Assembly: GCA_003221615.1 (NCBI GenBank)
Contig: QHSQ01000131.1
Coordinates: forward strand, 1-55,330
Direction: 5' to 3'
Source of the DNA: Candidatus Rokuibacteriota bacterium
Lineage (GTDB): Bacteria > Methylomirabilota > Methylomirabilia > Rokubacteriales > CSP1-6
DNA: 55,330 nt
Part shown: positions 1 to 55,330 of the stretch, piece after piece
Numbering within the stretch: position 1 is the first letter of the stretch
Layout: each line of letters opens with the position of its first letter
The notes under the pieces: generated by a model
Database searches by the model: none
Told to the model about the DNA's origin: nothing
What the model saw: the letters and a program-made list of their open reading frames with translations, nothing else
Made by a program: the position numbers and the translations under genes

Positions 1-121
1 CCCAGCACCCTGCCCTGCGGAGCCCGGACTTTCCTCCCGCCGCGTCACCGCGGCCGGCGACCGTCCAGCCTTCTCTGGCGCTCCCACAGTATAGCCGACT
101 GCGTAAGGGCAGCCGACGGCG

Positions 122-592
122 TCAGCCGGCGATCGCGCCGCGCGCGAGGGCGTCCACCCGCTCGTTCAGGAGGTCGCCCGAGTGGCCGGCCACCTTGTGC
201 CAGACCACGTCGTGGCGCCGGGTCTCCGCGAGGATGCGCTCCCAGAGATCGCGATTGGCGACGGCCTGCTTCTGGCTGTTTCGCCAGCCGTTCTTCTCCC
301 AGCGCTCCCACCAACCCTCGAGGAAGCAATTGACGATGTACGCGCTGTCGGAGTGGATGTGGACCCGCCGCCGGCCGGGTACCGCGGCGAGGCCTTCGGC
401 GACGGCCTGGAGCTCCATGCGCTGATTGGTCGTGTGAGGCGCCTTTCCGGAGACCACGCGCTCGTCGTCGCCGTCGATGATGATCGCAGCCCAGCCGCCC
501 GGCCCGGGATTACCGGAGCAGGCGCCATCGGTGTAGACGGTGACGTCTGATTGAGCGCGCCGGGGTACGGCGCCGGCGGGTCGAGCCGTCAG
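122..592 (-). CDS. rnhA: Ribonuclease HI (apparent CTG start)
   Basis: RNase HI cleaves the RNA strand of RNA-DNA hybrids in the cytoplasm (R-loops, primer removal). With the CTG at 592 as start the protein is 156 residues, matching the usual length of about 155. The four metal-binding acids are present: D22 in YTDGACSGNPGPGG, E60 in QRMEL, D82 in HSDSAY and D147 in NERVDALA; the conserved His of AGHSGD is near residue 137. The first ATG/GTG/TTG in this frame is the GTG at 457, which would remove D22 and the first strand, so it cannot be the true start. CTG at 590-592 overlaps the stop of the upstream zinc-ribbon gene and has AGGAA five bases before it. Identity is certain; the exact start is inferred. 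Confidence 0.88.
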   Translation of the reverse strand: MTARPAGAVPRRAQSDVTVYTDGACSGNPGPGGWAAIIIDGDDERVVSGKAPHTTNQRMELQAVAEGLAAVPGRRRVHIHSDSAYIVNCFLEGWWERWEKNGWRNSQKQAVANRDLWERILAETRRHDVVWHKVAGHSGDLLNERVDALARGAIAG

Positions 593-1302
593 GCGGGTTC
601 CTGCCAGTAGAGGTATCGGCCGCAGTTCTCGCAGAGCATCGGCGCCTGAGCCGCCTTCAGCTCCTGGATGGCCTGGGGCCGGATCGACACCCGACAGCCA
701 CTGCAGACCGCGGACGCGGTCACGCTGGCCACGGCGACGCCGCTGCGCGCCTTCAGGATTTTCTCGTAGTCGGCCAGCAACGGGCGGGGCAGCGCCTGCG
801 CCCGCGACTGGCGATCGGTGCGGAGGCCGGCCAGCTCGGCCTCGACCGCCGCGAGCTTCTTGCGTACGACCGCCTCATCCTGACGCGCCTGCTCTTCACG
901 CGCCTTCAGCCGCGATTCGGCCTCGCGGCCCTCGGCGGTCAGGCGCTCTTGAAGCTCCATCAGGCCGAGGATCTCTTCCTCGCCGTGCGCCTTCTCCTGC
1001 TTGATGGCCTCGATCTCGGAGAGCACGGCCGAGTACTCGGTGTTGTTCTTCACTTCCCAGAGACGTCCTTCGGCCTTCGCCCGCTTGGCCGTGACGACTT
1101 CGAGGTCCTTTTCCTTCGTGCGGAGATCCTTGCGGGTCGTGTCGGCCTTCAGCTTGAGGGCGTCGACGATCTTCTTGGCCTCGGCGAGCGCCAGGTGGAT
1201 GGCTTCGATCTGCTTGGGGAGACGGGCGGCTTCGGCTTCGAGCGCGGCGAGCCGCGTGTCGAAGCCCTGCAAATCGATCAGGGTCAGGAGCTGGGCGTCC
1301 AC
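589..1302 (-). CDS. C4-type zinc ribbon coiled-coil protein (DUF164 family)
   Basis: A 237-residue cytoplasmic protein starting with GTG. Residues 1 to about 170 are a long charged helical coiled coil ([29 protein letters not shown]); the C-terminus carries two CxxC pairs, CSGC and CENC, that would bind one zinc, followed by GRYLYW. This architecture and the NNTEY motif are typical of the widespread DUF164/zf-RING_7 family, whose molecular role is poorly defined (nucleic-acid binding is usually proposed). It lies between a tRNA gene and rnhA; its TGA overlaps the likely CTG start of rnhA, so the two are probably translated in a coupled way. Confidence 0.87.
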
Positions 1303-1336
1303 GCCTTCTCTGATTGTAGCCGAAGCGGAGCAACAG

Positions 1337-1408
1337 TGGGCCCACCTGGACTCGAACCAAGACCTAACCGGTTATGAGCCGGCTGCTCTGCCATTGAGCT
1401 ATGGGCCC
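1337..1408 (-). tRNA. tRNA with CAT anticodon (Met, or Ile2)
   Basis: Cloverleaf on the minus strand: acceptor GGGCCCA pairs with TGGGCCC, discriminator A at 1337, anticodon stem GCCGG/CCGGT around loop CTCATAA, T-loop TTCGAGT. The anticodon CAT fits elongator tRNA-Met; a lysidine-modified tRNA-Ile2 cannot be excluded by eye. It is not the initiator, because position 1 pairs normally with position 72. CCA is not encoded. It lies 32 bp beyond the rpoD stop in the same direction. Confidence 0.93.
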
Positions 1409-1440
1409 GCAGGGTCATCGTGTCCGACGCTCGGTCCCGG

Positions 1441-3294
1441 TCACGATTCCAAGAAGCTCCGGAGCTTCTTGGAGCGCGACGGATGGCGGAGCTTGCGCAG
1501 CGCCTTGGCTTCGATCTGTCTGATCCGCTCGCGGGTGACGGCGAAGTCCTGGCCGACCTCCTCGAGCGTATGCTCGCAGCCGTCCGAAAGGCCGAAGCGC
1601 AGCCGCAGGACCTTCTCCTCGCGCGGCGTGAGCGTGTTGAGGACCTTGTTGGTCTGCTCGCGCAAGGACAGGCCGATGATCGACTCCACCGGCGAGACGA
1701 CCTGCTTGTCCTCGATGAAGTCGCCGAGATGGCTGTCTTCTTCCTCGCCGATCGGCGTCTCCAGGGAGATCGGCTCCTGGGCGATCTTCAAAACTTTCCG
1801 CACCTTGTCGACCGGCACGTCCATCTTGGTCGCGATCTCCTCCGGGGTGGGCTCGCGACCGAGCTCCTGGACCAGCTGGCGCGAGGTCCGGATGAGCTTG
1901 TTGATGGTCTCGATCATGTGCACGGGGATACGGATCGTGCGCGCCTGGTCGGCGATCGCTCGCGTGATCGCCTGCCGGATCCACCAGGTCGCATACGTCG
2001 AGAACTTGTAGCCGCGACGGTACTCGAACTTGTCGACCGCCTTCATCAGGCCGATGTTGCCTTCCTGAATGAGGTCGAGGAACTGCAGGCCGCGGTTGGT
2101 GTACTTCTTCGCGATCGAGATGACCAGTCGAAGATTCGCCTCGACCATCTCCTTCTTGGCCTGGGCCGCCTTGACCTGGCCCGCCTTGATGATGGTCATG
2201 ACGCGCTTGATCTCGTCGGCCTTGGCGTTGGCGCGTCCCTCGGCGACCTTGATCTCCTGCTGGGCGACCCATACCTGCTGCTGCTTGGGCGACGGGAACT
2301 TCTTGGCGGCCTTCAGGTGGAGATCGCCGACTCCGGTGGCAGCGCCGTTGGTCGCCGGATCGCGGAACGAGACGTAGATGAGGTTCTGCACTTCGTCGGT
2401 CGACGGCCGCCGGCCGTTGGTCCACAGGCGAATCACGCGCTCGGCGCGCTCGATGTCGTCGAGCAGGTCACGCAGGCGTTGCACCAGGCCACGGCGTCCG
2501 AGCTCGGCGTCCTCGCGGTCGATGATCTGGTTGCCGATGTTGAGCGCGCGGAGCTTTTCGAGCACGCGCGTCTGGCGCTGCTGGGCCTGTGACTCGAGCC
2601 GCTTCCAGGCCGGCTCCTTGGCGCCCTTCTTCGGGCGCCGCCGGCTCGACGTCTTCACGCGCAGCTTGCGCGCCTGGGCGACCAGCTTGTCCCGCTCGCG
2701 GAGCAGCCGATCGACCATCGCGAACGCCGCGATGACCACGCGCGTCAGGTCCGCTTCCTTCTCCTCCGTGAACTCCTCTTCGTTGACGTCCACGACCTCC
2801 TTGACCGAGATGTCGTGGCGGCGGAGCTGCTCACGCAGCTCGCGGAAGCGCTCGACGGCGAGGTTGGTGCTGAGGATGGCGGACGTGACCTGGTTCTTGC
2901 CTTCTTCGATGCGCTTGGCGAGCGCGATCTCGCCCTCGCGCGTGAGGAGCGCGACGCGCCCCATCTCGCGCAGGTAGAGCCGGACGGGATCCTCGGTGCG
3001 TCCGACCGGACCCGGCGTGAGGTCGATCGGCTCGGGCGGGCCGTCGTCGTCGTTCTCCTCGGGCTCCTGCTGCGCCTTCCGCTCGCGGATCTCGGAGGGC
3101 AGCCGGCCGGCCTTCGCCGAGTCGACGACCTCGATGTCCATCGCACCGAACATCATCATGATGTCATCGAGCTGGTCGAGTGAGACGAGATCGGAAGGGA
3201 GGGCGTCATTCACCTCATCGTAGGTGAGGAAGCCTTTTTGCTTCCCCATCGAGATGAGCCGGTCGAGCTCCTCCAGCTTTGGTTCTTCGCTCAT
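1441..3294 (-). CDS. rpoD: Primary RNA polymerase sigma factor RpoD (sigma-70)
   Basis: Housekeeping sigma factor, 617 residues. Region 1.1 is at the N-terminus ([18 protein letters not shown]), region 1.2 includes [21 protein letters not shown], then a long non-conserved region, then region 2 ([33 protein letters not shown]), region 3 ([13 protein letters not shown]) and region 4 ([27 protein letters not shown]). Its ATG overlaps the dnaG stop as ATGA (3291-3294), so the two are co-translated in the macromolecular-synthesis cluster. The last codons lie in a 24-bp perfect palindrome. Confidence 0.98.
1449..1472. repeat. 24-bp perfect palindrome over the last rpoD codons
   Basis: Two 12-bp arms with no spacer (CCAAGAAGCTCC and its exact complement). 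It encodes the KKLRSFL part of the RpoD C-terminus and lies 41 bp before the downstream tRNA. No T-tract follows on the minus strand, so it is not a classical intrinsic terminator; an RNA-processing stem or protein site between the rpoD message and the tRNA is possible. Confidence 0.7.
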
Positions 3295-5159
3295 TCGTCT
3301 GAGCTCCTTGGGGACGCCGACGTCCCGTGTTCTAACGACTGGGCGACACCACCTGTGATCTCGTACACGACGGCGCTCTCCTTGTGCAGGGTCCTGAGCT
3401 CGGCGTGCATCGGTGCCGCGACCCCGGTCTTCGCCTGAACATCGGCGATCGCCTGGCTGACCTCCCGCGCCCGGCGCAGCCGCTGGCTGCGCTCGAGCCG
3501 TCGCTGGAACTGTCCGATGCTAACCCGAGCGTCAACACTTTCGCGATCTTCGACGAGCAGGGACGAAAGAACCGACCGGGCGTCGTCGGTCGCAAGGTCG
3601 GGCATCAGGCTCTCGGCCGAGGCGTCGGGCCGGTGTTTGAGCGCGTCCACGATCGCCCGGAGCGGGGCGTGGCCGAGCTCGTCCGACTCGCCCAGGAGGC
3701 CCAGAAGCGCGCCGCGAGCCTCGGCGGAGTAGAGCAGGAGCGCGACCAGATCGCGCTCGACCGACGGCATCGAGGCCGGCGGGCTGGGCTGAGACTGGGC
3801 CGGCGGCGTCCTCAGCGAGGACTGAAGACGCTGGGCCTCGATCCAGAGCTGCGTTGGGTCCACGCCGAGCTTTGCGGCGGCCTCGCGCGAGAGCGCGGCG
3901 GCCTCGTCCCCATCGGCCACCTTCGCCAGCAACAGGGCGACCCTCGCGAACGCCGTGGTCCGTGCCCGGGGCCCGGTCGCTCCATCGGGGTTGGTGAGCG
4001 CGCGATCGAGCGCATAGGAGAGGATGCTCCGGGCTGCGGCGATACGCTCGGTGAAGGCTTCGCTGCCGATCGTCCGCAGGAAGGTATCCGGGTCGTGGCC
4101 GGCCGGAAGCAGCGCGACTTTCACGCGCAAGGCGCCGGCCCCCTCGAACGCTCCTGAACGGTTTACCGCCCACGCCATGCCGCGCCCCGTCGGCTCCAGG
4201 AGCTCCTCGGCCCGGGCGGCGGCCTTCTGGCCGGCCGCGTCGGCGTCGAAGAAGGTGACGACCTCGTCGCAGTAGCGGCGGAGCAGCGCGAGCTGGGCCG
4301 GCGTGAACGCCGTGCCGAGCGCGGCCACCGCCCCCGTGAACCCGTGCTGGTGAGCCATGATGCAGTCGACGTAGCCTTCGACGAGCAGCGCGCGGTTTTG
4401 CGACTGGATCGTCGGGCGAGCGAGATCGGCGGCGTACAGCAGGTTGCCCTTGGTGTACAGCGGGGTCTCCGGCGAGTTCAGGTACTTCGGCTGCTCGTCG
4501 CCGAACCCACGACCGCCGAACGCGACGACGCGCCCCTGAAGGTCCCGGATGGGGAAGAGGAGGCGTCCGCGGAAGCGGTCGTAGGCGCCGGCGCGATTCT
4601 CGCGCGCGACCGCCAGGCCCGTGGCGATCAGCGCCTCCTCCGAAACCTTCTCAGTCTTCATGAAGGTGATCAGCGATTCCCAGCCCTCGGGCGCGTAGCC
4701 GAGACCGAAGTGTCCGGCGATGCCGGTGTCGATTCCGCGCTCTCCCAGATAGGCGCGCGCCCGCTCGCCGGCCGGCTTCCAGAGCGTGTCGGAATAGAAG
4801 CGGCCCGCGAGATCCATCACCCGCAGGAGCTCCTCTCGGCCCGAATCGCCGCTCTGCGCGCCGCGCTCCTCGGGCAGCGCGATCCCGGCGCTCTTCGCCA
4901 GGGCCCGGACGGCCTCGGGGAACGAGAGACGATCCTGGCGCATGACGAAGCCGAAAGCGTCGCCGCCGACCCCGCAGCCGAAGCAGTGGAAGATGCCTTT
5001 TTGAGGATTCACGGTGAACGACGGCGTTTTCTCGGCGTGGAACGGGCAGAGACCCTTCCAGTGGGATCCGGCCTTGCGGAGGTTCACGAACCGGCTGACG
5101 AGATCCACGATGTCGACGGCGGCCCGAATGTCGTCGAGCAGCGTCTGCGAATACTGCAT
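3291..5159 (-). CDS. dnaG: DNA primase DnaG
   Basis: Synthesises RNA primers at the replication fork together with DnaB. 622 residues, ATG start. The CHC2 zinc finger has C38, H41, C59 and C62. The TOPRIM core includes [15 protein letters not shown] and the acidic motif [12 protein letters not shown]. The C-terminal region, after about residue 440, has the usual variable linker and helicase-interaction domain. The gene overlaps rpoD by 4 bp and follows mutS2 by 19 bp, giving the order mutS2-dnaG-rpoD. Confidence 0.97.
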
Positions 5160-5178
5160 CAGCCGATGGTCCTCATGG

Positions 5179-7590
5179 TCAGCCGACCTTCAACGCGGCC
5201 ACGGTCGCGCCCGTTCCACCCTCGGAGGGCTCACCGTCGCGGAACGACTCGACCAGGGGGTGACCCGCGAGCAGGTCACGGACGGTCTTGCGGAGGGCGC
5301 CGCTGCCCTTGCCATGAACCAATCGTACGCTCGCCAGGCCCGCGAGGAAGGCGTCGTCGAGATATTTCTCGACTCGATCCCGCGCCTCGTCGGTCGTCTG
5401 TCCGAGCAACAGGATCTCGGTGGCGACGGGACGGGAGCTCGCGGGGAGGGGTCCGGGGCTTCGGAACCCCACTCGCCCCGGACCCCTCCCCGCGAGCTCC
5501 CGCCCCGTCGCCGTGGGCGGCATAGGAGCGAGCCTGAGGACAGAGAGCGGTACCCGGACGGTGACCGAGCCGGATCGGACGGTCGCCGAGCTTCCGGCGA
5601 TCTCGACCAGCTCGCCGCGGATCCCCAGGTGCTCGGCAGCCACGGTGGCCCCGGGGGCCAGCGCCACCGGCAGCTCCGCGGGCGCGTCCGGCGCGATCGC
5701 CTCGATGCGTCCGGCGACCTCCCGAACCCGGCGACGGCTCTCGTCGAGAGAACGGCGCGACCGGTCCGTTCGCTTGAGCTTGTCCCACTCGGCGGTGAGC
5801 GCGCGGCGGATCTCGCCGACGAGCGTCGTCGCCTCGGCGCGGGCGCGGGCGACGATCGCTTGAGCCCGGCTCTCCGCGGCGGCTTCCGTCTGGCGCGCCT
5901 TCGCGAGCTGGGCCGCGGCCTCGGCGCGGATGCGCTCGATCTCGCGTGCCCGCTCGGCCTCCGAGCGAGCGTTGGCGTCGAGCGTTGCCAGGAGATCGGC
6001 GAGCCGCGCCGCGTGCTCGGAGCGATGCGTGTTGGCGCGGGCGATCAGCTCCGCGCCGAGGCCGAGCCGAGCGGCGATCGTTAGCGCGTAGCTCTGGCCC
6101 GGCTGGTCGTAACGAAGGTGGAAGGTCGGCGCCAGGGTCGCGGTGTCGAACTCGACCGATGCGTTGCGTGCGCGGGGGTGAGTCGACGCGAAGGCCTTGA
6201 GCGGCTCGAGGTGGGTCGTGGCGATCACGAGCGCGCCCCGCTCGGCCAGCTCCTCGAGGATCGCCTGGGCGAGGGCCGCGCCTTCGTCCGGATCGGTTCC
6301 CGCGCCGAGCTCGTCCAGGAGCACGAGCGAGCGCTCGTCGGCCGCTTCGAGGATCTCGCGCGCTTGCTTGACGAACGCCGAGAACGTGGAGAGGTTCTCG
6401 GCGACGGACTGGTCATCCCCGATGATCGCGAAGACGTCGTCGAACACGGGCAGGCGCGAGCCCTCGTCGGCGGGCACGTGGCAGCCGACCTGGGCCATGA
6501 GCGCCTGAACCGCGAGCGTCTTGAGCGCGATCGTCTTGCCCCCGGCGTTCGGCCCGGTGATGACGAGCAACGGGCGATCGGGACCGAGCTCGAGGTCCAT
6601 CGGGACCACCGTGCGGCTCGGGTCCTTCCAGCTCTGGGCGAGCAGGAGCGGGTGGCGGGCGGCGCGAAGCGCGACGGTCCGTCCGGCGTCGATCGCCGGC
6701 GCCGTCGCGCCCATGCGCTCGGCGGCCTGGGCTCGCGCGAAGATCCAGTCGAGCTCGCCGATCGCGCTCACGAGGCCGTCCAGATCGTCGAGGCGGCCGC
6801 GCACACCGGCTGTCAGCTCGGCCAGGATGCGGGCGGTCTCGTGCTCTTCTTCGCGGGTCACCTGCACGAGGTCGTTGTTCGCATCGACGACCTGCTCGGG
6901 CTCGATGAAGAGCGTCTGACCGCTCTGCGAGCGGTCGTGGACGATTCCGCGCACGCGGCTGCGCGCCTCGGTCCGAACCGGCAGAACGTAGCGGCCGTGT
7001 CGAAGCGTGACGTACCGATCGGCGAAGAGCCGGTCGGCGTCGCTGCCCTGGAAGGCGCGCTCGAGCTCGCTGGCGAGCTGCCGGCGCCGGTCACGGATCT
7101 CGCGGCGCAACCGCTTGAGCGTCGGGCTCGCGTCGTCGGTCACGGCGCCGCTCGCGTCGAGGGCGCGGCGCAGCCGGTCGGCGAGCTCGGCGAAGCGGGG
7201 CAGGGCCTCGGTGATGCTCGCGACCGCGGGGCTCGCCTCACGCACGGAGCGGCCGTACGCGCGGAGCCTGGGGCTCGCGTCGAGGACGGGAACGATCTGG
7301 ATCATCTCGGAGCCGTCCAGCACGCTGCCCTCGGCACGACAGCGCGCGAGGATCGGGCGGATGTCGGGGAGGGCTTCCAGCGGCAGCGAGCCGGCGGTGG
7401 CCAGCGCCAGACGGGCCTGGCGTGTCATCTCGATCGCCGCCTGGACTTCGGAGAGGTCGGTTAGCGGCTCGGCAGCCGTCGCCCGATTGCGTCCCATCTC
7501 GGTTAAAGCTTCGTGAGCCAGGAGCGCCCGCACCGCGTTCCATTCGGTGCCGGGCTCCCAGATTCGGCCTGCCTCCAACCTTCGCCTCAC
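5179..7590 (-). CDS. mutS2: MutS2 ATPase/endonuclease
   Basis: 803-residue MutS-like ATPase linked to suppression of recombination and rescue of collided ribosomes. Seen: MutS core with Walker A GPNAGGKTIALKT, Walker B LVLLDELGAGTDP, a charged coiled coil (NARSEAERAREIERIRAEAA), a KOW-like segment and a C-terminal Smr domain (LLLGQTTDEARD, LVHGKGSGALRKTV). Residues about 694-723, just before Smr, are encoded by a 91-bp inverted repeat and look like low-complexity insertion (RELAGRGPG, SPGPLPASSRP). The N-terminus from ATG 7590 may be slightly over-extended: family similarity begins at about residue 16 (TEWNAVRALLAHEAL). Its place between rpsU and dnaG is unusual. Confidence 0.95.
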   Translation of the reverse strand: MRRRLEAGRIWEPGTEWNAVRALLAHEALTEMGRNRATAAEPLTDLSEVQAAIEMTRQARLALATAGSLPLEALPDIRPILARCRAEGSVLDGSEMIQIVPVLDASPRLRAYGRSVREASPAVASITEALPRFAELADRLRRALDASGAVTDDASPTLKRLRREIRDRRRQLASELERAFQGSDADRLFADRYVTLRHGRYVLPVRTEARSRVRGIVHDRSQSGQTLFIEPEQVVDANNDLVQVTREEEHETARILAELTAGVRGRLDDLDGLVSAIGELDWIFARAQAAERMGATAPAIDAGRTVALRAARHPLLLAQSWKDPSRTVVPMDLELGPDRPLLVITGPNAGGKTIALKTLAVQALMAQVGCHVPADEGSRLPVFDDVFAIIGDDQSVAENLSTFSAFVKQAREILEAADERSLVLLDELGAGTDPDEGAALAQAILEELAERGALVIATTHLEPLKAFASTHPRARNASVEFDTATLAPTFHLRYDQPGQSYALTIAARLGLGAELIARANTHRSEHAARLADLLATLDANARSEAERAREIERIRAEAAAQLAKARQTEAAAESRAQAIVARARAEATTLVGEIRRALTAEWDKLKRTDRSRRSLDESRRRVREVAGRIEAIAPDAPAELPVALAPGATVAAEHLGIRGELVEIAGSSATVRSGSVTVRVPLSVLRLAPMPPTATGRELAGRGPGRVGFRSPGPLPASSRPVATEILLLGQTTDEARDRVEKYLDDAFLAGLASVRLVHGKGSGALRKTVRDLLAGHPLVESFRDGEPSEGGTGATVAALKVG
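5422..5512. repeat. 91-bp inverted repeat inserted in frame within mutS2
   Basis: Arms 5422-5459 and 5475-5512 are 38 nt each and match at 37 of 38 positions as inverted copies; the 15-nt centre holds a small GGGG..TTCGG..CCCC hairpin. The whole element is open in the mutS2 frame and encodes about 30 residues between the KOW-like segment and the Smr domain. It resembles in form the in-frame palindromic elements known from Rickettsia. No second copy was seen in this window. Confidence 0.85.
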
Positions 7591-7644
7591 TCGCTCCCGA
7601 CCCGGATCACGGGAGTGCCGGCGTGCATCAAAGCGATGTCCCGG

Positions 7645-7839
7645 CTAATCCGACATCCGTTCGCGCCGCTTGGCCTTCTTGCGGGCGGCGAGGGCTTTGC
7701 GCTTGCGCCGAACGCTGGGCTTTTCGTAGTGTTGGCGCTTCTTGAATTCCGAGAGGAGCCCGGCTTTCTCGCACTGCTTCTTGAAGCGCTTGAGGGCGCT
7801 TTCGAAGGATTCGTCGGGCTCGACGATGACCTTGGTCAC
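7645..7839 (-). CDS. rpsU: 30S ribosomal protein S21
   Basis: 64 residues with GTG start, typical S21: N-terminal [22 protein letters not shown] followed by the basic tail [18 protein letters not shown]. First gene of the minus-strand cluster leading to mutS2, dnaG and rpoD, in keeping with the classic rpsU-dnaG-rpoD macromolecular-synthesis operon, here with mutS2 in between. A 54-bp gap separates it from mutS2. Confidence 0.97.
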
Positions 7840-7883
7840 ACGGCTCTCCCCTCAGGACGGTGTATCTCCGGATAAACAACAAC

Positions 7884-7912
7884 TATATACCACGCGACCC
7901 ACCATCGGGCAA
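7884..7912 (-). promoter_or_regulatory. Sigma-70-type promoter for rpsU cluster
   Basis: On the minus strand: -35 TTGCCC (7907-7912), 17-bp spacer, -10 TATATA (7884-7889), about 45 bp before the rpsU start. It would drive rpsU-mutS2-dnaG-rpoD. Confidence 0.6.
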
Positions 7913-7924
7913 TCGAGGGCCCTT

Positions 7925-9214
7925 TTGCTAGACTGGGTCGGCCCTGGGGCCAGCGAGGAGACTCTCAGCCTGATCACCGCCGGCGCGCTGCCGCTCTATA
8001 CCGTCGCCCCGTTCGTCGCGATGCTCCTGGTGATCGCCGTCTTCCCGCTCTGGATTCCGCACTGGTGGGAGTCGAACCGGAACAAGCTGGCGGTCTCGGC
8101 GCTGCTGGGCCTGCCGATCCTCGCCCTCTATGCGGTCCGCCGGCCCGGGGCGCTCCTGTCCATGGCCGAGGAGTACGTTTCGTTCATCGTCCTCCTCGCC
8201 GGGCTCTTCGTGATCTCGGGCGGCATCTTGCTCAGAGGGGACCTCGAGGCGACGCCGATCACGAATACGGGATTGCTCGCGCTCGGGTCGGTGCTGGCCT
8301 CGTTCATCGGCACCACCGGGGCCTCGATGCTGCTGATCCGGCCGTTGCTGCAGGCCAACCGCGAGCGCACGCACGTCCACCACACGATCGTGATCTTCAT
8401 CTTTCTCGTGTCCAACATCGGCGGGATGCTGACACCGCTCGGCGACCCGCCGCTCTTTCTCGGCTACCTGCAGGGCGTGCCCTTCACGTGGACCTTCCGG
8501 CTCTGGCCGCACTGGGCGCTCCAGGTGGCCGCGCTGCTGGCGCTGTATTTCGTCTGGGATACGCGGCAATACACGCGCGAGCCGATCGCGGCGCTGCGCC
8601 GCGATCGCTCGCAGATCGAGCCGCTGCGCCTGCGGGGCGCGCTCAACATCGTCTGGCTCGGCCTCGTGGTCTGCGCCGTCGCCTTCCTGCACGCGCCGTG
8701 GCGTGAGGGCGCGATCGTCGCAGTCTCGGCCGTCTCGCTCTGGCGAACGCCGCGCGCGGTCCGGCGCGCCAACGGCTTCACCGCGTATCCCATCGTGGAA
8801 GTCGCAGTGCTCTTCGCCGGGATCTTCCTCACGATGATTCCAGCACTCGAGCTCCTGCGACTGCGCGGCGGAGAGCTCGGTGTGCGCGCGCCCTGGCATT
8901 TCTTCTGGGCGTCCGGAATCCTCTCGTCGTTTCTCGACAATGCGCCGACCTATCTGACGTTTCTGGCGCTCGGGCAGGGGCTTGGTCTGGCGCGCGAGGT
9001 CGTGGAGGTCCCGCACGCGGTCCTGGCGGCGATCAGCGTGGGGGCGGTGTCGATGGGGGCCAACAGCTACATCGGCAACGCGCCGAACTTCATGGTGAAG
9101 TCGATCGCCGAGGAGCAGGGCATCAAGATGCCGAGCTTCTTCGGCTACATGGTGTACAGCGGCGCGATCCTGCTGCCGCTGTTCGCGATCGTCACGCTCG
9201 TGTTTTTCCGTTGA
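7925..9214 (+). CDS. Sodium:proton antiporter-like membrane protein (CitMHS_2 type)
   Basis: Polytopic inner-membrane protein of about 429 residues with some twelve hydrophobic segments. Family-typical stretches: EEYVSFIVLLAGLFVISGGI, IGTTGASMLLIRPLLQANRE, IFIFLVSNIGGMLTPLGDPP and a C-terminal SFLDNAPTYLTFLALG / GANSYIGNAPNFMVKSIAE repeat pair, all characteristic of the putative citrate/Na+:H+ antiporter family. The longest open frame extends to an ATG at 7742, but that overlaps rpsU antisense; TTG 7925, with GAGGG upstream, keeps the first membrane segment and is the better start. Divergent from rpsU. The ion transported is inferred from the family. Confidence 0.82.
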   Translation: MLDWVGPGASEETLSLITAGALPLYTVAPFVAMLLVIAVFPLWIPHWWESNRNKLAVSALLGLPILALYAVRRPGALLSMAEEYVSFIVLLAGLFVISGGILLRGDLEATPITNTGLLALGSVLASFIGTTGASMLLIRPLLQANRERTHVHHTIVIFIFLVSNIGGMLTPLGDPPLFLGYLQGVPFTWTFRLWPHWALQVAALLALYFVWDTRQYTREPIAALRRDRSQIEPLRLRGALNIVWLGLVVCAVAFLHAPWREGAIVAVSAVSLWRTPRAVRRANGFTAYPIVEVAVLFAGIFLTMIPALELLRLRGGELGVRAPWHFFWASGILSSFLDNAPTYLTFLALGQGLGLAREVVEVPHAVLAAISVGAVSMGANSYIGNAPNFMVKSIAEEQGIKMPSFFGYMVYSGAILLPLFAIVTLVFFR

Positions 9215-9257
9215 ACATCGGGCGGAGGTGGCGCCGCTTCGCGGCGGCTCAGGACGG

Positions 9258-9806
9258 CTAGCCGAGAAGGGCGAGAACTTTCTCGACGGCTTCTGTGACC
9301 GCGGCGTCGACGGCCGGCAGCTCGTCCCGCTCGAACGACGTGAGCACGTGGTCGGGGACCTCGCCTTTGTGGTCGGGGCGTCCGATGCCCACCTTGACGC
9401 GCTTGATCTCCTCGGTGCCGAGCGCGTCGATCACGGATCGCACGCCGTTGTGACCGCCGTGGCTGCCCTTCATGCGCAGGCGCACGGTCCCGAGAGGCAG
9501 GTCGATGTCGTCGTAGACGAGGATCAGGTCGGCCGGACCGGCCTCCGCGCGGCGTAGCGCCTTCGCGACGACCGGTCCGCTCTCGTTCATGAACGAAAGC
9601 GGCTTGACGAGGCGAACCACGTCGCCTCGCCAGCGACCGCGAGCGACGATCGTCGCCCCGTCGCGCCGCCAGGACCCGCGAACGGTCTTGGCGAGGACGT
9701 CGAGAACGCGCTGGCCCACGTTGTGCCGGGTGTTCTGATACTCCGGACCCGGGTTGCCCAGTCCCACGACCACTCGGCCGGAGCCCCGGCCCTGCGCGTG
9801 GGCCAC
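9258..9806 (-). CDS. pth: Peptidyl-tRNA hydrolase
   Basis: Releases peptides from prematurely dropped peptidyl-tRNA. 182 residues, GTG start. Signatures VVGLGNPGPEYQNTRHNVG (with the catalytic His), KPLSFMNESG, DDIDLPLGTVRLRMKGSHGGHNG and RVKVGIGRP are all present. It lies 15 bp after rplY, a very common pairing. A short GC hairpin (9232-9246) separates it from the convergent antiporter gene. Confidence 0.97.
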   Translation of the reverse strand: MAHAQGRGSGRVVVGLGNPGPEYQNTRHNVGQRVLDVLAKTVRGSWRRDGATIVARGRWRGDVVRLVKPLSFMNESGPVVAKALRRAEAGPADLILVYDDIDLPLGTVRLRMKGSHGGHNGVRSVIDALGTEEIKRVKVGIGRPDHKGEVPDHVLTSFERDELPAVDAAVTEAVEKVLALLG

Positions 9807-9821
9807 GCGGTTCTCGCTCCG

Positions 9822-10553
9822 TTACTTGTCCGACTTCTCGGACTTCTCCGCGCGCGCGGGCCGCGCCGGCTTCTTGCCGTCGTCGGCCGCCGCCGCCTCT
9901 TCGCCTTCCTTCGGCTTGCGCTCGGTGAGGACTTCCGGCTCGGTGACTGCCGCCGCTGCCGGTGCCGCCGTCGCCACCACTTCCTCCGCCATCGGCGGAG
10001 CCACGGTCGCGACCGCCTGACCCGGATCGTTCACGATCCGCACGCCCTCGGGCGCGCGGAGCTCGGCCACCGTGAGCACGTCGCCGATCATGAGCGCGCT
10101 GACGTCGGCGTCGATCCGATCGGGGATCGCGGTCGGCAGGCACGACACCGTCAGCTCGTGCAGCACGAGGTTCAAAATACCCTTCTGCTCTTTCACGCCC
10201 GCAGCCTCGCCGGTGGCGCGCACGGCCACCTGCACGGTGATCGCGCGATCCGCGGCCACTTCCTGCAGGTCGACGTGCAGGAGCAGCTCGGTCACCGGAT
10301 CGAACTGCAGATCGCGGATGATCGCCATCCGCGTGCCGGTGCCGTTCTCACCGTCGAACCGCAGGGTGAGTAGCTGGGTCGTGCCCTCGTGGCCGTGGAT
10401 CATCCGGAGCACCGCCTTGGGGTCGACCGTGACCGACTCGGCTTTCTTTCCGTCGTAGAGGACCCCGGGAACGGCGCCCTCGCGACGGAGTCGCTTGGCG
10501 AACCCCTTGCCGCTCCCGTCGCGCCGCTTGATCGTCAGCTCTTGCATCGCCAT
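9822..10553 (-). CDS. rplY: 50S ribosomal protein L25/TL5 (Ctc form)
   Basis: 243 residues, the long CTC/TL5 form: the N-terminal 5S-rRNA-binding beta-barrel (RRDGSGKGFAKRLRREGAVPGVLY) and the C-terminal beta domain (HVDLQEVAADRAITVQVAVRATGEAAGV), ending in an Ala/Glu/Lys-rich tail of about 50 residues that is low complexity. The order prs-rplY-pth is conserved in many bacteria and supports the calls. Confidence 0.95.
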   Translation of the reverse strand: MAMQELTIKRRDGSGKGFAKRLRREGAVPGVLYDGKKAESVTVDPKAVLRMIHGHEGTTQLLTLRFDGENGTGTRMAIIRDLQFDPVTELLLHVDLQEVAADRAITVQVAVRATGEAAGVKEQKGILNLVLHELTVSCLPTAIPDRIDADVSALMIGDVLTVAELRAPEGVRIVNDPGQAVATVAPPMAEEVVATAAPAAAAVTEPEVLTERKPKEGEEAAAADDGKKPARPARAEKSEKSDK

Positions 10554-10577
10554 GACTGAAGCTCCTTGAAAGTCGAA

Positions 10578-11522
10578 TTACGCGAACAATGTCGAGACGG
10601 ATTCCTCGTCGTGGATGCGTCGGATCGCCTCCCCCAGGAGCGGCGCGACCGAGAGCACCGTGATGCGCGCGGCCGCGCGCTTGGTGTCGCTCAGAGGAAT
10701 CGAGTTCGTGACGACGACCTCTTCGATCGGGGAGGCCGCGATGCGATCGATCGCCGGCCCCGAGAGGACCGCGTGAACGCCGCAGGCCAGGATGCGTCGC
10801 GCGCCCTCTCGCTCCAGCGCCGTCACGGCCTGCGTCAGGGTGCCGGCGGTGTCGACGATGTCGTCGATGACGACGGCGTCGCGACCCTTGACGTCGCCGA
10901 TGAGGTGCATGGCGACCGCCGAGTTCGGCCCTTCGCGCCGCTTGTCGATGATGGCCAGGCCGGCATCGAACCGCTTGGCCATCGCGCGCGCGCGCTCCAC
11001 GCCGCCCGCGTCGGGGGCGACGATCACCGGATCCCGCAGATCTTTCTTGCGCAGGTAGTCGATCATCACGACGGGGCCGGCGAAGAGGTGATCGACCGGA
11101 ACGCTGAAGAATCCCTGGATCTGGCCGGCGTGCAGGTCGAGCGCCAGCACCCGGTGGATCCCCGCCGCCTCGAGCAGGTCGGCGACGAGCCGCGCCGAGA
11201 TCGGCACCCGCGATTGCACCTTCCGGTCCTGGCGCGCGTAGCCGTAGTAGGGCAGCACCGCGGTGATCCGACGAGCCGACGCGCGCTTCATCGCGTCGAC
11301 CATGATCAGGAGCTCCATGAGCGAGTCGTTCACCGGCGGGCACGTCGGCTGGATGACGAACACGTCGGCGCCGCGCACGTTCTCGTCGACCTGGACGTAG
11401 ACCTCGCCGTCCGAGAACCGCGTCACCTCGGCGTCGGCCATCGGGACGTGGAGATACTGCGCGATCTCCTCGGCGAGCGGGCGGTTCGCGTTGCCGGTCA
11501 GGAGCTTCAGCTCATACGCCAT
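10578..11522 (-). CDS. prs: Ribose-phosphate pyrophosphokinase
   Basis: Makes PRPP from ribose 5-phosphate and ATP for nucleotide, His and Trp synthesis. 314 residues, usual length. Motifs: N-terminal LLTGNANRPLAEEIA, GADVFVIQPT, PYYGYARQDRK, DLHAGQIQGFFSVPVDHL (metal/ATP site) and the PRPP loop VVIDDIVDTAGTLTQA. ATG start; preceded by tRNA-Gln on the same strand and followed by rplY after 24 bp. Confidence 0.98.
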   Translation of the reverse strand: MAYELKLLTGNANRPLAEEIAQYLHVPMADAEVTRFSDGEVYVQVDENVRGADVFVIQPTCPPVNDSLMELLIMVDAMKRASARRITAVLPYYGYARQDRKVQSRVPISARLVADLLEAAGIHRVLALDLHAGQIQGFFSVPVDHLFAGPVVMIDYLRKKDLRDPVIVAPDAGGVERARAMAKRFDAGLAIIDKRREGPNSAVAMHLIGDVKGRDAVVIDDIVDTAGTLTQAVTALEREGARRILACGVHAVLSGPAIDRIAASPIEEVVVTNSIPLSDTKRAAARITVLSVAPLLGEAIRRIHDEESVSTLFA

Positions 11523-11542
11523 CGGTGCCTCGTCCTAGCGTG

Positions 11543-11618
11543 TGGTTGGGGCGGGAGGATTCGAACCTCCGAATACGGGATCCAAAGTCCCGCGCCTTAG
11601 CCGCTTGGCCACGCCCCA
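11543..11618 (-). tRNA. tRNA-Gln (TTG anticodon)
   Basis: Minus-strand cloverleaf with acceptor TGGGGCG/CGCCCCA, U1-type start typical of tRNA-Gln, anticodon loop CTTTGGA giving anticodon TTG, T-loop TTCGAAT, and encoded CCA at 11543-11545. It sits between ispE and prs, a frequent arrangement. Confidence 0.95.
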
Positions 11619-11659
11619 GCGTGTTCGCTTCACTCGTTGCAGCGCGCACTACCCGGGCC

Positions 11660-12568
11660 TCAGCGCATGCGGATCGCGGGGCCGCGCAGCGCCCGGACCG
11701 CCCAGCAGCCCCAGCGCGCGCGGGCGACTCGCGAGCGGATCTGCCGCGCGTGATCGTACGAGCGCGCCACGCCGAACACTGTGAGCCCACTCCCCGACAT
11801 CGCCGCCCCCAGCGCCCCCGCGGCCAGGAGCGCTGCCTCCATTTGCTCCACCTCACGGTACCGCGCGCTCGCGACGCGTTCCAGCGTGTTGCCGAGGGCG
11901 GCCGCCACCCGGCCCGGCTGCCGGCTCCTGAGCGCCGCCGCCATCCCCCGTGCTCGGGCGCCGTTAGAATACATCGCGGCCGCGACCCCTTCGTAGATCT
12001 CCGCCGTGCTCGCCGCCACGCGCGGATTCACGAGCACGAGCGACAACGCCGAGCACGCCAGCGGCTCGAGCTGCTCGCCGCGTCCCGTCGCCAGCGCCGC
12101 GCCGCCGTGCAGGAAGAACGGGACGTCCATGCCGAGCTTCACCGCCGCGTCGCCGAGTCGCGCCTTCGACCACCCGAGCCCCCAGAGCCGATTCAAGCCC
12201 ACGAGCACGGCCGCGGCGTCGGTCGATCCGCCGCCGAGGCCCGCCGCCACGGGGATCCGCTTGTCCAGCGCGATCCGCGCCCCGCGACTCACCCCCGCCA
12301 TCTCACGGAGAGTCAGCGCGGCCTTGAGCGCCAGATTGGTCCCGTCTGTCGGAACGTCGGAAGCGGTGGTCCGGAGCTCGAGGACGTCCGCGTCCTCGAG
12401 CTCCAGCCGGTCGGACAAATCCACGGCCTGCATGACCGTGGCGATTTCATGGTACCCGTCGTCCCGCCGTCCAAGCACCTCGAGCGCGAGGTTGATCTTG
12501 CACGCCGCGCTGAGCACGAGGCGACGGGGCTTCCCCGCCCGCTTCGACAAGACAACGAACCATAGCAC
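11660..12568 (-). CDS. ispE: 4-diphosphocytidyl-2-C-methyl-D-erythritol kinase
   Basis: GHMP kinase of the MEP isoprenoid pathway. Up to 302 residues; the conserved part begins at LSAACKINLALEVLGRRDDGYH. The ATP-binding loop PVAAGLGGGSTDAAAVL and the substrate region LGMDVPFFLHGGAALATGRGE are intact, and the C-terminal GHMP motif AAMSGSGLTVFG is present. The first 15 or so residues from GTG 12568 are not conserved, so a start slightly further in (for example the TTG before SKRAGK) is possible. The position next to tRNA-Gln and prs is typical. Confidence 0.95.
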   Translation of the reverse strand: MLWFVVLSKRAGKPRRLVLSAACKINLALEVLGRRDDGYHEIATVMQAVDLSDRLELEDADVLELRTTASDVPTDGTNLALKAALTLREMAGVSRGARIALDKRIPVAAGLGGGSTDAAAVLVGLNRLWGLGWSKARLGDAAVKLGMDVPFFLHGGAALATGRGEQLEPLACSALSLVLVNPRVAASTAEIYEGVAAAMYSNGARARGMAAALRSRQPGRVAAALGNTLERVASARYREVEQMEAALLAAGALGAAMSGSGLTVFGVARSYDHARQIRSRVARARWGCWAVRALRGPAIRMR

Positions 12569-12583
12569 GGGCCCGGGGCCCTT

Positions 12584-13384
12584 TCAACGGATGGGCTGTG
12601 TTTTCGCCCCTTTCGGGATCGTCAGCGTGAAGCGCTCGGGGTCGATTCCCTCGCCCTCGACGAGGTTCTGGTAGGTGATCGAGCCCGTGATGTACGACAT
12701 CGCCGCGTCGAGATCGAGCCCGGCCAGCGCCCCCGAGCCGCCGCGTCGGTATTTGATCAATGCATTGAACCGACTGCCGAAGATCTGCCGCTGCAGGATC
12801 AGGCCCGTCCCGAGATCGAGCCACACCCGCTGGCGTCCGCCGGCTCCGTTCACGAGGTTCAGGGACGGTCCCGCGGCGTCAGGGGCAGCCAGCTCAGCGC
12901 TCCGGAGGTCGCGCGGCCCTGCCATGCGGCCGACCAGCACCGACACCAGATCCTCCGGGTCCAGGGGCAGGCCCAGGACTTTCGAGATCGTCTCGGCGTC
13001 GGCCGGCCCGACGTGGGCCTCATTTTGTATCGCGTCATAGGCCGTCACCTGGCCCTCGTGGACGGTCACGACCATGAGCGGCGGGCCGAACGGTGAGAGC
13101 GCCTCGAAGCGGACCGAGCTTGGGGCACGCACCAGCAGGACCCCTCGGAGCCGCTGGCGCTCTCCGCCCTTTCTCAGCGCGACGTCGGCGAGCGCGCGCA
13201 TGTCGGTGAACTCGGCGTAGCGCTCGGCGAGCAGGGTGAGGGCGCGGCGGGCGTCGTCCCCTAGCGGCTCTCGAGGCGGCGCGGTCGCGCAGGCGGCGAC
13301 CAGCGCCAGCGGCACGAAGAGGAGGAGACTACTGAGAGGCCTTCGGGCCAGCCTTGACCCGGCGCTGGCGATCCTTGAGGTCAT
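12584..13384 (-). CDS. Outer-membrane lipoprotein, LolB/DUF4292-like
   Basis: 266 residues from ATG 13384. The start gives a proper lipoprotein signal: basic n-region (SRLARRPL), hydrophobic SLLLFVPLALV and lipobox VAAC. The mature part is predominantly beta with FTDMRALADVALRKGGERQRLRGVLLV, FEALSPFGPPLMVVTVHEG and DPEDLVSVLVGRM, as in LolB/DUF4292 proteins that handle lipoproteins at the outer membrane. Overlaps the 3' end of the upstream TPR gene by 56 bp and precedes ispE, matching the lolB-ispE-prs order of proteobacteria. The longer frame to 13489 is not needed. Confidence 0.78.
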   Translation of the reverse strand: MTSRIASAGSRLARRPLSSLLLFVPLALVAACATAPPREPLGDDARRALTLLAERYAEFTDMRALADVALRKGGERQRLRGVLLVRAPSSVRFEALSPFGPPLMVVTVHEGQVTAYDAIQNEAHVGPADAETISKVLGLPLDPEDLVSVLVGRMAGPRDLRSAELAAPDAAGPSLNLVNGAGGRQRVWLDLGTGLILQRQIFGSRFNALIKYRRGGSGALAGLDLDAAMSYITGSITYQNLVEGEGIDPERFTLTIPKGAKTQPIR

Positions 13385-15503
13385 TGACCTTCTTCTTGAC
13401 CCCGTCGGCGGCCGGATCGAGCTGCAGAGCCTTTTCCCACGCGGCCAGGGCGTCCTCGTCGAGACCGTTCTTGACCAGCGCGTCGCCAAGGTGCTCGTAG
13501 ATCACGGGATCCGGCTCCTTGGTCTTCATGACCGCGCGCTTGAGCTCCGTCAAGGCCTCCGGATACTTCCCTTGCTGGTAATACGCCCAGCCGAGACTGT
13601 CGATGAAGTAGCCGTTCTCGGGCTCGAGATCGAGCGCCTTGCCGATGAGCTGGATCGCTTCGTCGAGATTCTGTCCGCGCTCGGCGTACATGTAGCCGAC
13701 GTAGTTGTACGCCTCGGCGTTCTTGGGATCGAGCGAGATCACGCGACGGAAGGAGGTGACCGCGTCCTCGAACCGGGACTGCTTCTCGTAGACGACCCCC
13801 AGCTGAAAATGCAGATCCTTCTGCTTGTCGTCGAGCCCCAGACCTTCCTGGAGCGTCTGAGCGGCCCGGTCGTATTCCTTGGCCCGGTAGTAGGCCGTCC
13901 CGAGATACAGGAAGAGCTCGGGACGCTTGGGCTCCATGTTGACGGCTTCACGCAGGGTCGAGATCGCCTCGTCGTAGCGCTTGGCCCGGCCATACAGGAA
14001 CCCGAGCTGGACCCGCGCGTCGATGGACCGCGGATCGGCTCGCAGGATGCGCTCGAGCTCGGACTTGGCCTCCGCGTCTCGCCCCGCATCCATGTACGTG
14101 GTGGCGAGGAAGTAGCGGGCGCGGAGGTCCGACGGAGTGAGCGCCACGACGCGTCGAAAGGCCTCGATGGCCTTGTCCCACATCTTCTGCTCGTAGTACA
14201 CGGCGCCGAGCTTCATCCAGGCGCGCGGGCTCTGGGGCGTGGCTTCGGCGACTCCTTCGAGCTCGGTCTGGGCCTCGGGCAAGCGGCCGAGCCGGATCAG
14301 GAGGTCGGCCAGCTTGTCCGCGAACGCCGGGTTGTCCGGGTTGGCCTTGACCGCGCGCCGGTAGACCTCGATCGCTTCTTCGCTCTTGTGAAGCGCCTCG
14401 CCGTAGACCGCCCCGAGCGCGCTCCAGGCGCCGTCGTGATCCGGATCGATCTCGACCGCGGCGGTGAGGCGCGCGATCGCTTCGTCCCAGGACTCGGTCT
14501 CGATCGCGAGCCGGCCGAGGAGGAACTGAGCCTGGGCCAGGCGCGGCTGCTGCTCGACCAGACGAAGGAGCGCGGCTCGGGCCTTGTCGTACGCCTTTTG
14601 CTCGACGTAGATGCGCGCCAAGGTGAGATACGGCTCCTCGGCGTTCGGGTTGAGCTGGATGGAGCGCTCGAGCTCGGCCTCGGCTTCGGGAATCTTTCGC
14701 TGCGTACGCAGAAGCTCGGCCAGGGTCATGTGCGTCGAGACCTGGTCCGGAGCCAGCTCGACGGCCCGGCGCGCCGCGCCCACGGCTTCGTCAAGGCTGT
14801 CGGCCCGCATGAGCAGCTGGGCCAGCTGTGTCCAGAGAGCCGCCGAATTCGGATCGCGCTTGATGGCGGTCCTCATGAACGGGACCGCGTCCTTGAATCG
14901 CCCGGCCTGCACGTACATCTGAGCCATGCTGTAGGAGTAGTACGCGTCGGCGCGCGGGTCGGCAGCCGCGGCGCGGATGGGAATCTCGTCGTCGCTGGCC
15001 ACGGTGGGGCCACCCATGGAGGCGCAGCCCATCAGCGCCGTCGCCATCACGATCACGGTCAGTCCCGGCCACGCCTTCGTCAGCAGGCGGCGCGCCGCGT
15101 CGGCGACGCCGGCGTCCGGGATGACGGCCGTCGCCTCGTCGATCTCGCGCAGCGCCCGGCGGTCGAGCGCCGGGGCCGGCTGCGTCCTACCGGCGCGGGC
15201 CGACGAATCGGCCTCGATCGTCCCCGCGACGAAACGGAGCGAGCGAACGGCGTCGAAGCGCTCCTGCAGGCGGCGAGTCAGCTCCTCGATGCGGAGGGTG
15301 AGCTCGTGCAGCCAGGGCGAGTTGTCCACGGCCACGGTGAGACATCCGTCGGCGAAGCTCCGGGCCTGCGCCCGCCGCGCGGCGTCGGCCCCGACGACCT
15401 GAGGCCACGCCCGGCGAATGCGGTGCTCGAGCAGCCGATCTCTCAGGTCAGGAACCGCGGTGAGCAACAGATCAGCGACGGCGCGCGGCGGTCGACTGTC
15501 CAT
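13329..15503 (-). CDS. Fusion: DciA (DUF721) domain + lipoprotein-like TPR protein
   Basis: One uninterrupted 724-residue frame. Residues 1-145 form a DUF721/DciA domain (RRAWPQVVG, LTVAVDNSPWLHELTLRIEEL, DEATAVIPDAGVADAARRLL); DciA proteins help load the replicative helicase DnaB in the cytoplasm. Residues 146-160 are hydrophobic and end in a lipobox-like LMGC (C160), after which at least a dozen TPR units run to the end (for example AIKRDPNSAALWTQLAQLL, NGYFIDSLGWAYYQQGKYPEAL). No ATG/GTG/TTG at the junction would give the TPR part its own plausible signal peptide. It is either a true fusion or two genes joined by loss of a stop; see findings. Confidence 0.8.
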   Translation of the reverse strand: MDSRPPRAVADLLLTAVPDLRDRLLEHRIRRAWPQVVGADAARRAQARSFADGCLTVAVDNSPWLHELTLRIEELTRRLQERFDAVRSLRFVAGTIEADSSARAGRTQPAPALDRRALREIDEATAVIPDAGVADAARRLLTKAWPGLTVIVMATALMGCASMGGPTVASDDEIPIRAAAADPRADAYYSYSMAQMYVQAGRFKDAVPFMRTAIKRDPNSAALWTQLAQLLMRADSLDEAVGAARRAVELAPDQVSTHMTLAELLRTQRKIPEAEAELERSIQLNPNAEEPYLTLARIYVEQKAYDKARAALLRLVEQQPRLAQAQFLLGRLAIETESWDEAIARLTAAVEIDPDHDGAWSALGAVYGEALHKSEEAIEVYRRAVKANPDNPAFADKLADLLIRLGRLPEAQTELEGVAEATPQSPRAWMKLGAVYYEQKMWDKAIEAFRRVVALTPSDLRARYFLATTYMDAGRDAEAKSELERILRADPRSIDARVQLGFLYGRAKRYDEAISTLREAVNMEPKRPELFLYLGTAYYRAKEYDRAAQTLQEGLGLDDKQKDLHFQLGVVYEKQSRFEDAVTSFRRVISLDPKNAEAYNYVGYMYAERGQNLDEAIQLIGKALDLEPENGYFIDSLGWAYYQQGKYPEALTELKRAVMKTKEPDPVIYEHLGDALVKNGLDEDALAAWEKALQLDPAADGVKKKVNDLKDRQRRVKAGPKASQ

Positions 15504-15576
15504 GCTTTCGTATCATACATCCTCCCTGCAGGGCGCCGCGAGAGCGGTTGAGAACCCTGATATAGTGGCGTCAATC

Positions 15577-16944
15577 ATGGCAAAACCTCGGCGGGGCGAC
15601 GTCCTCGATTTGACGATCGACGACCTCGCCTTCGGGGGCGAGGGGGTCGGGAGGGTCCAGGGCTACGTCCTCTTCGTGCGCGGCGCGGTGCCGGGCGACC
15701 GCGTGCGGGCCAAAGTGATCGAGGCGCGCTCGCGGTTCGGGCGTGCGGTGATCGAGTCCGTCGACACCCCGTCGCCGGATCGAGTGGAGGCCCCCTGCGC
15801 ATATTTCGGCCGCTGCGGCGGCTGTCGCCTGCAGCACCTCTCCTACACCGCACAGCTCGGCTTCAAGGAAAAGCAGGTGCGCGATTGCCTCGAGCGCATC
15901 GGCGGGCTCGGCGAGTTCGAGCTGCGCCCCATCCTGGCCGCGCCGGACCCGTACGGGTACCGGAACAAGATGGAGTTCACGATCGTGTCGGGCAGCGACG
16001 GACCGGACATCGGGCTTCATCAGGCCGATCGCTACGACGTGGTCCTGGACATCGAGCGGTGCCATCTACAGTCGGAGACGATGAACACGCTGCTCGCCGA
16101 GCTCCGGGCCCAGGCGCGCGCGCGGCGGCTCTCCGTCTACGACCAGGACTCGGGCACAGGACTCCTGCGCTTCGCGACCGTGCGTGAGGGCCGGCGGACC
16201 GGCGAAGCGATGGTGAACATCGTCGCTTCCGCGCCCGATGTCGAAACACTCGCTCCTGTCGCCGCCGGCCTGCGTGCCCGCGTTCCCGCGCTGGCCAGCG
16301 TGGTGCTGAACGTGAACGCGAAGAAGGCCTCGGTCGCGGTGGGAACCGAGGAGCATCTCCTGCTCGGCCGCGATCACATCCGCGAATCGCTGGGCGGGCT
16401 CACGTTTCAGGTCTCGGCGAGCTCGTTCTTCCAGACCAACACCGTGCAAGCCGAGCGGCTGTTCGCGGTGGTCGAGGCCGCGTGCGAGCTCGGCGGGATC
16501 GAGACGGTCATGGATCTCTATTCCGGGACCGGCGCGATCAGCCTCTTGCTGGCGCGCAGGAGCCGCTGGGTCTACGGCATCGAGGTTGCGTCGGCCGCGG
16601 TGGCCGACGCCGTGCGGAACGCGCGCGAGAACGGGATCGAGAACTGCACGTTCCTTCCGGGGGAGGTGCGCCACGTCCTGCCGACCTTGATGCGCGACGG
16701 CGTCCGCGCCGATGTCGTCGTCGCCGATCCCCCGCGCGCCGGATTCCATCCCAAGGCGCTCAACGCGCTGGCGACGCTCGGCCCGGCCCGGATCGTGTAC
16801 GTGTCGTGCAACCCGTCTACGCTCGCGCGCGACGTCGGCGACCTGGTCCGTCAGGGCTATCGACTCGAGTGGGTCGAGCCGGTCGACATGTTCCCGCAGA
16901 CGCCGCACATCGAGGCCGTCGCCCGTCTTCGTCGGGCGTCATGA
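15577..16944 (+). CDS. rlmD: 23S rRNA (uracil-5-)-methyltransferase, RlmD/RumA type
   Basis: SAM-dependent m5U methyltransferase, 455 residues. N-terminal TRAM domain (DLTIDDLAFGGEGVGRVQGY), an Fe-S cluster motif with CAYFGRCGGC, SAM motif DLYSGTGAISLLLA, a PP motif VADPPRAGFHPKAL, catalytic Cys in YVSCNPSTLARD and base Glu in IEAVARL. ATG 15577 matches the TRAM start; a GTG four codons upstream is an alternative. Which uridine is modified (RlmD or RlmCD-like) cannot be settled by eye. The stop overlaps the next permease start as ATGA. Confidence 0.92.
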   Translation: MAKPRRGDVLDLTIDDLAFGGEGVGRVQGYVLFVRGAVPGDRVRAKVIEARSRFGRAVIESVDTPSPDRVEAPCAYFGRCGGCRLQHLSYTAQLGFKEKQVRDCLERIGGLGEFELRPILAAPDPYGYRNKMEFTIVSGSDGPDIGLHQADRYDVVLDIERCHLQSETMNTLLAELRAQARARRLSVYDQDSGTGLLRFATVREGRRTGEAMVNIVASAPDVETLAPVAAGLRARVPALASVVLNVNAKKASVAVGTEEHLLLGRDHIRESLGGLTFQVSASSFFQTNTVQAERLFAVVEAACELGGIETVMDLYSGTGAISLLLARRSRWVYGIEVASAAVADAVRNARENGIENCTFLPGEVRHVLPTLMRDGVRADVVVADPPRAGFHPKALNALATLGPARIVYVSCNPSTLARDVGDLVRQGYRLEWVEPVDMFPQTPHIEAVARLRRAS

Positions 16945-17858
16945 AGATCTTTCTGGCCCGCCGTCTGGCCCAGTCGCTGCTGGTCCTGCTCGGGGTCTCC
17001 TTCATCGTCTTCTTCATCCTGTATCTCACCGGCGATCCGGCCCTGGTGCTGCTGCCGCCCGATTCGTCCGAGGAGGACGTGCAGAAGTTCCGGCAGGCGA
17101 TGGGATTCAACGATCCGTTCATCGTTCAGTACGGCCGTTTCCTGGTCGGCGCGCTCCACGGGAATTTCGGCCAGTCCGTGCGCCACGGGGAGCCCGCGTT
17201 CAACCTGGTCGTCGAGCGCATGCCGGCCACCTTCGAGCTCTCCGGAGCCGCGCTGCTGGTCGCGCTCTGCCTGGCGATCCCGGCCGGGATCGTCTCGGCG
17301 GTGCGGCGCAACACCGTGCTCGACTACATTTCGACGGTGGTCGCGCTCCTGGGACAATCGATGCCGACCTTCTGGCTCGGGATCATGCTGATCCTGGTGT
17401 TCTCGGTGCAGTTCAATCTCCTCCCGTCCTCGGGCCGCGGAAACCTCGAGCACCTGATCCTGCCGGCGATCACGCTCGGGCTCTTCACGACTGCCCGCAT
17501 CACCCGGCTCACACGCTCGGGGATGCTCGAGGTGCTGAGCCAGGATTACATCCGAACGGCGCGCGCCAAGGGCGTGAGCGGCCCGCCGGTCGTGTGGAAG
17601 CACGCGCTCAAGAACGCCGCGATCCCGATCGTGACCATCGTCGGCATCGAGCTCGGTACCTTGCTCGGAGGCTCGGTCATCACCGAGACGATCTTCGCGT
17701 GGCCGGGGGTCGGGCGTCTGTCGGTCCAGGCGATCTACAACCGCGATTATCCGGTGGTGCAGGCGGCGGTCTTTCTGCTCTCGTCCACGTTCGTGCTCGT
17801 CAATCTGGTCGTCGACGTCCTCTATACCTACCTCGACCCGCGGATCCGGCTGAGGTGA
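16941..17858 (+). CDS. ABC transporter permease, DppB/OppB type
   Basis: 305-residue inner-membrane permease of the dipeptide/oligopeptide/nickel family. N-terminal MKIFLARRLAQSLLVLLGVSF, the loop FGQSVRHGEPAFNLVVERMPAT, six membrane segments and the EAA loop RTARAKGVSGPPVVWKHALKNA that contacts the ATPase, ending in LDPRIRLR. ATG overlaps the rlmD stop; its own stop overlaps the GTG of the partner permease. No binding protein or ATPases adjoin it, so the substrate is unknown. Confidence 0.93.
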   Translation: MKIFLARRLAQSLLVLLGVSFIVFFILYLTGDPALVLLPPDSSEEDVQKFRQAMGFNDPFIVQYGRFLVGALHGNFGQSVRHGEPAFNLVVERMPATFELSGAALLVALCLAIPAGIVSAVRRNTVLDYISTVVALLGQSMPTFWLGIMLILVFSVQFNLLPSSGRGNLEHLILPAITLGLFTTARITRLTRSGMLEVLSQDYIRTARAKGVSGPPVVWKHALKNAAIPIVTIVGIELGTLLGGSVITETIFAWPGVGRLSVQAIYNRDYPVVQAAVFLLSSTFVLVNLVVDVLYTYLDPRIRLR

Positions 17859-18769
17859 GCGTTCCGATCAGCGCTCGCCCGATGGACCTGGCCGGCGCGA
17901 GCAGCCCGACCCGGCGGGAATGGATCGTGTTCGCTCGGCGCCTGGCGCGTCGGCGGACCGCGCTCTTCGGGCTCGTGGTCGTGATGGTGGTGATCGTCTC
18001 GGCGCTGGGCGCGCCGTGGCTCTCCGCGTACGATCCGGTCGAGCAGGACATCACGAACCGATTGAGACCCCCCGGGGCGCTCGACGCGGCCGGCCGCGCG
18101 CACCTTCTGGGCACCGACCACCTCGGCCGCGACATCCTGGTGCGCATGATCTTCGGCGCCCGGCCCGCGCTGATGGTGGGCTTCGCCGCTGTCGCGATCT
18201 CCGGCGTGCTCGGGATGGGCGTGGGGTTGATCTCCGGCTACTTCGGCGGCCGCATCGACGACGTGTTCATGCGCCTCGCCGACATCCAGCTGGCGTTCCC
18301 GTTCATCCTGCTCGCGATCGCCGTGATCGGTGTCCTGGGGCCGAGCTTGCCGGTCATCATCGTGGTCATCGGCGTCTCGAGCTGGGTCGTGTACGCCCGC
18401 GTCGTGCGCGGCGCCGTCCTGTCGTTGCGAGAGCGCGAGTTCGTCCAGGCCGCCCACGCGCTCGGAAGCCGCGACGGGCGCGTCCTGGTGCGCCACATTC
18501 TTCCGAACGCGTTCACGCCGTGGCTCGTGGTTGCGACGCTCGACATGGCGCGCGTGATCGTGATCGAGTCGGCGCTGTCGTTCCTCGGGCTCGGCGTCCA
18601 GCCGCCGACGCCGACGTGGGGTGGCATGCTGGCCGACGGCCGCGTCTACATCTCGACTGCGTGGTGGCTCGCGACGTTTCCTGGCCTCGCCATTCTCGTC
18701 ACCGTGCTGGGGATCAATTTGTTTGGCGACGGCTTGCGGGATACGCTCGATCCTCGCTTGAAGCTCTAG
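17855..18769 (+). CDS. ABC transporter permease, DppC/OppC type
   Basis: 304 residues from GTG 17855 (GTGA overlap with the preceding stop; ATG 17882 is an alternative). Family features: N-terminal cytoplasmic segment then FGLVVVMVVIVSALGAPWLS, the motif LGTDHLGRDILVRMIFGARPAL, and the EAA loop QAAHALGSRDGRVLVRHILPNA, ending GINLFGDGLRDTLDPRLK. Forms a heterodimer with the preceding DppB-type permease. The missing ATPases and solute-binding protein must be encoded elsewhere. Confidence 0.93.
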   Translation: MSVPISARPMDLAGASSPTRREWIVFARRLARRRTALFGLVVVMVVIVSALGAPWLSAYDPVEQDITNRLRPPGALDAAGRAHLLGTDHLGRDILVRMIFGARPALMVGFAAVAISGVLGMGVGLISGYFGGRIDDVFMRLADIQLAFPFILLAIAVIGVLGPSLPVIIVVIGVSSWVVYARVVRGAVLSLREREFVQAAHALGSRDGRVLVRHILPNAFTPWLVVATLDMARVIVIESALSFLGLGVQPPTPTWGGMLADGRVYISTAWWLATFPGLAILVTVLGINLFGDGLRDTLDPRLKL

Positions 18770-18778
18770 CGTCCAGGT

Positions 18779-18925
18779 CTGGGCGCGGGGGGCGGCGGGC
18801 CGGGAGGCCTGGGCCATCCTGACTGCTTCCTTTGCCTTTGAGGCGACCCCTTTGCTTGAGGCCTGGGCGATGCTGCCTACACAGGATGGCCCAGACCTCC
18901 CCGCCCCACCGCCCCCCGCGCCCGG
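18779..18925. repeat. Large imperfect inverted repeat in the dppC-vanZ gap
   Basis: The 364-bp gap 18770-19133 between convergent genes holds arms of 43 nt (18779-18821) and 44 nt (18882-18925), inverted with a handful of mismatches and one indel; shared cores are GGGCGCGGGGGGCGG and CTGGGCCATCCTG. A 60-nt centre separates them. No T-tract, so either a bidirectional terminator-like structure or a small palindromic mobile element. Nothing else recognised in 18926-19133. Confidence 0.7.
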
Positions 18926-19133
18926 CGTCGGCGGCATTGATCGAGCGCGATCGGAGCGTGGCGCATGCTTAGGCGCTGCGACTGTGCGGCGGTCTCGCCT
19001 GCTGGCCATGTTCAGCGCACGCGTCGTTTCGTCCTTGTTCGTCTTCCTTGGTGGTCCGCGCCGGCGCGGTCGGTCGGTGAAACCTTCGGGCGAGGGGTGC
19101 CTCGTGGTGATGCGCTTGCGCGCGGTGGTGCGC

Positions 19134-19727
19134 TCAGTGGTGGCGGGCGTGGCGGGCGTACATTGTGCGGGCGATGAGGAGGACGGCTGCGAGGGGGGCC
19201 GTCAGCCAGAGGAATCCGGAGGACACGCCGGCGATGGCGTTGAGGAGGAGGAACGCGGCGCCGCCGACCAATCCCGTCCACAGCAGGAGGGTGGTAGTGC
19301 GGTCGACTGCCTTGCGCCAGCCGACGGCGGCGATGAGCGTTGCGAGGAGGGCGCCGATGCCGTCGATCGCGACGTCCATGGCGCTGGCGGTCCTGGTGGG
19401 CACGAGGGACTGGCGCGCTTCGTCCAGGACTGCCCAGATCAGGCTGATCGCGAAGGCGGTTGCAGCGGCGGGGCGGGGGGACAGGCGGCGGCCTCGCGCG
19501 AGGGCGCGATACCAGAGCGTGGCAAGGACTGCGTATTCCGTGAGGTGACCGGCCTTGCGCACGAGGCCGTGCAGGGCGTCGAGCTGAGTCGGCGTCGCCC
19601 ACGGGGCCATCAGGTGCAGCAGGGGAACGAGCAAGTGCTCGGTGTGCTCGGCGCTTCCTACGTCGGATGAGAGCCACAGGATCACGGCCATCCAGACGGC
19701 GGCAGGCAGCCAGTACTTGAGGGGCAC
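19134..19727 (-). CDS. VanZ-like membrane protein
   Basis: 197 residues from GTG 19727, chosen because it begins directly at the first membrane segment (PLKYWLPAAVWMAVILWLSS) and avoids a long unconserved extension. Four to five membrane segments; the VanZ hallmark is DEARQSLVPTRTASAMDVAIDGIGALLA, and HGLVRKAGHLTEYAVLATL is also typical. VanZ-family proteins are linked to glycopeptide tolerance, but most members have no known function. Divergent from mrfA with a gap of 70 bp. Confidence 0.85.
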   Translation of the reverse strand: MPLKYWLPAAVWMAVILWLSSDVGSAEHTEHLLVPLLHLMAPWATPTQLDALHGLVRKAGHLTEYAVLATLWYRALARGRRLSPRPAAATAFAISLIWAVLDEARQSLVPTRTASAMDVAIDGIGALLATLIAAVGWRKAVDRTTTLLLWTGLVGGAAFLLLNAIAGVSSGFLWLTAPLAAVLLIARTMYARHARHH

Positions 19728-19797
19728 GCCGCAATGATACAAACAGCGGCCGCGCGACACCGATCTGAGGGTAGAAGTCAGCACCCGCCGTGCTAGA

Positions 19798-22152
19798 GTG
19801 GCCGCGATGCTCGGCGGGATCCTCGACGATCTGCTGACCTCTCCGTCGACGGGGCCGTGCATTACGGCGACGCGCCACTTCCCCGCGCGGCCCCCCGTCC
19901 TGGTTCCGTTTCCCGCTTCGCTCGACCCGCGGATCGGCGACGCGGTGCGCGCGCGCGGCATCGACGAGCTCTATTCGCATCAAGCGCACGCGTGGGATCG
20001 GATCGCGAAGGGGCAGCACGTGGTCGTCGTCACGCCGACCGCGTCCGGAAAGACGCTCTGCTACAACCTGCCCGCGCTCCAGGCGCTCGTGCATCAGCCG
20101 GACGCGCGGATCCTCTATCTGTTTCCCACCAAGGCGCTCGCCCAGGATCAGCTGGCCGAGCTGGAAGAGCTTGCGCGGCAGCTGCCGGAGATGCGGATGT
20201 TCACCTATGACGGCGACACGCCCCAGGACGCGCGGCGCGCCGTGCGGGCGCGTGCGAACCTCGTCCTCACGAACCCCGACATGCTCCACTCGGGGATCCT
20301 GCCGCATCACACGAAGTGGGCGACGCTCTTCCAGAACCTGCGCTACGTCGTGATCGACGAGCTGCACGCCTACCGCGGCGTCTTCGGCTCGCACCTGGCC
20401 AACGTGCTGCGGCGCCTGCGTCGGATCTGCCGGCACTACGGCTCGGCGCCGCAGTTCATCATGGCCTCCGCGACGATCGCGAATCCCGGCGAGCTGGCGA
20501 GCCGATTGATCGGCGAGCCGGTCGAGGAGATCACCGAGAGCGGGGCGCCGACGGGCGACAAGGTGTTCGTCTGCTACAACCCGCCCGTCGTCAATCAGGA
20601 GCTCGGGATCCGCGCGCCGTATCTCGGCGAAGCGGCCAGGTTCGCGATCCGATTCCTCCGGGAGAAGATCGCGACGATCGTGTTCGCCCAGAGCCGCCTG
20701 GCCACCGAGGTGTTGTTGACGTCGATCAAGAGCGGCGTCGCCGACAAGACGGGTGACAGCGGCATCGTGCGCGGGTATCGCGGGGGCTATTTGCCGACAC
20801 GCCGCCGGGCGGTCGAGAAGGGTTTGCGCGAGGGCAAGGTGCTCGGGGTCGTCTCGACCAACGCGCTCGAGCTCGGCGTGGACATCGGCCACCTCGACGT
20901 CGCGGTGCTCGCGGGCTATCCGGGCGCGATCGCGTCGCTCTGGCAACAGGCCGGACGCGCCGGCCGGCGGAGCGGTAGGTCCGTGGCGCTCTTGGTGGCG
21001 ACGAGCGCGCCGCTGGACCAGTTCATGGTCACGCACCCTGACTACCTCTTCGGGACGCCGCCCGAGCACGCCCGCGTGAATCCGAACAACCCGTTCATTC
21101 TCGTGAATCATCTGAAGTGCGCCGCGTTCGAGCTGCCCATTGCCGAGGACGAGCGCTTCGGCGAGCTCGACGTGCGGAAGTTTTTGGCGGCGCTGGACGA
21201 CGAGGGGGTCCTGCACCACGCCGGCCGACACTGGCACTGGGCAGCCGAGACCTACCCGGCCGACCACACCTCGCTGCGCACGGTCACGACCGACAACTTC
21301 CTCGTGATCGACACCACGGCGCGCGACGAGAAGCAGACGAAGCGACGCCAGATCATCGCCGAGGTCGACTGGGGCAGCGCGTTCGCGTCGATCTATCCCA
21401 AGGCGATCTACCTCGTCGAGAGCGAGCCCTACGAGGTCCAGGAGCTCCACTTCCGCGAGGACGAGGAAAAAGTCGCCTACGTCAAGCGCGTCGCCGTCGA
21501 CTACTTCACCGACGCGATCAGCGCCAAGGGCGTCTGGATCCTCCAGCGTCTGGCCGAGGGCCCCTCGGCCCCGTATCTGGCCGAGCAGGGCGAGGTGCTG
21601 GTGGCCGAGAAGGTCGTCGGGTTCAAGAAGATCAAGATGGGGACGCTCGAGAACGTCGGCTCCGGAGAAGTCGAGCTGCCCCAGCAGGAGATGCAGACCA
21701 CGGCCGCGTGGCTCACCGTCGCGCCCGAGACCTTGGCGCGCGCGAGCTCCTCGCGAGAAGAGCTGATCGACGGGCTGCGCGCGGTGACGTACCTCTTGCA
21801 TCACCTGGCGCCGATCTTCCTGCTCTGCGACATCCGTGACCTGGGCTCGTGGCTCGGCGACACGACGCCGGCGACGAGCGGCGCCGTGGCGACGCGAGAG
21901 TCCACCAAGCGGCGCCTGATGGACGCCGCGCAGTTCAATCCGACCATCTATCTCTATGACTCCCACGCCGGCGGGATCGGGCTCGCCGAGCACGTGTTCG
22001 AGATCCTGCCCGATCTGCTCCGCCGCGGGCTCGACACGCTCGAGACGTGCGCCTGCCGGGACGGCTGCCCCTCCTGCGTCGGACCCGTGAACGAAGTGGG
22101 TCGCAAAGCCAAGAGCACGGCGCGGTCGCTCCTGCGCGCGCTGACCGACTGA
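19798..22152 (+). CDS. mrfA: DNA repair helicase MrfA (YprA type)
   Basis: Superfamily 2 helicase of 784 residues (GTG 19798; ATG 19807 is an alternative). Motifs: SHQAHAWDRI, Walker A TPTASGKT, motif II IDELHAY, MASATIANP, the C-terminal domain STNALELGVDIGHLD and QQAGRAGRR, and a DUF1998-type tail with four cysteines in TCACRDGCPSC. In Bacillus subtilis MrfA works with the exonuclease MrfB to repair mitomycin-C lesions independently of UvrABC. The next gene, 6 bp away, is the MrfB-like exonuclease, which strongly supports the name. Confidence 0.9.
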   Translation: MAAMLGGILDDLLTSPSTGPCITATRHFPARPPVLVPFPASLDPRIGDAVRARGIDELYSHQAHAWDRIAKGQHVVVVTPTASGKTLCYNLPALQALVHQPDARILYLFPTKALAQDQLAELEELARQLPEMRMFTYDGDTPQDARRAVRARANLVLTNPDMLHSGILPHHTKWATLFQNLRYVVIDELHAYRGVFGSHLANVLRRLRRICRHYGSAPQFIMASATIANPGELASRLIGEPVEEITESGAPTGDKVFVCYNPPVVNQELGIRAPYLGEAARFAIRFLREKIATIVFAQSRLATEVLLTSIKSGVADKTGDSGIVRGYRGGYLPTRRRAVEKGLREGKVLGVVSTNALELGVDIGHLDVAVLAGYPGAIASLWQQAGRAGRRSGRSVALLVATSAPLDQFMVTHPDYLFGTPPEHARVNPNNPFILVNHLKCAAFELPIAEDERFGELDVRKFLAALDDEGVLHHAGRHWHWAAETYPADHTSLRTVTTDNFLVIDTTARDEKQTKRRQIIAEVDWGSAFASIYPKAIYLVESEPYEVQELHFREDEEKVAYVKRVAVDYFTDAISAKGVWILQRLAEGPSAPYLAEQGEVLVAEKVVGFKKIKMGTLENVGSGEVELPQQEMQTTAAWLTVAPETLARASSSREELIDGLRAVTYLLHHLAPIFLLCDIRDLGSWLGDTTPATSGAVATRESTKRRLMDAAQFNPTIYLYDSHAGGIGLAEHVFEILPDLLRRGLDTLETCACRDGCPSCVGPVNEVGRKAKSTARSLLRALTD

Positions 22153-22158
22153 GGTCGC

Positions 22159-23361
22159 GTGGCCGCTCACTCGCTCGACGATCTCCGTCGTGTCATCCGG
22201 CGCATCGAGACGCGCCGCCCCAAGCGCCCCGCCGCGCAGCCCATCGAAGAGGTACTGGGCGGCGAGCTCGTGGACACCGGCGAGGGGCAGCTCCTGGTGG
22301 TCCGCCGCGAGTTTCCGCTCTCGCACCGGCACGGCCGTCAGCCGCTCGGGGCCGTGCTCGAGGCGCCTCTCGATCTCTTGAGCGCCGTCGCGCGGGCCGA
22401 GCGCCCGGTCGAGGACGCGCGGCGCCTGCTCTTCCTCGACGCCGAGACGACCGGGCTTGCCGGCGGCACCGGCACGTACGCGTTCCTGGTCGGTGCCGCC
22501 TGGCTCGAGGACGACCGCCTGATCCTGACCCAGCACTTCATGCGCGACTTCGACGAAGAGCCGGCGCTCCTCGCGGCGCTGCGCCCGCTCCTCGAGCGGG
22601 CGAGCGGCCTCGTGACCTTCAATGGGGCGACCTTCGATTTGCCGCTTTTAGAGACGCGCTTCCTCATGACGCGGCGGCGCTGGCCCGCCACGCTGACACA
22701 CCTCGATCTCTTGCGTCCGGCGCGGCGCGTGTGGACCTCGTGTCTGGCTGACTGCCGGCTGGCGACGCTCGAGCGCGAGGTCGTCGGCGTCGTGCGCGAG
22801 GACGACATCGCCGGCGGCTTGATTCCGGCGCTCTACTTCGACTTCCTGCGCTCGCGACGGGCGGCGCCGCTCGGCCGCGTGCTCGCCCACAACCGGGACG
22901 ATATCCTCACCCTCGTGGGGCTCCTGGGCTGGTTCGGGAAAGCGCTGACGTCGCGCGAGGCGCTGACCGCCGGTGAGCTCGGCGGCCTCGGGCGGCTCTG
23001 GGAGCCGGTGGACGTCGAGCGCGCGCTCGCCTGTTATCGAGCTGCGCTCGCGGCCGGGCTCTCCGGGGCGCCGGCGCAGGCCGTGCGCCTCAATCTGGCG
23101 AGGTGGGAGAAGCGCTTCGCCCGGTGGGACGCCGCGTGCTCGCTGTGGGAAGCCGCGGCGCGTGACGCCTGGTTCGACCCGCGCCCGTGGGAGGAGCTGG
23201 CCAAGTTCCACGAGCACCGCCGTCGCGATTTCGTCACGGCCCACGCGGTCGTCAACGACGCGCTGGGCCTCGCGGAGGACGCCGGGGTGTCCTCGAGCGT
23301 CCGAGAGGCGTTCGCCTACCGCCGCGCTCGTCTGCAGCGGCGGCTCCTGGCGCGAGGCTGA
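22159..23361 (+). CDS. mrfB: DEDDh-type exonuclease MrfB (YprB type)
   Basis: 400 residues, GTG start. N-terminal linker, then an RNase H-like exonuclease domain with FLDAETTGLAGGTGTYAFLVG (two catalytic acids), FNGATFDLPLLETR, and HNRDDILTLVGLLG supplying His and Asp. The C-terminal 110 residues are helical and TPR-like (ALACYRAALAAGL, RWEKRFARWDAACSLWEAA), as in YprB. Co-transcribed with mrfA; the two proteins together are expected to unwind and degrade a damaged strand. Confidence 0.88.
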   Translation: MAAHSLDDLRRVIRRIETRRPKRPAAQPIEEVLGGELVDTGEGQLLVVRREFPLSHRHGRQPLGAVLEAPLDLLSAVARAERPVEDARRLLFLDAETTGLAGGTGTYAFLVGAAWLEDDRLILTQHFMRDFDEEPALLAALRPLLERASGLVTFNGATFDLPLLETRFLMTRRRWPATLTHLDLLRPARRVWTSCLADCRLATLEREVVGVVREDDIAGGLIPALYFDFLRSRRAAPLGRVLAHNRDDILTLVGLLGWFGKALTSREALTAGELGGLGRLWEPVDVERALACYRAALAAGLSGAPAQAVRLNLARWEKRFARWDAACSLWEAAARDAWFDPRPWEELAKFHEHRRRDFVTAHAVVNDALGLAEDAGVSSSVREAFAYRRARLQRRLLARG

Positions 23362-23493
23362 CCGCCGTGGCGACTTCGCCGCTCCGTGACGAGCTCGCGA
23401 AGGCGTGCCGAGCGGCGCAGGTGGTCGGAGGCAGAGAGATGGCGCGCGACACCACCGGGCCCCAGAGCACACCGGCGCGAACGTAAGTTGCGG

Positions 23494-24453
23494 TCACGGC
23501 ACCGGCGTCAGCGCCGGTTTGCCGTCGAGCACCGCCAGGCAGTTGCGGACGGCGAGCGTGGCCATCGCCAGGCGCGTGTCGAACGAGGCGCTCGCGATGT
23601 GCGGCGCGAGCACGACGTTTTTCAGGGGCACGAGGCCTGGATGAACCTTCGGCTCCTCTTCGAAGACGTCGAGCCCGGCGGCGGCGATCCAGCCATCCTT
23701 GAGGGCGCGGACCAGCGCGGCTTCGTCGACGACCGGGCCGCGAGAGGCATTGACGAGCACCGCCGACTTCTTCATGAGCCTGAGTGTGCGCTCGTTGATG
23801 AGGTGTCGGGTCTCGGGCAAGAGCGGCGTGTGCAGGCTCACGAAGTCGGCCTCAGCCAGGAGGGGCTCCAGCTCCATCCGGGAGGCGCGCAGCTCGCGCT
23901 CGACGCCGACGTCGGCGCGGACGGCGTCCTGATAGAGGACCCGCATGTTGAAGCCGAGTGCCCGATGGGCCACGGCCCGTCCGATGCGCCCGAAGCCGAC
24001 GACGCCGAGGGTCTTACCGTACACGTCTGCGCCCCACAGGAGATCCCACTGCCAGCGCCGCCACTGGCCCGAGCGCGCGAAGTGGTCGGCCTCGACGACG
24101 CGCCGAGCGGTCGCCATTAGAAGCGCCCACGCGAAGTCGGCGGTGGTCTCGGTGAGGACGTCGGGAGTATTGGTGACGACCACCCCGCGCCGGCGCGCCG
24201 CGACCACGTCGATATTGTTGTAGCCGACCGCGACGTTCGCGACGACCTTCACCGTGGGCGCCGCCGCGAGAACCTCGTCGTCGATCTTGCTGATGATGTG
24301 ACAGATGAGCCCGTCCTTCCCTCGAAGTCGGGCGATCAGCTCGGTCTTCGACAATCCCGCCTCGGTGTCGTTGTAGTCGACGGTGACCTCCCTCGGGATG
24401 ATCCCCAGGGCCTCTGCTGGCAAAACATTTGAAACTAAAATACTTTTTGCCAT
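23494..24453 (-). CDS. D-2-hydroxyacid dehydrogenase (glyoxylate/hydroxypyruvate reductase-like)
   Basis: NAD(P)-dependent reductase, 319 residues, ATG start. Catalytic residues lie in the family motifs [11 protein letters not shown], the Rossmann [39 protein letters not shown] (Arg), GLDVFEEEP (Glu) and [12 protein letters not shown] (His). Most similar in style to glyoxylate/D-glycerate dehydrogenases; the exact substrate is inferred. Divergent from groES, sharing the intergenic region that carries CIRCE. Confidence 0.9.
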
Positions 24454-24479
24454 CCTTCCTCTCCCAATGGATTTTCCCC

Positions 24480-24508
24480 TTGCCGCCGGCCAACTCGGCC
24501 CGTATATT
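24480..24508 (+). promoter_or_regulatory. groES-groEL promoter
   Basis: -35 TTGCCG (24480-24485), 17-bp spacer, -10 TATATT (24503-24508). The -10 abuts the CIRCE operator, the classical layout for HrcA repression. Confidence 0.75.
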
Positions 24509-24534
24509 TAGCACTCGTTGAAACTGAGTGCTAA
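24508..24534 (+). promoter_or_regulatory. CIRCE operator (HrcA site)
   Basis: Perfect inverted repeat TTAGCACTC, 9-nt spacer, GAGTGCTAA, identical to the CIRCE consensus. HrcA binding here represses groESL until heat shock. hrcA is not in the window. Confidence 0.97.
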
Positions 24535-24620
24535 CAGGCAGCCGGCACTGGAGGATGGTCACCCCATCGCCCGAAGAGGCTAGCGCAACATCAACAAAGC
24601 ACCAAGGAGGCAGAGACACC

Positions 24621-24908
24621 ATGAAGATTCGTCCGCTGCATGACCGCATCCTCGTCGAGCGGCTTGAGGAGCAGGAGGTTCGCCGGGGCGGGATCATCAT
24701 CCCCGACACGGCCAAGGAGAAGCCGCAAGAGGGCAAGGTGATCGCCGCCGGGACCGGGAAGGTCGGCGACGATGGCAAGAAGATCCCGCTGGACGTGAAG
24801 GCCGGGGACAAGATCCTGTTCGGCAAGTATTCAGGCTCCGAGGTCAAGATCGACGACAAGGAATATCTCATCCTGCGCGAGGAAGACGTCCTCGCCATTC
24901 TCGAGTAA
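24621..24908 (+). CDS. groES: Co-chaperonin GroES
   Basis: 95 residues from ATG 24621, preceded by AAGGAGG at 24604. Typical Cpn10: [19 protein letters not shown], the mobile loop [18 protein letters not shown] that docks on Gro[23 protein letters not shown] and the C-terminal [13 protein letters not shown]. First gene of the CIRCE-controlled operon, 15 bp before groEL. The longer frame from 24528 runs through CIRCE and the leader and is not coding. Confidence 0.98.
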
Positions 24909-26546
<1,638 letters not shown>

Positions 26547-26551
26547 TTACT

Positions 26552-26647
26552 CGGAGGGGGCTTCGCCCCTTCCGACGGGCGGAGCGGGCCTCGCGGCCCG
26601 CTCTCGCCCTGCCTCCCCAGGATCGATTGCGCCGGCAAAGCCGGCGC
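26552..26647 (+). terminator. Cluster of three GC hairpins after groEL
   Basis: Three consecutive stems: 26552-26574 (10 bp with one G-T pair, TTCG loop), 26582-26603 (9 bp, TCGC loop) and 26629-26647 (8 bp, AAA loop). None has a strong T-tract, so termination may be weak or factor-assisted. The remaining gap to rpsF (26648-26879) holds a promoter and nothing else recognised. Confidence 0.55.
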
Positions 26648-26814
26648 TCGGACGCGGTGGAGCTGCGCGGGGAGGCGCCGTTCGAGCGCAGTTGAGGTTT
26701 GCGCTGCGCGGCGGGTGATTGAAATCGAGCGTGCAGGATTGGGCTCGCGCGATGCGCGGGCACCGGCCCGGGCCGAAGGATGGTCCGGGCCGTATCTGTT
26801 TGTCAGCGTTGACC

Positions 26815-26843
26815 TTGCACGGTTTCTGGATGTTTGATACGGT
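26815..26843 (+). promoter_or_regulatory. Promoter of the rpsF-ssb-rpsR-rplI operon
   Basis: -35 TTGCAC (26815-26820), 17-bp spacer, -10 TACGGT (26838-26843), ending 36 bp before the rpsF start. A TTGACC lies a few bases upstream as an alternative -35. Confidence 0.55.
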
Positions 26844-26879
26844 TAGGCGCTCAACCGGAGTTAGGGGAGGTGAGGAGAA

Positions 26880-27218
26880 CTGCGACCGTACGAAGTCCTC
26901 GTGATCGTCGATCCGCGCCCGACCGATGAGGAAGTCGCCGCGCTGCTCGAACAGCTCGGCGAACAACTCAAGACGCTCGGCGCCGACGTCGCCAAAGTCG
27001 ACAACTGGGGAAAGCGCCGGCTCGCGTACGACATCCGCAAGCAGCGAGAAGGGACGTACGCGGTCTTCGATGTTTCTGCCGAGCCCTCCATGGTGAAGGA
27101 ATTCGAGCGCCAGGTGCGCCTCAACGAGAACGTGCTGCGTTTCGTCAGCACGCGGGTTCCGATCCGCAAGAAGGCTCGGCCGGCCAAAACTCAGGAAGTA
27201 GTCGAGGAGGTCAGCTGA
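26880..27218 (+). CDS. rpsF: 30S ribosomal protein S6 (CTG start)
   Basis: 112 residues counted from CTG 26880. The conserved N-terminus (M)RPYEVLVIVDPRPTDEEV requires this start: the only standard start, GTG 26901, would remove the first beta strand, and a TGA lies three codons upstream of the CTG. An ideal Shine-Dalgarno GGAGGTGA ends 6 bases before it. The rest is standard S6: KVDNWGKRRLAYDIRKQREGTYAVF and RLNENVLRFVSTRV. S6 pairs with S18 on the 30S platform. Overlaps ssb by one base (TGATG). Confidence 0.95.
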   Translation: MRPYEVLVIVDPRPTDEEVAALLEQLGEQLKTLGADVAKVDNWGKRRLAYDIRKQREGTYAVFDVSAEPSMVKEFERQVRLNENVLRFVSTRVPIRKKARPAKTQEVVEEVS

Positions 27219-27634
27219 TGGCGAGCCTCAACAAGGTGTTCCTGATCGGTAACCTGACCAAGCCCCCGGAGCTGCGTTACACGCCCAGCGGGACCGCCGT
27301 CGCCGACTTGCGGCTGGCGGTCAATCGCAATTACACGACGCAGGGCGGCGAGAAACGCGAGGACACCTGCTTCCTCACGGTGGTGGTGTGGGGCAAGCAG
27401 GCGGAGAGCTGCGGTGAGTACCTCGACAAGGGCAGTCCGATCCTCGTCGAGGGGCGGCTGCAGACGCGCGAGTGGGAGGCCAAAGACGGCGGCAAGCGGA
27501 CCGTCATCGAGGTCGTCGCCGAGCGCGTGCAATTCATGGGACGCGGCCGCGCGGCCGCCCCGGCGACAGTTCCGGCGTCGGGTGAGCCGTTCGCCGAAGA
27601 GGCCGGCTCCGGTAACGACGACGTCCCGTTCTAG
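27218..27634 (+). CDS. ssb: Single-stranded DNA-binding protein
   Basis: 138 residues, ATG. N-terminal OB-fold: SLNKVFLIGNLTKPPELRYT, TCFLTVVVWGKQAESCGEYL, GSPILVEGRLQTREWEAKDG; then a short linker and the acidic tip DDVPF that recruits partner proteins. Placed between rpsF and rpsR as in many bacteria. Confidence 0.98.
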   Translation: MASLNKVFLIGNLTKPPELRYTPSGTAVADLRLAVNRNYTTQGGEKREDTCFLTVVVWGKQAESCGEYLDKGSPILVEGRLQTREWEAKDGGKRTVIEVVAERVQFMGRGRAAAPATVPASGEPFAEEAGSGNDDVPF

Positions 27635-27655
27635 CGCCTAGAAAAGGAGCGAGCC

Positions 27656-27907
27656 ATTCCCCCGACAGCCCAGAAGCCCGTCAAGCGCCGCCGGTTCGGC
27701 CGGCGGAAAATTTGCAAGTTCTGCGCCGACAAGGTCGATCTCGTCGACTACAAAGATGTGCGTCGGCTCCGGAGCTTCGTGAGCGAGCGCGGCAAGATCA
27801 TTCCCCGTCGTATCTCAGGCAGTTGCGCGCGGCATCAGCGCCAGTTGACGCACGCGATCAAGCGCGCGCGCACGGTCGCCCTGCTGCCGTACCTGGCGGC
27901 GGACTAG
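27656..27907 (+). CDS. rpsR: 30S ribosomal protein S18 (ATT start)
   Basis: 83 residues from ATT 27656, easily missed because the N-terminal region has no ATG, GTG or TTG: in this frame the ssb stop TAG (27632) is followed only by CGC CTA GAA AAG GAG CGA GCC before ATT. AAGGAG ends 6 bases before the ATT. The protein is clearly S18: [59 protein letters not shown] and [11 protein letters not shown]. The CxxC is the common S18 zinc-type form. Followed by rplI after 8 bp. Confidence 0.95.
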
Positions 27908-27915
27908 GACACGTC

Positions 27916-28359
27916 ATGAAGGTCATCCTGCTGGACGACGTCACGAAGGTGGGGCGCCGGGGCGAAGTCCGCGACGTGTCCGACGGATACGCGCGGAACT
28001 TCCTGATCCCCAAGAAGCTCGCGCTCTCGGCGACCGCCGGGAATCTCAAAAACCTCGAGCACATCAAGCGGCAGCAGGACGCGAAGGCCGACCGCGTCAA
28101 GGCCGACGCGGAGTCACTGCGCGCGAAGATCGAAGCGCTGGTCTACGAGGAGCGCCGCCAGGCCTCCGAGGAAGGCAAGCTCTTCGGCTCGGTCACGTCG
28201 CAGGACATCGCCGACTTCCTCGGCACGCGCGGTGTTCCGATGGACCGCAAGCGCATCACGCTCGACGAGCCGATCAAGGCTCTCGGCGAGCATTCGGTCT
28301 CCATGCGGCTGCACCCGGACGTCGTCGCACAGCTGCGGGTCAACGTCGTCCGCGAATAG
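27916..28359 (+). CDS. rplI: 50S ribosomal protein L9
   Basis: 147 residues, ATG 27916. N-terminal domain MKVILLDDVTKVGRRGEVRD and SDGYARNFLIPKKLAL, long connecting helix rich in Lys/Glu/Ala, and C-terminal domain LFGSVTSQDIADFL, RITLDEPIKALGEHSV. Last gene of the operon, followed by a clear terminator. Confidence 0.98.
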   Translation: MKVILLDDVTKVGRRGEVRDVSDGYARNFLIPKKLALSATAGNLKNLEHIKRQQDAKADRVKADAESLRAKIEALVYEERRQASEEGKLFGSVTSQDIADFLGTRGVPMDRKRITLDEPIKALGEHSVSMRLHPDVVAQLRVNVVRE

Positions 28360-28397
28360 CGGCGTAGTCCGCGCATAGGGCGTATCGTAACAGCCGG

Positions 28398-28428
28398 CCC
28401 CCGAGCTCACTCGGGGGTCGCTTTTTTC
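28398..28428 (+). terminator. Rho-independent terminator after rplI
   Basis: Stem CCCCCGAG/CTCGGGGG (28398-28405 and 28410-28417) with CTCA loop, then TCGCTTTTTTCT. It ends the ribosomal operon and isolates dnaB. Confidence 0.95.
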
Positions 28429-28440
28429 TATTCACTCGCG

Positions 28441-28489
28441 ATCCACTCACCATCCACCGCCTTTCGGCGGATATCCACCGGATGTCCAC
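28441..28489 (+). repeat. Four helically phased (A/G)TCCAC direct repeats upstream of dnaB
   Basis: ATCCAC at 28441, 28452 and 28473 and GTCCAC at 28484: starts are 11, 21 and 11 bp apart, so all face one side of the helix. The core is contained in the DnaA box TTATCCACA, but no copy is a full match. They lie just upstream of the dnaB promoter. Confidence 0.55.
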
Positions 28490-28527
28490 GGATCGTGCCA
28501 CCGAACTCGCCTTTCGTCTAAATTCTA

Positions 28528-28555
28528 TTGACGATCGGGGACGCTCCGCTACGAT
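28528..28555 (+). promoter_or_regulatory. dnaB promoter
   Basis: -35 TTGACG (28528-28533), 16-bp spacer, -10 TACGAT (28550-28555), 29 bp before the dnaB ATG. Independent of the terminated rplI operon. Confidence 0.65.
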
Positions 28556-28584
28556 GCATCGATGGTCAGCGGTGGCTTCCGTCG

Positions 28585-31002
28585 ATGAGTCGTCTCGAAG
28601 TCCCGACGAGAATCCCGCCGCACAACCTGGACGCGGAGCGCGCGGTCCTGGGCGCGATCCTCCTCGAAGGCCGCGAGACCTTGCCGCGGGTGATCGAGCT
28701 GCTCAAGGCCTCGGATTTCTACACCGAGGCGCATCGGCTGACCTATCAGGCCATGCTCACGCTCTTCAATCGGAGCGAGCCCGTCGACGTCCTGACCCTG
28801 ACCGAGGAGCTCCGCCGCGGCGACCAGCTCGAGCACGTGGGCGGACCCGCCGCGCTGGCCCTGCTCGTCGAGCAGGGATCGATCTCGGCGTACCTCAGCT
28901 CGTATGCGTCGATCGTCCGGGACATGGCGGTGCTCCGCGAGCTGATCCAGACCTCCAGCCAGATCATCGCGCAGGCGTTCGAAGCCAAGGAAGACGTGCA
29001 GACCCTGGTGGACGACGCCGAGCGAAGGATCTTCAGCCTCGCTGAGCGCCGTCTCGAAGGGAGTGCGCTCCCGATCGGCAAGATCCTCCGGAACACCTTC
29101 GAGTACATCGAGCGGCTCTACGAGCGGAAGGAGCACGTCACCGGCGTCGCGACTGGCTTCGAGAAGCTCGATCTCGAGACCTCGGGCTTCCAGCCCTCGG
29201 ACTTCATCATCATCGCCGGACGACCGAGCATGGGCAAGGCCCAGCCGCTCGACGCGAAGGTCAAGACGACGACGGGATGGACGCGCATGGGTGATCTGCG
29301 GCTGGGCGACGAGCTCGCGTCCGTGGATGGGCGGCGCTCGCGCGTGAGCGGGATCTTTCCTCAGGGGGTGCGGCCGGTCTATCGCGTGCGGTTCTCGGAC
29401 GGTCGATCGACGACCTGTACGGGCGAGCATCTCTGGCGCGTCTACTCTCGAGGCTGGTCCGAGCCCCGGGTGCTCGAGACGGACCAGGTCGCGGAGCTGC
29501 TGCGGAGGAAACGCTACCAGCACCGACTGTGGATCGACGCGCCAACCGGAGAATTCGGCCACGCGGAAGAGCTCCCCATCGAGCCATACGTGCTGGGCGC
29601 GCTGCTCGGTGAGGGAACGCTGTCGGGCAGTAGCCTCCGATTCTCGACCGCCCAGAGCGAGACGCTGGATCGCATCCTCGAGCGGGCTGCTCCGGCTTTC
29701 GCCCTGCGCGCCGCGGGAGGTTACGACCGGCGCATCGTCCAGAGCGCGGGCGCGCACCGTGCTGGTGTCGCCGGGGTAACGCCGAACGGACTGACGGACG
29801 CGCTCCGGCATCTCGGTCTCTGGGGATGCCGCGCCGAGGCGAAGTTCATTCCCGAGGTCTACCTGAACGCGCCGCGCGCTGACCGCGTCGAGCTCCTGCG
29901 CGGCCTGATGGATACGGACGGATGGGTCGAGCGCCGGGGAAGCATGCGCTTCTGCTCGACCAGTGAGCGACTGGCACGGCAGGTGGCTGATCTCGTCCGC
30001 TCCCTGGGCGGGTGGTGCTCGGTTCGCAGCCGACACACGACGTATAGCTCCGGCGGCGTCAGGGAGCGTGGCCGCCCGGCGTTCGTGTGCAACATTCACC
30101 ATCCCGATCCCAAGGCGATGCTCCACCTGTCCGTCAAGCGCGACCGCGCGCTCTCGGCGCCTCGACGGCGGTGGCGGCCGGTGTTCGAGACGATCGAGCC
30201 CGTCGGCGCGGCGGAGACGCAATGCATCGCCGTCACGCATCCGTCGCGGCTCTACGTGACGGACGACTACGTCGTCACCCACAACACGGCCTTCGCGCTG
30301 AACGTCGCCCAGCACGTCGGCATCGCGCTGCACGGCAAGGTGCTCGTGCTGAGCCTCGAGATGTCGTCGCAGCAGATCGTGCAGCGCATGCTCTGCTCCG
30401 AGGCGAAGGTGGACTCGCAGGCGGTGCGGACGGGGTATCTGACCTCGGCGGACTGGCATCGGCTCACGGCCGCGGCGGGCCGGCTCTCGGAAGCGTCCAT
30501 CTTCATCGACGACAGCCCCGGGCTCACCGTCCTCGAGGCGCGGGCCAAGGCGCGGCGGATGAAAGCCGAGCACGGGCTCGACCTGCTGGTCATCGACTAT
30601 CTCCAGCTCATGCGCGGCCGCGCCTCGATGGAGAGCCGTCAGCAGGAGATCTCGGAGATCTCGCGCTCGCTCAAGGCGCTCGCGAAGGAGCTGAACGTCC
30701 CGGTGGTGGCGCTCTCGCAGCTGTCGCGCGCGGTCGAAGCGCGTCAGGCGCGCGACTTCAAGCCGCAGCTCTCGGATCTTCGCGAATCGGGTGCGCTCGA
30801 GCAGGACGCAGACGTGATCCTGTTCCTGTACCGGCAATCGCAGTACAAGGAGGACCTGCCGCCGGACGAGAAGAACATCGCCGAGGTCATCATCGGCAAG
30901 CAGCGCAACGGCCCGGTGGGCACCGTGCGGGTCGTGTTCCTGCCGCAGTACGCGCGCTTCGAGAACGTCGCGGAACAGCATCGGCAGCCCCAGCCGTTTT
31001 AG
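28585..31002 (+). CDS. dnaB: Replicative DNA helicase DnaB containing an intein
   Basis: Precursor of 805 residues from ATG 28585; removal of the 349-residue intein gives a normal helicase of 456. N-terminal domain (PPHNLDAERAVLGAILLE) binds primase and loader; the RecA-like domain has Walker A GRPSMGK-T split by the intein after K218, then TAFALNVAQHVG, LEMSSQQIVQRML, Walker B LLVIDYLQLM, SLKALAKELNVPVVALSQLS and LRESGALEQDADVILFLYR. Because the Walker A lysine and threonine are separated in the precursor, ATPase activity depends on splicing. Followed 21 bp later by a KimA-type permease. Confidence 0.97.
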   Translation: MSRLEVPTRIPPHNLDAERAVLGAILLEGRETLPRVIELLKASDFYTEAHRLTYQAMLTLFNRSEPVDVLTLTEELRRGDQLEHVGGPAALALLVEQGSISAYLSSYASIVRDMAVLRELIQTSSQIIAQAFEAKEDVQTLVDDAERRIFSLAERRLEGSALPIGKILRNTFEYIERLYERKEHVTGVATGFEKLDLETSGFQPSDFIIIAGRPSMGKAQPLDAKVKTTTGWTRMGDLRLGDELASVDGRRSRVSGIFPQGVRPVYRVRFSDGRSTTCTGEHLWRVYSRGWSEPRVLETDQVAELLRRKRYQHRLWIDAPTGEFGHAEELPIEPYVLGALLGEGTLSGSSLRFSTAQSETLDRILERAAPAFALRAAGGYDRRIVQSAGAHRAGVAGVTPNGLTDALRHLGLWGCRAEAKFIPEVYLNAPRADRVELLRGLMDTDGWVERRGSMRFCSTSERLARQVADLVRSLGGWCSVRSRHTTYSSGGVRERGRPAFVCNIHHPDPKAMLHLSVKRDRALSAPRRRWRPVFETIEPVGAAETQCIAVTHPSRLYVTDDYVVTHNTAFALNVAQHVGIALHGKVLVLSLEMSSQQIVQRMLCSEAKVDSQAVRTGYLTSADWHRLTAAAGRLSEASIFIDDSPGLTVLEARAKARRMKAEHGLDLLVIDYLQLMRGRASMESRQQEISEISRSLKALAKELNVPVVALSQLSRAVEARQARDFKPQLSDLRESGALEQDADVILFLYRQSQYKEDLPPDEKNIAEVIIGKQRNGPVGTVRVVFLPQYARFENVAEQHRQPQPF
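29239..30285 (+). mobile_element. Class 3 intein with LAGLIDADG homing endonuclease in DnaB
   Basis: 349 residues, from A1 (AQPLDAKVKTTTGWTRMGDL) to terminal H348-N349, followed by extein Thr. No Cys/Ser/Thr at position 1; instead the class 3 triad is visible: W66 in TGEHLW (block B, with H64), C329 in TQCIAV (block F) and T347 in VVTHN (block G). Class 3 inteins start splicing from the block F cysteine. The endonuclease half has both LAGLIDADG-like motifs, LGALLGEGTL near residue 119 and LLRGLMDTDGW near residue 218, each retaining an acidic residue, so homing may still be active. Insertion is at the conserved Walker A site. Confidence 0.92.
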
Positions 31003-31023
31003 ATCTTCCGCGCGGCTCGTCGT

Positions 31024-32856
31024 ATGATGAGCCCCGTGCGTTTGAGTCGGCTGAAGCGTCTGTTCGTCGGGAGTCCGCTCCCGACCGCGCAGTCACGCCA
31101 CGAACGGCTCGCGAGGTCGACCGCGCTCGCGGTCTTCGCCTCGGACGCCCTCTCCTCCGTCGCGTACGCCACCGAAGAGATCTTGTTGGTGCTGGTGCTG
31201 GCCGGTACCGCCGCGCTGAGCTATTCGATCCCGATCAGCATCGCGATCGCGGTCCTGATCGCGATCGTCGTCTCGTCGTATCGGCAGACGATCCGCGCGT
31301 ACCCGCAAGGCGGCGGTGCCTACATCGTGAGCAAGGACAACCTCGGCGTGCCCGCCGGGCTGGTGGCCGGCGCGGCCCTCCTGATCGACTACGTGCTCAC
31401 GGTAGCGGTGAGCGCCGCCGCCGGCATCGCCGCGCTCACGTCCGCCGTTCCGGCCCTCTTCCCGTACCGGCCGGGGCTCTGCGTGGCCGCGGTCGTCGCC
31501 ATCGCTGTCGCAAACCTCCGCGGTATCCGTGAGTCGGGCAAGATCTTCGCGGCGCCGACCTATCTCTTCATCGGTAGCCTCGGAGTCCTGATCATCTACG
31601 GCGGGCTCGGCGCGGTCTTCGACTTTCTCCCGGAGGCGCCCTATCAGCGGCATCCGCCCGGTCTGGAGGGCGTCGGGCTCTTTCTGTTCTTGCGGGCGTT
31701 CGCGTCGGGCTGCACCGCGCTCACCGGGGTGGAGGCCGTCTCCGACGGCGTGCCGGCGTTCAAGCCGCCGGAAGCCCACAACGCGCGGATCGTGCTGACG
31801 GTGCTCGGCGTGATCCTGATCGTGCTCTTCCTCGGCATCACCTTCCTGGCGTACGACTTCGGCATCGCGCCGCGCCACGAGGAGACGGTGGTGTCGCAGC
31901 TGGCGCGCCACGTCTTCGGCGGCGGCGCGCTCTATTTCGAGATCCAGGCGGTCACGATGCTGATCCTGCTCCTTGCCGCCAACACGTCCTTCGCCGATTT
32001 TCCGCGGCTGTCGTTCTTCCTGGCCCGCGACCGCTTCATCCCGCGCCAGTTCGCGACGCAGGGCGACCGACTCGTCTTCTCCAACGGCATCCTGATCCTG
32101 AGCGGACTCGCCGCGCTCCTGCTCGTGATCTTCGGCGGCGACACCCACGCGCTGATCCCGCTCTACGCGGTCGGCGTCTTCCTGTCCTTCACGCTCTCGC
32201 AGGCGAGCATGGTGCGGCGCTGGCTCCGGCAGAAAGAAGAAGGCTGGTGGTGGCGCTGGTGGCTCAACGCGATCGGTGCGCTCGTGACGGGCCTGGTGAT
32301 GATCACGATCGCCGCCACGAAGTTCACGCACGGCGCGTGGATCGTGGTCCTGTTGATTCCGACGCTCGTGGCGGTGTTCGTGATGGTGCACCGCCATTAC
32401 GAGGAAGTCGCGGTGCAGCTCTCGCTCGACGCCTTCTCACCGCCGCCGCCGATGACCAACACCGTGCTGGTCCTGGTCGGCGACATCCATCGCGGGGTCA
32501 TCAAGGCGATCCAGTACGCCAAGACACTCTCACCCAACGCGAAGGCGGTGTTCGTGGAGACCGATCCCGACCGCACGCGCAGGCTGGAGGAGAAGTGGGG
32601 CCGGTACGGCATGGGCGTGCCGCTGATCGTGCTGACCTCGCCCTACCGCTCGCTGCTCGGGCCCTTGACCAAGTACGTCGACCACCTGCAGAGCCAGGGC
32701 GAGAATCACGTCGTGACGATCGTACTGCCCGAGTTCATTCCGGCCCGGTGGTGGCAGCTCGGGCTCCACAACCAGACCGCGTTCCTCATCAAGGGCGCGA
32801 TGCTGTTCCGCAAGAACGTCATCGTCACCGACGTCCCGTACCATCTGGTTCACTGA
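31024..32856 (+). CDS. kimA: KimA-type potassium permease (APC superfamily)
   Basis: 610-residue transporter with about twelve membrane segments and a cytoplasmic C-terminal domain of roughly 140 residues. It matches the Bacillus subtilis KimA pattern along its length: LARSTALAVFASDALSSVAY, YRQTIRAYPQGGGAYIVSKD, LRAFASGCTALTGVEAVSDG, LAANTSFADFPRLSFFLARD and the C-terminal ALHNQTAFLI-like LGLHNQTAFLIKGAMLF. KimA is a proton-coupled K+ importer controlled by c-di-AMP. ATG 31024 or 31027. Only 21 bp from dnaB, so probably co-transcribed, leaving no room for the c-di-AMP riboswitch known upstream of B. subtilis kimA. Confidence 0.85.
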   Translation: MMSPVRLSRLKRLFVGSPLPTAQSRHERLARSTALAVFASDALSSVAYATEEILLVLVLAGTAALSYSIPISIAIAVLIAIVVSSYRQTIRAYPQGGGAYIVSKDNLGVPAGLVAGAALLIDYVLTVAVSAAAGIAALTSAVPALFPYRPGLCVAAVVAIAVANLRGIRESGKIFAAPTYLFIGSLGVLIIYGGLGAVFDFLPEAPYQRHPPGLEGVGLFLFLRAFASGCTALTGVEAVSDGVPAFKPPEAHNARIVLTVLGVILIVLFLGITFLAYDFGIAPRHEETVVSQLARHVFGGGALYFEIQAVTMLILLLAANTSFADFPRLSFFLARDRFIPRQFATQGDRLVFSNGILILSGLAALLLVIFGGDTHALIPLYAVGVFLSFTLSQASMVRRWLRQKEEGWWWRWWLNAIGALVTGLVMITIAATKFTHGAWIVVLLIPTLVAVFVMVHRHYEEVAVQLSLDAFSPPPPMTNTVLVLVGDIHRGVIKAIQYAKTLSPNAKAVFVETDPDRTRRLEEKWGRYGMGVPLIVLTSPYRSLLGPLTKYVDHLQSQGENHVVTIVLPEFIPARWWQLGLHNQTAFLIKGAMLFRKNVIVTDVPYHLVH

Positions 32857-32861
32857 GGCGG

Positions 32862-32881
32862 CGACCGCGCTCGCGCGGTCG
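32862..32881. terminator. Hairpin between convergent ends
   Basis: CGACCGCG/CGCGGTCG stem of 8 bp with CTCG loop, 6 bp after the kimA stop and 2 bp before the end of the opposing small ORF. No T-tract; possibly bidirectional. Confidence 0.5.
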
Positions 32882-32883
32882 AC

Positions 32884-33072
32884 TCAGAGAGCCAGACGGC
32901 GACCCGGCTCGACGGCGTCGACCTCGATCGACGGCGCGACGTCCCGCACGGTCGCCACGAACTCGGCGGGGGAGCGCGAGCGGAGCCCGATGAAGTCGCC
33001 GGTATCCTCGGTCGCGCTCCCGCGGGAACCATGACGCCACCCAGCCGAGTCCACGTACAAGGCGGCGGGCAA
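32884..33072 (-). CDS. Possible small unrecognised protein or gene remnant
   Basis: 62-codon frame from TTG 33072 with strongly G/C-rich third positions and sensible composition (VDSAGWRHGSRG, GDFIGLRSRSPAEFVATVRD, VEVDAVEPGRRLAL-like end). I recognise no family. The frame is open further upstream but runs antisense into alkA. It reads like the C-terminal part of a larger protein, so it could be a remnant. A hairpin follows its stop. Confidence 0.35.
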   Translation of the reverse strand: MPAALYVDSAGWRHGSRGSATEDTGDFIGLRSRSPAEFVATVRDVAPSIEVDAVEPGRRLAL

Positions 33073-33107
33073 CTCTCTGGTACACTCGAAAGCCGCGTGG
33101 TCACCCG

Positions 33108-34025
33108 ATGAAAATCGTCCTGGCTCCCGACGGTCCTCTGGACGCCCGCGGGACGCTCGCACGCTACCACCTCTGGGGAGAGGATCCGACGAACCGGATC
33201 GCACGCGACGTTTTCCGTCGCGTGCTCCGACACGGCGGCCGGCTCGTCCCGTACGAGGTGCGGTGGAGCGGGCCCGTGGACGACACGCGGGTCACGATTC
33301 GGCTGCCGGGCGCGGACGCCGCCGTCGGCGCTGCGGTCGTCGGGGAAGTGCGCCGCCTTCTCGGTCTCGAACTCGATCTCATCGCGTTCTATCGGATGGC
33401 GAAGTCCGACCCGGCGCTGGCCACGCTCGTCGAGCCGCTCTACGGATTGCGTCCCACGCTCGCGCCCACGCCGTTCGAGATGCTGATCGGATCGATCACG
33501 GCTCAGCAGGTCAACCTGTCGTTCGCGTTCGCCTGCCGCGCGCGGCTCGTGCGTCGATTCGGGACGCCGGTGTCGGTCGGTCGCGAGACGGTGTGGGCGT
33601 TCCCGGAGGCCGCGCGACTCGCGGTGGTGCGCGTGCGGGAGCTCCGGGCGCTGAAATACTCGACGCGGAAGGCCGAGTACATCCGCGATCTCGCGCGGGC
33701 GGTCGTCTCCGGCACGCTGGACCTCGAGGCGGTCTGCGCGGCTGAATCAGCGCTGGTCATCGAGCAGCTCACGGCGCTCCGCGGTCTCGGCCGCTGGACC
33801 GCGGACTGGTTCCTCGCCCGCTGCCTGGGCCGTGGCGACGTCTGCCCGGCCGGCGATCTCGCGGTCCGCAAGGCGTTCGACCACTTCTACGGTCGCGGGA
33901 GGACGTTGAGCGAGAAGGCGATCCGGCGCCGCGCGCGCGCGTGGGGCGAGCACCAGAACCTGGCGGTGCACTATCTCCTGGCCGGGATGCGCCTGCAACG
34001 TCCGGCGGTCGGCGGCGGGACGTGA
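33108..34025 (+). CDS. alkA: DNA-3-methyladenine glycosylase II (AlkA type)
   Basis: Base-excision glycosylase, 305 residues, ATG. An N-terminal beta domain is followed by the HhH-GPD fold: LIGSITAQQVNLSFAFACRARL, the hairpin LTALRGLGRWTADWFLARCLG, and GDLAVRKAF with the catalytic Asp. Removes alkylated purines. Overlaps the next gene (GTGA), suggesting translational coupling in an alkA-DUF971-MFS unit. Confidence 0.9.
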   Translation: MKIVLAPDGPLDARGTLARYHLWGEDPTNRIARDVFRRVLRHGGRLVPYEVRWSGPVDDTRVTIRLPGADAAVGAAVVGEVRRLLGLELDLIAFYRMAKSDPALATLVEPLYGLRPTLAPTPFEMLIGSITAQQVNLSFAFACRARLVRRFGTPVSVGRETVWAFPEAARLAVVRVRELRALKYSTRKAEYIRDLARAVVSGTLDLEAVCAAESALVIEQLTALRGLGRWTADWFLARCLGRGDVCPAGDLAVRKAFDHFYGRGRTLSEKAIRRRARAWGEHQNLAVHYLLAGMRLQRPAVGGGT

Positions 34026-34348
34026 AGAAGACGACCGGCCTCAAGATCATCGGCCAGCCCGATCCCGGCGTTCCCAAGGACGTGCATCTCGTCGGGCGAT
34101 ATGCGCTCGGGGTGGACTGGGCCGATGGCCACGGATCGATCTATCCCTTCGAGCGCCTCCGGCTCGATTGCGCGTGCGGTCGGTGCGGCGCGCTCGAACA
34201 GCTGGCCTCGGAGATGACGTGGCCGGCCGAGATCAAGCGGACCGACGAGGGGCTGCGCGTGACGTGGGTCGATCAGCACGCGAGCCTCTATCCCTATCCC
34301 GTACTGCGCGGGCTGTGTCGGTGCGCCGGCTGCACCGGCGGCCACTGA
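34022..34348 (+). CDS. DUF971 (gamma-butyrobetaine hydroxylase-like N-domain) protein
   Basis: 108 residues from GTG 34022. DUF971 features: LVGRYALGVDWADGHGSIYPFERLR (the LxV-x-W-xDGH-SxY pattern), CACGRCGA and CRCAGCTGGH pairs that may bind metal. Stand-alone DUF971 proteins are often linked to Fe-S biogenesis or Mrp/ApbC proteins; no specific role is shown here. Start overlaps the alkA stop, stop overlaps the MFS start (TGATG). Confidence 0.85.
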   Translation: MKKTTGLKIIGQPDPGVPKDVHLVGRYALGVDWADGHGSIYPFERLRLDCACGRCGALEQLASEMTWPAEIKRTDEGLRVTWVDQHASLYPYPVLRGLCRCAGCTGGH

Positions 34349-35763
34349 TGAACGAGGAAGCGCGCAAGCGCTGGGTTTTCCTCGGCATCATGCTGTCCAT
34401 CTTTCTGGCGGCGATCGAGTCGACCGTCGTCGCGACCGCGATGCCGACGGTGGTGGCGAGTCTCGGCGGCATTCGGATCTACTCGTGGGTCTTCTCGGGG
34501 TTTCTGCTGACCCAGACCGTGACGATGCCGCTCTGGGGCCGCTTCTCCGATCTCTACGGCCGGCGGCCGGTCTATCTGGCGGGGCTCGCGACCTTTCTGG
34601 CCGGCTCGGCGCTGTCGGGCGCTTCCCAGAACATGGTGCAGCTGATCGTGTTCCGGATGGTGCAGGGATTGGGCGCCGGCGCGTTGATGACTCTCGGGTA
34701 CACGATCATCGGCGAGCTGTTCGGTCTGGAGCGGCGCGCGCGCATGCAGGGCTACATCTCGAGCGTGTGGGGACTCGCGTCGCTGATGGGCCCATGGGCG
34801 GGCGGGCTCCTCACCGATCACGTGTCCTGGCGCTGGGTCTTCTACATCAATCTGCCGTTCGGCGCGGTCGCGATGGCCTTGATCGCGGGCGCGTTGACCG
34901 GGGTCTCGAAGCCCGCGCGGCGACCGGTCGTGGACGGCATGGGCGTGGGACTCTTCGCGGCCGGAGTCTCCGCGCTCCTGCTCGGGATCGTCGAGGCCGG
35001 GCGGGTGGGATCCTGGTCCCAGATCGAGGTCGTCGGGCTCCTGGGCCTGGGGGTGATCGTGCTCGCCGCGTTCGTCGCGGTGGAGCGGCGTGCCGTGGAG
35101 CCGATCGTGCCGCTTCGATTGTTCGGGAACCGGATGGTCCTGGCCGCCGTCATCACGCGGTTCCTGGCCGGCATGGCGATGTTCGGGGCGCTCTCCTTTG
35201 TCCCGCTCTTCCTGCAGTCGGTCACGGGTGCGTCGGCAACGCGCGCGGGCCTCGTCCTCACGCCGTTCGTGCTCGGATGGGTGGTGATGTCGGTGGTGAG
35301 CGCGCGCCTGGTCCTGCGTGTCGGCTACCGGACCGTCGTGGTGATCGGCATGGCCAGCCTCACCGTGGCGTTCCTGCTCTTCTGGCGGTGGTCGGTGACG
35401 CTCACGTCGGCCAGCGCGATGGTCGACGTTCTTCTGGCGGGTATCGGCATGGGGATGGTCGTGGTGCCGATGTTGATCGCCGTCCAGAGCGTCGTCGCGC
35501 GGAGCGATCTCGGCGCCGCGACGTCGCTGACGCAGTTCTTCATGTCAATCGGCGGCGCGCTGGGCCTCTCGCTCATGGGCGCCGTGATGTCGCAACGGCT
35601 CCACGCCGGACTGCCGATGGTCGAGGCGCTGCACGGGGTCTTCGTGGTGGGCGCGGCGGTCTGCGTCGCGGCGCTCGCGTCCGCGTTCATGGTGCCGTCC
35701 GGCCGCGCGCAGGACCTGGCCCGGAGCGAAATGCGCGGCGAGCCGACGCGTGTGGGAGGATGA
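34348..35763 (+). CDS. MFS drug exporter, DHA2/EmrB-QacA family
   Basis: 471 residues with 14 predicted membrane segments. Motif A-type GRFSDLYGRRPVYLAG, motif C-type region GLASLMGPWAGGLLTDHVSWRWVFYINLPFG, and N-terminal AIESTVVATAMPTVVASLGG, all characteristic of proton-driven multidrug exporters of the DHA2 branch. Substrate unknown. No membrane-fusion partner adjoins it. Confidence 0.92.
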   Translation: MNEEARKRWVFLGIMLSIFLAAIESTVVATAMPTVVASLGGIRIYSWVFSGFLLTQTVTMPLWGRFSDLYGRRPVYLAGLATFLAGSALSGASQNMVQLIVFRMVQGLGAGALMTLGYTIIGELFGLERRARMQGYISSVWGLASLMGPWAGGLLTDHVSWRWVFYINLPFGAVAMALIAGALTGVSKPARRPVVDGMGVGLFAAGVSALLLGIVEAGRVGSWSQIEVVGLLGLGVIVLAAFVAVERRAVEPIVPLRLFGNRMVLAAVITRFLAGMAMFGALSFVPLFLQSVTGASATRAGLVLTPFVLGWVVMSVVSARLVLRVGYRTVVVIGMASLTVAFLLFWRWSVTLTSASAMVDVLLAGIGMGMVVVPMLIAVQSVVARSDLGAATSLTQFFMSIGGALGLSLMGAVMSQRLHAGLPMVEALHGVFVVGAAVCVAALASAFMVPSGRAQDLARSEMRGEPTRVGG

Positions 35764-35766
35764 GTC

Positions 35767-36273
35767 ATGGCGGGTGACGCGCCGCTTCTCGAGCGGTTGG
35801 CCAAGCTCCCGGCGGTGCCGGCGGCGGCGGCCGTGGAGCTCCTCGAGCGGCTCAGGCAACCCCAGACCGATCCGGTCATCGGGCCGCTCTTCGGCGTCGA
35901 CGAGGACGGCGACGTGGGCGTGAGCCCACTGGTTCCAACGGTGCTCAAGCAGCTCGGCGATCGCAAGGAGCTGACGTGCTACGCGGCGCTGATCGAGGGC
36001 CTCACCGGGATCTGGAACGCCGCGGTCCGCGCCGCGGTCGTGGCGCGGCTGCGCGCGTCGGGGCTGCCGGCGGACGACCTGCTGCTGAAGCTCGGAGCGC
36101 TGTCGCCCACGCTGGGCTTCGCCGCTGAGAAGCCGGAGTGGGCGCGTGAGTGGCTCGCCGATCCATTCACGCAGGATGCGCTGCTTGTCCAGCAGTGCGT
36201 GGTCCGCATGCTGCTGGCCTTGCGCACCATGGCCGACGCTCGCGCCGGAGAGCTGACGACGACGATCGGGTGA
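35767..36273 (+). CDS. Hypothetical helical protein
   Basis: 168 residues, ATG, 3 bp after the MFS gene and so in the same transcription unit. Mostly alpha-helical, Leu/Ala-rich, no signal peptide or membrane segment. Noticeable stretches are LLERLRQPQTDPVIGPLFGV, TCYAALIEGLTGIWNAAVRA and QDALLVQQCVVRMLLALRTM. I do not recognise a family. GC-rich third positions and tight spacing support that it is real. Confidence 0.7.
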   Translation: MAGDAPLLERLAKLPAVPAAAAVELLERLRQPQTDPVIGPLFGVDEDGDVGVSPLVPTVLKQLGDRKELTCYAALIEGLTGIWNAAVRAAVVARLRASGLPADDLLLKLGALSPTLGFAAEKPEWAREWLADPFTQDALLVQQCVVRMLLALRTMADARAGELTTTIG

Positions 36274-36302
36274 CGAGACATTCGAGACCAGGAGAGGTGA
36301 CC

Positions 36303-36698
36303 ATGGCGACGGTTCCCGAGAGCTATCGTGATCTGCTGACGAAAAAGTCGTTCGCCCATGTCGCGACCATCGGGCGCGACGGCGCGCCGCAGGTGACTCC
36401 CGTCTGGATCGACTACGACGGCACGCACGTCCGGTTCAACACCGCGCGAGGCCGGGTCAAGGACAAGAATATAAAAATCAATCCGAAGATCGCGCTCTCG
36501 ATCCAGGATCCCGACAACCCCTATCGATACCTGCAGATCCGCGGGCGAGTCGTCGAGGTGACCGAGAAGGGCGCCGACGACCACATCGACTCGCTGGCCA
36601 AGAAGTACACGGGTCAGGAGCGGTACGCCCACCGGCGTCCCGGCGAGGTTCGCATCACCGTCAAGGTCCTTCCCGAGAAGATCCAGAGCATGGGATGA
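36303..36698 (+). CDS. PPOX-class flavin/F420-binding oxidoreductase
   Basis: 131 residues, ATG with GAGAGG upstream. Split-barrel fold of the pyridoxamine-phosphate-oxidase superfamily: HVATIGRDGAPQVTPVWIDYDGTHVRFNT, KDKNIKINPKIALSIQDPDN, YLQIRGRVVEVTE and the C-terminal RITVKVLPEKIQSMG. Most like Rv1155-type TIGR03618 proteins that use F420 or FMN; the cofactor and substrate are inferred from the family only. Confidence 0.85.
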   Translation: MATVPESYRDLLTKKSFAHVATIGRDGAPQVTPVWIDYDGTHVRFNTARGRVKDKNIKINPKIALSIQDPDNPYRYLQIRGRVVEVTEKGADDHIDSLAKKYTGQERYAHRRPGEVRITVKVLPEKIQSMG

Positions 36699-36738
36699 GC
36701 GGGAGCCGCTTCCTCAACCGGGGCGCCCCCGCAAACCA

Positions 36739-38677
<1,939 letters not shown>

Positions 38678-38685
<8 letters not shown>

Positions 38686-38983
38686 TTTCGGCGCGCCCGT
38701 CGATCCCGAGGTGTTGCGCCGAGAACGCGCGAAGGCGCGCGAGCTGCGCCAGAGTCAGTGGTGGAAGCGGCGCATCGCCGAAGGCGTGTGCTACTACTGC
38801 AACCGCTCGGTCGGGCACCGCGCGCTGACGATGGACCATCGCGTTCCGCTCGGCCGCGGCGGCCGATCGACGCGCGGCAACGTCGTTCCCGCCTGCAAGG
38901 ACTGCAACACGAACAAGAAGGCGCTGGTCCCGCTCGAGTGGCAGGCGTATCTCGAGCGTCTGCACGCATCCTCGATCGACTGA
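38678..38983 (+). CDS. HNH endonuclease-fold protein
   Basis: 101 residues. One HNH module: CYYCNRSVG, TMDHRVPLGRGGRSTRGNVVP and ACKDCNTNKKALVPLEW, with two CxxC pairs for structural zinc and the catalytic His in MDH. A basic N-terminus (RERAKARELRQSQWWKRR) could bind DNA. Stand-alone HNH proteins of this size are common and mostly uncharacterised. Translationally coupled to the ABC-F gene. Confidence 0.85.
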
Positions 38984-39009
38984 TTCGTGTCCTCCTGGTT
39001 TGGCGAACG

Positions 39010-39642
39010 CTATCCTTGTTTCCCCTTCGCGCCCTCGGGCGAGAACTCTTTGGCTTTCAGCTTCGCGACGAGGTCTTCGAAGGAAGACGTCTGGATGATT
39101 TTGTTGAATTGCGTCCTGTAGTTGGCGGTGAGACTCACGCCCTCGATGATGACGTCGTACACTCGCCAATGGTCGCCTTGACGGAGCATTCGATAGTCGA
39201 TGGGCACCTGAGACCCCTGCTTGGTGAGGATCTTGGTCCGGATGGTAGCCTGGTCCCCCTCCACTGACTCGCCGATATAGTTCACGTTCTCGCCACTGTA
39301 TTGCTCGATCCTTCCGATGTATGCGTGCTCGAGCAAGTCGGCGAAGAGGCGTGTGAATTCCTCGCGTTCCGCCGGGGTGCGGGCTTGCCAGTGCCGTCCC
39401 AGGCTCCGCTTGGCCGTTTCCGGGAAGTCGAAGATGTCATTGGCGACCTTGCGGACCGCCATCCGACGCTCAGTCGTCTTACTGTCGCCTTGAAGGTCAG
39501 AGCGCTGAAGGATTTTGATCACTTGATCGACGTGCCCTCGAAGTTCCTCAGTCGGCGCGCCGGCATGGGCAGTATGGCTGACGAAGATGAGGGTCGCGGC
39601 AACGCTCGCGACCGAGAGGAGTAGTTGATGAGCAGTCATCAT
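39010..39642 (-). CDS. MlaC/Ttg2D-type periplasmic phospholipid-binding protein
   Basis: 210 residues from ATG 39642, preceded by GGAGGGA. Signal peptide with hydrophobic LLLSVASVAATLIFVSHT and AHAG cleavage site. Mature part has MlaC features: NDIFDFPETAKRSLGRHWQA, TPAEREEFTRLFADLLEHAY, GSQVPIDYRMLRQGDHWRVYDVIIEGVSL, YRTQFNKIIQ. MlaC proteins ferry phospholipids between membranes; the related HpnM acts in hopanoid export. No other mla genes adjoin. The longer frame to 39795 overlaps the preceding gene and is unlikely. Confidence 0.88.
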   Translation of the reverse strand: MMTAHQLLLSVASVAATLIFVSHTAHAGAPTEELRGHVDQVIKILQRSDLQGDSKTTERRMAVRKVANDIFDFPETAKRSLGRHWQARTPAEREEFTRLFADLLEHAYIGRIEQYSGENVNYIGESVEGDQATIRTKILTKQGSQVPIDYRMLRQGDHWRVYDVIIEGVSLTANYRTQFNKIIQTSSFEDLVAKLKAKEFSPEGAKGKQG

Positions 39643-39730
39643 GAGCACTCCCTCCAATTTCGAGTGAGGCGGGCGCCGACTGCGCGCAGCCATGCCAATG
39701 CTGCACGACGCCGCGTCGCCCGGCCGTGCT

Positions 39731-40085
39731 TCAGCGAGTCGCTGGGCCCCTGTCTTTGACAGCGATTCCAGTGAGAACCTTCGCCCCGTTTTCATCCCTG
39801 TAGCTTGCGACTATGCTCATGCCCTCGGCGAGTGCTCCGGGTGTGAACACGGCCCCCTGCGGCGCTACCAGCTTTTGTGCCGTCCGTCAGGGTTATCTCC
39901 GTTCTCGAGGAGTCGACGCTCTCGATTCGCCCCTCGACTGCCTGCTCCTCTTTCTGCGCTAGCGTCTGGCCGCCGAGCGGCGGCGAGCTCTGCCCGACAG
40001 GTCGCGGCGCTCGCGTTTGAGCTGGCGCATCGGCAACGAAGGTCGCCGAGGCCAGGATCGCGACGAATATGGCGAACGTTTTCAT
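39731..40085 (-). pseudogene. Small secreted protein, single-base frameshift
   Basis: Starts at ATG 40085 with a good signal peptide (MKTFAIFVAILASATFVADA-P-AQ) and continues EGRIESVDSSRTEITLTDGTK. As given, the frame then turns into Arg/Gly/His-rich sequence and stops at 39792. If one base is skipped in the A4 run at 39873-39876, the frame continues sensibly as LVAPQGAVFTPGALAEGMSI, VASYRDENGAKVLTGIAVKD and stops at 39731. So one extra A, from sequencing, mutation or programmed slippage, breaks it. The beta-type repeat resembles small DUF1344-like periplasmic proteins. Located upstream of the MlaC-type gene on the same strand. Confidence 0.7.
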
Positions 40086-40855
40086 GCTGTCATCCGTCCT
40101 GCTCGGTCACTTGAATCATCCTCTCGCGCCCTTTGAGTTATGGATGCAACAGGGGAGATCAGTTTCGGGTGCGCATCGCCGCCGCCGGCGATGCGCCAGC
40201 GGGTCACCTGCGGACGCGCGAGGAACGTGGTGTTGAAAGCGGTCTGAAGACGCCGCGCCTGAAGAGGCGGAAGCCGTGCGGGCGTGAAGATGCGCACCTC
40301 GATGCGCTGCAACGGCTTCCGGCGCCGCAGCCGGGCCTGTCAGCGTGCTGACGTGAAAACATCGCTAGCGTCCAGCGACGCCTCATGGCGCCAGTTTCCG
40401 GCCACGGTGCACGCGGGTCAAGCGGTAGCGGAGTCGAGACCTCGAGTCGCGCGAGCACTTGGACTATCCCACGGAAGACAGCTTACCCGAGCGACGAGAC
40501 AGGCGGGCGGGGCCACGTTCTACACGACGGGTATGGAGCAGTCGCTCACGAGTGCGACTGGCACCGGGGTGGGAACACACGTCACGGCACTTCGGTCCGG
40601 GTGGCGGCATTTGAGGTGCTGAAGACGAAGCACCGCCTACAGAGTGCGAGGTGACCATGAATGTTGAAAGCGCCGCAGAGGACTGCGGGAGCGGCGATCG
40701 AGCGCGATCTGCAATGTGATGACCTGTATCGATACGTGGATTCTGGCCGCGTATCAGACATTGGACGTTGACGCGTTCCGCCGACGGCGGGTTCAATGGC
40801 TTCGCTCGCGAGCGCTCGAGTGAACTGCCGTGCACCCGAACGAAGGAGGAACTCC
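40086..40855. other. 770-bp region without convincing gene
   Basis: Short frames exist on both strands but lack family similarity and have mixed third-position bias. Seen instead: a perfect 10-bp stem GCGCATCGCC/GGCGATGCGC (40171-40196, 6-nt loop), a 10-bp inverted pair CGGAAGCCGT/ACGGCTTCCG (40268-40277 and 40312-40321) and GTCAGC-GT-GCTGAC (40339-40352). It may be decayed sequence or a leader on either side. Confidence 0.5.
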
Positions 40856-41167
40856 ATGCATCGTGTTCGCTTCGCGATCGTCACCGCTCTCGTCGCGCTC
40901 GGATCGCTGGCGCCGTGGTCGGCCGGCGCCGCACCACCCCACGCCGGCACGGCGGCGTCCTCTCCGGACGCCGCGCCGATCAACATCAACACCGCGGACG
41001 TCAAGGAGCTGATGAAGCTCGAAGGCGTCGGCCGCCGTGTCGCCGAGAAGATCGTCGAGTACCGCGATACGCACGGGCCGTTCAAGAAGGCGGAAGAGCT
41101 CCGGAAGGTCGAAGGCGTCGGCAACGGACTGTGGGAGCGGAATCGCACGCGGATCGTGATCAAGTAG
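40856..41167 (+). CDS. ComEA-like helix-hairpin-helix protein
   Basis: 103 residues from ATG 40856 with GGAGG upstream. Signal peptide (VRFAIVTALVALGSLAPWSAGA), short linker, then a double HhH DNA-binding domain: INTADVKELMKLEGVGRRVAEKIVEYRD and GPFKKAEELRKVEGVGNGLWERNR. ComEA domains bind incoming DNA in competence, but small secreted members are also common without competence genes; none are nearby. Confidence 0.9.
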   Translation: MHRVRFAIVTALVALGSLAPWSAGAAPPHAGTAASSPDAAPININTADVKELMKLEGVGRRVAEKIVEYRDTHGPFKKAEELRKVEGVGNGLWERNRTRIVIK

Positions 41168-41387
41168 GGGCATCCGCCACTTTGTGCTTTGGATCACGAC
41201 CGACCCGGGTGTAGGATTGGGACGAAATCGACCGGGACGTCACAGCGTCCCAGCAGCGTCCCCGCCGACAATTTCGCCGGCGGCTTGACGTGGTCGAGCC
41301 CCGGGCCGGGAGTCGGCATCCGGTTCTGGGTGGGTGGGAACTGGGCCCGCGTGGCGGCCTTGCCGAGAATAGGAGGTGATCCAGCCG

Positions 41388-41429
41388 ATGTGTAACCCTA
41401 CGGTGATCTGTGAGGTGGTTGCCTCCTAG
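41388..41429 (+). CDS. 13-codon small ORF in the candidate RNA
   Basis: ATG 41388 to TAG 41427-41429 encodes MCNPTVICEVVAS. It follows an unusually long Shine-Dalgarno-type sequence; GGAGG is 11 bases from the ATG. Its last codons and stop can base-pair with that Shine-Dalgarno, so a ribosome on the ORF would change the fold. No downstream plus-strand gene follows for more than 3 kb, which argues against an ordinary leader peptide. Translation is inferred only. Confidence 0.4.
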   Translation: MCNPTVICEVVAS

Positions 41430-41480
41430 GCAGGGTCCACGCTAGCTCGGGTGGAACGCCTGGGAGTCCAGGCGCCACCG

Positions 41481-41571
41481 GCCCCGACGGTCCCGCCTTC
41501 ACCAGCGGGGCGGCGCGACGCGCGAGTGAATAGTGACAACGCGCCGCAGCCACCGTCGGGGCTTTGTTTTT
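41481..41571 (+). terminator. Branched intrinsic terminator of the candidate RNA
   Basis: Perfect 11-bp stem 41481-41491 with 41552-41562, enclosing smaller stems, followed by TTTGTTTTT (41563-41571). The direction is plus, opposite to csp. Confidence 0.65.
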
Positions 41572-41598
41572 GTCCGAGGGGGGCGACCCCCCTCGGAC
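41572..41598. repeat. 12-bp perfect hairpin between candidate RNA and csp
   Basis: GTCCGAGGGGGG/CCCCCCTCGGAC with CGA loop. It lies 48 bp after the csp stop on the minus strand; no T-tract in that direction, so it may slow but not classically terminate csp transcription. Confidence 0.65.
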
Positions 41599-41646
41599 TC
41601 CCCCGGCTTTGGACGCGTGAGGGCCGAAGTACCCAGCCCTGAGGGG

Positions 41647-41847
41647 CTAGGCTTTCCGGACGTTGGCGGCCTGGAGGCCCTTGGGGCCTCGGGTCACCTC
41701 GAACTCGACCCGGTCACCCTCGGTGAGGCTCTTGAAGCCCTGAGCCTGGATGGCGCTGAAGTGCACGAAAACGTCCTCGCCACCCTCCTGAGTGATGAAT
41801 CCGAAGCCCTTCGCGTCGTTGAACCACTTCACTGTTCCTTGAGCCAT
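41647..41847 (-). CDS. Cold-shock protein (CspA family)
   Basis: 66 residues, ATG with GAGGAAG upstream. Single-stranded nucleic-acid-binding OB-fold: [20 protein letters not shown] (RNP1 KGFGFI), DVFVHFSAI (RNP2) and KGLQAANV. Nearly identical to the second copy at 43226-43426, differing by about six residues; the two flank a DEAD-box helicase. Leader of about 160 bp. Confidence 0.97.
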
Positions 41848-42014
41848 GATCTTCCTCTTTCTGTGTCTAGAGCCTTACGCTCCGGTGATCCCGACCTCCA
41901 TGGCCGGGTAGTGCGCGCCGCAGACCGTCACGGGGCTGGGGCCCGCCGGCCGAGGCGCGCGGGTGAACTGCCGTAACGCGCTGCAGGCCGTCGCGGCGCG
42001 CCTTCCAGGTAAAG

Positions 42015-43136
<1,122 letters not shown>

Positions 43137-43225
43137 GAGAAGAGAAGCCTTTCTGAGTTGCCTCTGTGTGTTGGGCACCCGGGCCCGTCGCCGGGCCCGG
43201 GCGGGAGTGAACAGGGTGGGTTTTA

Positions 43226-43426
43226 CTAGACCTTCCTGACGTTGGCTGCCTGAAGACCCTTCGGACCGCGAGTCACTTCGAACTCGACCCGATCACCTTC
43301 CGCAAGACTCTTGAAACCCTGGGCTTGAATGGCGCTGTAATGGACGAATACGTCCTCGCCGCCCTCCTGCGTTATAAAACCATATCCCTTTGCATCGTTG
43401 AACCACTTTACCTGTCCTTGAGCCAT
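43226..43426 (-). CDS. Cold-shock protein (CspA family), second copy
   Basis: 66 residues, ATG with GAGAGG upstream. [28 protein letters not shown] and [11 protein letters not shown]. Upstream helicase and the other csp are on the same strand, so the order of transcription is this csp, helicase, other csp. Preceded by three small hairpins in the leader. Confidence 0.97.
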
Positions 43427-43445
43427 ACCTCGAACCTCTCTTTAG

Positions 43446-43506
43446 GGGGTCTTCAAGCCCCTGTGCTCCCGCCATCGTGGCGGGGTTACCCTCCGGAATT
43501 GGAGGG
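43446..43506 (-). promoter_or_regulatory. Three-hairpin leader of the csp gene
   Basis: Consecutive stems in the 5' leader: CCCTCC/GGAGGG (43489-43506), CCCGCC/GGCGGG (43468-43484) and GGGG/CCCC (43446-43461), ending 20 bp before the ATG. Long structured leaders are typical of thermo-regulated csp mRNAs; function here is inferred. Confidence 0.5.
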
Positions 43507-43507
43507 C

Positions 43508-43544
43508 AAACAAAAACGCCGCGCGAACTGGGCCCGCGCGGCGT
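43508..43544 (-). terminator. Intrinsic terminator ahead of csp
   Basis: On the minus strand: ACGCCGCGCG/CGCGCGGCGT stem with 9-nt loop followed by TTTTGTTTG. It ends the unrecognised gene at 43640 or, if csp transcription starts further upstream, could act as an attenuator. Confidence 0.8.
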
Positions 43545-43639
43545 GTGTCTCGATCTCTCACAATCGTTACCTGACTCCGTTTGTGCCAGAACCGGCGGGT
43601 AGAATGACATGCAGCTTCGAGCAAGTCAATGGAAATATT

Positions 43640-44671
43640 CTACTCCACGAGGCGCGTGACGGGGCGGGAGCCGTTTTTTGTTCCGAGCCACCCGGGAATC
43701 GCGACCGAGAAACGTCCCGCGGTCCCGCCGGCCACGACGACGTGGATCTCCTCGGTCGACTGGAACTTGGAGACCATCGCGTCGGGCTCGTGGACACTCT
43801 CGTCCTTGCCGTAGCGCAAGTTCGTGCCCTCGCCGTGGTCCGCGTCGGGCAAGAGCGTCCGATACGGTCGCCGCACGGTCTCATGGAGGTGCCGCTTGAG
43901 ATCGTCCTTCGACCATCCGCCATCGGCGAACGTGCGCGCGTGCTCGGGCCCCACCACCAGCATCGTGTGGGAATAGAGCGGGAAGTGCTTGCTGTTCCAG
44001 AGGCCCGCCATCGACCAGCCCAGCGACCCGCCGAGCTCACGTGCGGTGCGGCTCGCGTGATCGGAGATGCCGTGCGGCGAGTCGCCGGCGAACAGCGTGA
44101 CGGCGGAGGTCCCGGCCGGCAAGCCGCGGCCCGCGTGAAACGGTGGCCAGGGGCTCGCCTCCTCGTTCTCACCGATGCAAAACGTGTAGCGTCCGGGATG
44201 GCCGAACGTAGACATCGAGATCTCGCCCGGCCGAGCGCCCCCGATGTTGATCATCAAGAGCCGCAGCGCGCGGCCGATCGTCGCGTTCGCGCGGTAGCCG
44301 GGGCCGAAGACTCCGAACCCGCTGTTGAGGCCGATGCGCCCCCGAATCGGTCCGTTGACGACGATGAGCGGCGCCGAGAAATGTGTCGACGTCGAGACCC
44401 CATGGAGGTTGAAGGCTGGATCGCAGGCGCACTCGGCGGCGGCAATGACCACCGGAAGGTATTCGGGCCGACACCCGGCCAGCACGGCGTTGATCGCGGC
44501 CTTCTCGACGGTCAACCGCCCGTAGTTCGGCGGCATTTCTCCGAGCAACTCGTCTGGCGACCTTCTGGTACCCGAGAGCATCCGTTCGACGCGCTCCCGG
44601 GTCGGCGGCACGACCGGGAGTCCGTCGGTCACGCCTTTGTCGAACCAGACCTCGAATTCGTCCGTCGTCAC
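43640..44671 (-). CDS. Conserved-looking protein of unknown function
   Basis: 343 residues from GTG 44671, chosen because the frame upstream (to 44908) has poor coding character and overlaps the mreB leader. No signal peptide. Recognisable dense segments: FEVWFDKGVTDGLPVVPPT, DELLGEMPPNYGRLTVEKAA, GVSTSTHFSAPLIVVNGPIR, GLNSGFGVFGPGYRANATIG, and a C-terminal EEIHVVVAGGTAGRFSVAIP. Cysteines are few (AGCRPEYLP, AAECACDPAF, TFCIGE). Strong GC third-position bias and Gly/Pro-rich motifs indicate a real enzyme-like protein, but I do not recognise the family. It ends at a clear terminator. Confidence 0.75.
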   Translation of the reverse strand: MTTDEFEVWFDKGVTDGLPVVPPTRERVERMLSGTRRSPDELLGEMPPNYGRLTVEKAAINAVLAGCRPEYLPVVIAAAECACDPAFNLHGVSTSTHFSAPLIVVNGPIRGRIGLNSGFGVFGPGYRANATIGRALRLLMINIGGARPGEISMSTFGHPGRYTFCIGENEEASPWPPFHAGRGLPAGTSAVTLFAGDSPHGISDHASRTARELGGSLGWSMAGLWNSKHFPLYSHTMLVVGPEHARTFADGGWSKDDLKRHLHETVRRPYRTLLPDADHGEGTNLRYGKDESVHEPDAMVSKFQSTEEIHVVVAGGTAGRFSVAIPGWLGTKNGSRPVTRLVE

Positions 44672-44718
44672 CGCGTCCGATGCTATCCCGTGGCGACTGT
44701 TTCCGACAATTCCCCACC

Positions 44719-44727
44719 TGTGGATAA
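44719..44727 (-). promoter_or_regulatory. Perfect DnaA box
   Basis: TTATCCACA on the minus strand, an exact consensus match, in the 400-bp gap (44672-45071) between the unknown gene and mreB. Only one box was found, so it is not an origin by itself. The gap also has an imperfect hairpin at about 44901-44937. Confidence 0.5.
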
Positions 44728-44765
44728 TCCGCTGGATGGGTTCGTTTCCGGGAATCGGATCATGA

Positions 44766-46103
<1,338 letters not shown>

Positions 46104-46136
46104 ACAGGTTCTAGCCTTCTCGCGGGGGGTCGGAAG

Positions 46137-46973
46137 GTGAAGATTCGGAAGGTCGTACTGCTCGGCTCCCTGGTGGCGGCTTGCCTGCTGCTCCTCACGC
46201 TCCAGATGCGCGGGTACGGCGAGGTGGCCCGCGACGTCTTCGCGGTCGTCACCACCCCCATCCAGACCGGGCTCGCGAAGGCGAGCCGCGCCACCTTTGG
46301 TCTCTGGGCGACCTATCTCGACTGGAAGAACGTGCGCGCCGAGAACCGGCGCCTGCGTGAGGAAGTGCAGGAGCTTCGGGTTCAGGGGCTTCGCGTCGTC
46401 GAGACCGACGACGAGAATCGCCGACTGCGCCGGCTGCTGGCCCTCCAGGAGCACCTGCCGCTGACGACCTTGTCGGGAGAGATCATCGCTCGTGAGTGGG
46501 GCGGCTGGATCCGGTCGCTCACCGTCAACCGGGGTCGAGGCGACAACGTCCCGCGGCTGACGGCCGTGATCTCGCCCAACGGCCTCATCGGTCGCGTCGT
46601 CGAAGTTCGGCCCGGCGCGTCGATCGTGCAGGTGCTGACCGATCCGACGTCGACCGTCGGCGCTCACGTGCTGAGAACGCGGACTCCGGGTATCGTCGAG
46701 GGGGACCCGCGCGGCACGCTGCGGTTCAAGTTCATGTCTCGTGATGGCGCCTCGATCCAGAGCGGCGACGTGCTCGTGACCGCGGGGCAGGGCGGGCTCT
46801 TCCCGCGCGGCATCCCGATCGGCACCGTGCGCTCGATCGACAACCGGGGCGGCGCTCTCTTTCACTATGCCGAGCTGACGCCGGCCGTGGACTTCGCCCG
46901 GGTGGACGAGGTCCTGCTGGTGACAGGCGATTCACAACGCGATCTCACGGCCTTTTTTCCCACGGGTGGGTGA
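46137..46973 (+). CDS. mreC: Rod-shape-determining protein MreC
   Basis: 278 residues, GTG start with GGAAG upstream. One N-terminal membrane segment (VVLLGSLVAACLLLLTLQM), a periplasmic coiled coil (NVRAENRRLREEVQELR, DDENRRLRRLLALQ) and the MreC beta domain (GEIIAREWGGWIRSLTVNRG, AVISPNGLIGRVVEV, DVLVTAGQGGLFPRGIPIG). Activates PBP2 in the elongasome. Lies 33 bp after mreB. Confidence 0.96.
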   Translation: MKIRKVVLLGSLVAACLLLLTLQMRGYGEVARDVFAVVTTPIQTGLAKASRATFGLWATYLDWKNVRAENRRLREEVQELRVQGLRVVETDDENRRLRRLLALQEHLPLTTLSGEIIAREWGGWIRSLTVNRGRGDNVPRLTAVISPNGLIGRVVEVRPGASIVQVLTDPTSTVGAHVLRTRTPGIVEGDPRGTLRFKFMSRDGASIQSGDVLVTAGQGGLFPRGIPIGTVRSIDNRGGALFHYAELTPAVDFARVDEVLLVTGDSQRDLTAFFPTGG

Positions 46974-47473
46974 TGCGCGCGCTGCTGGTCCTGACGATCG
47001 CGGGAGGCTCGGTCGCGCACGCGACCTTGACCCCGCTCGTCAGCATCGCGGGCGTGACGCCCGACCTCCCGCTGATCATGGTCGTGCTGCTGGCGCTGCG
47101 GCGTGGACCCGAGTTCGGAAGCCTCGCGGGGTTCGTCACGGGCCTGCTCCAGGACGCGGCGGGCGGCGGCCTGATCGGCGTCCAGGCCCTGACCAAGGCC
47201 GTCATCGGCTTCTCGATCGGCGTCGCCGGCGCACGGCTCCGAGTGAGTCAGCCTCTGGTGCAGGTTCCCGGGCTCGTGGTGCTCACGATCGCCGAGGGGC
47301 TCGCGCGGTTCGCGCTCCTGCAGATCTTCCGCTTCCCGGCACCGTTCGGTGAGCTGATGATGTACGTCGTGCTCCCGCAGGCGCTCTGCAACGGCTTCAT
47401 CGGCGCCGCGGTCGTCCTGGCTCTGGCCTGGGCGCAGACGGTCCGCGGACGCCTCGAAGGCGGTCGGCCATGA
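46973..47473 (+). CDS. mreD: Rod-shape-determining protein MreD
   Basis: 166 residues from ATG 46973 (GTG 46970 gives one residue more). Five membrane segments; typical DLPLIMVVLLALRRGPEFG, FVTGLLQDAAGGGLIGVQAL and the C-terminal YVVLPQALCNGFIGAAVV. Overlaps mreC by one base and mrdA by four. Confidence 0.93.
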   Translation: MRALLVLTIAGGSVAHATLTPLVSIAGVTPDLPLIMVVLLALRRGPEFGSLAGFVTGLLQDAAGGGLIGVQALTKAVIGFSIGVAGARLRVSQPLVQVPGLVVLTIAEGLARFALLQIFRFPAPFGELMMYVVLPQALCNGFIGAAVVLALAWAQTVRGRLEGGRP

Positions 47474-49287
47474 GCGTGGCGCGCCGGTCGCTGCCGCGTC
47501 GCGACGCCGGGCACAAGCGCGTCATGGTGATCGCGACCTCCGTGGTCTTCGCGTTTCTCGTCCTGATCGGCCAGCTCTGGTATCTCCAGGTCCTCGAGGG
47601 CGGTCGGTTCCTCGACGCGTCGGACAAGAACCGGATCCGTGTGCGGCCCATCGCGGCGCCGCGCGGCATCCTGTTCGATCGTCACGGGATGCCGCTGGTC
47701 GACAACCGTCCCGCCTTCACGCTCTCGTTCATTCCTCGCGAGCTGCCGCGCGACGAGGAGAGCCGCGACGCCGTCCTCGGCCGCGTGGCCTCGCTGCTCC
47801 ACATCCCGTATCAGGACCTGACGGACGCCGTGGCGCGGGTGCCGGCCGACTCGCTCCTGCCCGTACGCGTGCGCCGCGGCCTCACCCTCGCGGACGTCGC
47901 GAAGGTCGAGGAGTGGAAGCTCGAGCTGCCGGGCGTCATTACGGAGGTCGAGCCCCAGCGCGTCTATCCGACGAGCCGTTTCGCCGCGCACCTGCTGGGC
48001 TACGTCCGCGAGGCCAACGACGAGCAGCTCAAGCAGGGGCGATACCGGCGCGGCGAGATGGTCGGGCAGAGCGGTCTCGAGCGCCTCCTCGACGAGTACC
48101 TGCGCGGTCAGGACGGCGGCGAACGGATCGAGGTCGACGCGATGGGCCGCCCGGTCCGTCGAGTGCAGCAGACCGAGCCGCATGCCGGGGCGCAGGTGAT
48201 CACGACCGTCGATCGCGGCATCCAGGAGGCCGCCGAGCGCGCCATGGACGGCCTGGCCGGCGCGGTCGTCGTCATGGATCCGCGCAACGGCGACATCCTC
48301 GCGATGGTATCGACACCGGCGTTCGAGATCGATCGCTTCACCGGCACGATCGATCGCGATGCGTGGGTGCGCGTGGTCCAGGATCCGAACTTTCCGCTGC
48401 TGAACCGTACGATCCAGACCCAGTACGCGCCCGGGTCCGTGTTCAAGATCCTCGTCGCGGCCGCCGGCCTGCAGGAAGGCAGCATCACCCCGCTCGACCG
48501 GACCTACTGCAACGGCGAGTTTCATCTGGGCACGTCGACGTTCAAGGACTGGAAGGAAGGCGGCCACGGCACGGTCGATCTCCACCGCGCGATCGCGCAG
48601 TCCTGCAACATCTTCTTCTACGAGGCTGGACTGAAGATCGGCGGCGCGGCGATCGTGAAGTACGCGAACACGTTCGGATTCGGCCAGCCGACGGCTATCG
48701 ACCTGCCCGGCGAGAAGAGCGGCCTGCTCCCGAAACCCCAGGTGGCGCGCGGGCGTCAGGGCGGCCGGACGTTCCCGCCCGGCGAGACGGTCAACATGTC
48801 GATCGGCCAGGGCACGGTGCTCGTCACGCCGATGCAGATCGCGCGCTTCATGGCCGCGGTCGCCAACGGGGGCGTTCTCTGGCGGCCGCGCCTCGTGCAG
48901 CGGGTCGAGCGCCCGGAACGCGTGGTCTGGAGCGACCAGGGGCAAGTCGCCGGGCACGTCGAGCTCTCGCCGGTGGTGTGGGCGTTTCTCCGCCAGAGCC
49001 TCTGGGCGGTCGTGAACGACAACGGCACGGGCGCGGCCGCGCGGATTCCGGGGCTGGACATCGCCGGAAAGACCGGCACCGCCCAGATGATCGCCAAGTC
49101 CAAGGCCGAGAAGGGCCAGGACCACGCGTGGTTCGCCGCCTTTGCGCCGGCCAAGGCGCCGGAGGTGGTGGTCGTGGTGCTCGTCGAGCGCGGCGGGAAA
49201 GGCGGCCAGGTCGCGGCGCCGATCGCGCGCAAGATCCTGAATGCGATCTTCTTCGAGAAGATCGCGGCGGTGGAGATCGCCGGCTAG
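47470..49287 (+). CDS. mrdA: Penicillin-binding protein 2 (elongation transpeptidase)
   Basis: 605-residue monofunctional transpeptidase. N-terminal membrane anchor (VMVIATSVVFAFLVLIGQLW), dimerisation/pedestal domain (APRGILFDRHGMPLVDNRPA) and transpeptidase domain with catalytic S323 in GSVFK, S378-C-N380, and K534-T-G (AGKTGTAQM). Cross-links lateral-wall peptidoglycan together with RodA. ATG overlaps mreD stop; TAG overlaps rodA GTG. Confidence 0.97.
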   Translation: MSVARRSLPRRDAGHKRVMVIATSVVFAFLVLIGQLWYLQVLEGGRFLDASDKNRIRVRPIAAPRGILFDRHGMPLVDNRPAFTLSFIPRELPRDEESRDAVLGRVASLLHIPYQDLTDAVARVPADSLLPVRVRRGLTLADVAKVEEWKLELPGVITEVEPQRVYPTSRFAAHLLGYVREANDEQLKQGRYRRGEMVGQSGLERLLDEYLRGQDGGERIEVDAMGRPVRRVQQTEPHAGAQVITTVDRGIQEAAERAMDGLAGAVVVMDPRNGDILAMVSTPAFEIDRFTGTIDRDAWVRVVQDPNFPLLNRTIQTQYAPGSVFKILVAAAGLQEGSITPLDRTYCNGEFHLGTSTFKDWKEGGHGTVDLHRAIAQSCNIFFYEAGLKIGGAAIVKYANTFGFGQPTAIDLPGEKSGLLPKPQVARGRQGGRTFPPGETVNMSIGQGTVLVTPMQIARFMAAVANGGVLWRPRLVQRVERPERVVWSDQGQVAGHVELSPVVWAFLRQSLWAVVNDNGTGAAARIPGLDIAGKTGTAQMIAKSKAEKGQDHAWFAAFAPAKAPEVVVVVLVERGGKGGQVAAPIARKILNAIFFEKIAAVEIAG

Positions 49288-50378
49288 TGCTGCGGATCGA
49301 CCGGCGCCTGCTGCAGAACGTCGACTGGCTGCTGCTGGTGACCGCGTTCGGGCTGGTCGTGATCAGCACGGTGACGCTCGCGAGCCTCCACGTGGGGCGG
49401 GCGGGCGGTAGCGTCGTCGTTCGCCAGCTCGTCTGGTTCGCGATCGGCCTGCTCATCATGGTCTTTCTCGCCAGCCTCGACACCCGACGGCTCGTTCGCG
49501 CCGCGCCGGCACTCTACGTGCTCGGTCTCGCCGGCCTGGCGTCGGTTTTCGTCCTCGGGCGAACCGTGTCGGGCGCGCGGCGGTGGGTCGTGCTCGGTCC
49601 AATGTCGGTCCAGCCGTCCGAGCTCTTCAAAGTATGCTTCTTACTGATGATGGTGTGGGCATTGACGTCCCGCTGGGCGCAGCCGGTGGGCAAGCTCACC
49701 TTGATCATGATGCTACCGATGGTGGCGGTGCCGGTCGTGCTGATCATCAAGCAGCCCGACCTCGGCACCGCGCTCTTGCTCGTCCCGGTGCTGGTTATTC
49801 TGTTGATCGGGGCCGGCATGCGCCTCAAGCTCCTCGGGGGCCTGGCCCTCGTGTCGCTGTCGGCGCTGCCGCTCGCCTGGTTGGCGCTGAAGGAATACCA
49901 GCGCGAACGGATTCTCGTCTTCCTGGACCCGTTCCGCGATCCGCTCGGGAGCGCGTACAACGTGATCCAGGCCAAGATCGCGATTGGATCGGGCCAGCTC
50001 ATGGGCAAGGGCGTGGCCGGCGCGACGCAGAGCCGGCTGGCGTTTCTCCCGGAGCGTCACACGGATTTCATCTTCGCCGTATTCGCCGAGATGTGGGGGT
50101 TCGTCGGCTGTCTCGTCCTGCTGCTGTGCTATGTCTTGCTCCTCCTGCGGGGCTTCGACATCGCGGCGACCGCGCGCGAGCCGGTAGGCCGGCTCGTGGC
50201 GCTGGGCGCCACGTCGCTGTTTGCGGCGCAGGTCTTGATCAACGTCGGGATGGTGACCGGGCTCCTGCCCGTCGTCGGGATTCCGCTGCCGTTGATGAGT
50301 TACGGCGGCTCCTCGATGGTCGCCTCGTTCATGACGCTTGGCCTCCTCCTTTCGGTTCGAATGCGGCAGTTCCAATGA
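49287..50378 (+). CDS. rodA: Rod-shape glycosyltransferase RodA (SEDS family)
   Basis: 363 residues from GTG 49287 (TAGTG overlap). About ten membrane segments. SEDS hallmarks: GARRWVVLGPMSVQPSELFK, KQPDLGTALLLVPVLVILL, QAKIAIGSGQLMGKG, LAFLPERHTDFIFAVFAEMWG (the Glu/Asp loop) and VGIPLPLMSYGGSSMVA. Polymerises lipid II, paired with PBP2. Confidence 0.97.
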   Translation: MLRIDRRLLQNVDWLLLVTAFGLVVISTVTLASLHVGRAGGSVVVRQLVWFAIGLLIMVFLASLDTRRLVRAAPALYVLGLAGLASVFVLGRTVSGARRWVVLGPMSVQPSELFKVCFLLMMVWALTSRWAQPVGKLTLIMMLPMVAVPVVLIIKQPDLGTALLLVPVLVILLIGAGMRLKLLGGLALVSLSALPLAWLALKEYQRERILVFLDPFRDPLGSAYNVIQAKIAIGSGQLMGKGVAGATQSRLAFLPERHTDFIFAVFAEMWGFVGCLVLLLCYVLLLLRGFDIAATAREPVGRLVALGATSLFAAQVLINVGMVTGLLPVVGIPLPLMSYGGSSMVASFMTLGLLLSVRMRQFQ

Positions 50379-50432
50379 GACACGGACGACGCGGAGGTAT
50401 GACGCGGGTCACCGTGTCGGCGAGGTGCTGCC

Positions 50433-51998
50433 GTGCGCAAACGGATCGTCGTCAATGCGGGTCTCACCGAAACCCGAGTCGGAGTCCAGGAGGGTAATCT
50501 CCTCACCGAGCTGTACCTCGAGCGGCATCGGCACCGCTCGATCGTGGGGAGCGTCTACAAGGGTGTCGTGACGAACGTCCTGCCGGGCATGCAGGCGGCG
50601 TTCGTCGACATCGGCCTGCAAAAGGACGCCTTCCTCTACGCCGGCGACTACACGACCAATCTGGCCGACCTGACCGGCGTGATGCTGGCCGTCGCCGACG
50701 ACGAAGGCGATGGCGACGAGGCCGACGCCGATCCCGATGCCGACGTCGTGGGCGAGGTGGTGCCCCGCCGCGAGATGGCGCCGATCGAAGACCTCGTCCA
50801 CAAAGACCAGACCGTTCTGGTGCAAGTCTCGAAGGAATCCCTCGGGACCAAGGGCGCCCGGATCACCTCGTTCATCTCGCTTCCGGGGCGTTATCTCGTC
50901 TACATGCCGCAGGCCCGTCACATCGGCGTCTCGCGCCGCATCCGTGACGACCGCGAGCGCGAGCGCCTGCGCGCCGCGCTGCGCTCGGTGAGCTTGCCGC
51001 CGGGCGGCTTCATCTTGAGAACCAACGCCGAGGGCAAGAGCGAGAGCGAGTTTGCCGCCGACGTCGAATTCCTCACGCGTCTGTGGGCTCAGGTCCAGGC
51101 GCGCTTCGAGCAGGCGCCGGCGCCGGCGGTCTTGCACGAAGAGGGCGATCTCACCTTCCGGGTGGTACGCGATCTGTTCTCGCCGGAGGTCGACGAGTTC
51201 GTCGTCGACTCGCGCGAGGTCTACGACAAGTGTGCCGGCTACGTCGAGGCCCTGGTGCCGGCGCTCCGCGACCGGGTGCGGCGCTGGGAAGAGCCCACGC
51301 CGATCTTCGAGGCGCTGGGCATCGAGAAGGACATCGAGAAGGCGCTCCGGCGCCGCGTGTGGCTCAAGTCGGGCGGGTACATCGTCATTGATCACACCGA
51401 GGCGCTCGTCTCGATCGACGTGAACACCGGCAAGTATGTCGGCAAGCGCGACTTCGAGCAGACCGTGCTCAAGATCAACCTCGAGGCGGTGGGCGAGGTC
51501 GTGCGCCAGATCCGCCTGCGCGACCTCGGTGGGATCATCATCATCGACTTCATCGATATGGAGTCGGCCGAGCACCGCGAGCAGGTGTACCGGGCCCTCA
51601 AGCGCGCGCTGGCCGAGGACAAGGCGCGCACCAACGTGCTCGAGATCTCCGAGCTGGGTCTGGTCGAGATGACGCGCAAGCGCGTGCGTCAGGACCTCCG
51701 CTCGTTGCTCTCGGTGGTGTGCCCGACGTGCAAGGGCAGCGGCATCACCAAGTCGGACGCGACGCTCGCCGCCGAGATCTTCCGGGGAGTGCAGGCGAAG
51801 GTCGCCACCGCCGAGGACGCGAACGGCCGCGAGGTGGTGATCCGTGTGCATCCCGATCTCGCCCGGTACTTCGAAGGCGACGGGCATGAAGGCCTAGAGC
51901 GGCTCGCGCGAGTCGTCGAGCGCAAGATCACGATCCAGCCGAACCACGCTGACCGCGAAGGCTACGAAGTCAGGCTGCGCGGCGGCGCCTCGCAGTGA
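50433..51998 (+). CDS. rng: Ribonuclease G/E family protein
   Basis: 521 residues, GTG start. N-terminal S1 domain (GSVYKGVVTNVLPGMQAAFVDIG) interrupted after about residue 88 by an acidic insert of some 20 residues (DDEGDGDEADADPDAD); nuclease core with VSIDVNTGKYVG and IIIDFIDM carrying the metal-binding aspartates; Zn-link CPTCKGSG near residue 432. No long RNase E-type C-terminal tail, so closest to RNase G. It often follows mre/rodA genes, as here (54 bp after rodA). Confidence 0.95.
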   Translation: MRKRIVVNAGLTETRVGVQEGNLLTELYLERHRHRSIVGSVYKGVVTNVLPGMQAAFVDIGLQKDAFLYAGDYTTNLADLTGVMLAVADDEGDGDEADADPDADVVGEVVPRREMAPIEDLVHKDQTVLVQVSKESLGTKGARITSFISLPGRYLVYMPQARHIGVSRRIRDDRERERLRAALRSVSLPPGGFILRTNAEGKSESEFAADVEFLTRLWAQVQARFEQAPAPAVLHEEGDLTFRVVRDLFSPEVDEFVVDSREVYDKCAGYVEALVPALRDRVRRWEEPTPIFEALGIEKDIEKALRRRVWLKSGGYIVIDHTEALVSIDVNTGKYVGKRDFEQTVLKINLEAVGEVVRQIRLRDLGGIIIIDFIDMESAEHREQVYRALKRALAEDKARTNVLEISELGLVEMTRKRVRQDLRSLLSVVCPTCKGSGITKSDATLAAEIFRGVQAKVATAEDANGREVVIRVHPDLARYFEGDGHEGLERLARVVERKITIQPNHADREGYEVRLRGGASQ

Positions 51999-52005
51999 CC
52001 CGCTG

Positions 52006-52365
52006 ATGGCGCGCCAGCGGCCGTCACGGATCAGCCAGGCCAGGCTGGTCGGCGACCTGAAGCTCGCCGCCAAGCGCGGCGACCGGACGGCGCTCTCCCT
52101 GGCTCTTGACCAGATGCGCACCCTCGCCCATTCGCCGCGCTACTGGGAAAAGTATCTGTCGCTCCTGTCCAACCCGCTCGCGCGCCTCGTGGATCTGCTG
52201 GTGATCAAACAGGGGGACCGCATCGCGTATCAGAAAGGCTGGAAGCTTCCGCGGCCGCAGCCGGCGAAGGCGAAGGCGCAGGCGCAGAAGAAAGGGACGA
52301 GGGCGAGCGCGGGCAGCCGCCGGCGGACGTCCGCCGCCGAGCAGCCGTTCCTGTTCGACGTCTGA
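52006..52365 (+). CDS. Small basic protein of unknown function
   Basis: 119 residues, ATG, 7 bp after rng. Residues 1-78 are helical (SQARLVGDLKLAAKRGDRTA, YWEKYLSLLSNPLARLVDLL); the tail is Lys/Arg/Ala-rich (PAKAKAQAQKKGTRAS) and ends with EQPFLFDV. No family recognised; spacing suggests co-expression with rng, and the basic tail suggests nucleic-acid or ribosome contact (inference). Confidence 0.65.
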   Translation: MARQRPSRISQARLVGDLKLAAKRGDRTALSLALDQMRTLAHSPRYWEKYLSLLSNPLARLVDLLVIKQGDRIAYQKGWKLPRPQPAKAKAQAQKKGTRASAGSRRRTSAAEQPFLFDV

Positions 52366-52387
52366 GCCTTCCCAGGCGCGAGCCACG

Positions 52388-53284
52388 GTGTCGCGCGCGT
52401 TCGTCATCGTCAATCCCGCGGCGGGTGGCGGCCGCACCGCGCTGAAGTGGCCCGCCATCTCCGCCGAGCTCGCCCGTCTCGGCCTCGCGTTCGACGCAGC
52501 CCAGACCACTCAGCGGGGCCACGCCACCGATCTCGCGCGTCGGGCGGTCGGTGCGGGCTGGCCTCTCGTGGTCGCGGTCGGAGGCGACGGCACCCTGAAC
52601 GAGGTCGTCAACGGCGTGACCGACCCGCACGGCTCGCCGCTCGCGACGACCGGCGCAATCCTGACCGGGCGCGGCCGCGATGCGTGCCGCAACTTGGGCC
52701 TCGCCTCGGACTGGCGCCTCGCGGCCCGCCGGCTCGCGGAAGGCGCCGACACCTCGCTGGATCTCGGTGCGGCCGACTGGCCAGCCGGTACACGCCGCTA
52801 CTTCCTCAGCGCCGCGGGCGCCGGCTTCGACGCCGCGGTGGCCGAGGTCGCGTCGTCGCGAGGCGGCGCCGGCACGTTTCCCTATGTGCTCGCGGTGCTC
52901 GGGCGTCTCGTCGCGCACCGACCATTGCCGGTGACGATCCAGTCCGACGGCGCGCCCGAATCGTCGGCGTCCGTCACGACGGTCGTCGTCGCCAACGGCG
53001 CCTACTACGGCGGCGGCATGAAGATCGCGCCACCGGCGGACCCCGCCGATGGCGCCCTCGACCTCGTCGTCATCGGCGCACTCGGGCGCGCCGAGCTTCT
53101 GCGCTGGCTGCCCACGGTCTACTGGGGAGGCCATCTCAAGAGTCCCAGGATGTCGATTCGGCGCGTCGACCGTGTGCGCGTCGCCGGGCCCTCGACCTTG
53201 CCCACGCACCTGGACGGCGAGCCGGCTACCGACAGTCCGGTCACGTTCCGCGTTTGCCCGCGCGGCCTGCGCCTGCGGCGCTGA
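52388..53284 (+). CDS. Diacylglycerol/lipid kinase (DgkB/YegS/LCB5 family)
   Basis: 298 residues, GTG start. DAGK catalytic domain: AFVIVNPAAGGGRTALKWPA, the nucleotide motif VAVGGDGTLNEVVNGV, a GRGRDACRNLG variant of the usual GTGNDFAR, and C-terminal YYGGGMKIAPPADPADGALD plus LDGEPAT. Phosphorylates a lipid substrate that cannot be named from sequence. Confidence 0.9.
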   Translation: MSRAFVIVNPAAGGGRTALKWPAISAELARLGLAFDAAQTTQRGHATDLARRAVGAGWPLVVAVGGDGTLNEVVNGVTDPHGSPLATTGAILTGRGRDACRNLGLASDWRLAARRLAEGADTSLDLGAADWPAGTRRYFLSAAGAGFDAAVAEVASSRGGAGTFPYVLAVLGRLVAHRPLPVTIQSDGAPESSASVTTVVVANGAYYGGGMKIAPPADPADGALDLVVIGALGRAELLRWLPTVYWGGHLKSPRMSIRRVDRVRVAGPSTLPTHLDGEPATDSPVTFRVCPRGLRLRR

Positions 53285-53326
53285 TCGGCGCCGGCCCCGC
53301 CTGCCGGGAATCGCCGGAGCCCGCGG

Positions 53327-53355
53327 TTGACGGCAGCCCGTCGCGGGGCGATACT
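53327..53355 (+). promoter_or_regulatory. csoR-copA promoter
   Basis: -35 TTGACG (53327-53332), 17-bp spacer, -10 GATACT (53350-53355). The -10 touches the CsoR operator. Confidence 0.65.
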
Positions 53356-53369
53356 ACCCCCAGGGGGTA
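53355..53369 (+). promoter_or_regulatory. CsoR-type operator
   Basis: Palindrome TACCCCC-A-GGGGGTA, matching the G-tract inverted repeats bound by CsoR/RcnR regulators, placed between the -10 and the csoR start and overlapping the Shine-Dalgarno region. Predicts autorepression relieved by Cu(I). Confidence 0.85.
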
Positions 53370-53374
53370 TAGGA

Positions 53375-53656
53375 ATGATCAATGAGGAGACGAAGGCCAA
53401 GGCCCTCGGGCGCCTGCGTCGAATCGAAGGTCAGGTGCAGGGTCTGCAGCGGATGATCGACGGCGAGGCGTACTGCGTCGACATCCTGCTCCAGGTCTCG
53501 GCCGTGCAGGGGGCCCTCGAGCAGGTCGAGAAGCTCCTGCTGGGCCGGCACATCGAGTCGTGCGTGGCCGACGCGCTGCGCACGGGCTCCAAGAGCGAGC
53601 GCCAGCAGAAGATCGACGAGCTGCTCGACGTGTTCGCGCGCTTCAGGGGGAAGTGA
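53375..53656 (+). CDS. csoR: Copper-sensing transcriptional repressor CsoR
   Basis: 93 residues from ATG 53375. All-helical DUF156 fold: AKALGRLRRIEGQVQGLQRMI, copper ligands C34 (AYCVDILLQ), H59 and C63 (RHIESCV) in the proper C-H-C arrangement for Cu(I), not the Ni or persulfide variants. Overlaps the start of copA by one base (TGATG). Confidence 0.95.
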   Translation: MINEETKAKALGRLRRIEGQVQGLQRMIDGEAYCVDILLQVSAVQGALEQVEKLLLGRHIESCVADALRTGSKSERQQKIDELLDVFARFRGK

Positions 53657-55330
53657 TGCCCGAGCCAATGGAAGATCTCGTCGCGCCCGTCCGCGGCATG
53701 CACTGCGCGGCGTGCGTCGGGAAGGTCGAACGGGCGCTGACCTCGGTCCCCGGCGTCGATCGGGCCTCGGTCAATCTCGCGACCGAGCGGGCGAGCGTCT
53801 CGTTCGATCCGGCCCTGACGAGCGTCGACGCGTTGCGGACGGCGGTGGCCGCCGCCGGTTACGAGCTGGCCGAGGCTCGCCCGGGGGCCGGGCCGTCCGA
53901 CGACGCCGAGCAGGCCGCGCGAGAGGCCGATCAGCGCCGCCAGCGGACCCGTCTGGTCGTCGGCGCGCTGCTGTCCGCGCCCGTGCTGCTGGGCGGGATG
54001 GCGCATCTCCTGCCGTGGGTGCCGGCGGTCCTTCAGGATCCCTGGGTCCTCCTGGTCCTCACGACGCCCGTCCAGTTCTGGGTCGGCTGGCAGTTCCATC
54101 GAGGGTTCCTGCACGACCTCCGCTACCGGAACGCGTCGATGTCGACCCTGGTCTCGGTCGGGACGAACGCCGCGTACTTCTTCAGCGTCGCGGTGACCCT
54201 GTGGCCCCATGCGTTCCCGCAGCACGGCGCGATGAGATATTACGACGTGAGCGCCGTCGTCATCACGCTGGTCGTGCTGGGGCGCTGGCTCGAAGCGCGG
54301 GCGCGCGGGCGGACCTCGGAGGCGATTCGCCGCCTGGTGAGCCTCGCGCCGCGGACCGCCCGCGTCGTTCGCGATGGGGTGGAAGTCGACGTGCCGACGG
54401 CCGACGTGCAGGTCGGCGACTTCGTGCGCATTCGCCCGGGCGAGCGCGTCCCTGTGGATGGGGTGGTCAGCGAGGGCGCCTCCACGATCGACGAGTCGAT
54501 GCTGACCGGCGAGAGCGTGCCTGTCGACAAGCGCCTCGACTCGAAGGTCTTCGCGGGCACCGTCAACCGCACCGGCAGCTTCATCTTCCGCGCGGCGCGC
54601 GTGGGCAGCGAGACGACCCTGGCGCGTATCGTCAAGCTCGTCGCCGACGCGCAGGGCTCCCGCGCGCCGATCCAGCGGCTGGCCGACCGGGTCGCGGCGA
54701 TCTTCGTGCCGATCGTGCTGGCGATCGCGGGGCTGACGTTTCTCGGCTGGTGGATCTTCGGGCCCGCGCCCTCCGCGCTCTACGCCCTGACGAGCGCGGT
54801 GGCCGTGCTCGTCATCGCGTGCCCGTGCGCCATGGGGCTCGCGACACCGACTGCGATCATGGTCGCCACCGGGCGCGGCGCCGAGCTCGGGATTCTGGTC
54901 AAGAACGCCAGGGCGCTCGAGCTGCTGGATCGGGTGAACACGGTCGTATTCGACAAGACCGGGACCCTGACGATCGGCCGCCTCGTGGTCACCGACGTGA
55001 TCGCCGCGGACGGCGGCGAGATCGGCGACGGTGAGATCCTCGCGCTCGCCGCGGCGGCGGAGCAGGGATCGGAGCACCCGCTCGGCGAAGCGATCGTCGC
55101 GCGGGCCAAGGAGCGTGGCCTGGCGCTCCCGCCGATCGGCGAGTTCACGACGGTGCCGGGGCAGGGGATCGACGCGATGGCGACCGACGGCCGCGTCCTT
55201 CTCGGCAACCGCGCGCTGATGGACGCTCGGGGCGTCGACGTCGAAGCGCTCGCGCCGCGGGCGCGCCGGCTCGCCGCTGATGGCAAGACCGTCGTCTATC
55301 TGGCGCTCGGCGGCCGCGCGCTCGGCGTCA
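53656..55330 (+). CDS. copA: Copper-exporting P1B-type ATPase CopA (3' end outside window)
   Basis: 558 residues visible, cut off by the window. N-terminal HMA domain with C17 and C20 (GMHCAACVGK), membrane segments, actuator domain TGES motif (SMLTGESVPVDK), the transport-site C389-P-C391 (ACPCAMGLATP), the phosphorylated D433 in DKTGTLT, and the HP motif (SEHPLGEAI). Exports Cu(I) from the cytoplasm using ATP. The last part of the nucleotide-binding domain is missing. Controlled with csoR. Confidence 0.95.
   Translation, partial: MPEPMEDLVAPVRGMHCAACVGKVERALTSVPGVDRASVNLATERASVSFDPALTSVDALRTAVAAAGYELAEARPGAGPSDDAEQAAREADQRRQRTRLVVGALLSAPVLLGGMAHLLPWVPAVLQDPWVLLVLTTPVQFWVGWQFHRGFLHDLRYRNASMSTLVSVGTNAAYFFSVAVTLWPHAFPQHGAMRYYDVSAVVITLVVLGRWLEARARGRTSEAIRRLVSLAPRTARVVRDGVEVDVPTADVQVGDFVRIRPGERVPVDGVVSEGASTIDESMLTGESVPVDKRLDSKVFAGTVNRTGSFIFRAARVGSETTLARIVKLVADAQGSRAPIQRLADRVAAIFVPIVLAIAGLTFLGWWIFGPAPSALYALTSAVAVLVIACPCAMGLATPTAIMVATGRGAELGILVKNARALELLDRVNTVVFDKTGTLTIGRLVVTDVIAADGGEIGDGEILALAAAAEQGSEHPLGEAIVARAKERGLALPPIGEFTTVPGQGIDAMATDGRVLLGNRALMDARGVDVEALAPRARRLAADGKTVVYLALGGRALGV

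Follow-up and report, generated by a model that had tools for sequence, protein, structure and literature searches.

The window analysed here is the whole stretch of 55 330 nucleotides of contig QHSQ01000131.1 from a Candidatus Rokuibacteriota bacterium. Its plus strand holds a conserved, structured RNA gene at 41333–41576, recognized by BLAST-type similarity and by its fold. The features of this element are collected in Table 1. A csp gene lies opposite the element at 41647–41847; it is the first downstream frame in the window and is convergent with the element. By reading of the ORFs, the minus strand (41647–43426) carries a DEAD-box helicase between two csp-like genes, in a cold-shock-like cluster. 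The next credible plus-strand frame, which we take to be MreB-like, begins near 44.8 kb. Two tRNAs were the only Rfam matches over the cut-off in the window.

Table 1. Features of the RNA element, in window coordinates.
Feature	Position	Strand	Basis
Whole RNA element, leader arm to terminator tail	41333–41572	+	DNA similarity (42/59 genomes with similar DNA); fold, z −4.99
H1 closing arm, 5′ strand	41341–41368	+	Pairs with 41426–41452; exchanged-partner test, MFE fold
SD1, extended Shine–Dalgarno AGGAGGTGATCCAGCCG	41371–41387	+	17-nt exact complement of relatives' 16S 3′ end
H2 hairpin GATC-CA-GCCG / CGGT-GATC, start codon in loop	41378–41408	+	Exchanged-partner duplex test
Micro-ORF MCNPTVICEVVAS	41388–41429	+	ATG start; stop TAG at 41427–41429
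GTGAGGTG, holding SD2 (GAGGTG, 41412–41417)	41410–41417	+	Unchanged in 40/40 distinct motif-independent copies
H3, 5′ strand (SD2 and last codons)	41414–41425	+	Covariation, 39 representatives
Local hairpin competing with H3 in the window's clade	41450–41479	+	MFE folds
H3, 3′ strand, pre-terminator element AGGCGCCACC	41470–41479	+	Covariation; here predicted to pair with 41450–41463 instead
Branched intrinsic terminator, stem GGCCCCGACGGT/ACCGTCGGGGC and T-rich tail	41480–41572	+	Sequence, folds

The codons of the micro-ORF are ATG TGT AAC CCT ACG GTG ATC TGT GAG GTG GTT GCC TCC TAG. Further downstream the stem GGCCCCGACGGT/ACCGTCGGGGC is followed by TTTGTTTTT, and the branched hairpin with its T-rich tail ends near 41572. 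A simple terminator scan found nothing at the element because the terminator loop is branched. No sigma-70-type promoter match was found for the window element. An earlier note on this DNA had described much of this layout: an exact 17-nt complement of the 16S tail, a short ORF behind it, a TAGGAGG/CCTCCTA pairing, a closing stem with a tail, and no plus-strand gene for more than 3 kb. These points were recovered, the complement against ten 16S loci of relatives and the pairing in the predicted fold of 41333–41576. The unit had been started at 41371; in the alignment of relatives, conserved sequence extends upstream of SD1 to at least 41333. The earlier note does not mention that SD2 keeps a constant distance to the stop, that it has a partner before the terminator, that the element is related to an Rfam family, or that it occurs in several phyla.

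A leader block (GTCGGC..CCGGTT..TGGGCCCGCG, 41270–41370) is kept in rokubacterial and deltaproteobacterial-type copies and is absent from Actinobacteria and Methylomirabilis-type copies. This block may be promoter or RNA. The Actinobacteria and Methylomirabilis-type copies carry a promoter-like TTGC..TA.GGT just before the SD.

The first 16 nt of AGGAGGTGATCCAGCCG have one exact site in the window. With up to two mismatches allowed, two window sites were counted, against 0.02 expected from shuffles. The 16S gene of the window's own genome was not found in its assembly, so relatives were used: ten of their 16S loci end in TGCGGCTGGATCACCTCCTTTCTAAGGAG, to which the window motif is complementary over 17 nt without a mismatch. 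The length of 17 nt is not a constant of the family. The common core of SD1 is approximately GGAGGTGRTCC, and clades extend this core to different sides. The exact complement measures 18 nt in the five Methylomirabilis-type copies checked, 17 nt in the window and 15 nt in Streptomyces (L061); two copies of group f8 have only 8 nt of Watson–Crick complement to the 16S tail. When G·U pairs were admitted, the contiguous complement in 110 distinct SD1 regions ran to 13–23 nt (median 17), 11 nt of it being fixed by the search pattern itself. The common 16S end was used for this count; two extra bases are present in only 4 of the 10 loci, and the median is 17 either way. The extra AGCCG of the window SD1 also pairs inside H2, so pairing to the 16S may not be the only reason for its 17 nt. 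An extension of the complement into helix 45 was considered and rejected, as neither the RNA nor the relatives' 16S conserves this similarity.

Similar DNA was found in 42 of the 59 genomes searched, own genome included, with one copy per matching genome. GGAGGTG and GTGAGGTGG are invariant in the 30 best relatives' copies. A species-wide scan of genome_contigs (84,980 species) with the pattern AGGAGGTGATCCN{15,45}KGTGAGGTGR returned at least 116 stretches, and among the matches listed 111 of 116 were judged by eye to be the same element. The taxa among these listed matches are Rokubacteria/Methylomirabilota, Streptomyces, Kitasatospora, Streptacidiphilus, Catenulispora, Brachybacterium, Myxococcales, Lujinxingiaceae, "Deltaproteobacteria"/Binatia, Acidobacteria and five Pelagibacterium. 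A single match on a viral contig (L243) was without the element's features and was taken as chance.

Phyla were then sampled with the pattern GGAGGTGRTCCN{12,42}GTGAGGTG, centre genomes being included in the counts. Matches were obtained in 81 of 95 genomes of the window's own phylum (one each, no reversed-pattern control hits) and in 50 of its 53 good genomes; the match in G069 looks like chance. The other counts were 26/296 for Actinobacteria (two likely chance, three control hits), 19/188 for Myxococcota (two likely chance, one control hit), 9/199 for Acidobacteriota (three likely chance, one control hit) and 1/240 for Alphaproteobacteria, this one being the centre genome itself. Because the pattern is exact, these counts are lower bounds, the likely chance matches apart. 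As only one of the 240 sampled Alphaproteobacteria matched, transfer or strong divergence is suggested for the Pelagibacterium element. The Pelagibacterium copies (L073, L103, L135, L155, L164) have longer frames, with the stop 11–13 codons beyond GAG, and a clear pre-terminator element is missing from them. In Pelagibacterium limicola (L073:2695–3100) an FMN riboswitch follows the element on the same strand, some 200 nt downstream. One record titled Klebsiella pneumoniae MAG (L133) holds an element near-identical to that of a deltaproteobacterial genome (L072) and is probably mis-binned or mislabelled.

The most regular property of the micro-ORF is the position of its stop. In the 40 distinct copies that were found without use of the motif, the stop is always the fifth codon after the GAG of an in-frame GAGGTG: 32/32 distinct BLAST-found copies (42 loci) and 8/8 distinct copies found with RF02471 (14 loci). 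TAG, TAA and TGA interchange at the stop across copies. Over the larger collection, the pattern matched 226 of 230 loci; L069 has a longer spacer, and L057–L059 are without the element. Twelve of the 226 loci, in which the stop lies more than 14 codons on (L067, L117, L123, L125, L137, L199, L201, L211, L221–L224), were dropped, after which 124 of 131 distinct copies had the stop at the fifth codon. An in-frame start lies 7–12 nt after GGAGG in 99/99 distinct cores, and the other two frames have scattered stops. Five of the 116 genome-scan stretches (L067, L117, L123, L125, L137), likely chance matches, had been omitted from these cores beforehand; each lies in a long frame that has no early stop, and the count of 99 is for this reason not blind to the stop. 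The evidence on stop distance is therefore taken from the BLAST and RF02471 sets and not from the pattern-found cores. In four actinobacterial copies (L188, L189, L190, L197) no ATG, GTG or TTG is present; by eye a CTG takes its place, from which the frame could start.

The frame has 12–27 codons (median 13). Its peptide varies at both ends and only Glu-Val is constant. The GAG GTG codons are unchanged in all 40 distinct motif-independent copies, and the codon before them is TGT in 86, GGT in 21, CGT in 20 and AGT in 4 of the 131 distinct copies. GAGGUG is Shine–Dalgarno-like, and in nearly all copies 6 nt separate this second site (SD2, within GUGAGGUG) from the last sense codon downstream. 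Judged from these comparisons, a short frame is under selection on a small transcript, which stands alone as judged by its terminator sequence and is reported as expressed for actinobacterial relatives, and the motif GUGAGGUG is under constraint as RNA within a translated frame, not as peptide.

The fold of 41333–41576 has a predicted energy of −133.8 kcal/mol (z −4.99), and 0 of 200 shuffles were as good. In the MFE fold of the window copy, SD1 is paired to the end of the ORF. Comparison of the copies revealed a further helix, H3, in which GGUGNNNNN (SD2 and the following codons) pairs with the pre-terminator element, by eye about AAUCCCA-n-CAGYCACC. Covariation of H3 was scored on 39 of 42 representatives, L073, L155 and L215 being omitted for want of a clear anchor. 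Anchors were set visually from the pre-terminator motif, in part once the duplex test had been seen, and hence only positions 5–9 were scored. Native partners gave 150 pairs at 195 variable positions; exchanged partners gave 108.6 (sd 5.3, maximum 129), none of 20,000 permutations was as good, and slid registers gave 37–110. The permutations keep shared ancestry, and the representatives are related within clades. Pair 7 is G-C in 15 representatives, U-A in 11, U-G in 5, C-G in 4 and A-U in 2. Examples of the strands are GGUGGCUGC/GCAGUCACC in Streptomyces (L061) and GGUGGCUCG/CGAGCUGCC in Brachybacterium (L065). An unrestricted duplex test agreed with H3, more weakly (combined p 9e-4 and 7e-3). 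An AAUCCCA bulge just before the H3 3′ strand (41447–41479 and equivalents) is strongly conserved in many phyla.

The window copy pairs at three of the five variable H3 positions ungapped and at all five with one bulge. Its predicted P(H3) is 0.00, as the local hairpin wins, so H3 rests on the comparison across clades, and masking of SD1 is the likelier closed state in this copy. Of the 39 representatives, 19 reach a predicted P(H3) of 0.5 or more, among them 8 of the 12 actinobacterial ones. For H2, the native duplex sum over 42 representatives was −275.7, whereas exchanged partners gave −230.4 (sd 12.3) and were as good once in 20,000; the pairing is weak in some representatives. Native H1 pairs beat exchanged partners (fraction 0.027, 19 representatives), and H1 is limited to rokubacterial and deltaproteobacterial-type copies. 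Rokubacteria-type copies add H1 and the local hairpin that competes with H3.

By alignment, the window element is a distant relative of RF02471 (Ms_IGR-5), an actinobacterial sRNA. Ms_IGR-5 was reportedly first described in 2010. The window copy scored 23.2 bits against RF02471 (E 0.002 in a 401-base search), below the gathering cut-off of 45 bits, and aligned over its full length, from SD1 through GUGAGGUGG to the terminator. In a search of the whole own genome with stricter filters the window element was not listed; the best hit of that genome, elsewhere (C520, L057; E 0.088), is without the element's motifs and was discarded. Of the 59 genomes searched in the window's class, 14 had a full-length RF02471 match over the cut-off (50–72 bits), all of them in two other families of the class (12 in f5 and two in f9). 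Another 16 genomes had a full-length match below the cut-off at the place found by BLAST, eight of them with E < 0.001. In an Rfam scan of 18 loci, the four actinobacterial ones were named RF02471 at the element, over the cut-off, and the other 14 were unnamed there. The actinobacterial members also have SD1, GUGAGGUG, the stop spacing and H3; the window's clade differs by its closing arm and competing hairpin. RF02471 is described as an actinobacterial sRNA, and no description of a reading frame was found. It was confirmed by RNA-seq in S. lividans, according to passages of PMC8079986, and matches an sRNA unit of S. avermitilis in those of PMC8780764. Ribosomal reads on Ms_IGR-5 homologs of M. 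abscessus and M. smegmatis are reported in part of PMC4974804, which also cautions that footprints are common on many ncRNAs. The excerpts of PMC8388888 and PMC3765725 contain nothing on Ms_IGR-5. The literature covered, which lies beyond the original description and the Rfam member list, gave no stated function for RF02471/Ms_IGR-5 and no report of it outside Actinobacteria.

We regard the window segment as the rokubacterial copy of an RF02471-related sRNA gene with a 13-codon frame, likely a switch opened by ribosomes, and put this reading at an even chance. A 30S subunit would bind SD1 tightly and translate the micro-ORF. With the stop codon in the A site, SD2 would stand at an initiation-like spacing, so that the 16S tail could dock and the ribosome linger; the lingering is proposed from the SD2–stop spacing, which is like that of initiation. 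The lingering ribosome would keep H3 open and, in rokubacterial copies, would free SD1, which the end of the ORF otherwise masks. With no ribosome bound, the RNA would close. The open form may hold ribosomes or may expose the pre-terminator element to a partner. SD1, the open frame, the SD2–stop spacing, the covarying H3 and the single copy per matching genome are shown by the sequences; H1, H2 and the ribosomal reads on mycobacterial homologs also speak for such a switch. For translation gating as the element's way of working our confidence is evenly divided. The earlier note had proposed a ribosome-facing structured RNA with a possible link to cold shock. The first part agrees with the element's own terminator, its open micro-ORF and its predicted self-sequestration. 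The link to cold shock was given up: csp adjoins the element only in the window's clade, and no cluster of neighbouring ORFs spans more than two of seven taxon groups.

Several other explanations were weighed against the ribosome-opened switch. A ribosome sink or 16S-tail antisense RNA, in which SD1 would occupy the 30S subunit without any switching and the frame would be a by-product, is suggested by the median complement of 17 nt with G·U pairs and by the exact 18 nt of the Methylomirabilis-type copies. It needs neither a fixed stop distance nor a covarying H3, and appears unlikely. If instead the peptide of 12–27 residues were the product, with RNA structure only tuning its translation, the conserved open frame and stop would be accounted for. 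Both ends of the peptide vary, Glu-Val is preceded by Cys, Gly, Arg or Ser, and GAG GTG shows no synonymous change in the 40 motif-independent copies, all of which makes a micropeptide gene decidedly unlikely. Of the micropeptide with autocontrol put forward in the earlier note, the predicted self-sequestration is retained; the peptide function is not, and the conservation looked for in the peptide was found at neither end. The 17-nt match, taken by itself, would also fit a decayed antisense fragment of 16S rRNA. This possibility, which the earlier note had named together with a lack of conservation as what would overturn its view, can be practically dismissed: the element is a conserved gene with open frames, covarying helices and a terminator in several phyla, and no rRNA family matched at the element in the Rfam scans.

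Control in cis was considered from the genomic neighbourhood. A leader or attenuator, in which read-through into the next gene would depend on micro-ORF translation, would explain the leader-peptide-like ORF, the alternative pairings and the terminator adjoining H3. By rough ORF calls on 24 representatives, the first downstream frame was codirectional in 11, convergent in 11, as csp is in the window, and absent in two. Among 436 clusters of neighbouring ORFs, from the same rough calls and with taxon groups assigned from record titles, 25 join two of the seven groups and none joins more; the largest two-group cluster (Pelagibacterium and Rokubacteria) has scattered positions. No conserved codirectional downstream gene emerged from these calls, and the alternative pairing spares the terminator stem. 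Attenuation in cis was rejected as a general mode, and as an explanation of the element it is improbable; given the 11 representatives with a codirectional frame, cis effects may occur at some loci. An RNA that binds RNA polymerase, like 6S or Ms1 (described in parts of PMC9130861 and PMC4191392), would be of similar size and would have actinobacterial relatives. A separate 6S RNA over the cut-off was found in 56 of the 59 genomes, own included (G000:C457:7379–7561, 85.9 bits), and the Rfam scans gave no 6S (RF00013) match at the element. IGR-5 and Ms1 are given as different RNAs in a passage of PMC10454040, on which the identity of RF02471 with Ms1 was rejected, and a term search within PMC11077062 gave no match for IGR-5 or Ms_IGR. 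This explanation is very improbable.

The element was also compared with known systems. It resembles Ms1 and 6S RNA in being a single small RNA gene of similar size, and differs from them as a separate locus and RNA. Dual-function or coding sRNAs such as SR1 and Pos19 are likewise small transcripts with a short frame; here the peptide is not conserved, whereas in-frame RNA motifs are. In leader-peptide attenuators, translation of a short frame is coupled to alternative pairings. The element shares the short frame and the alternative pairings, but has no conserved downstream gene and keeps the terminator stem outside the alternative. At the RF2 (prfB) frameshift site, an internal Shine–Dalgarno acts on the ribosome near a stop. 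The element also has a Shine–Dalgarno inside its frame near the stop; its spacing resembles that of initiation and not the short frameshift spacing, and no shifty site was noted. The extended Shine–Dalgarno of Staphylococcus aureus (PMC13009471) likewise concerns initiation through long SD pairing, but is a genome-wide feature and not one conserved RNA gene.

More broadly, and tentatively enough that we consider it doubtful for now, the family could be a multi-phylum class of RNAs that measure or park ribosomes: SD1 would capture the 30S subunit, a throw-away frame would be translated, and the SD2 stop clamp would flip the terminator-adjacent helix, signalling translation capacity. An sRNA family filed under Actinobacteria would prove to be a ribosome-facing RNA with a conserved frame in several phyla. 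Its fixed SD2–stop distance makes the family a natural test case for whether docking of the 16S tail holds ribosomes at termination. The ribosome-profiling signal on the 'noncoding' Ms_IGR-5 RNA may be true translation.
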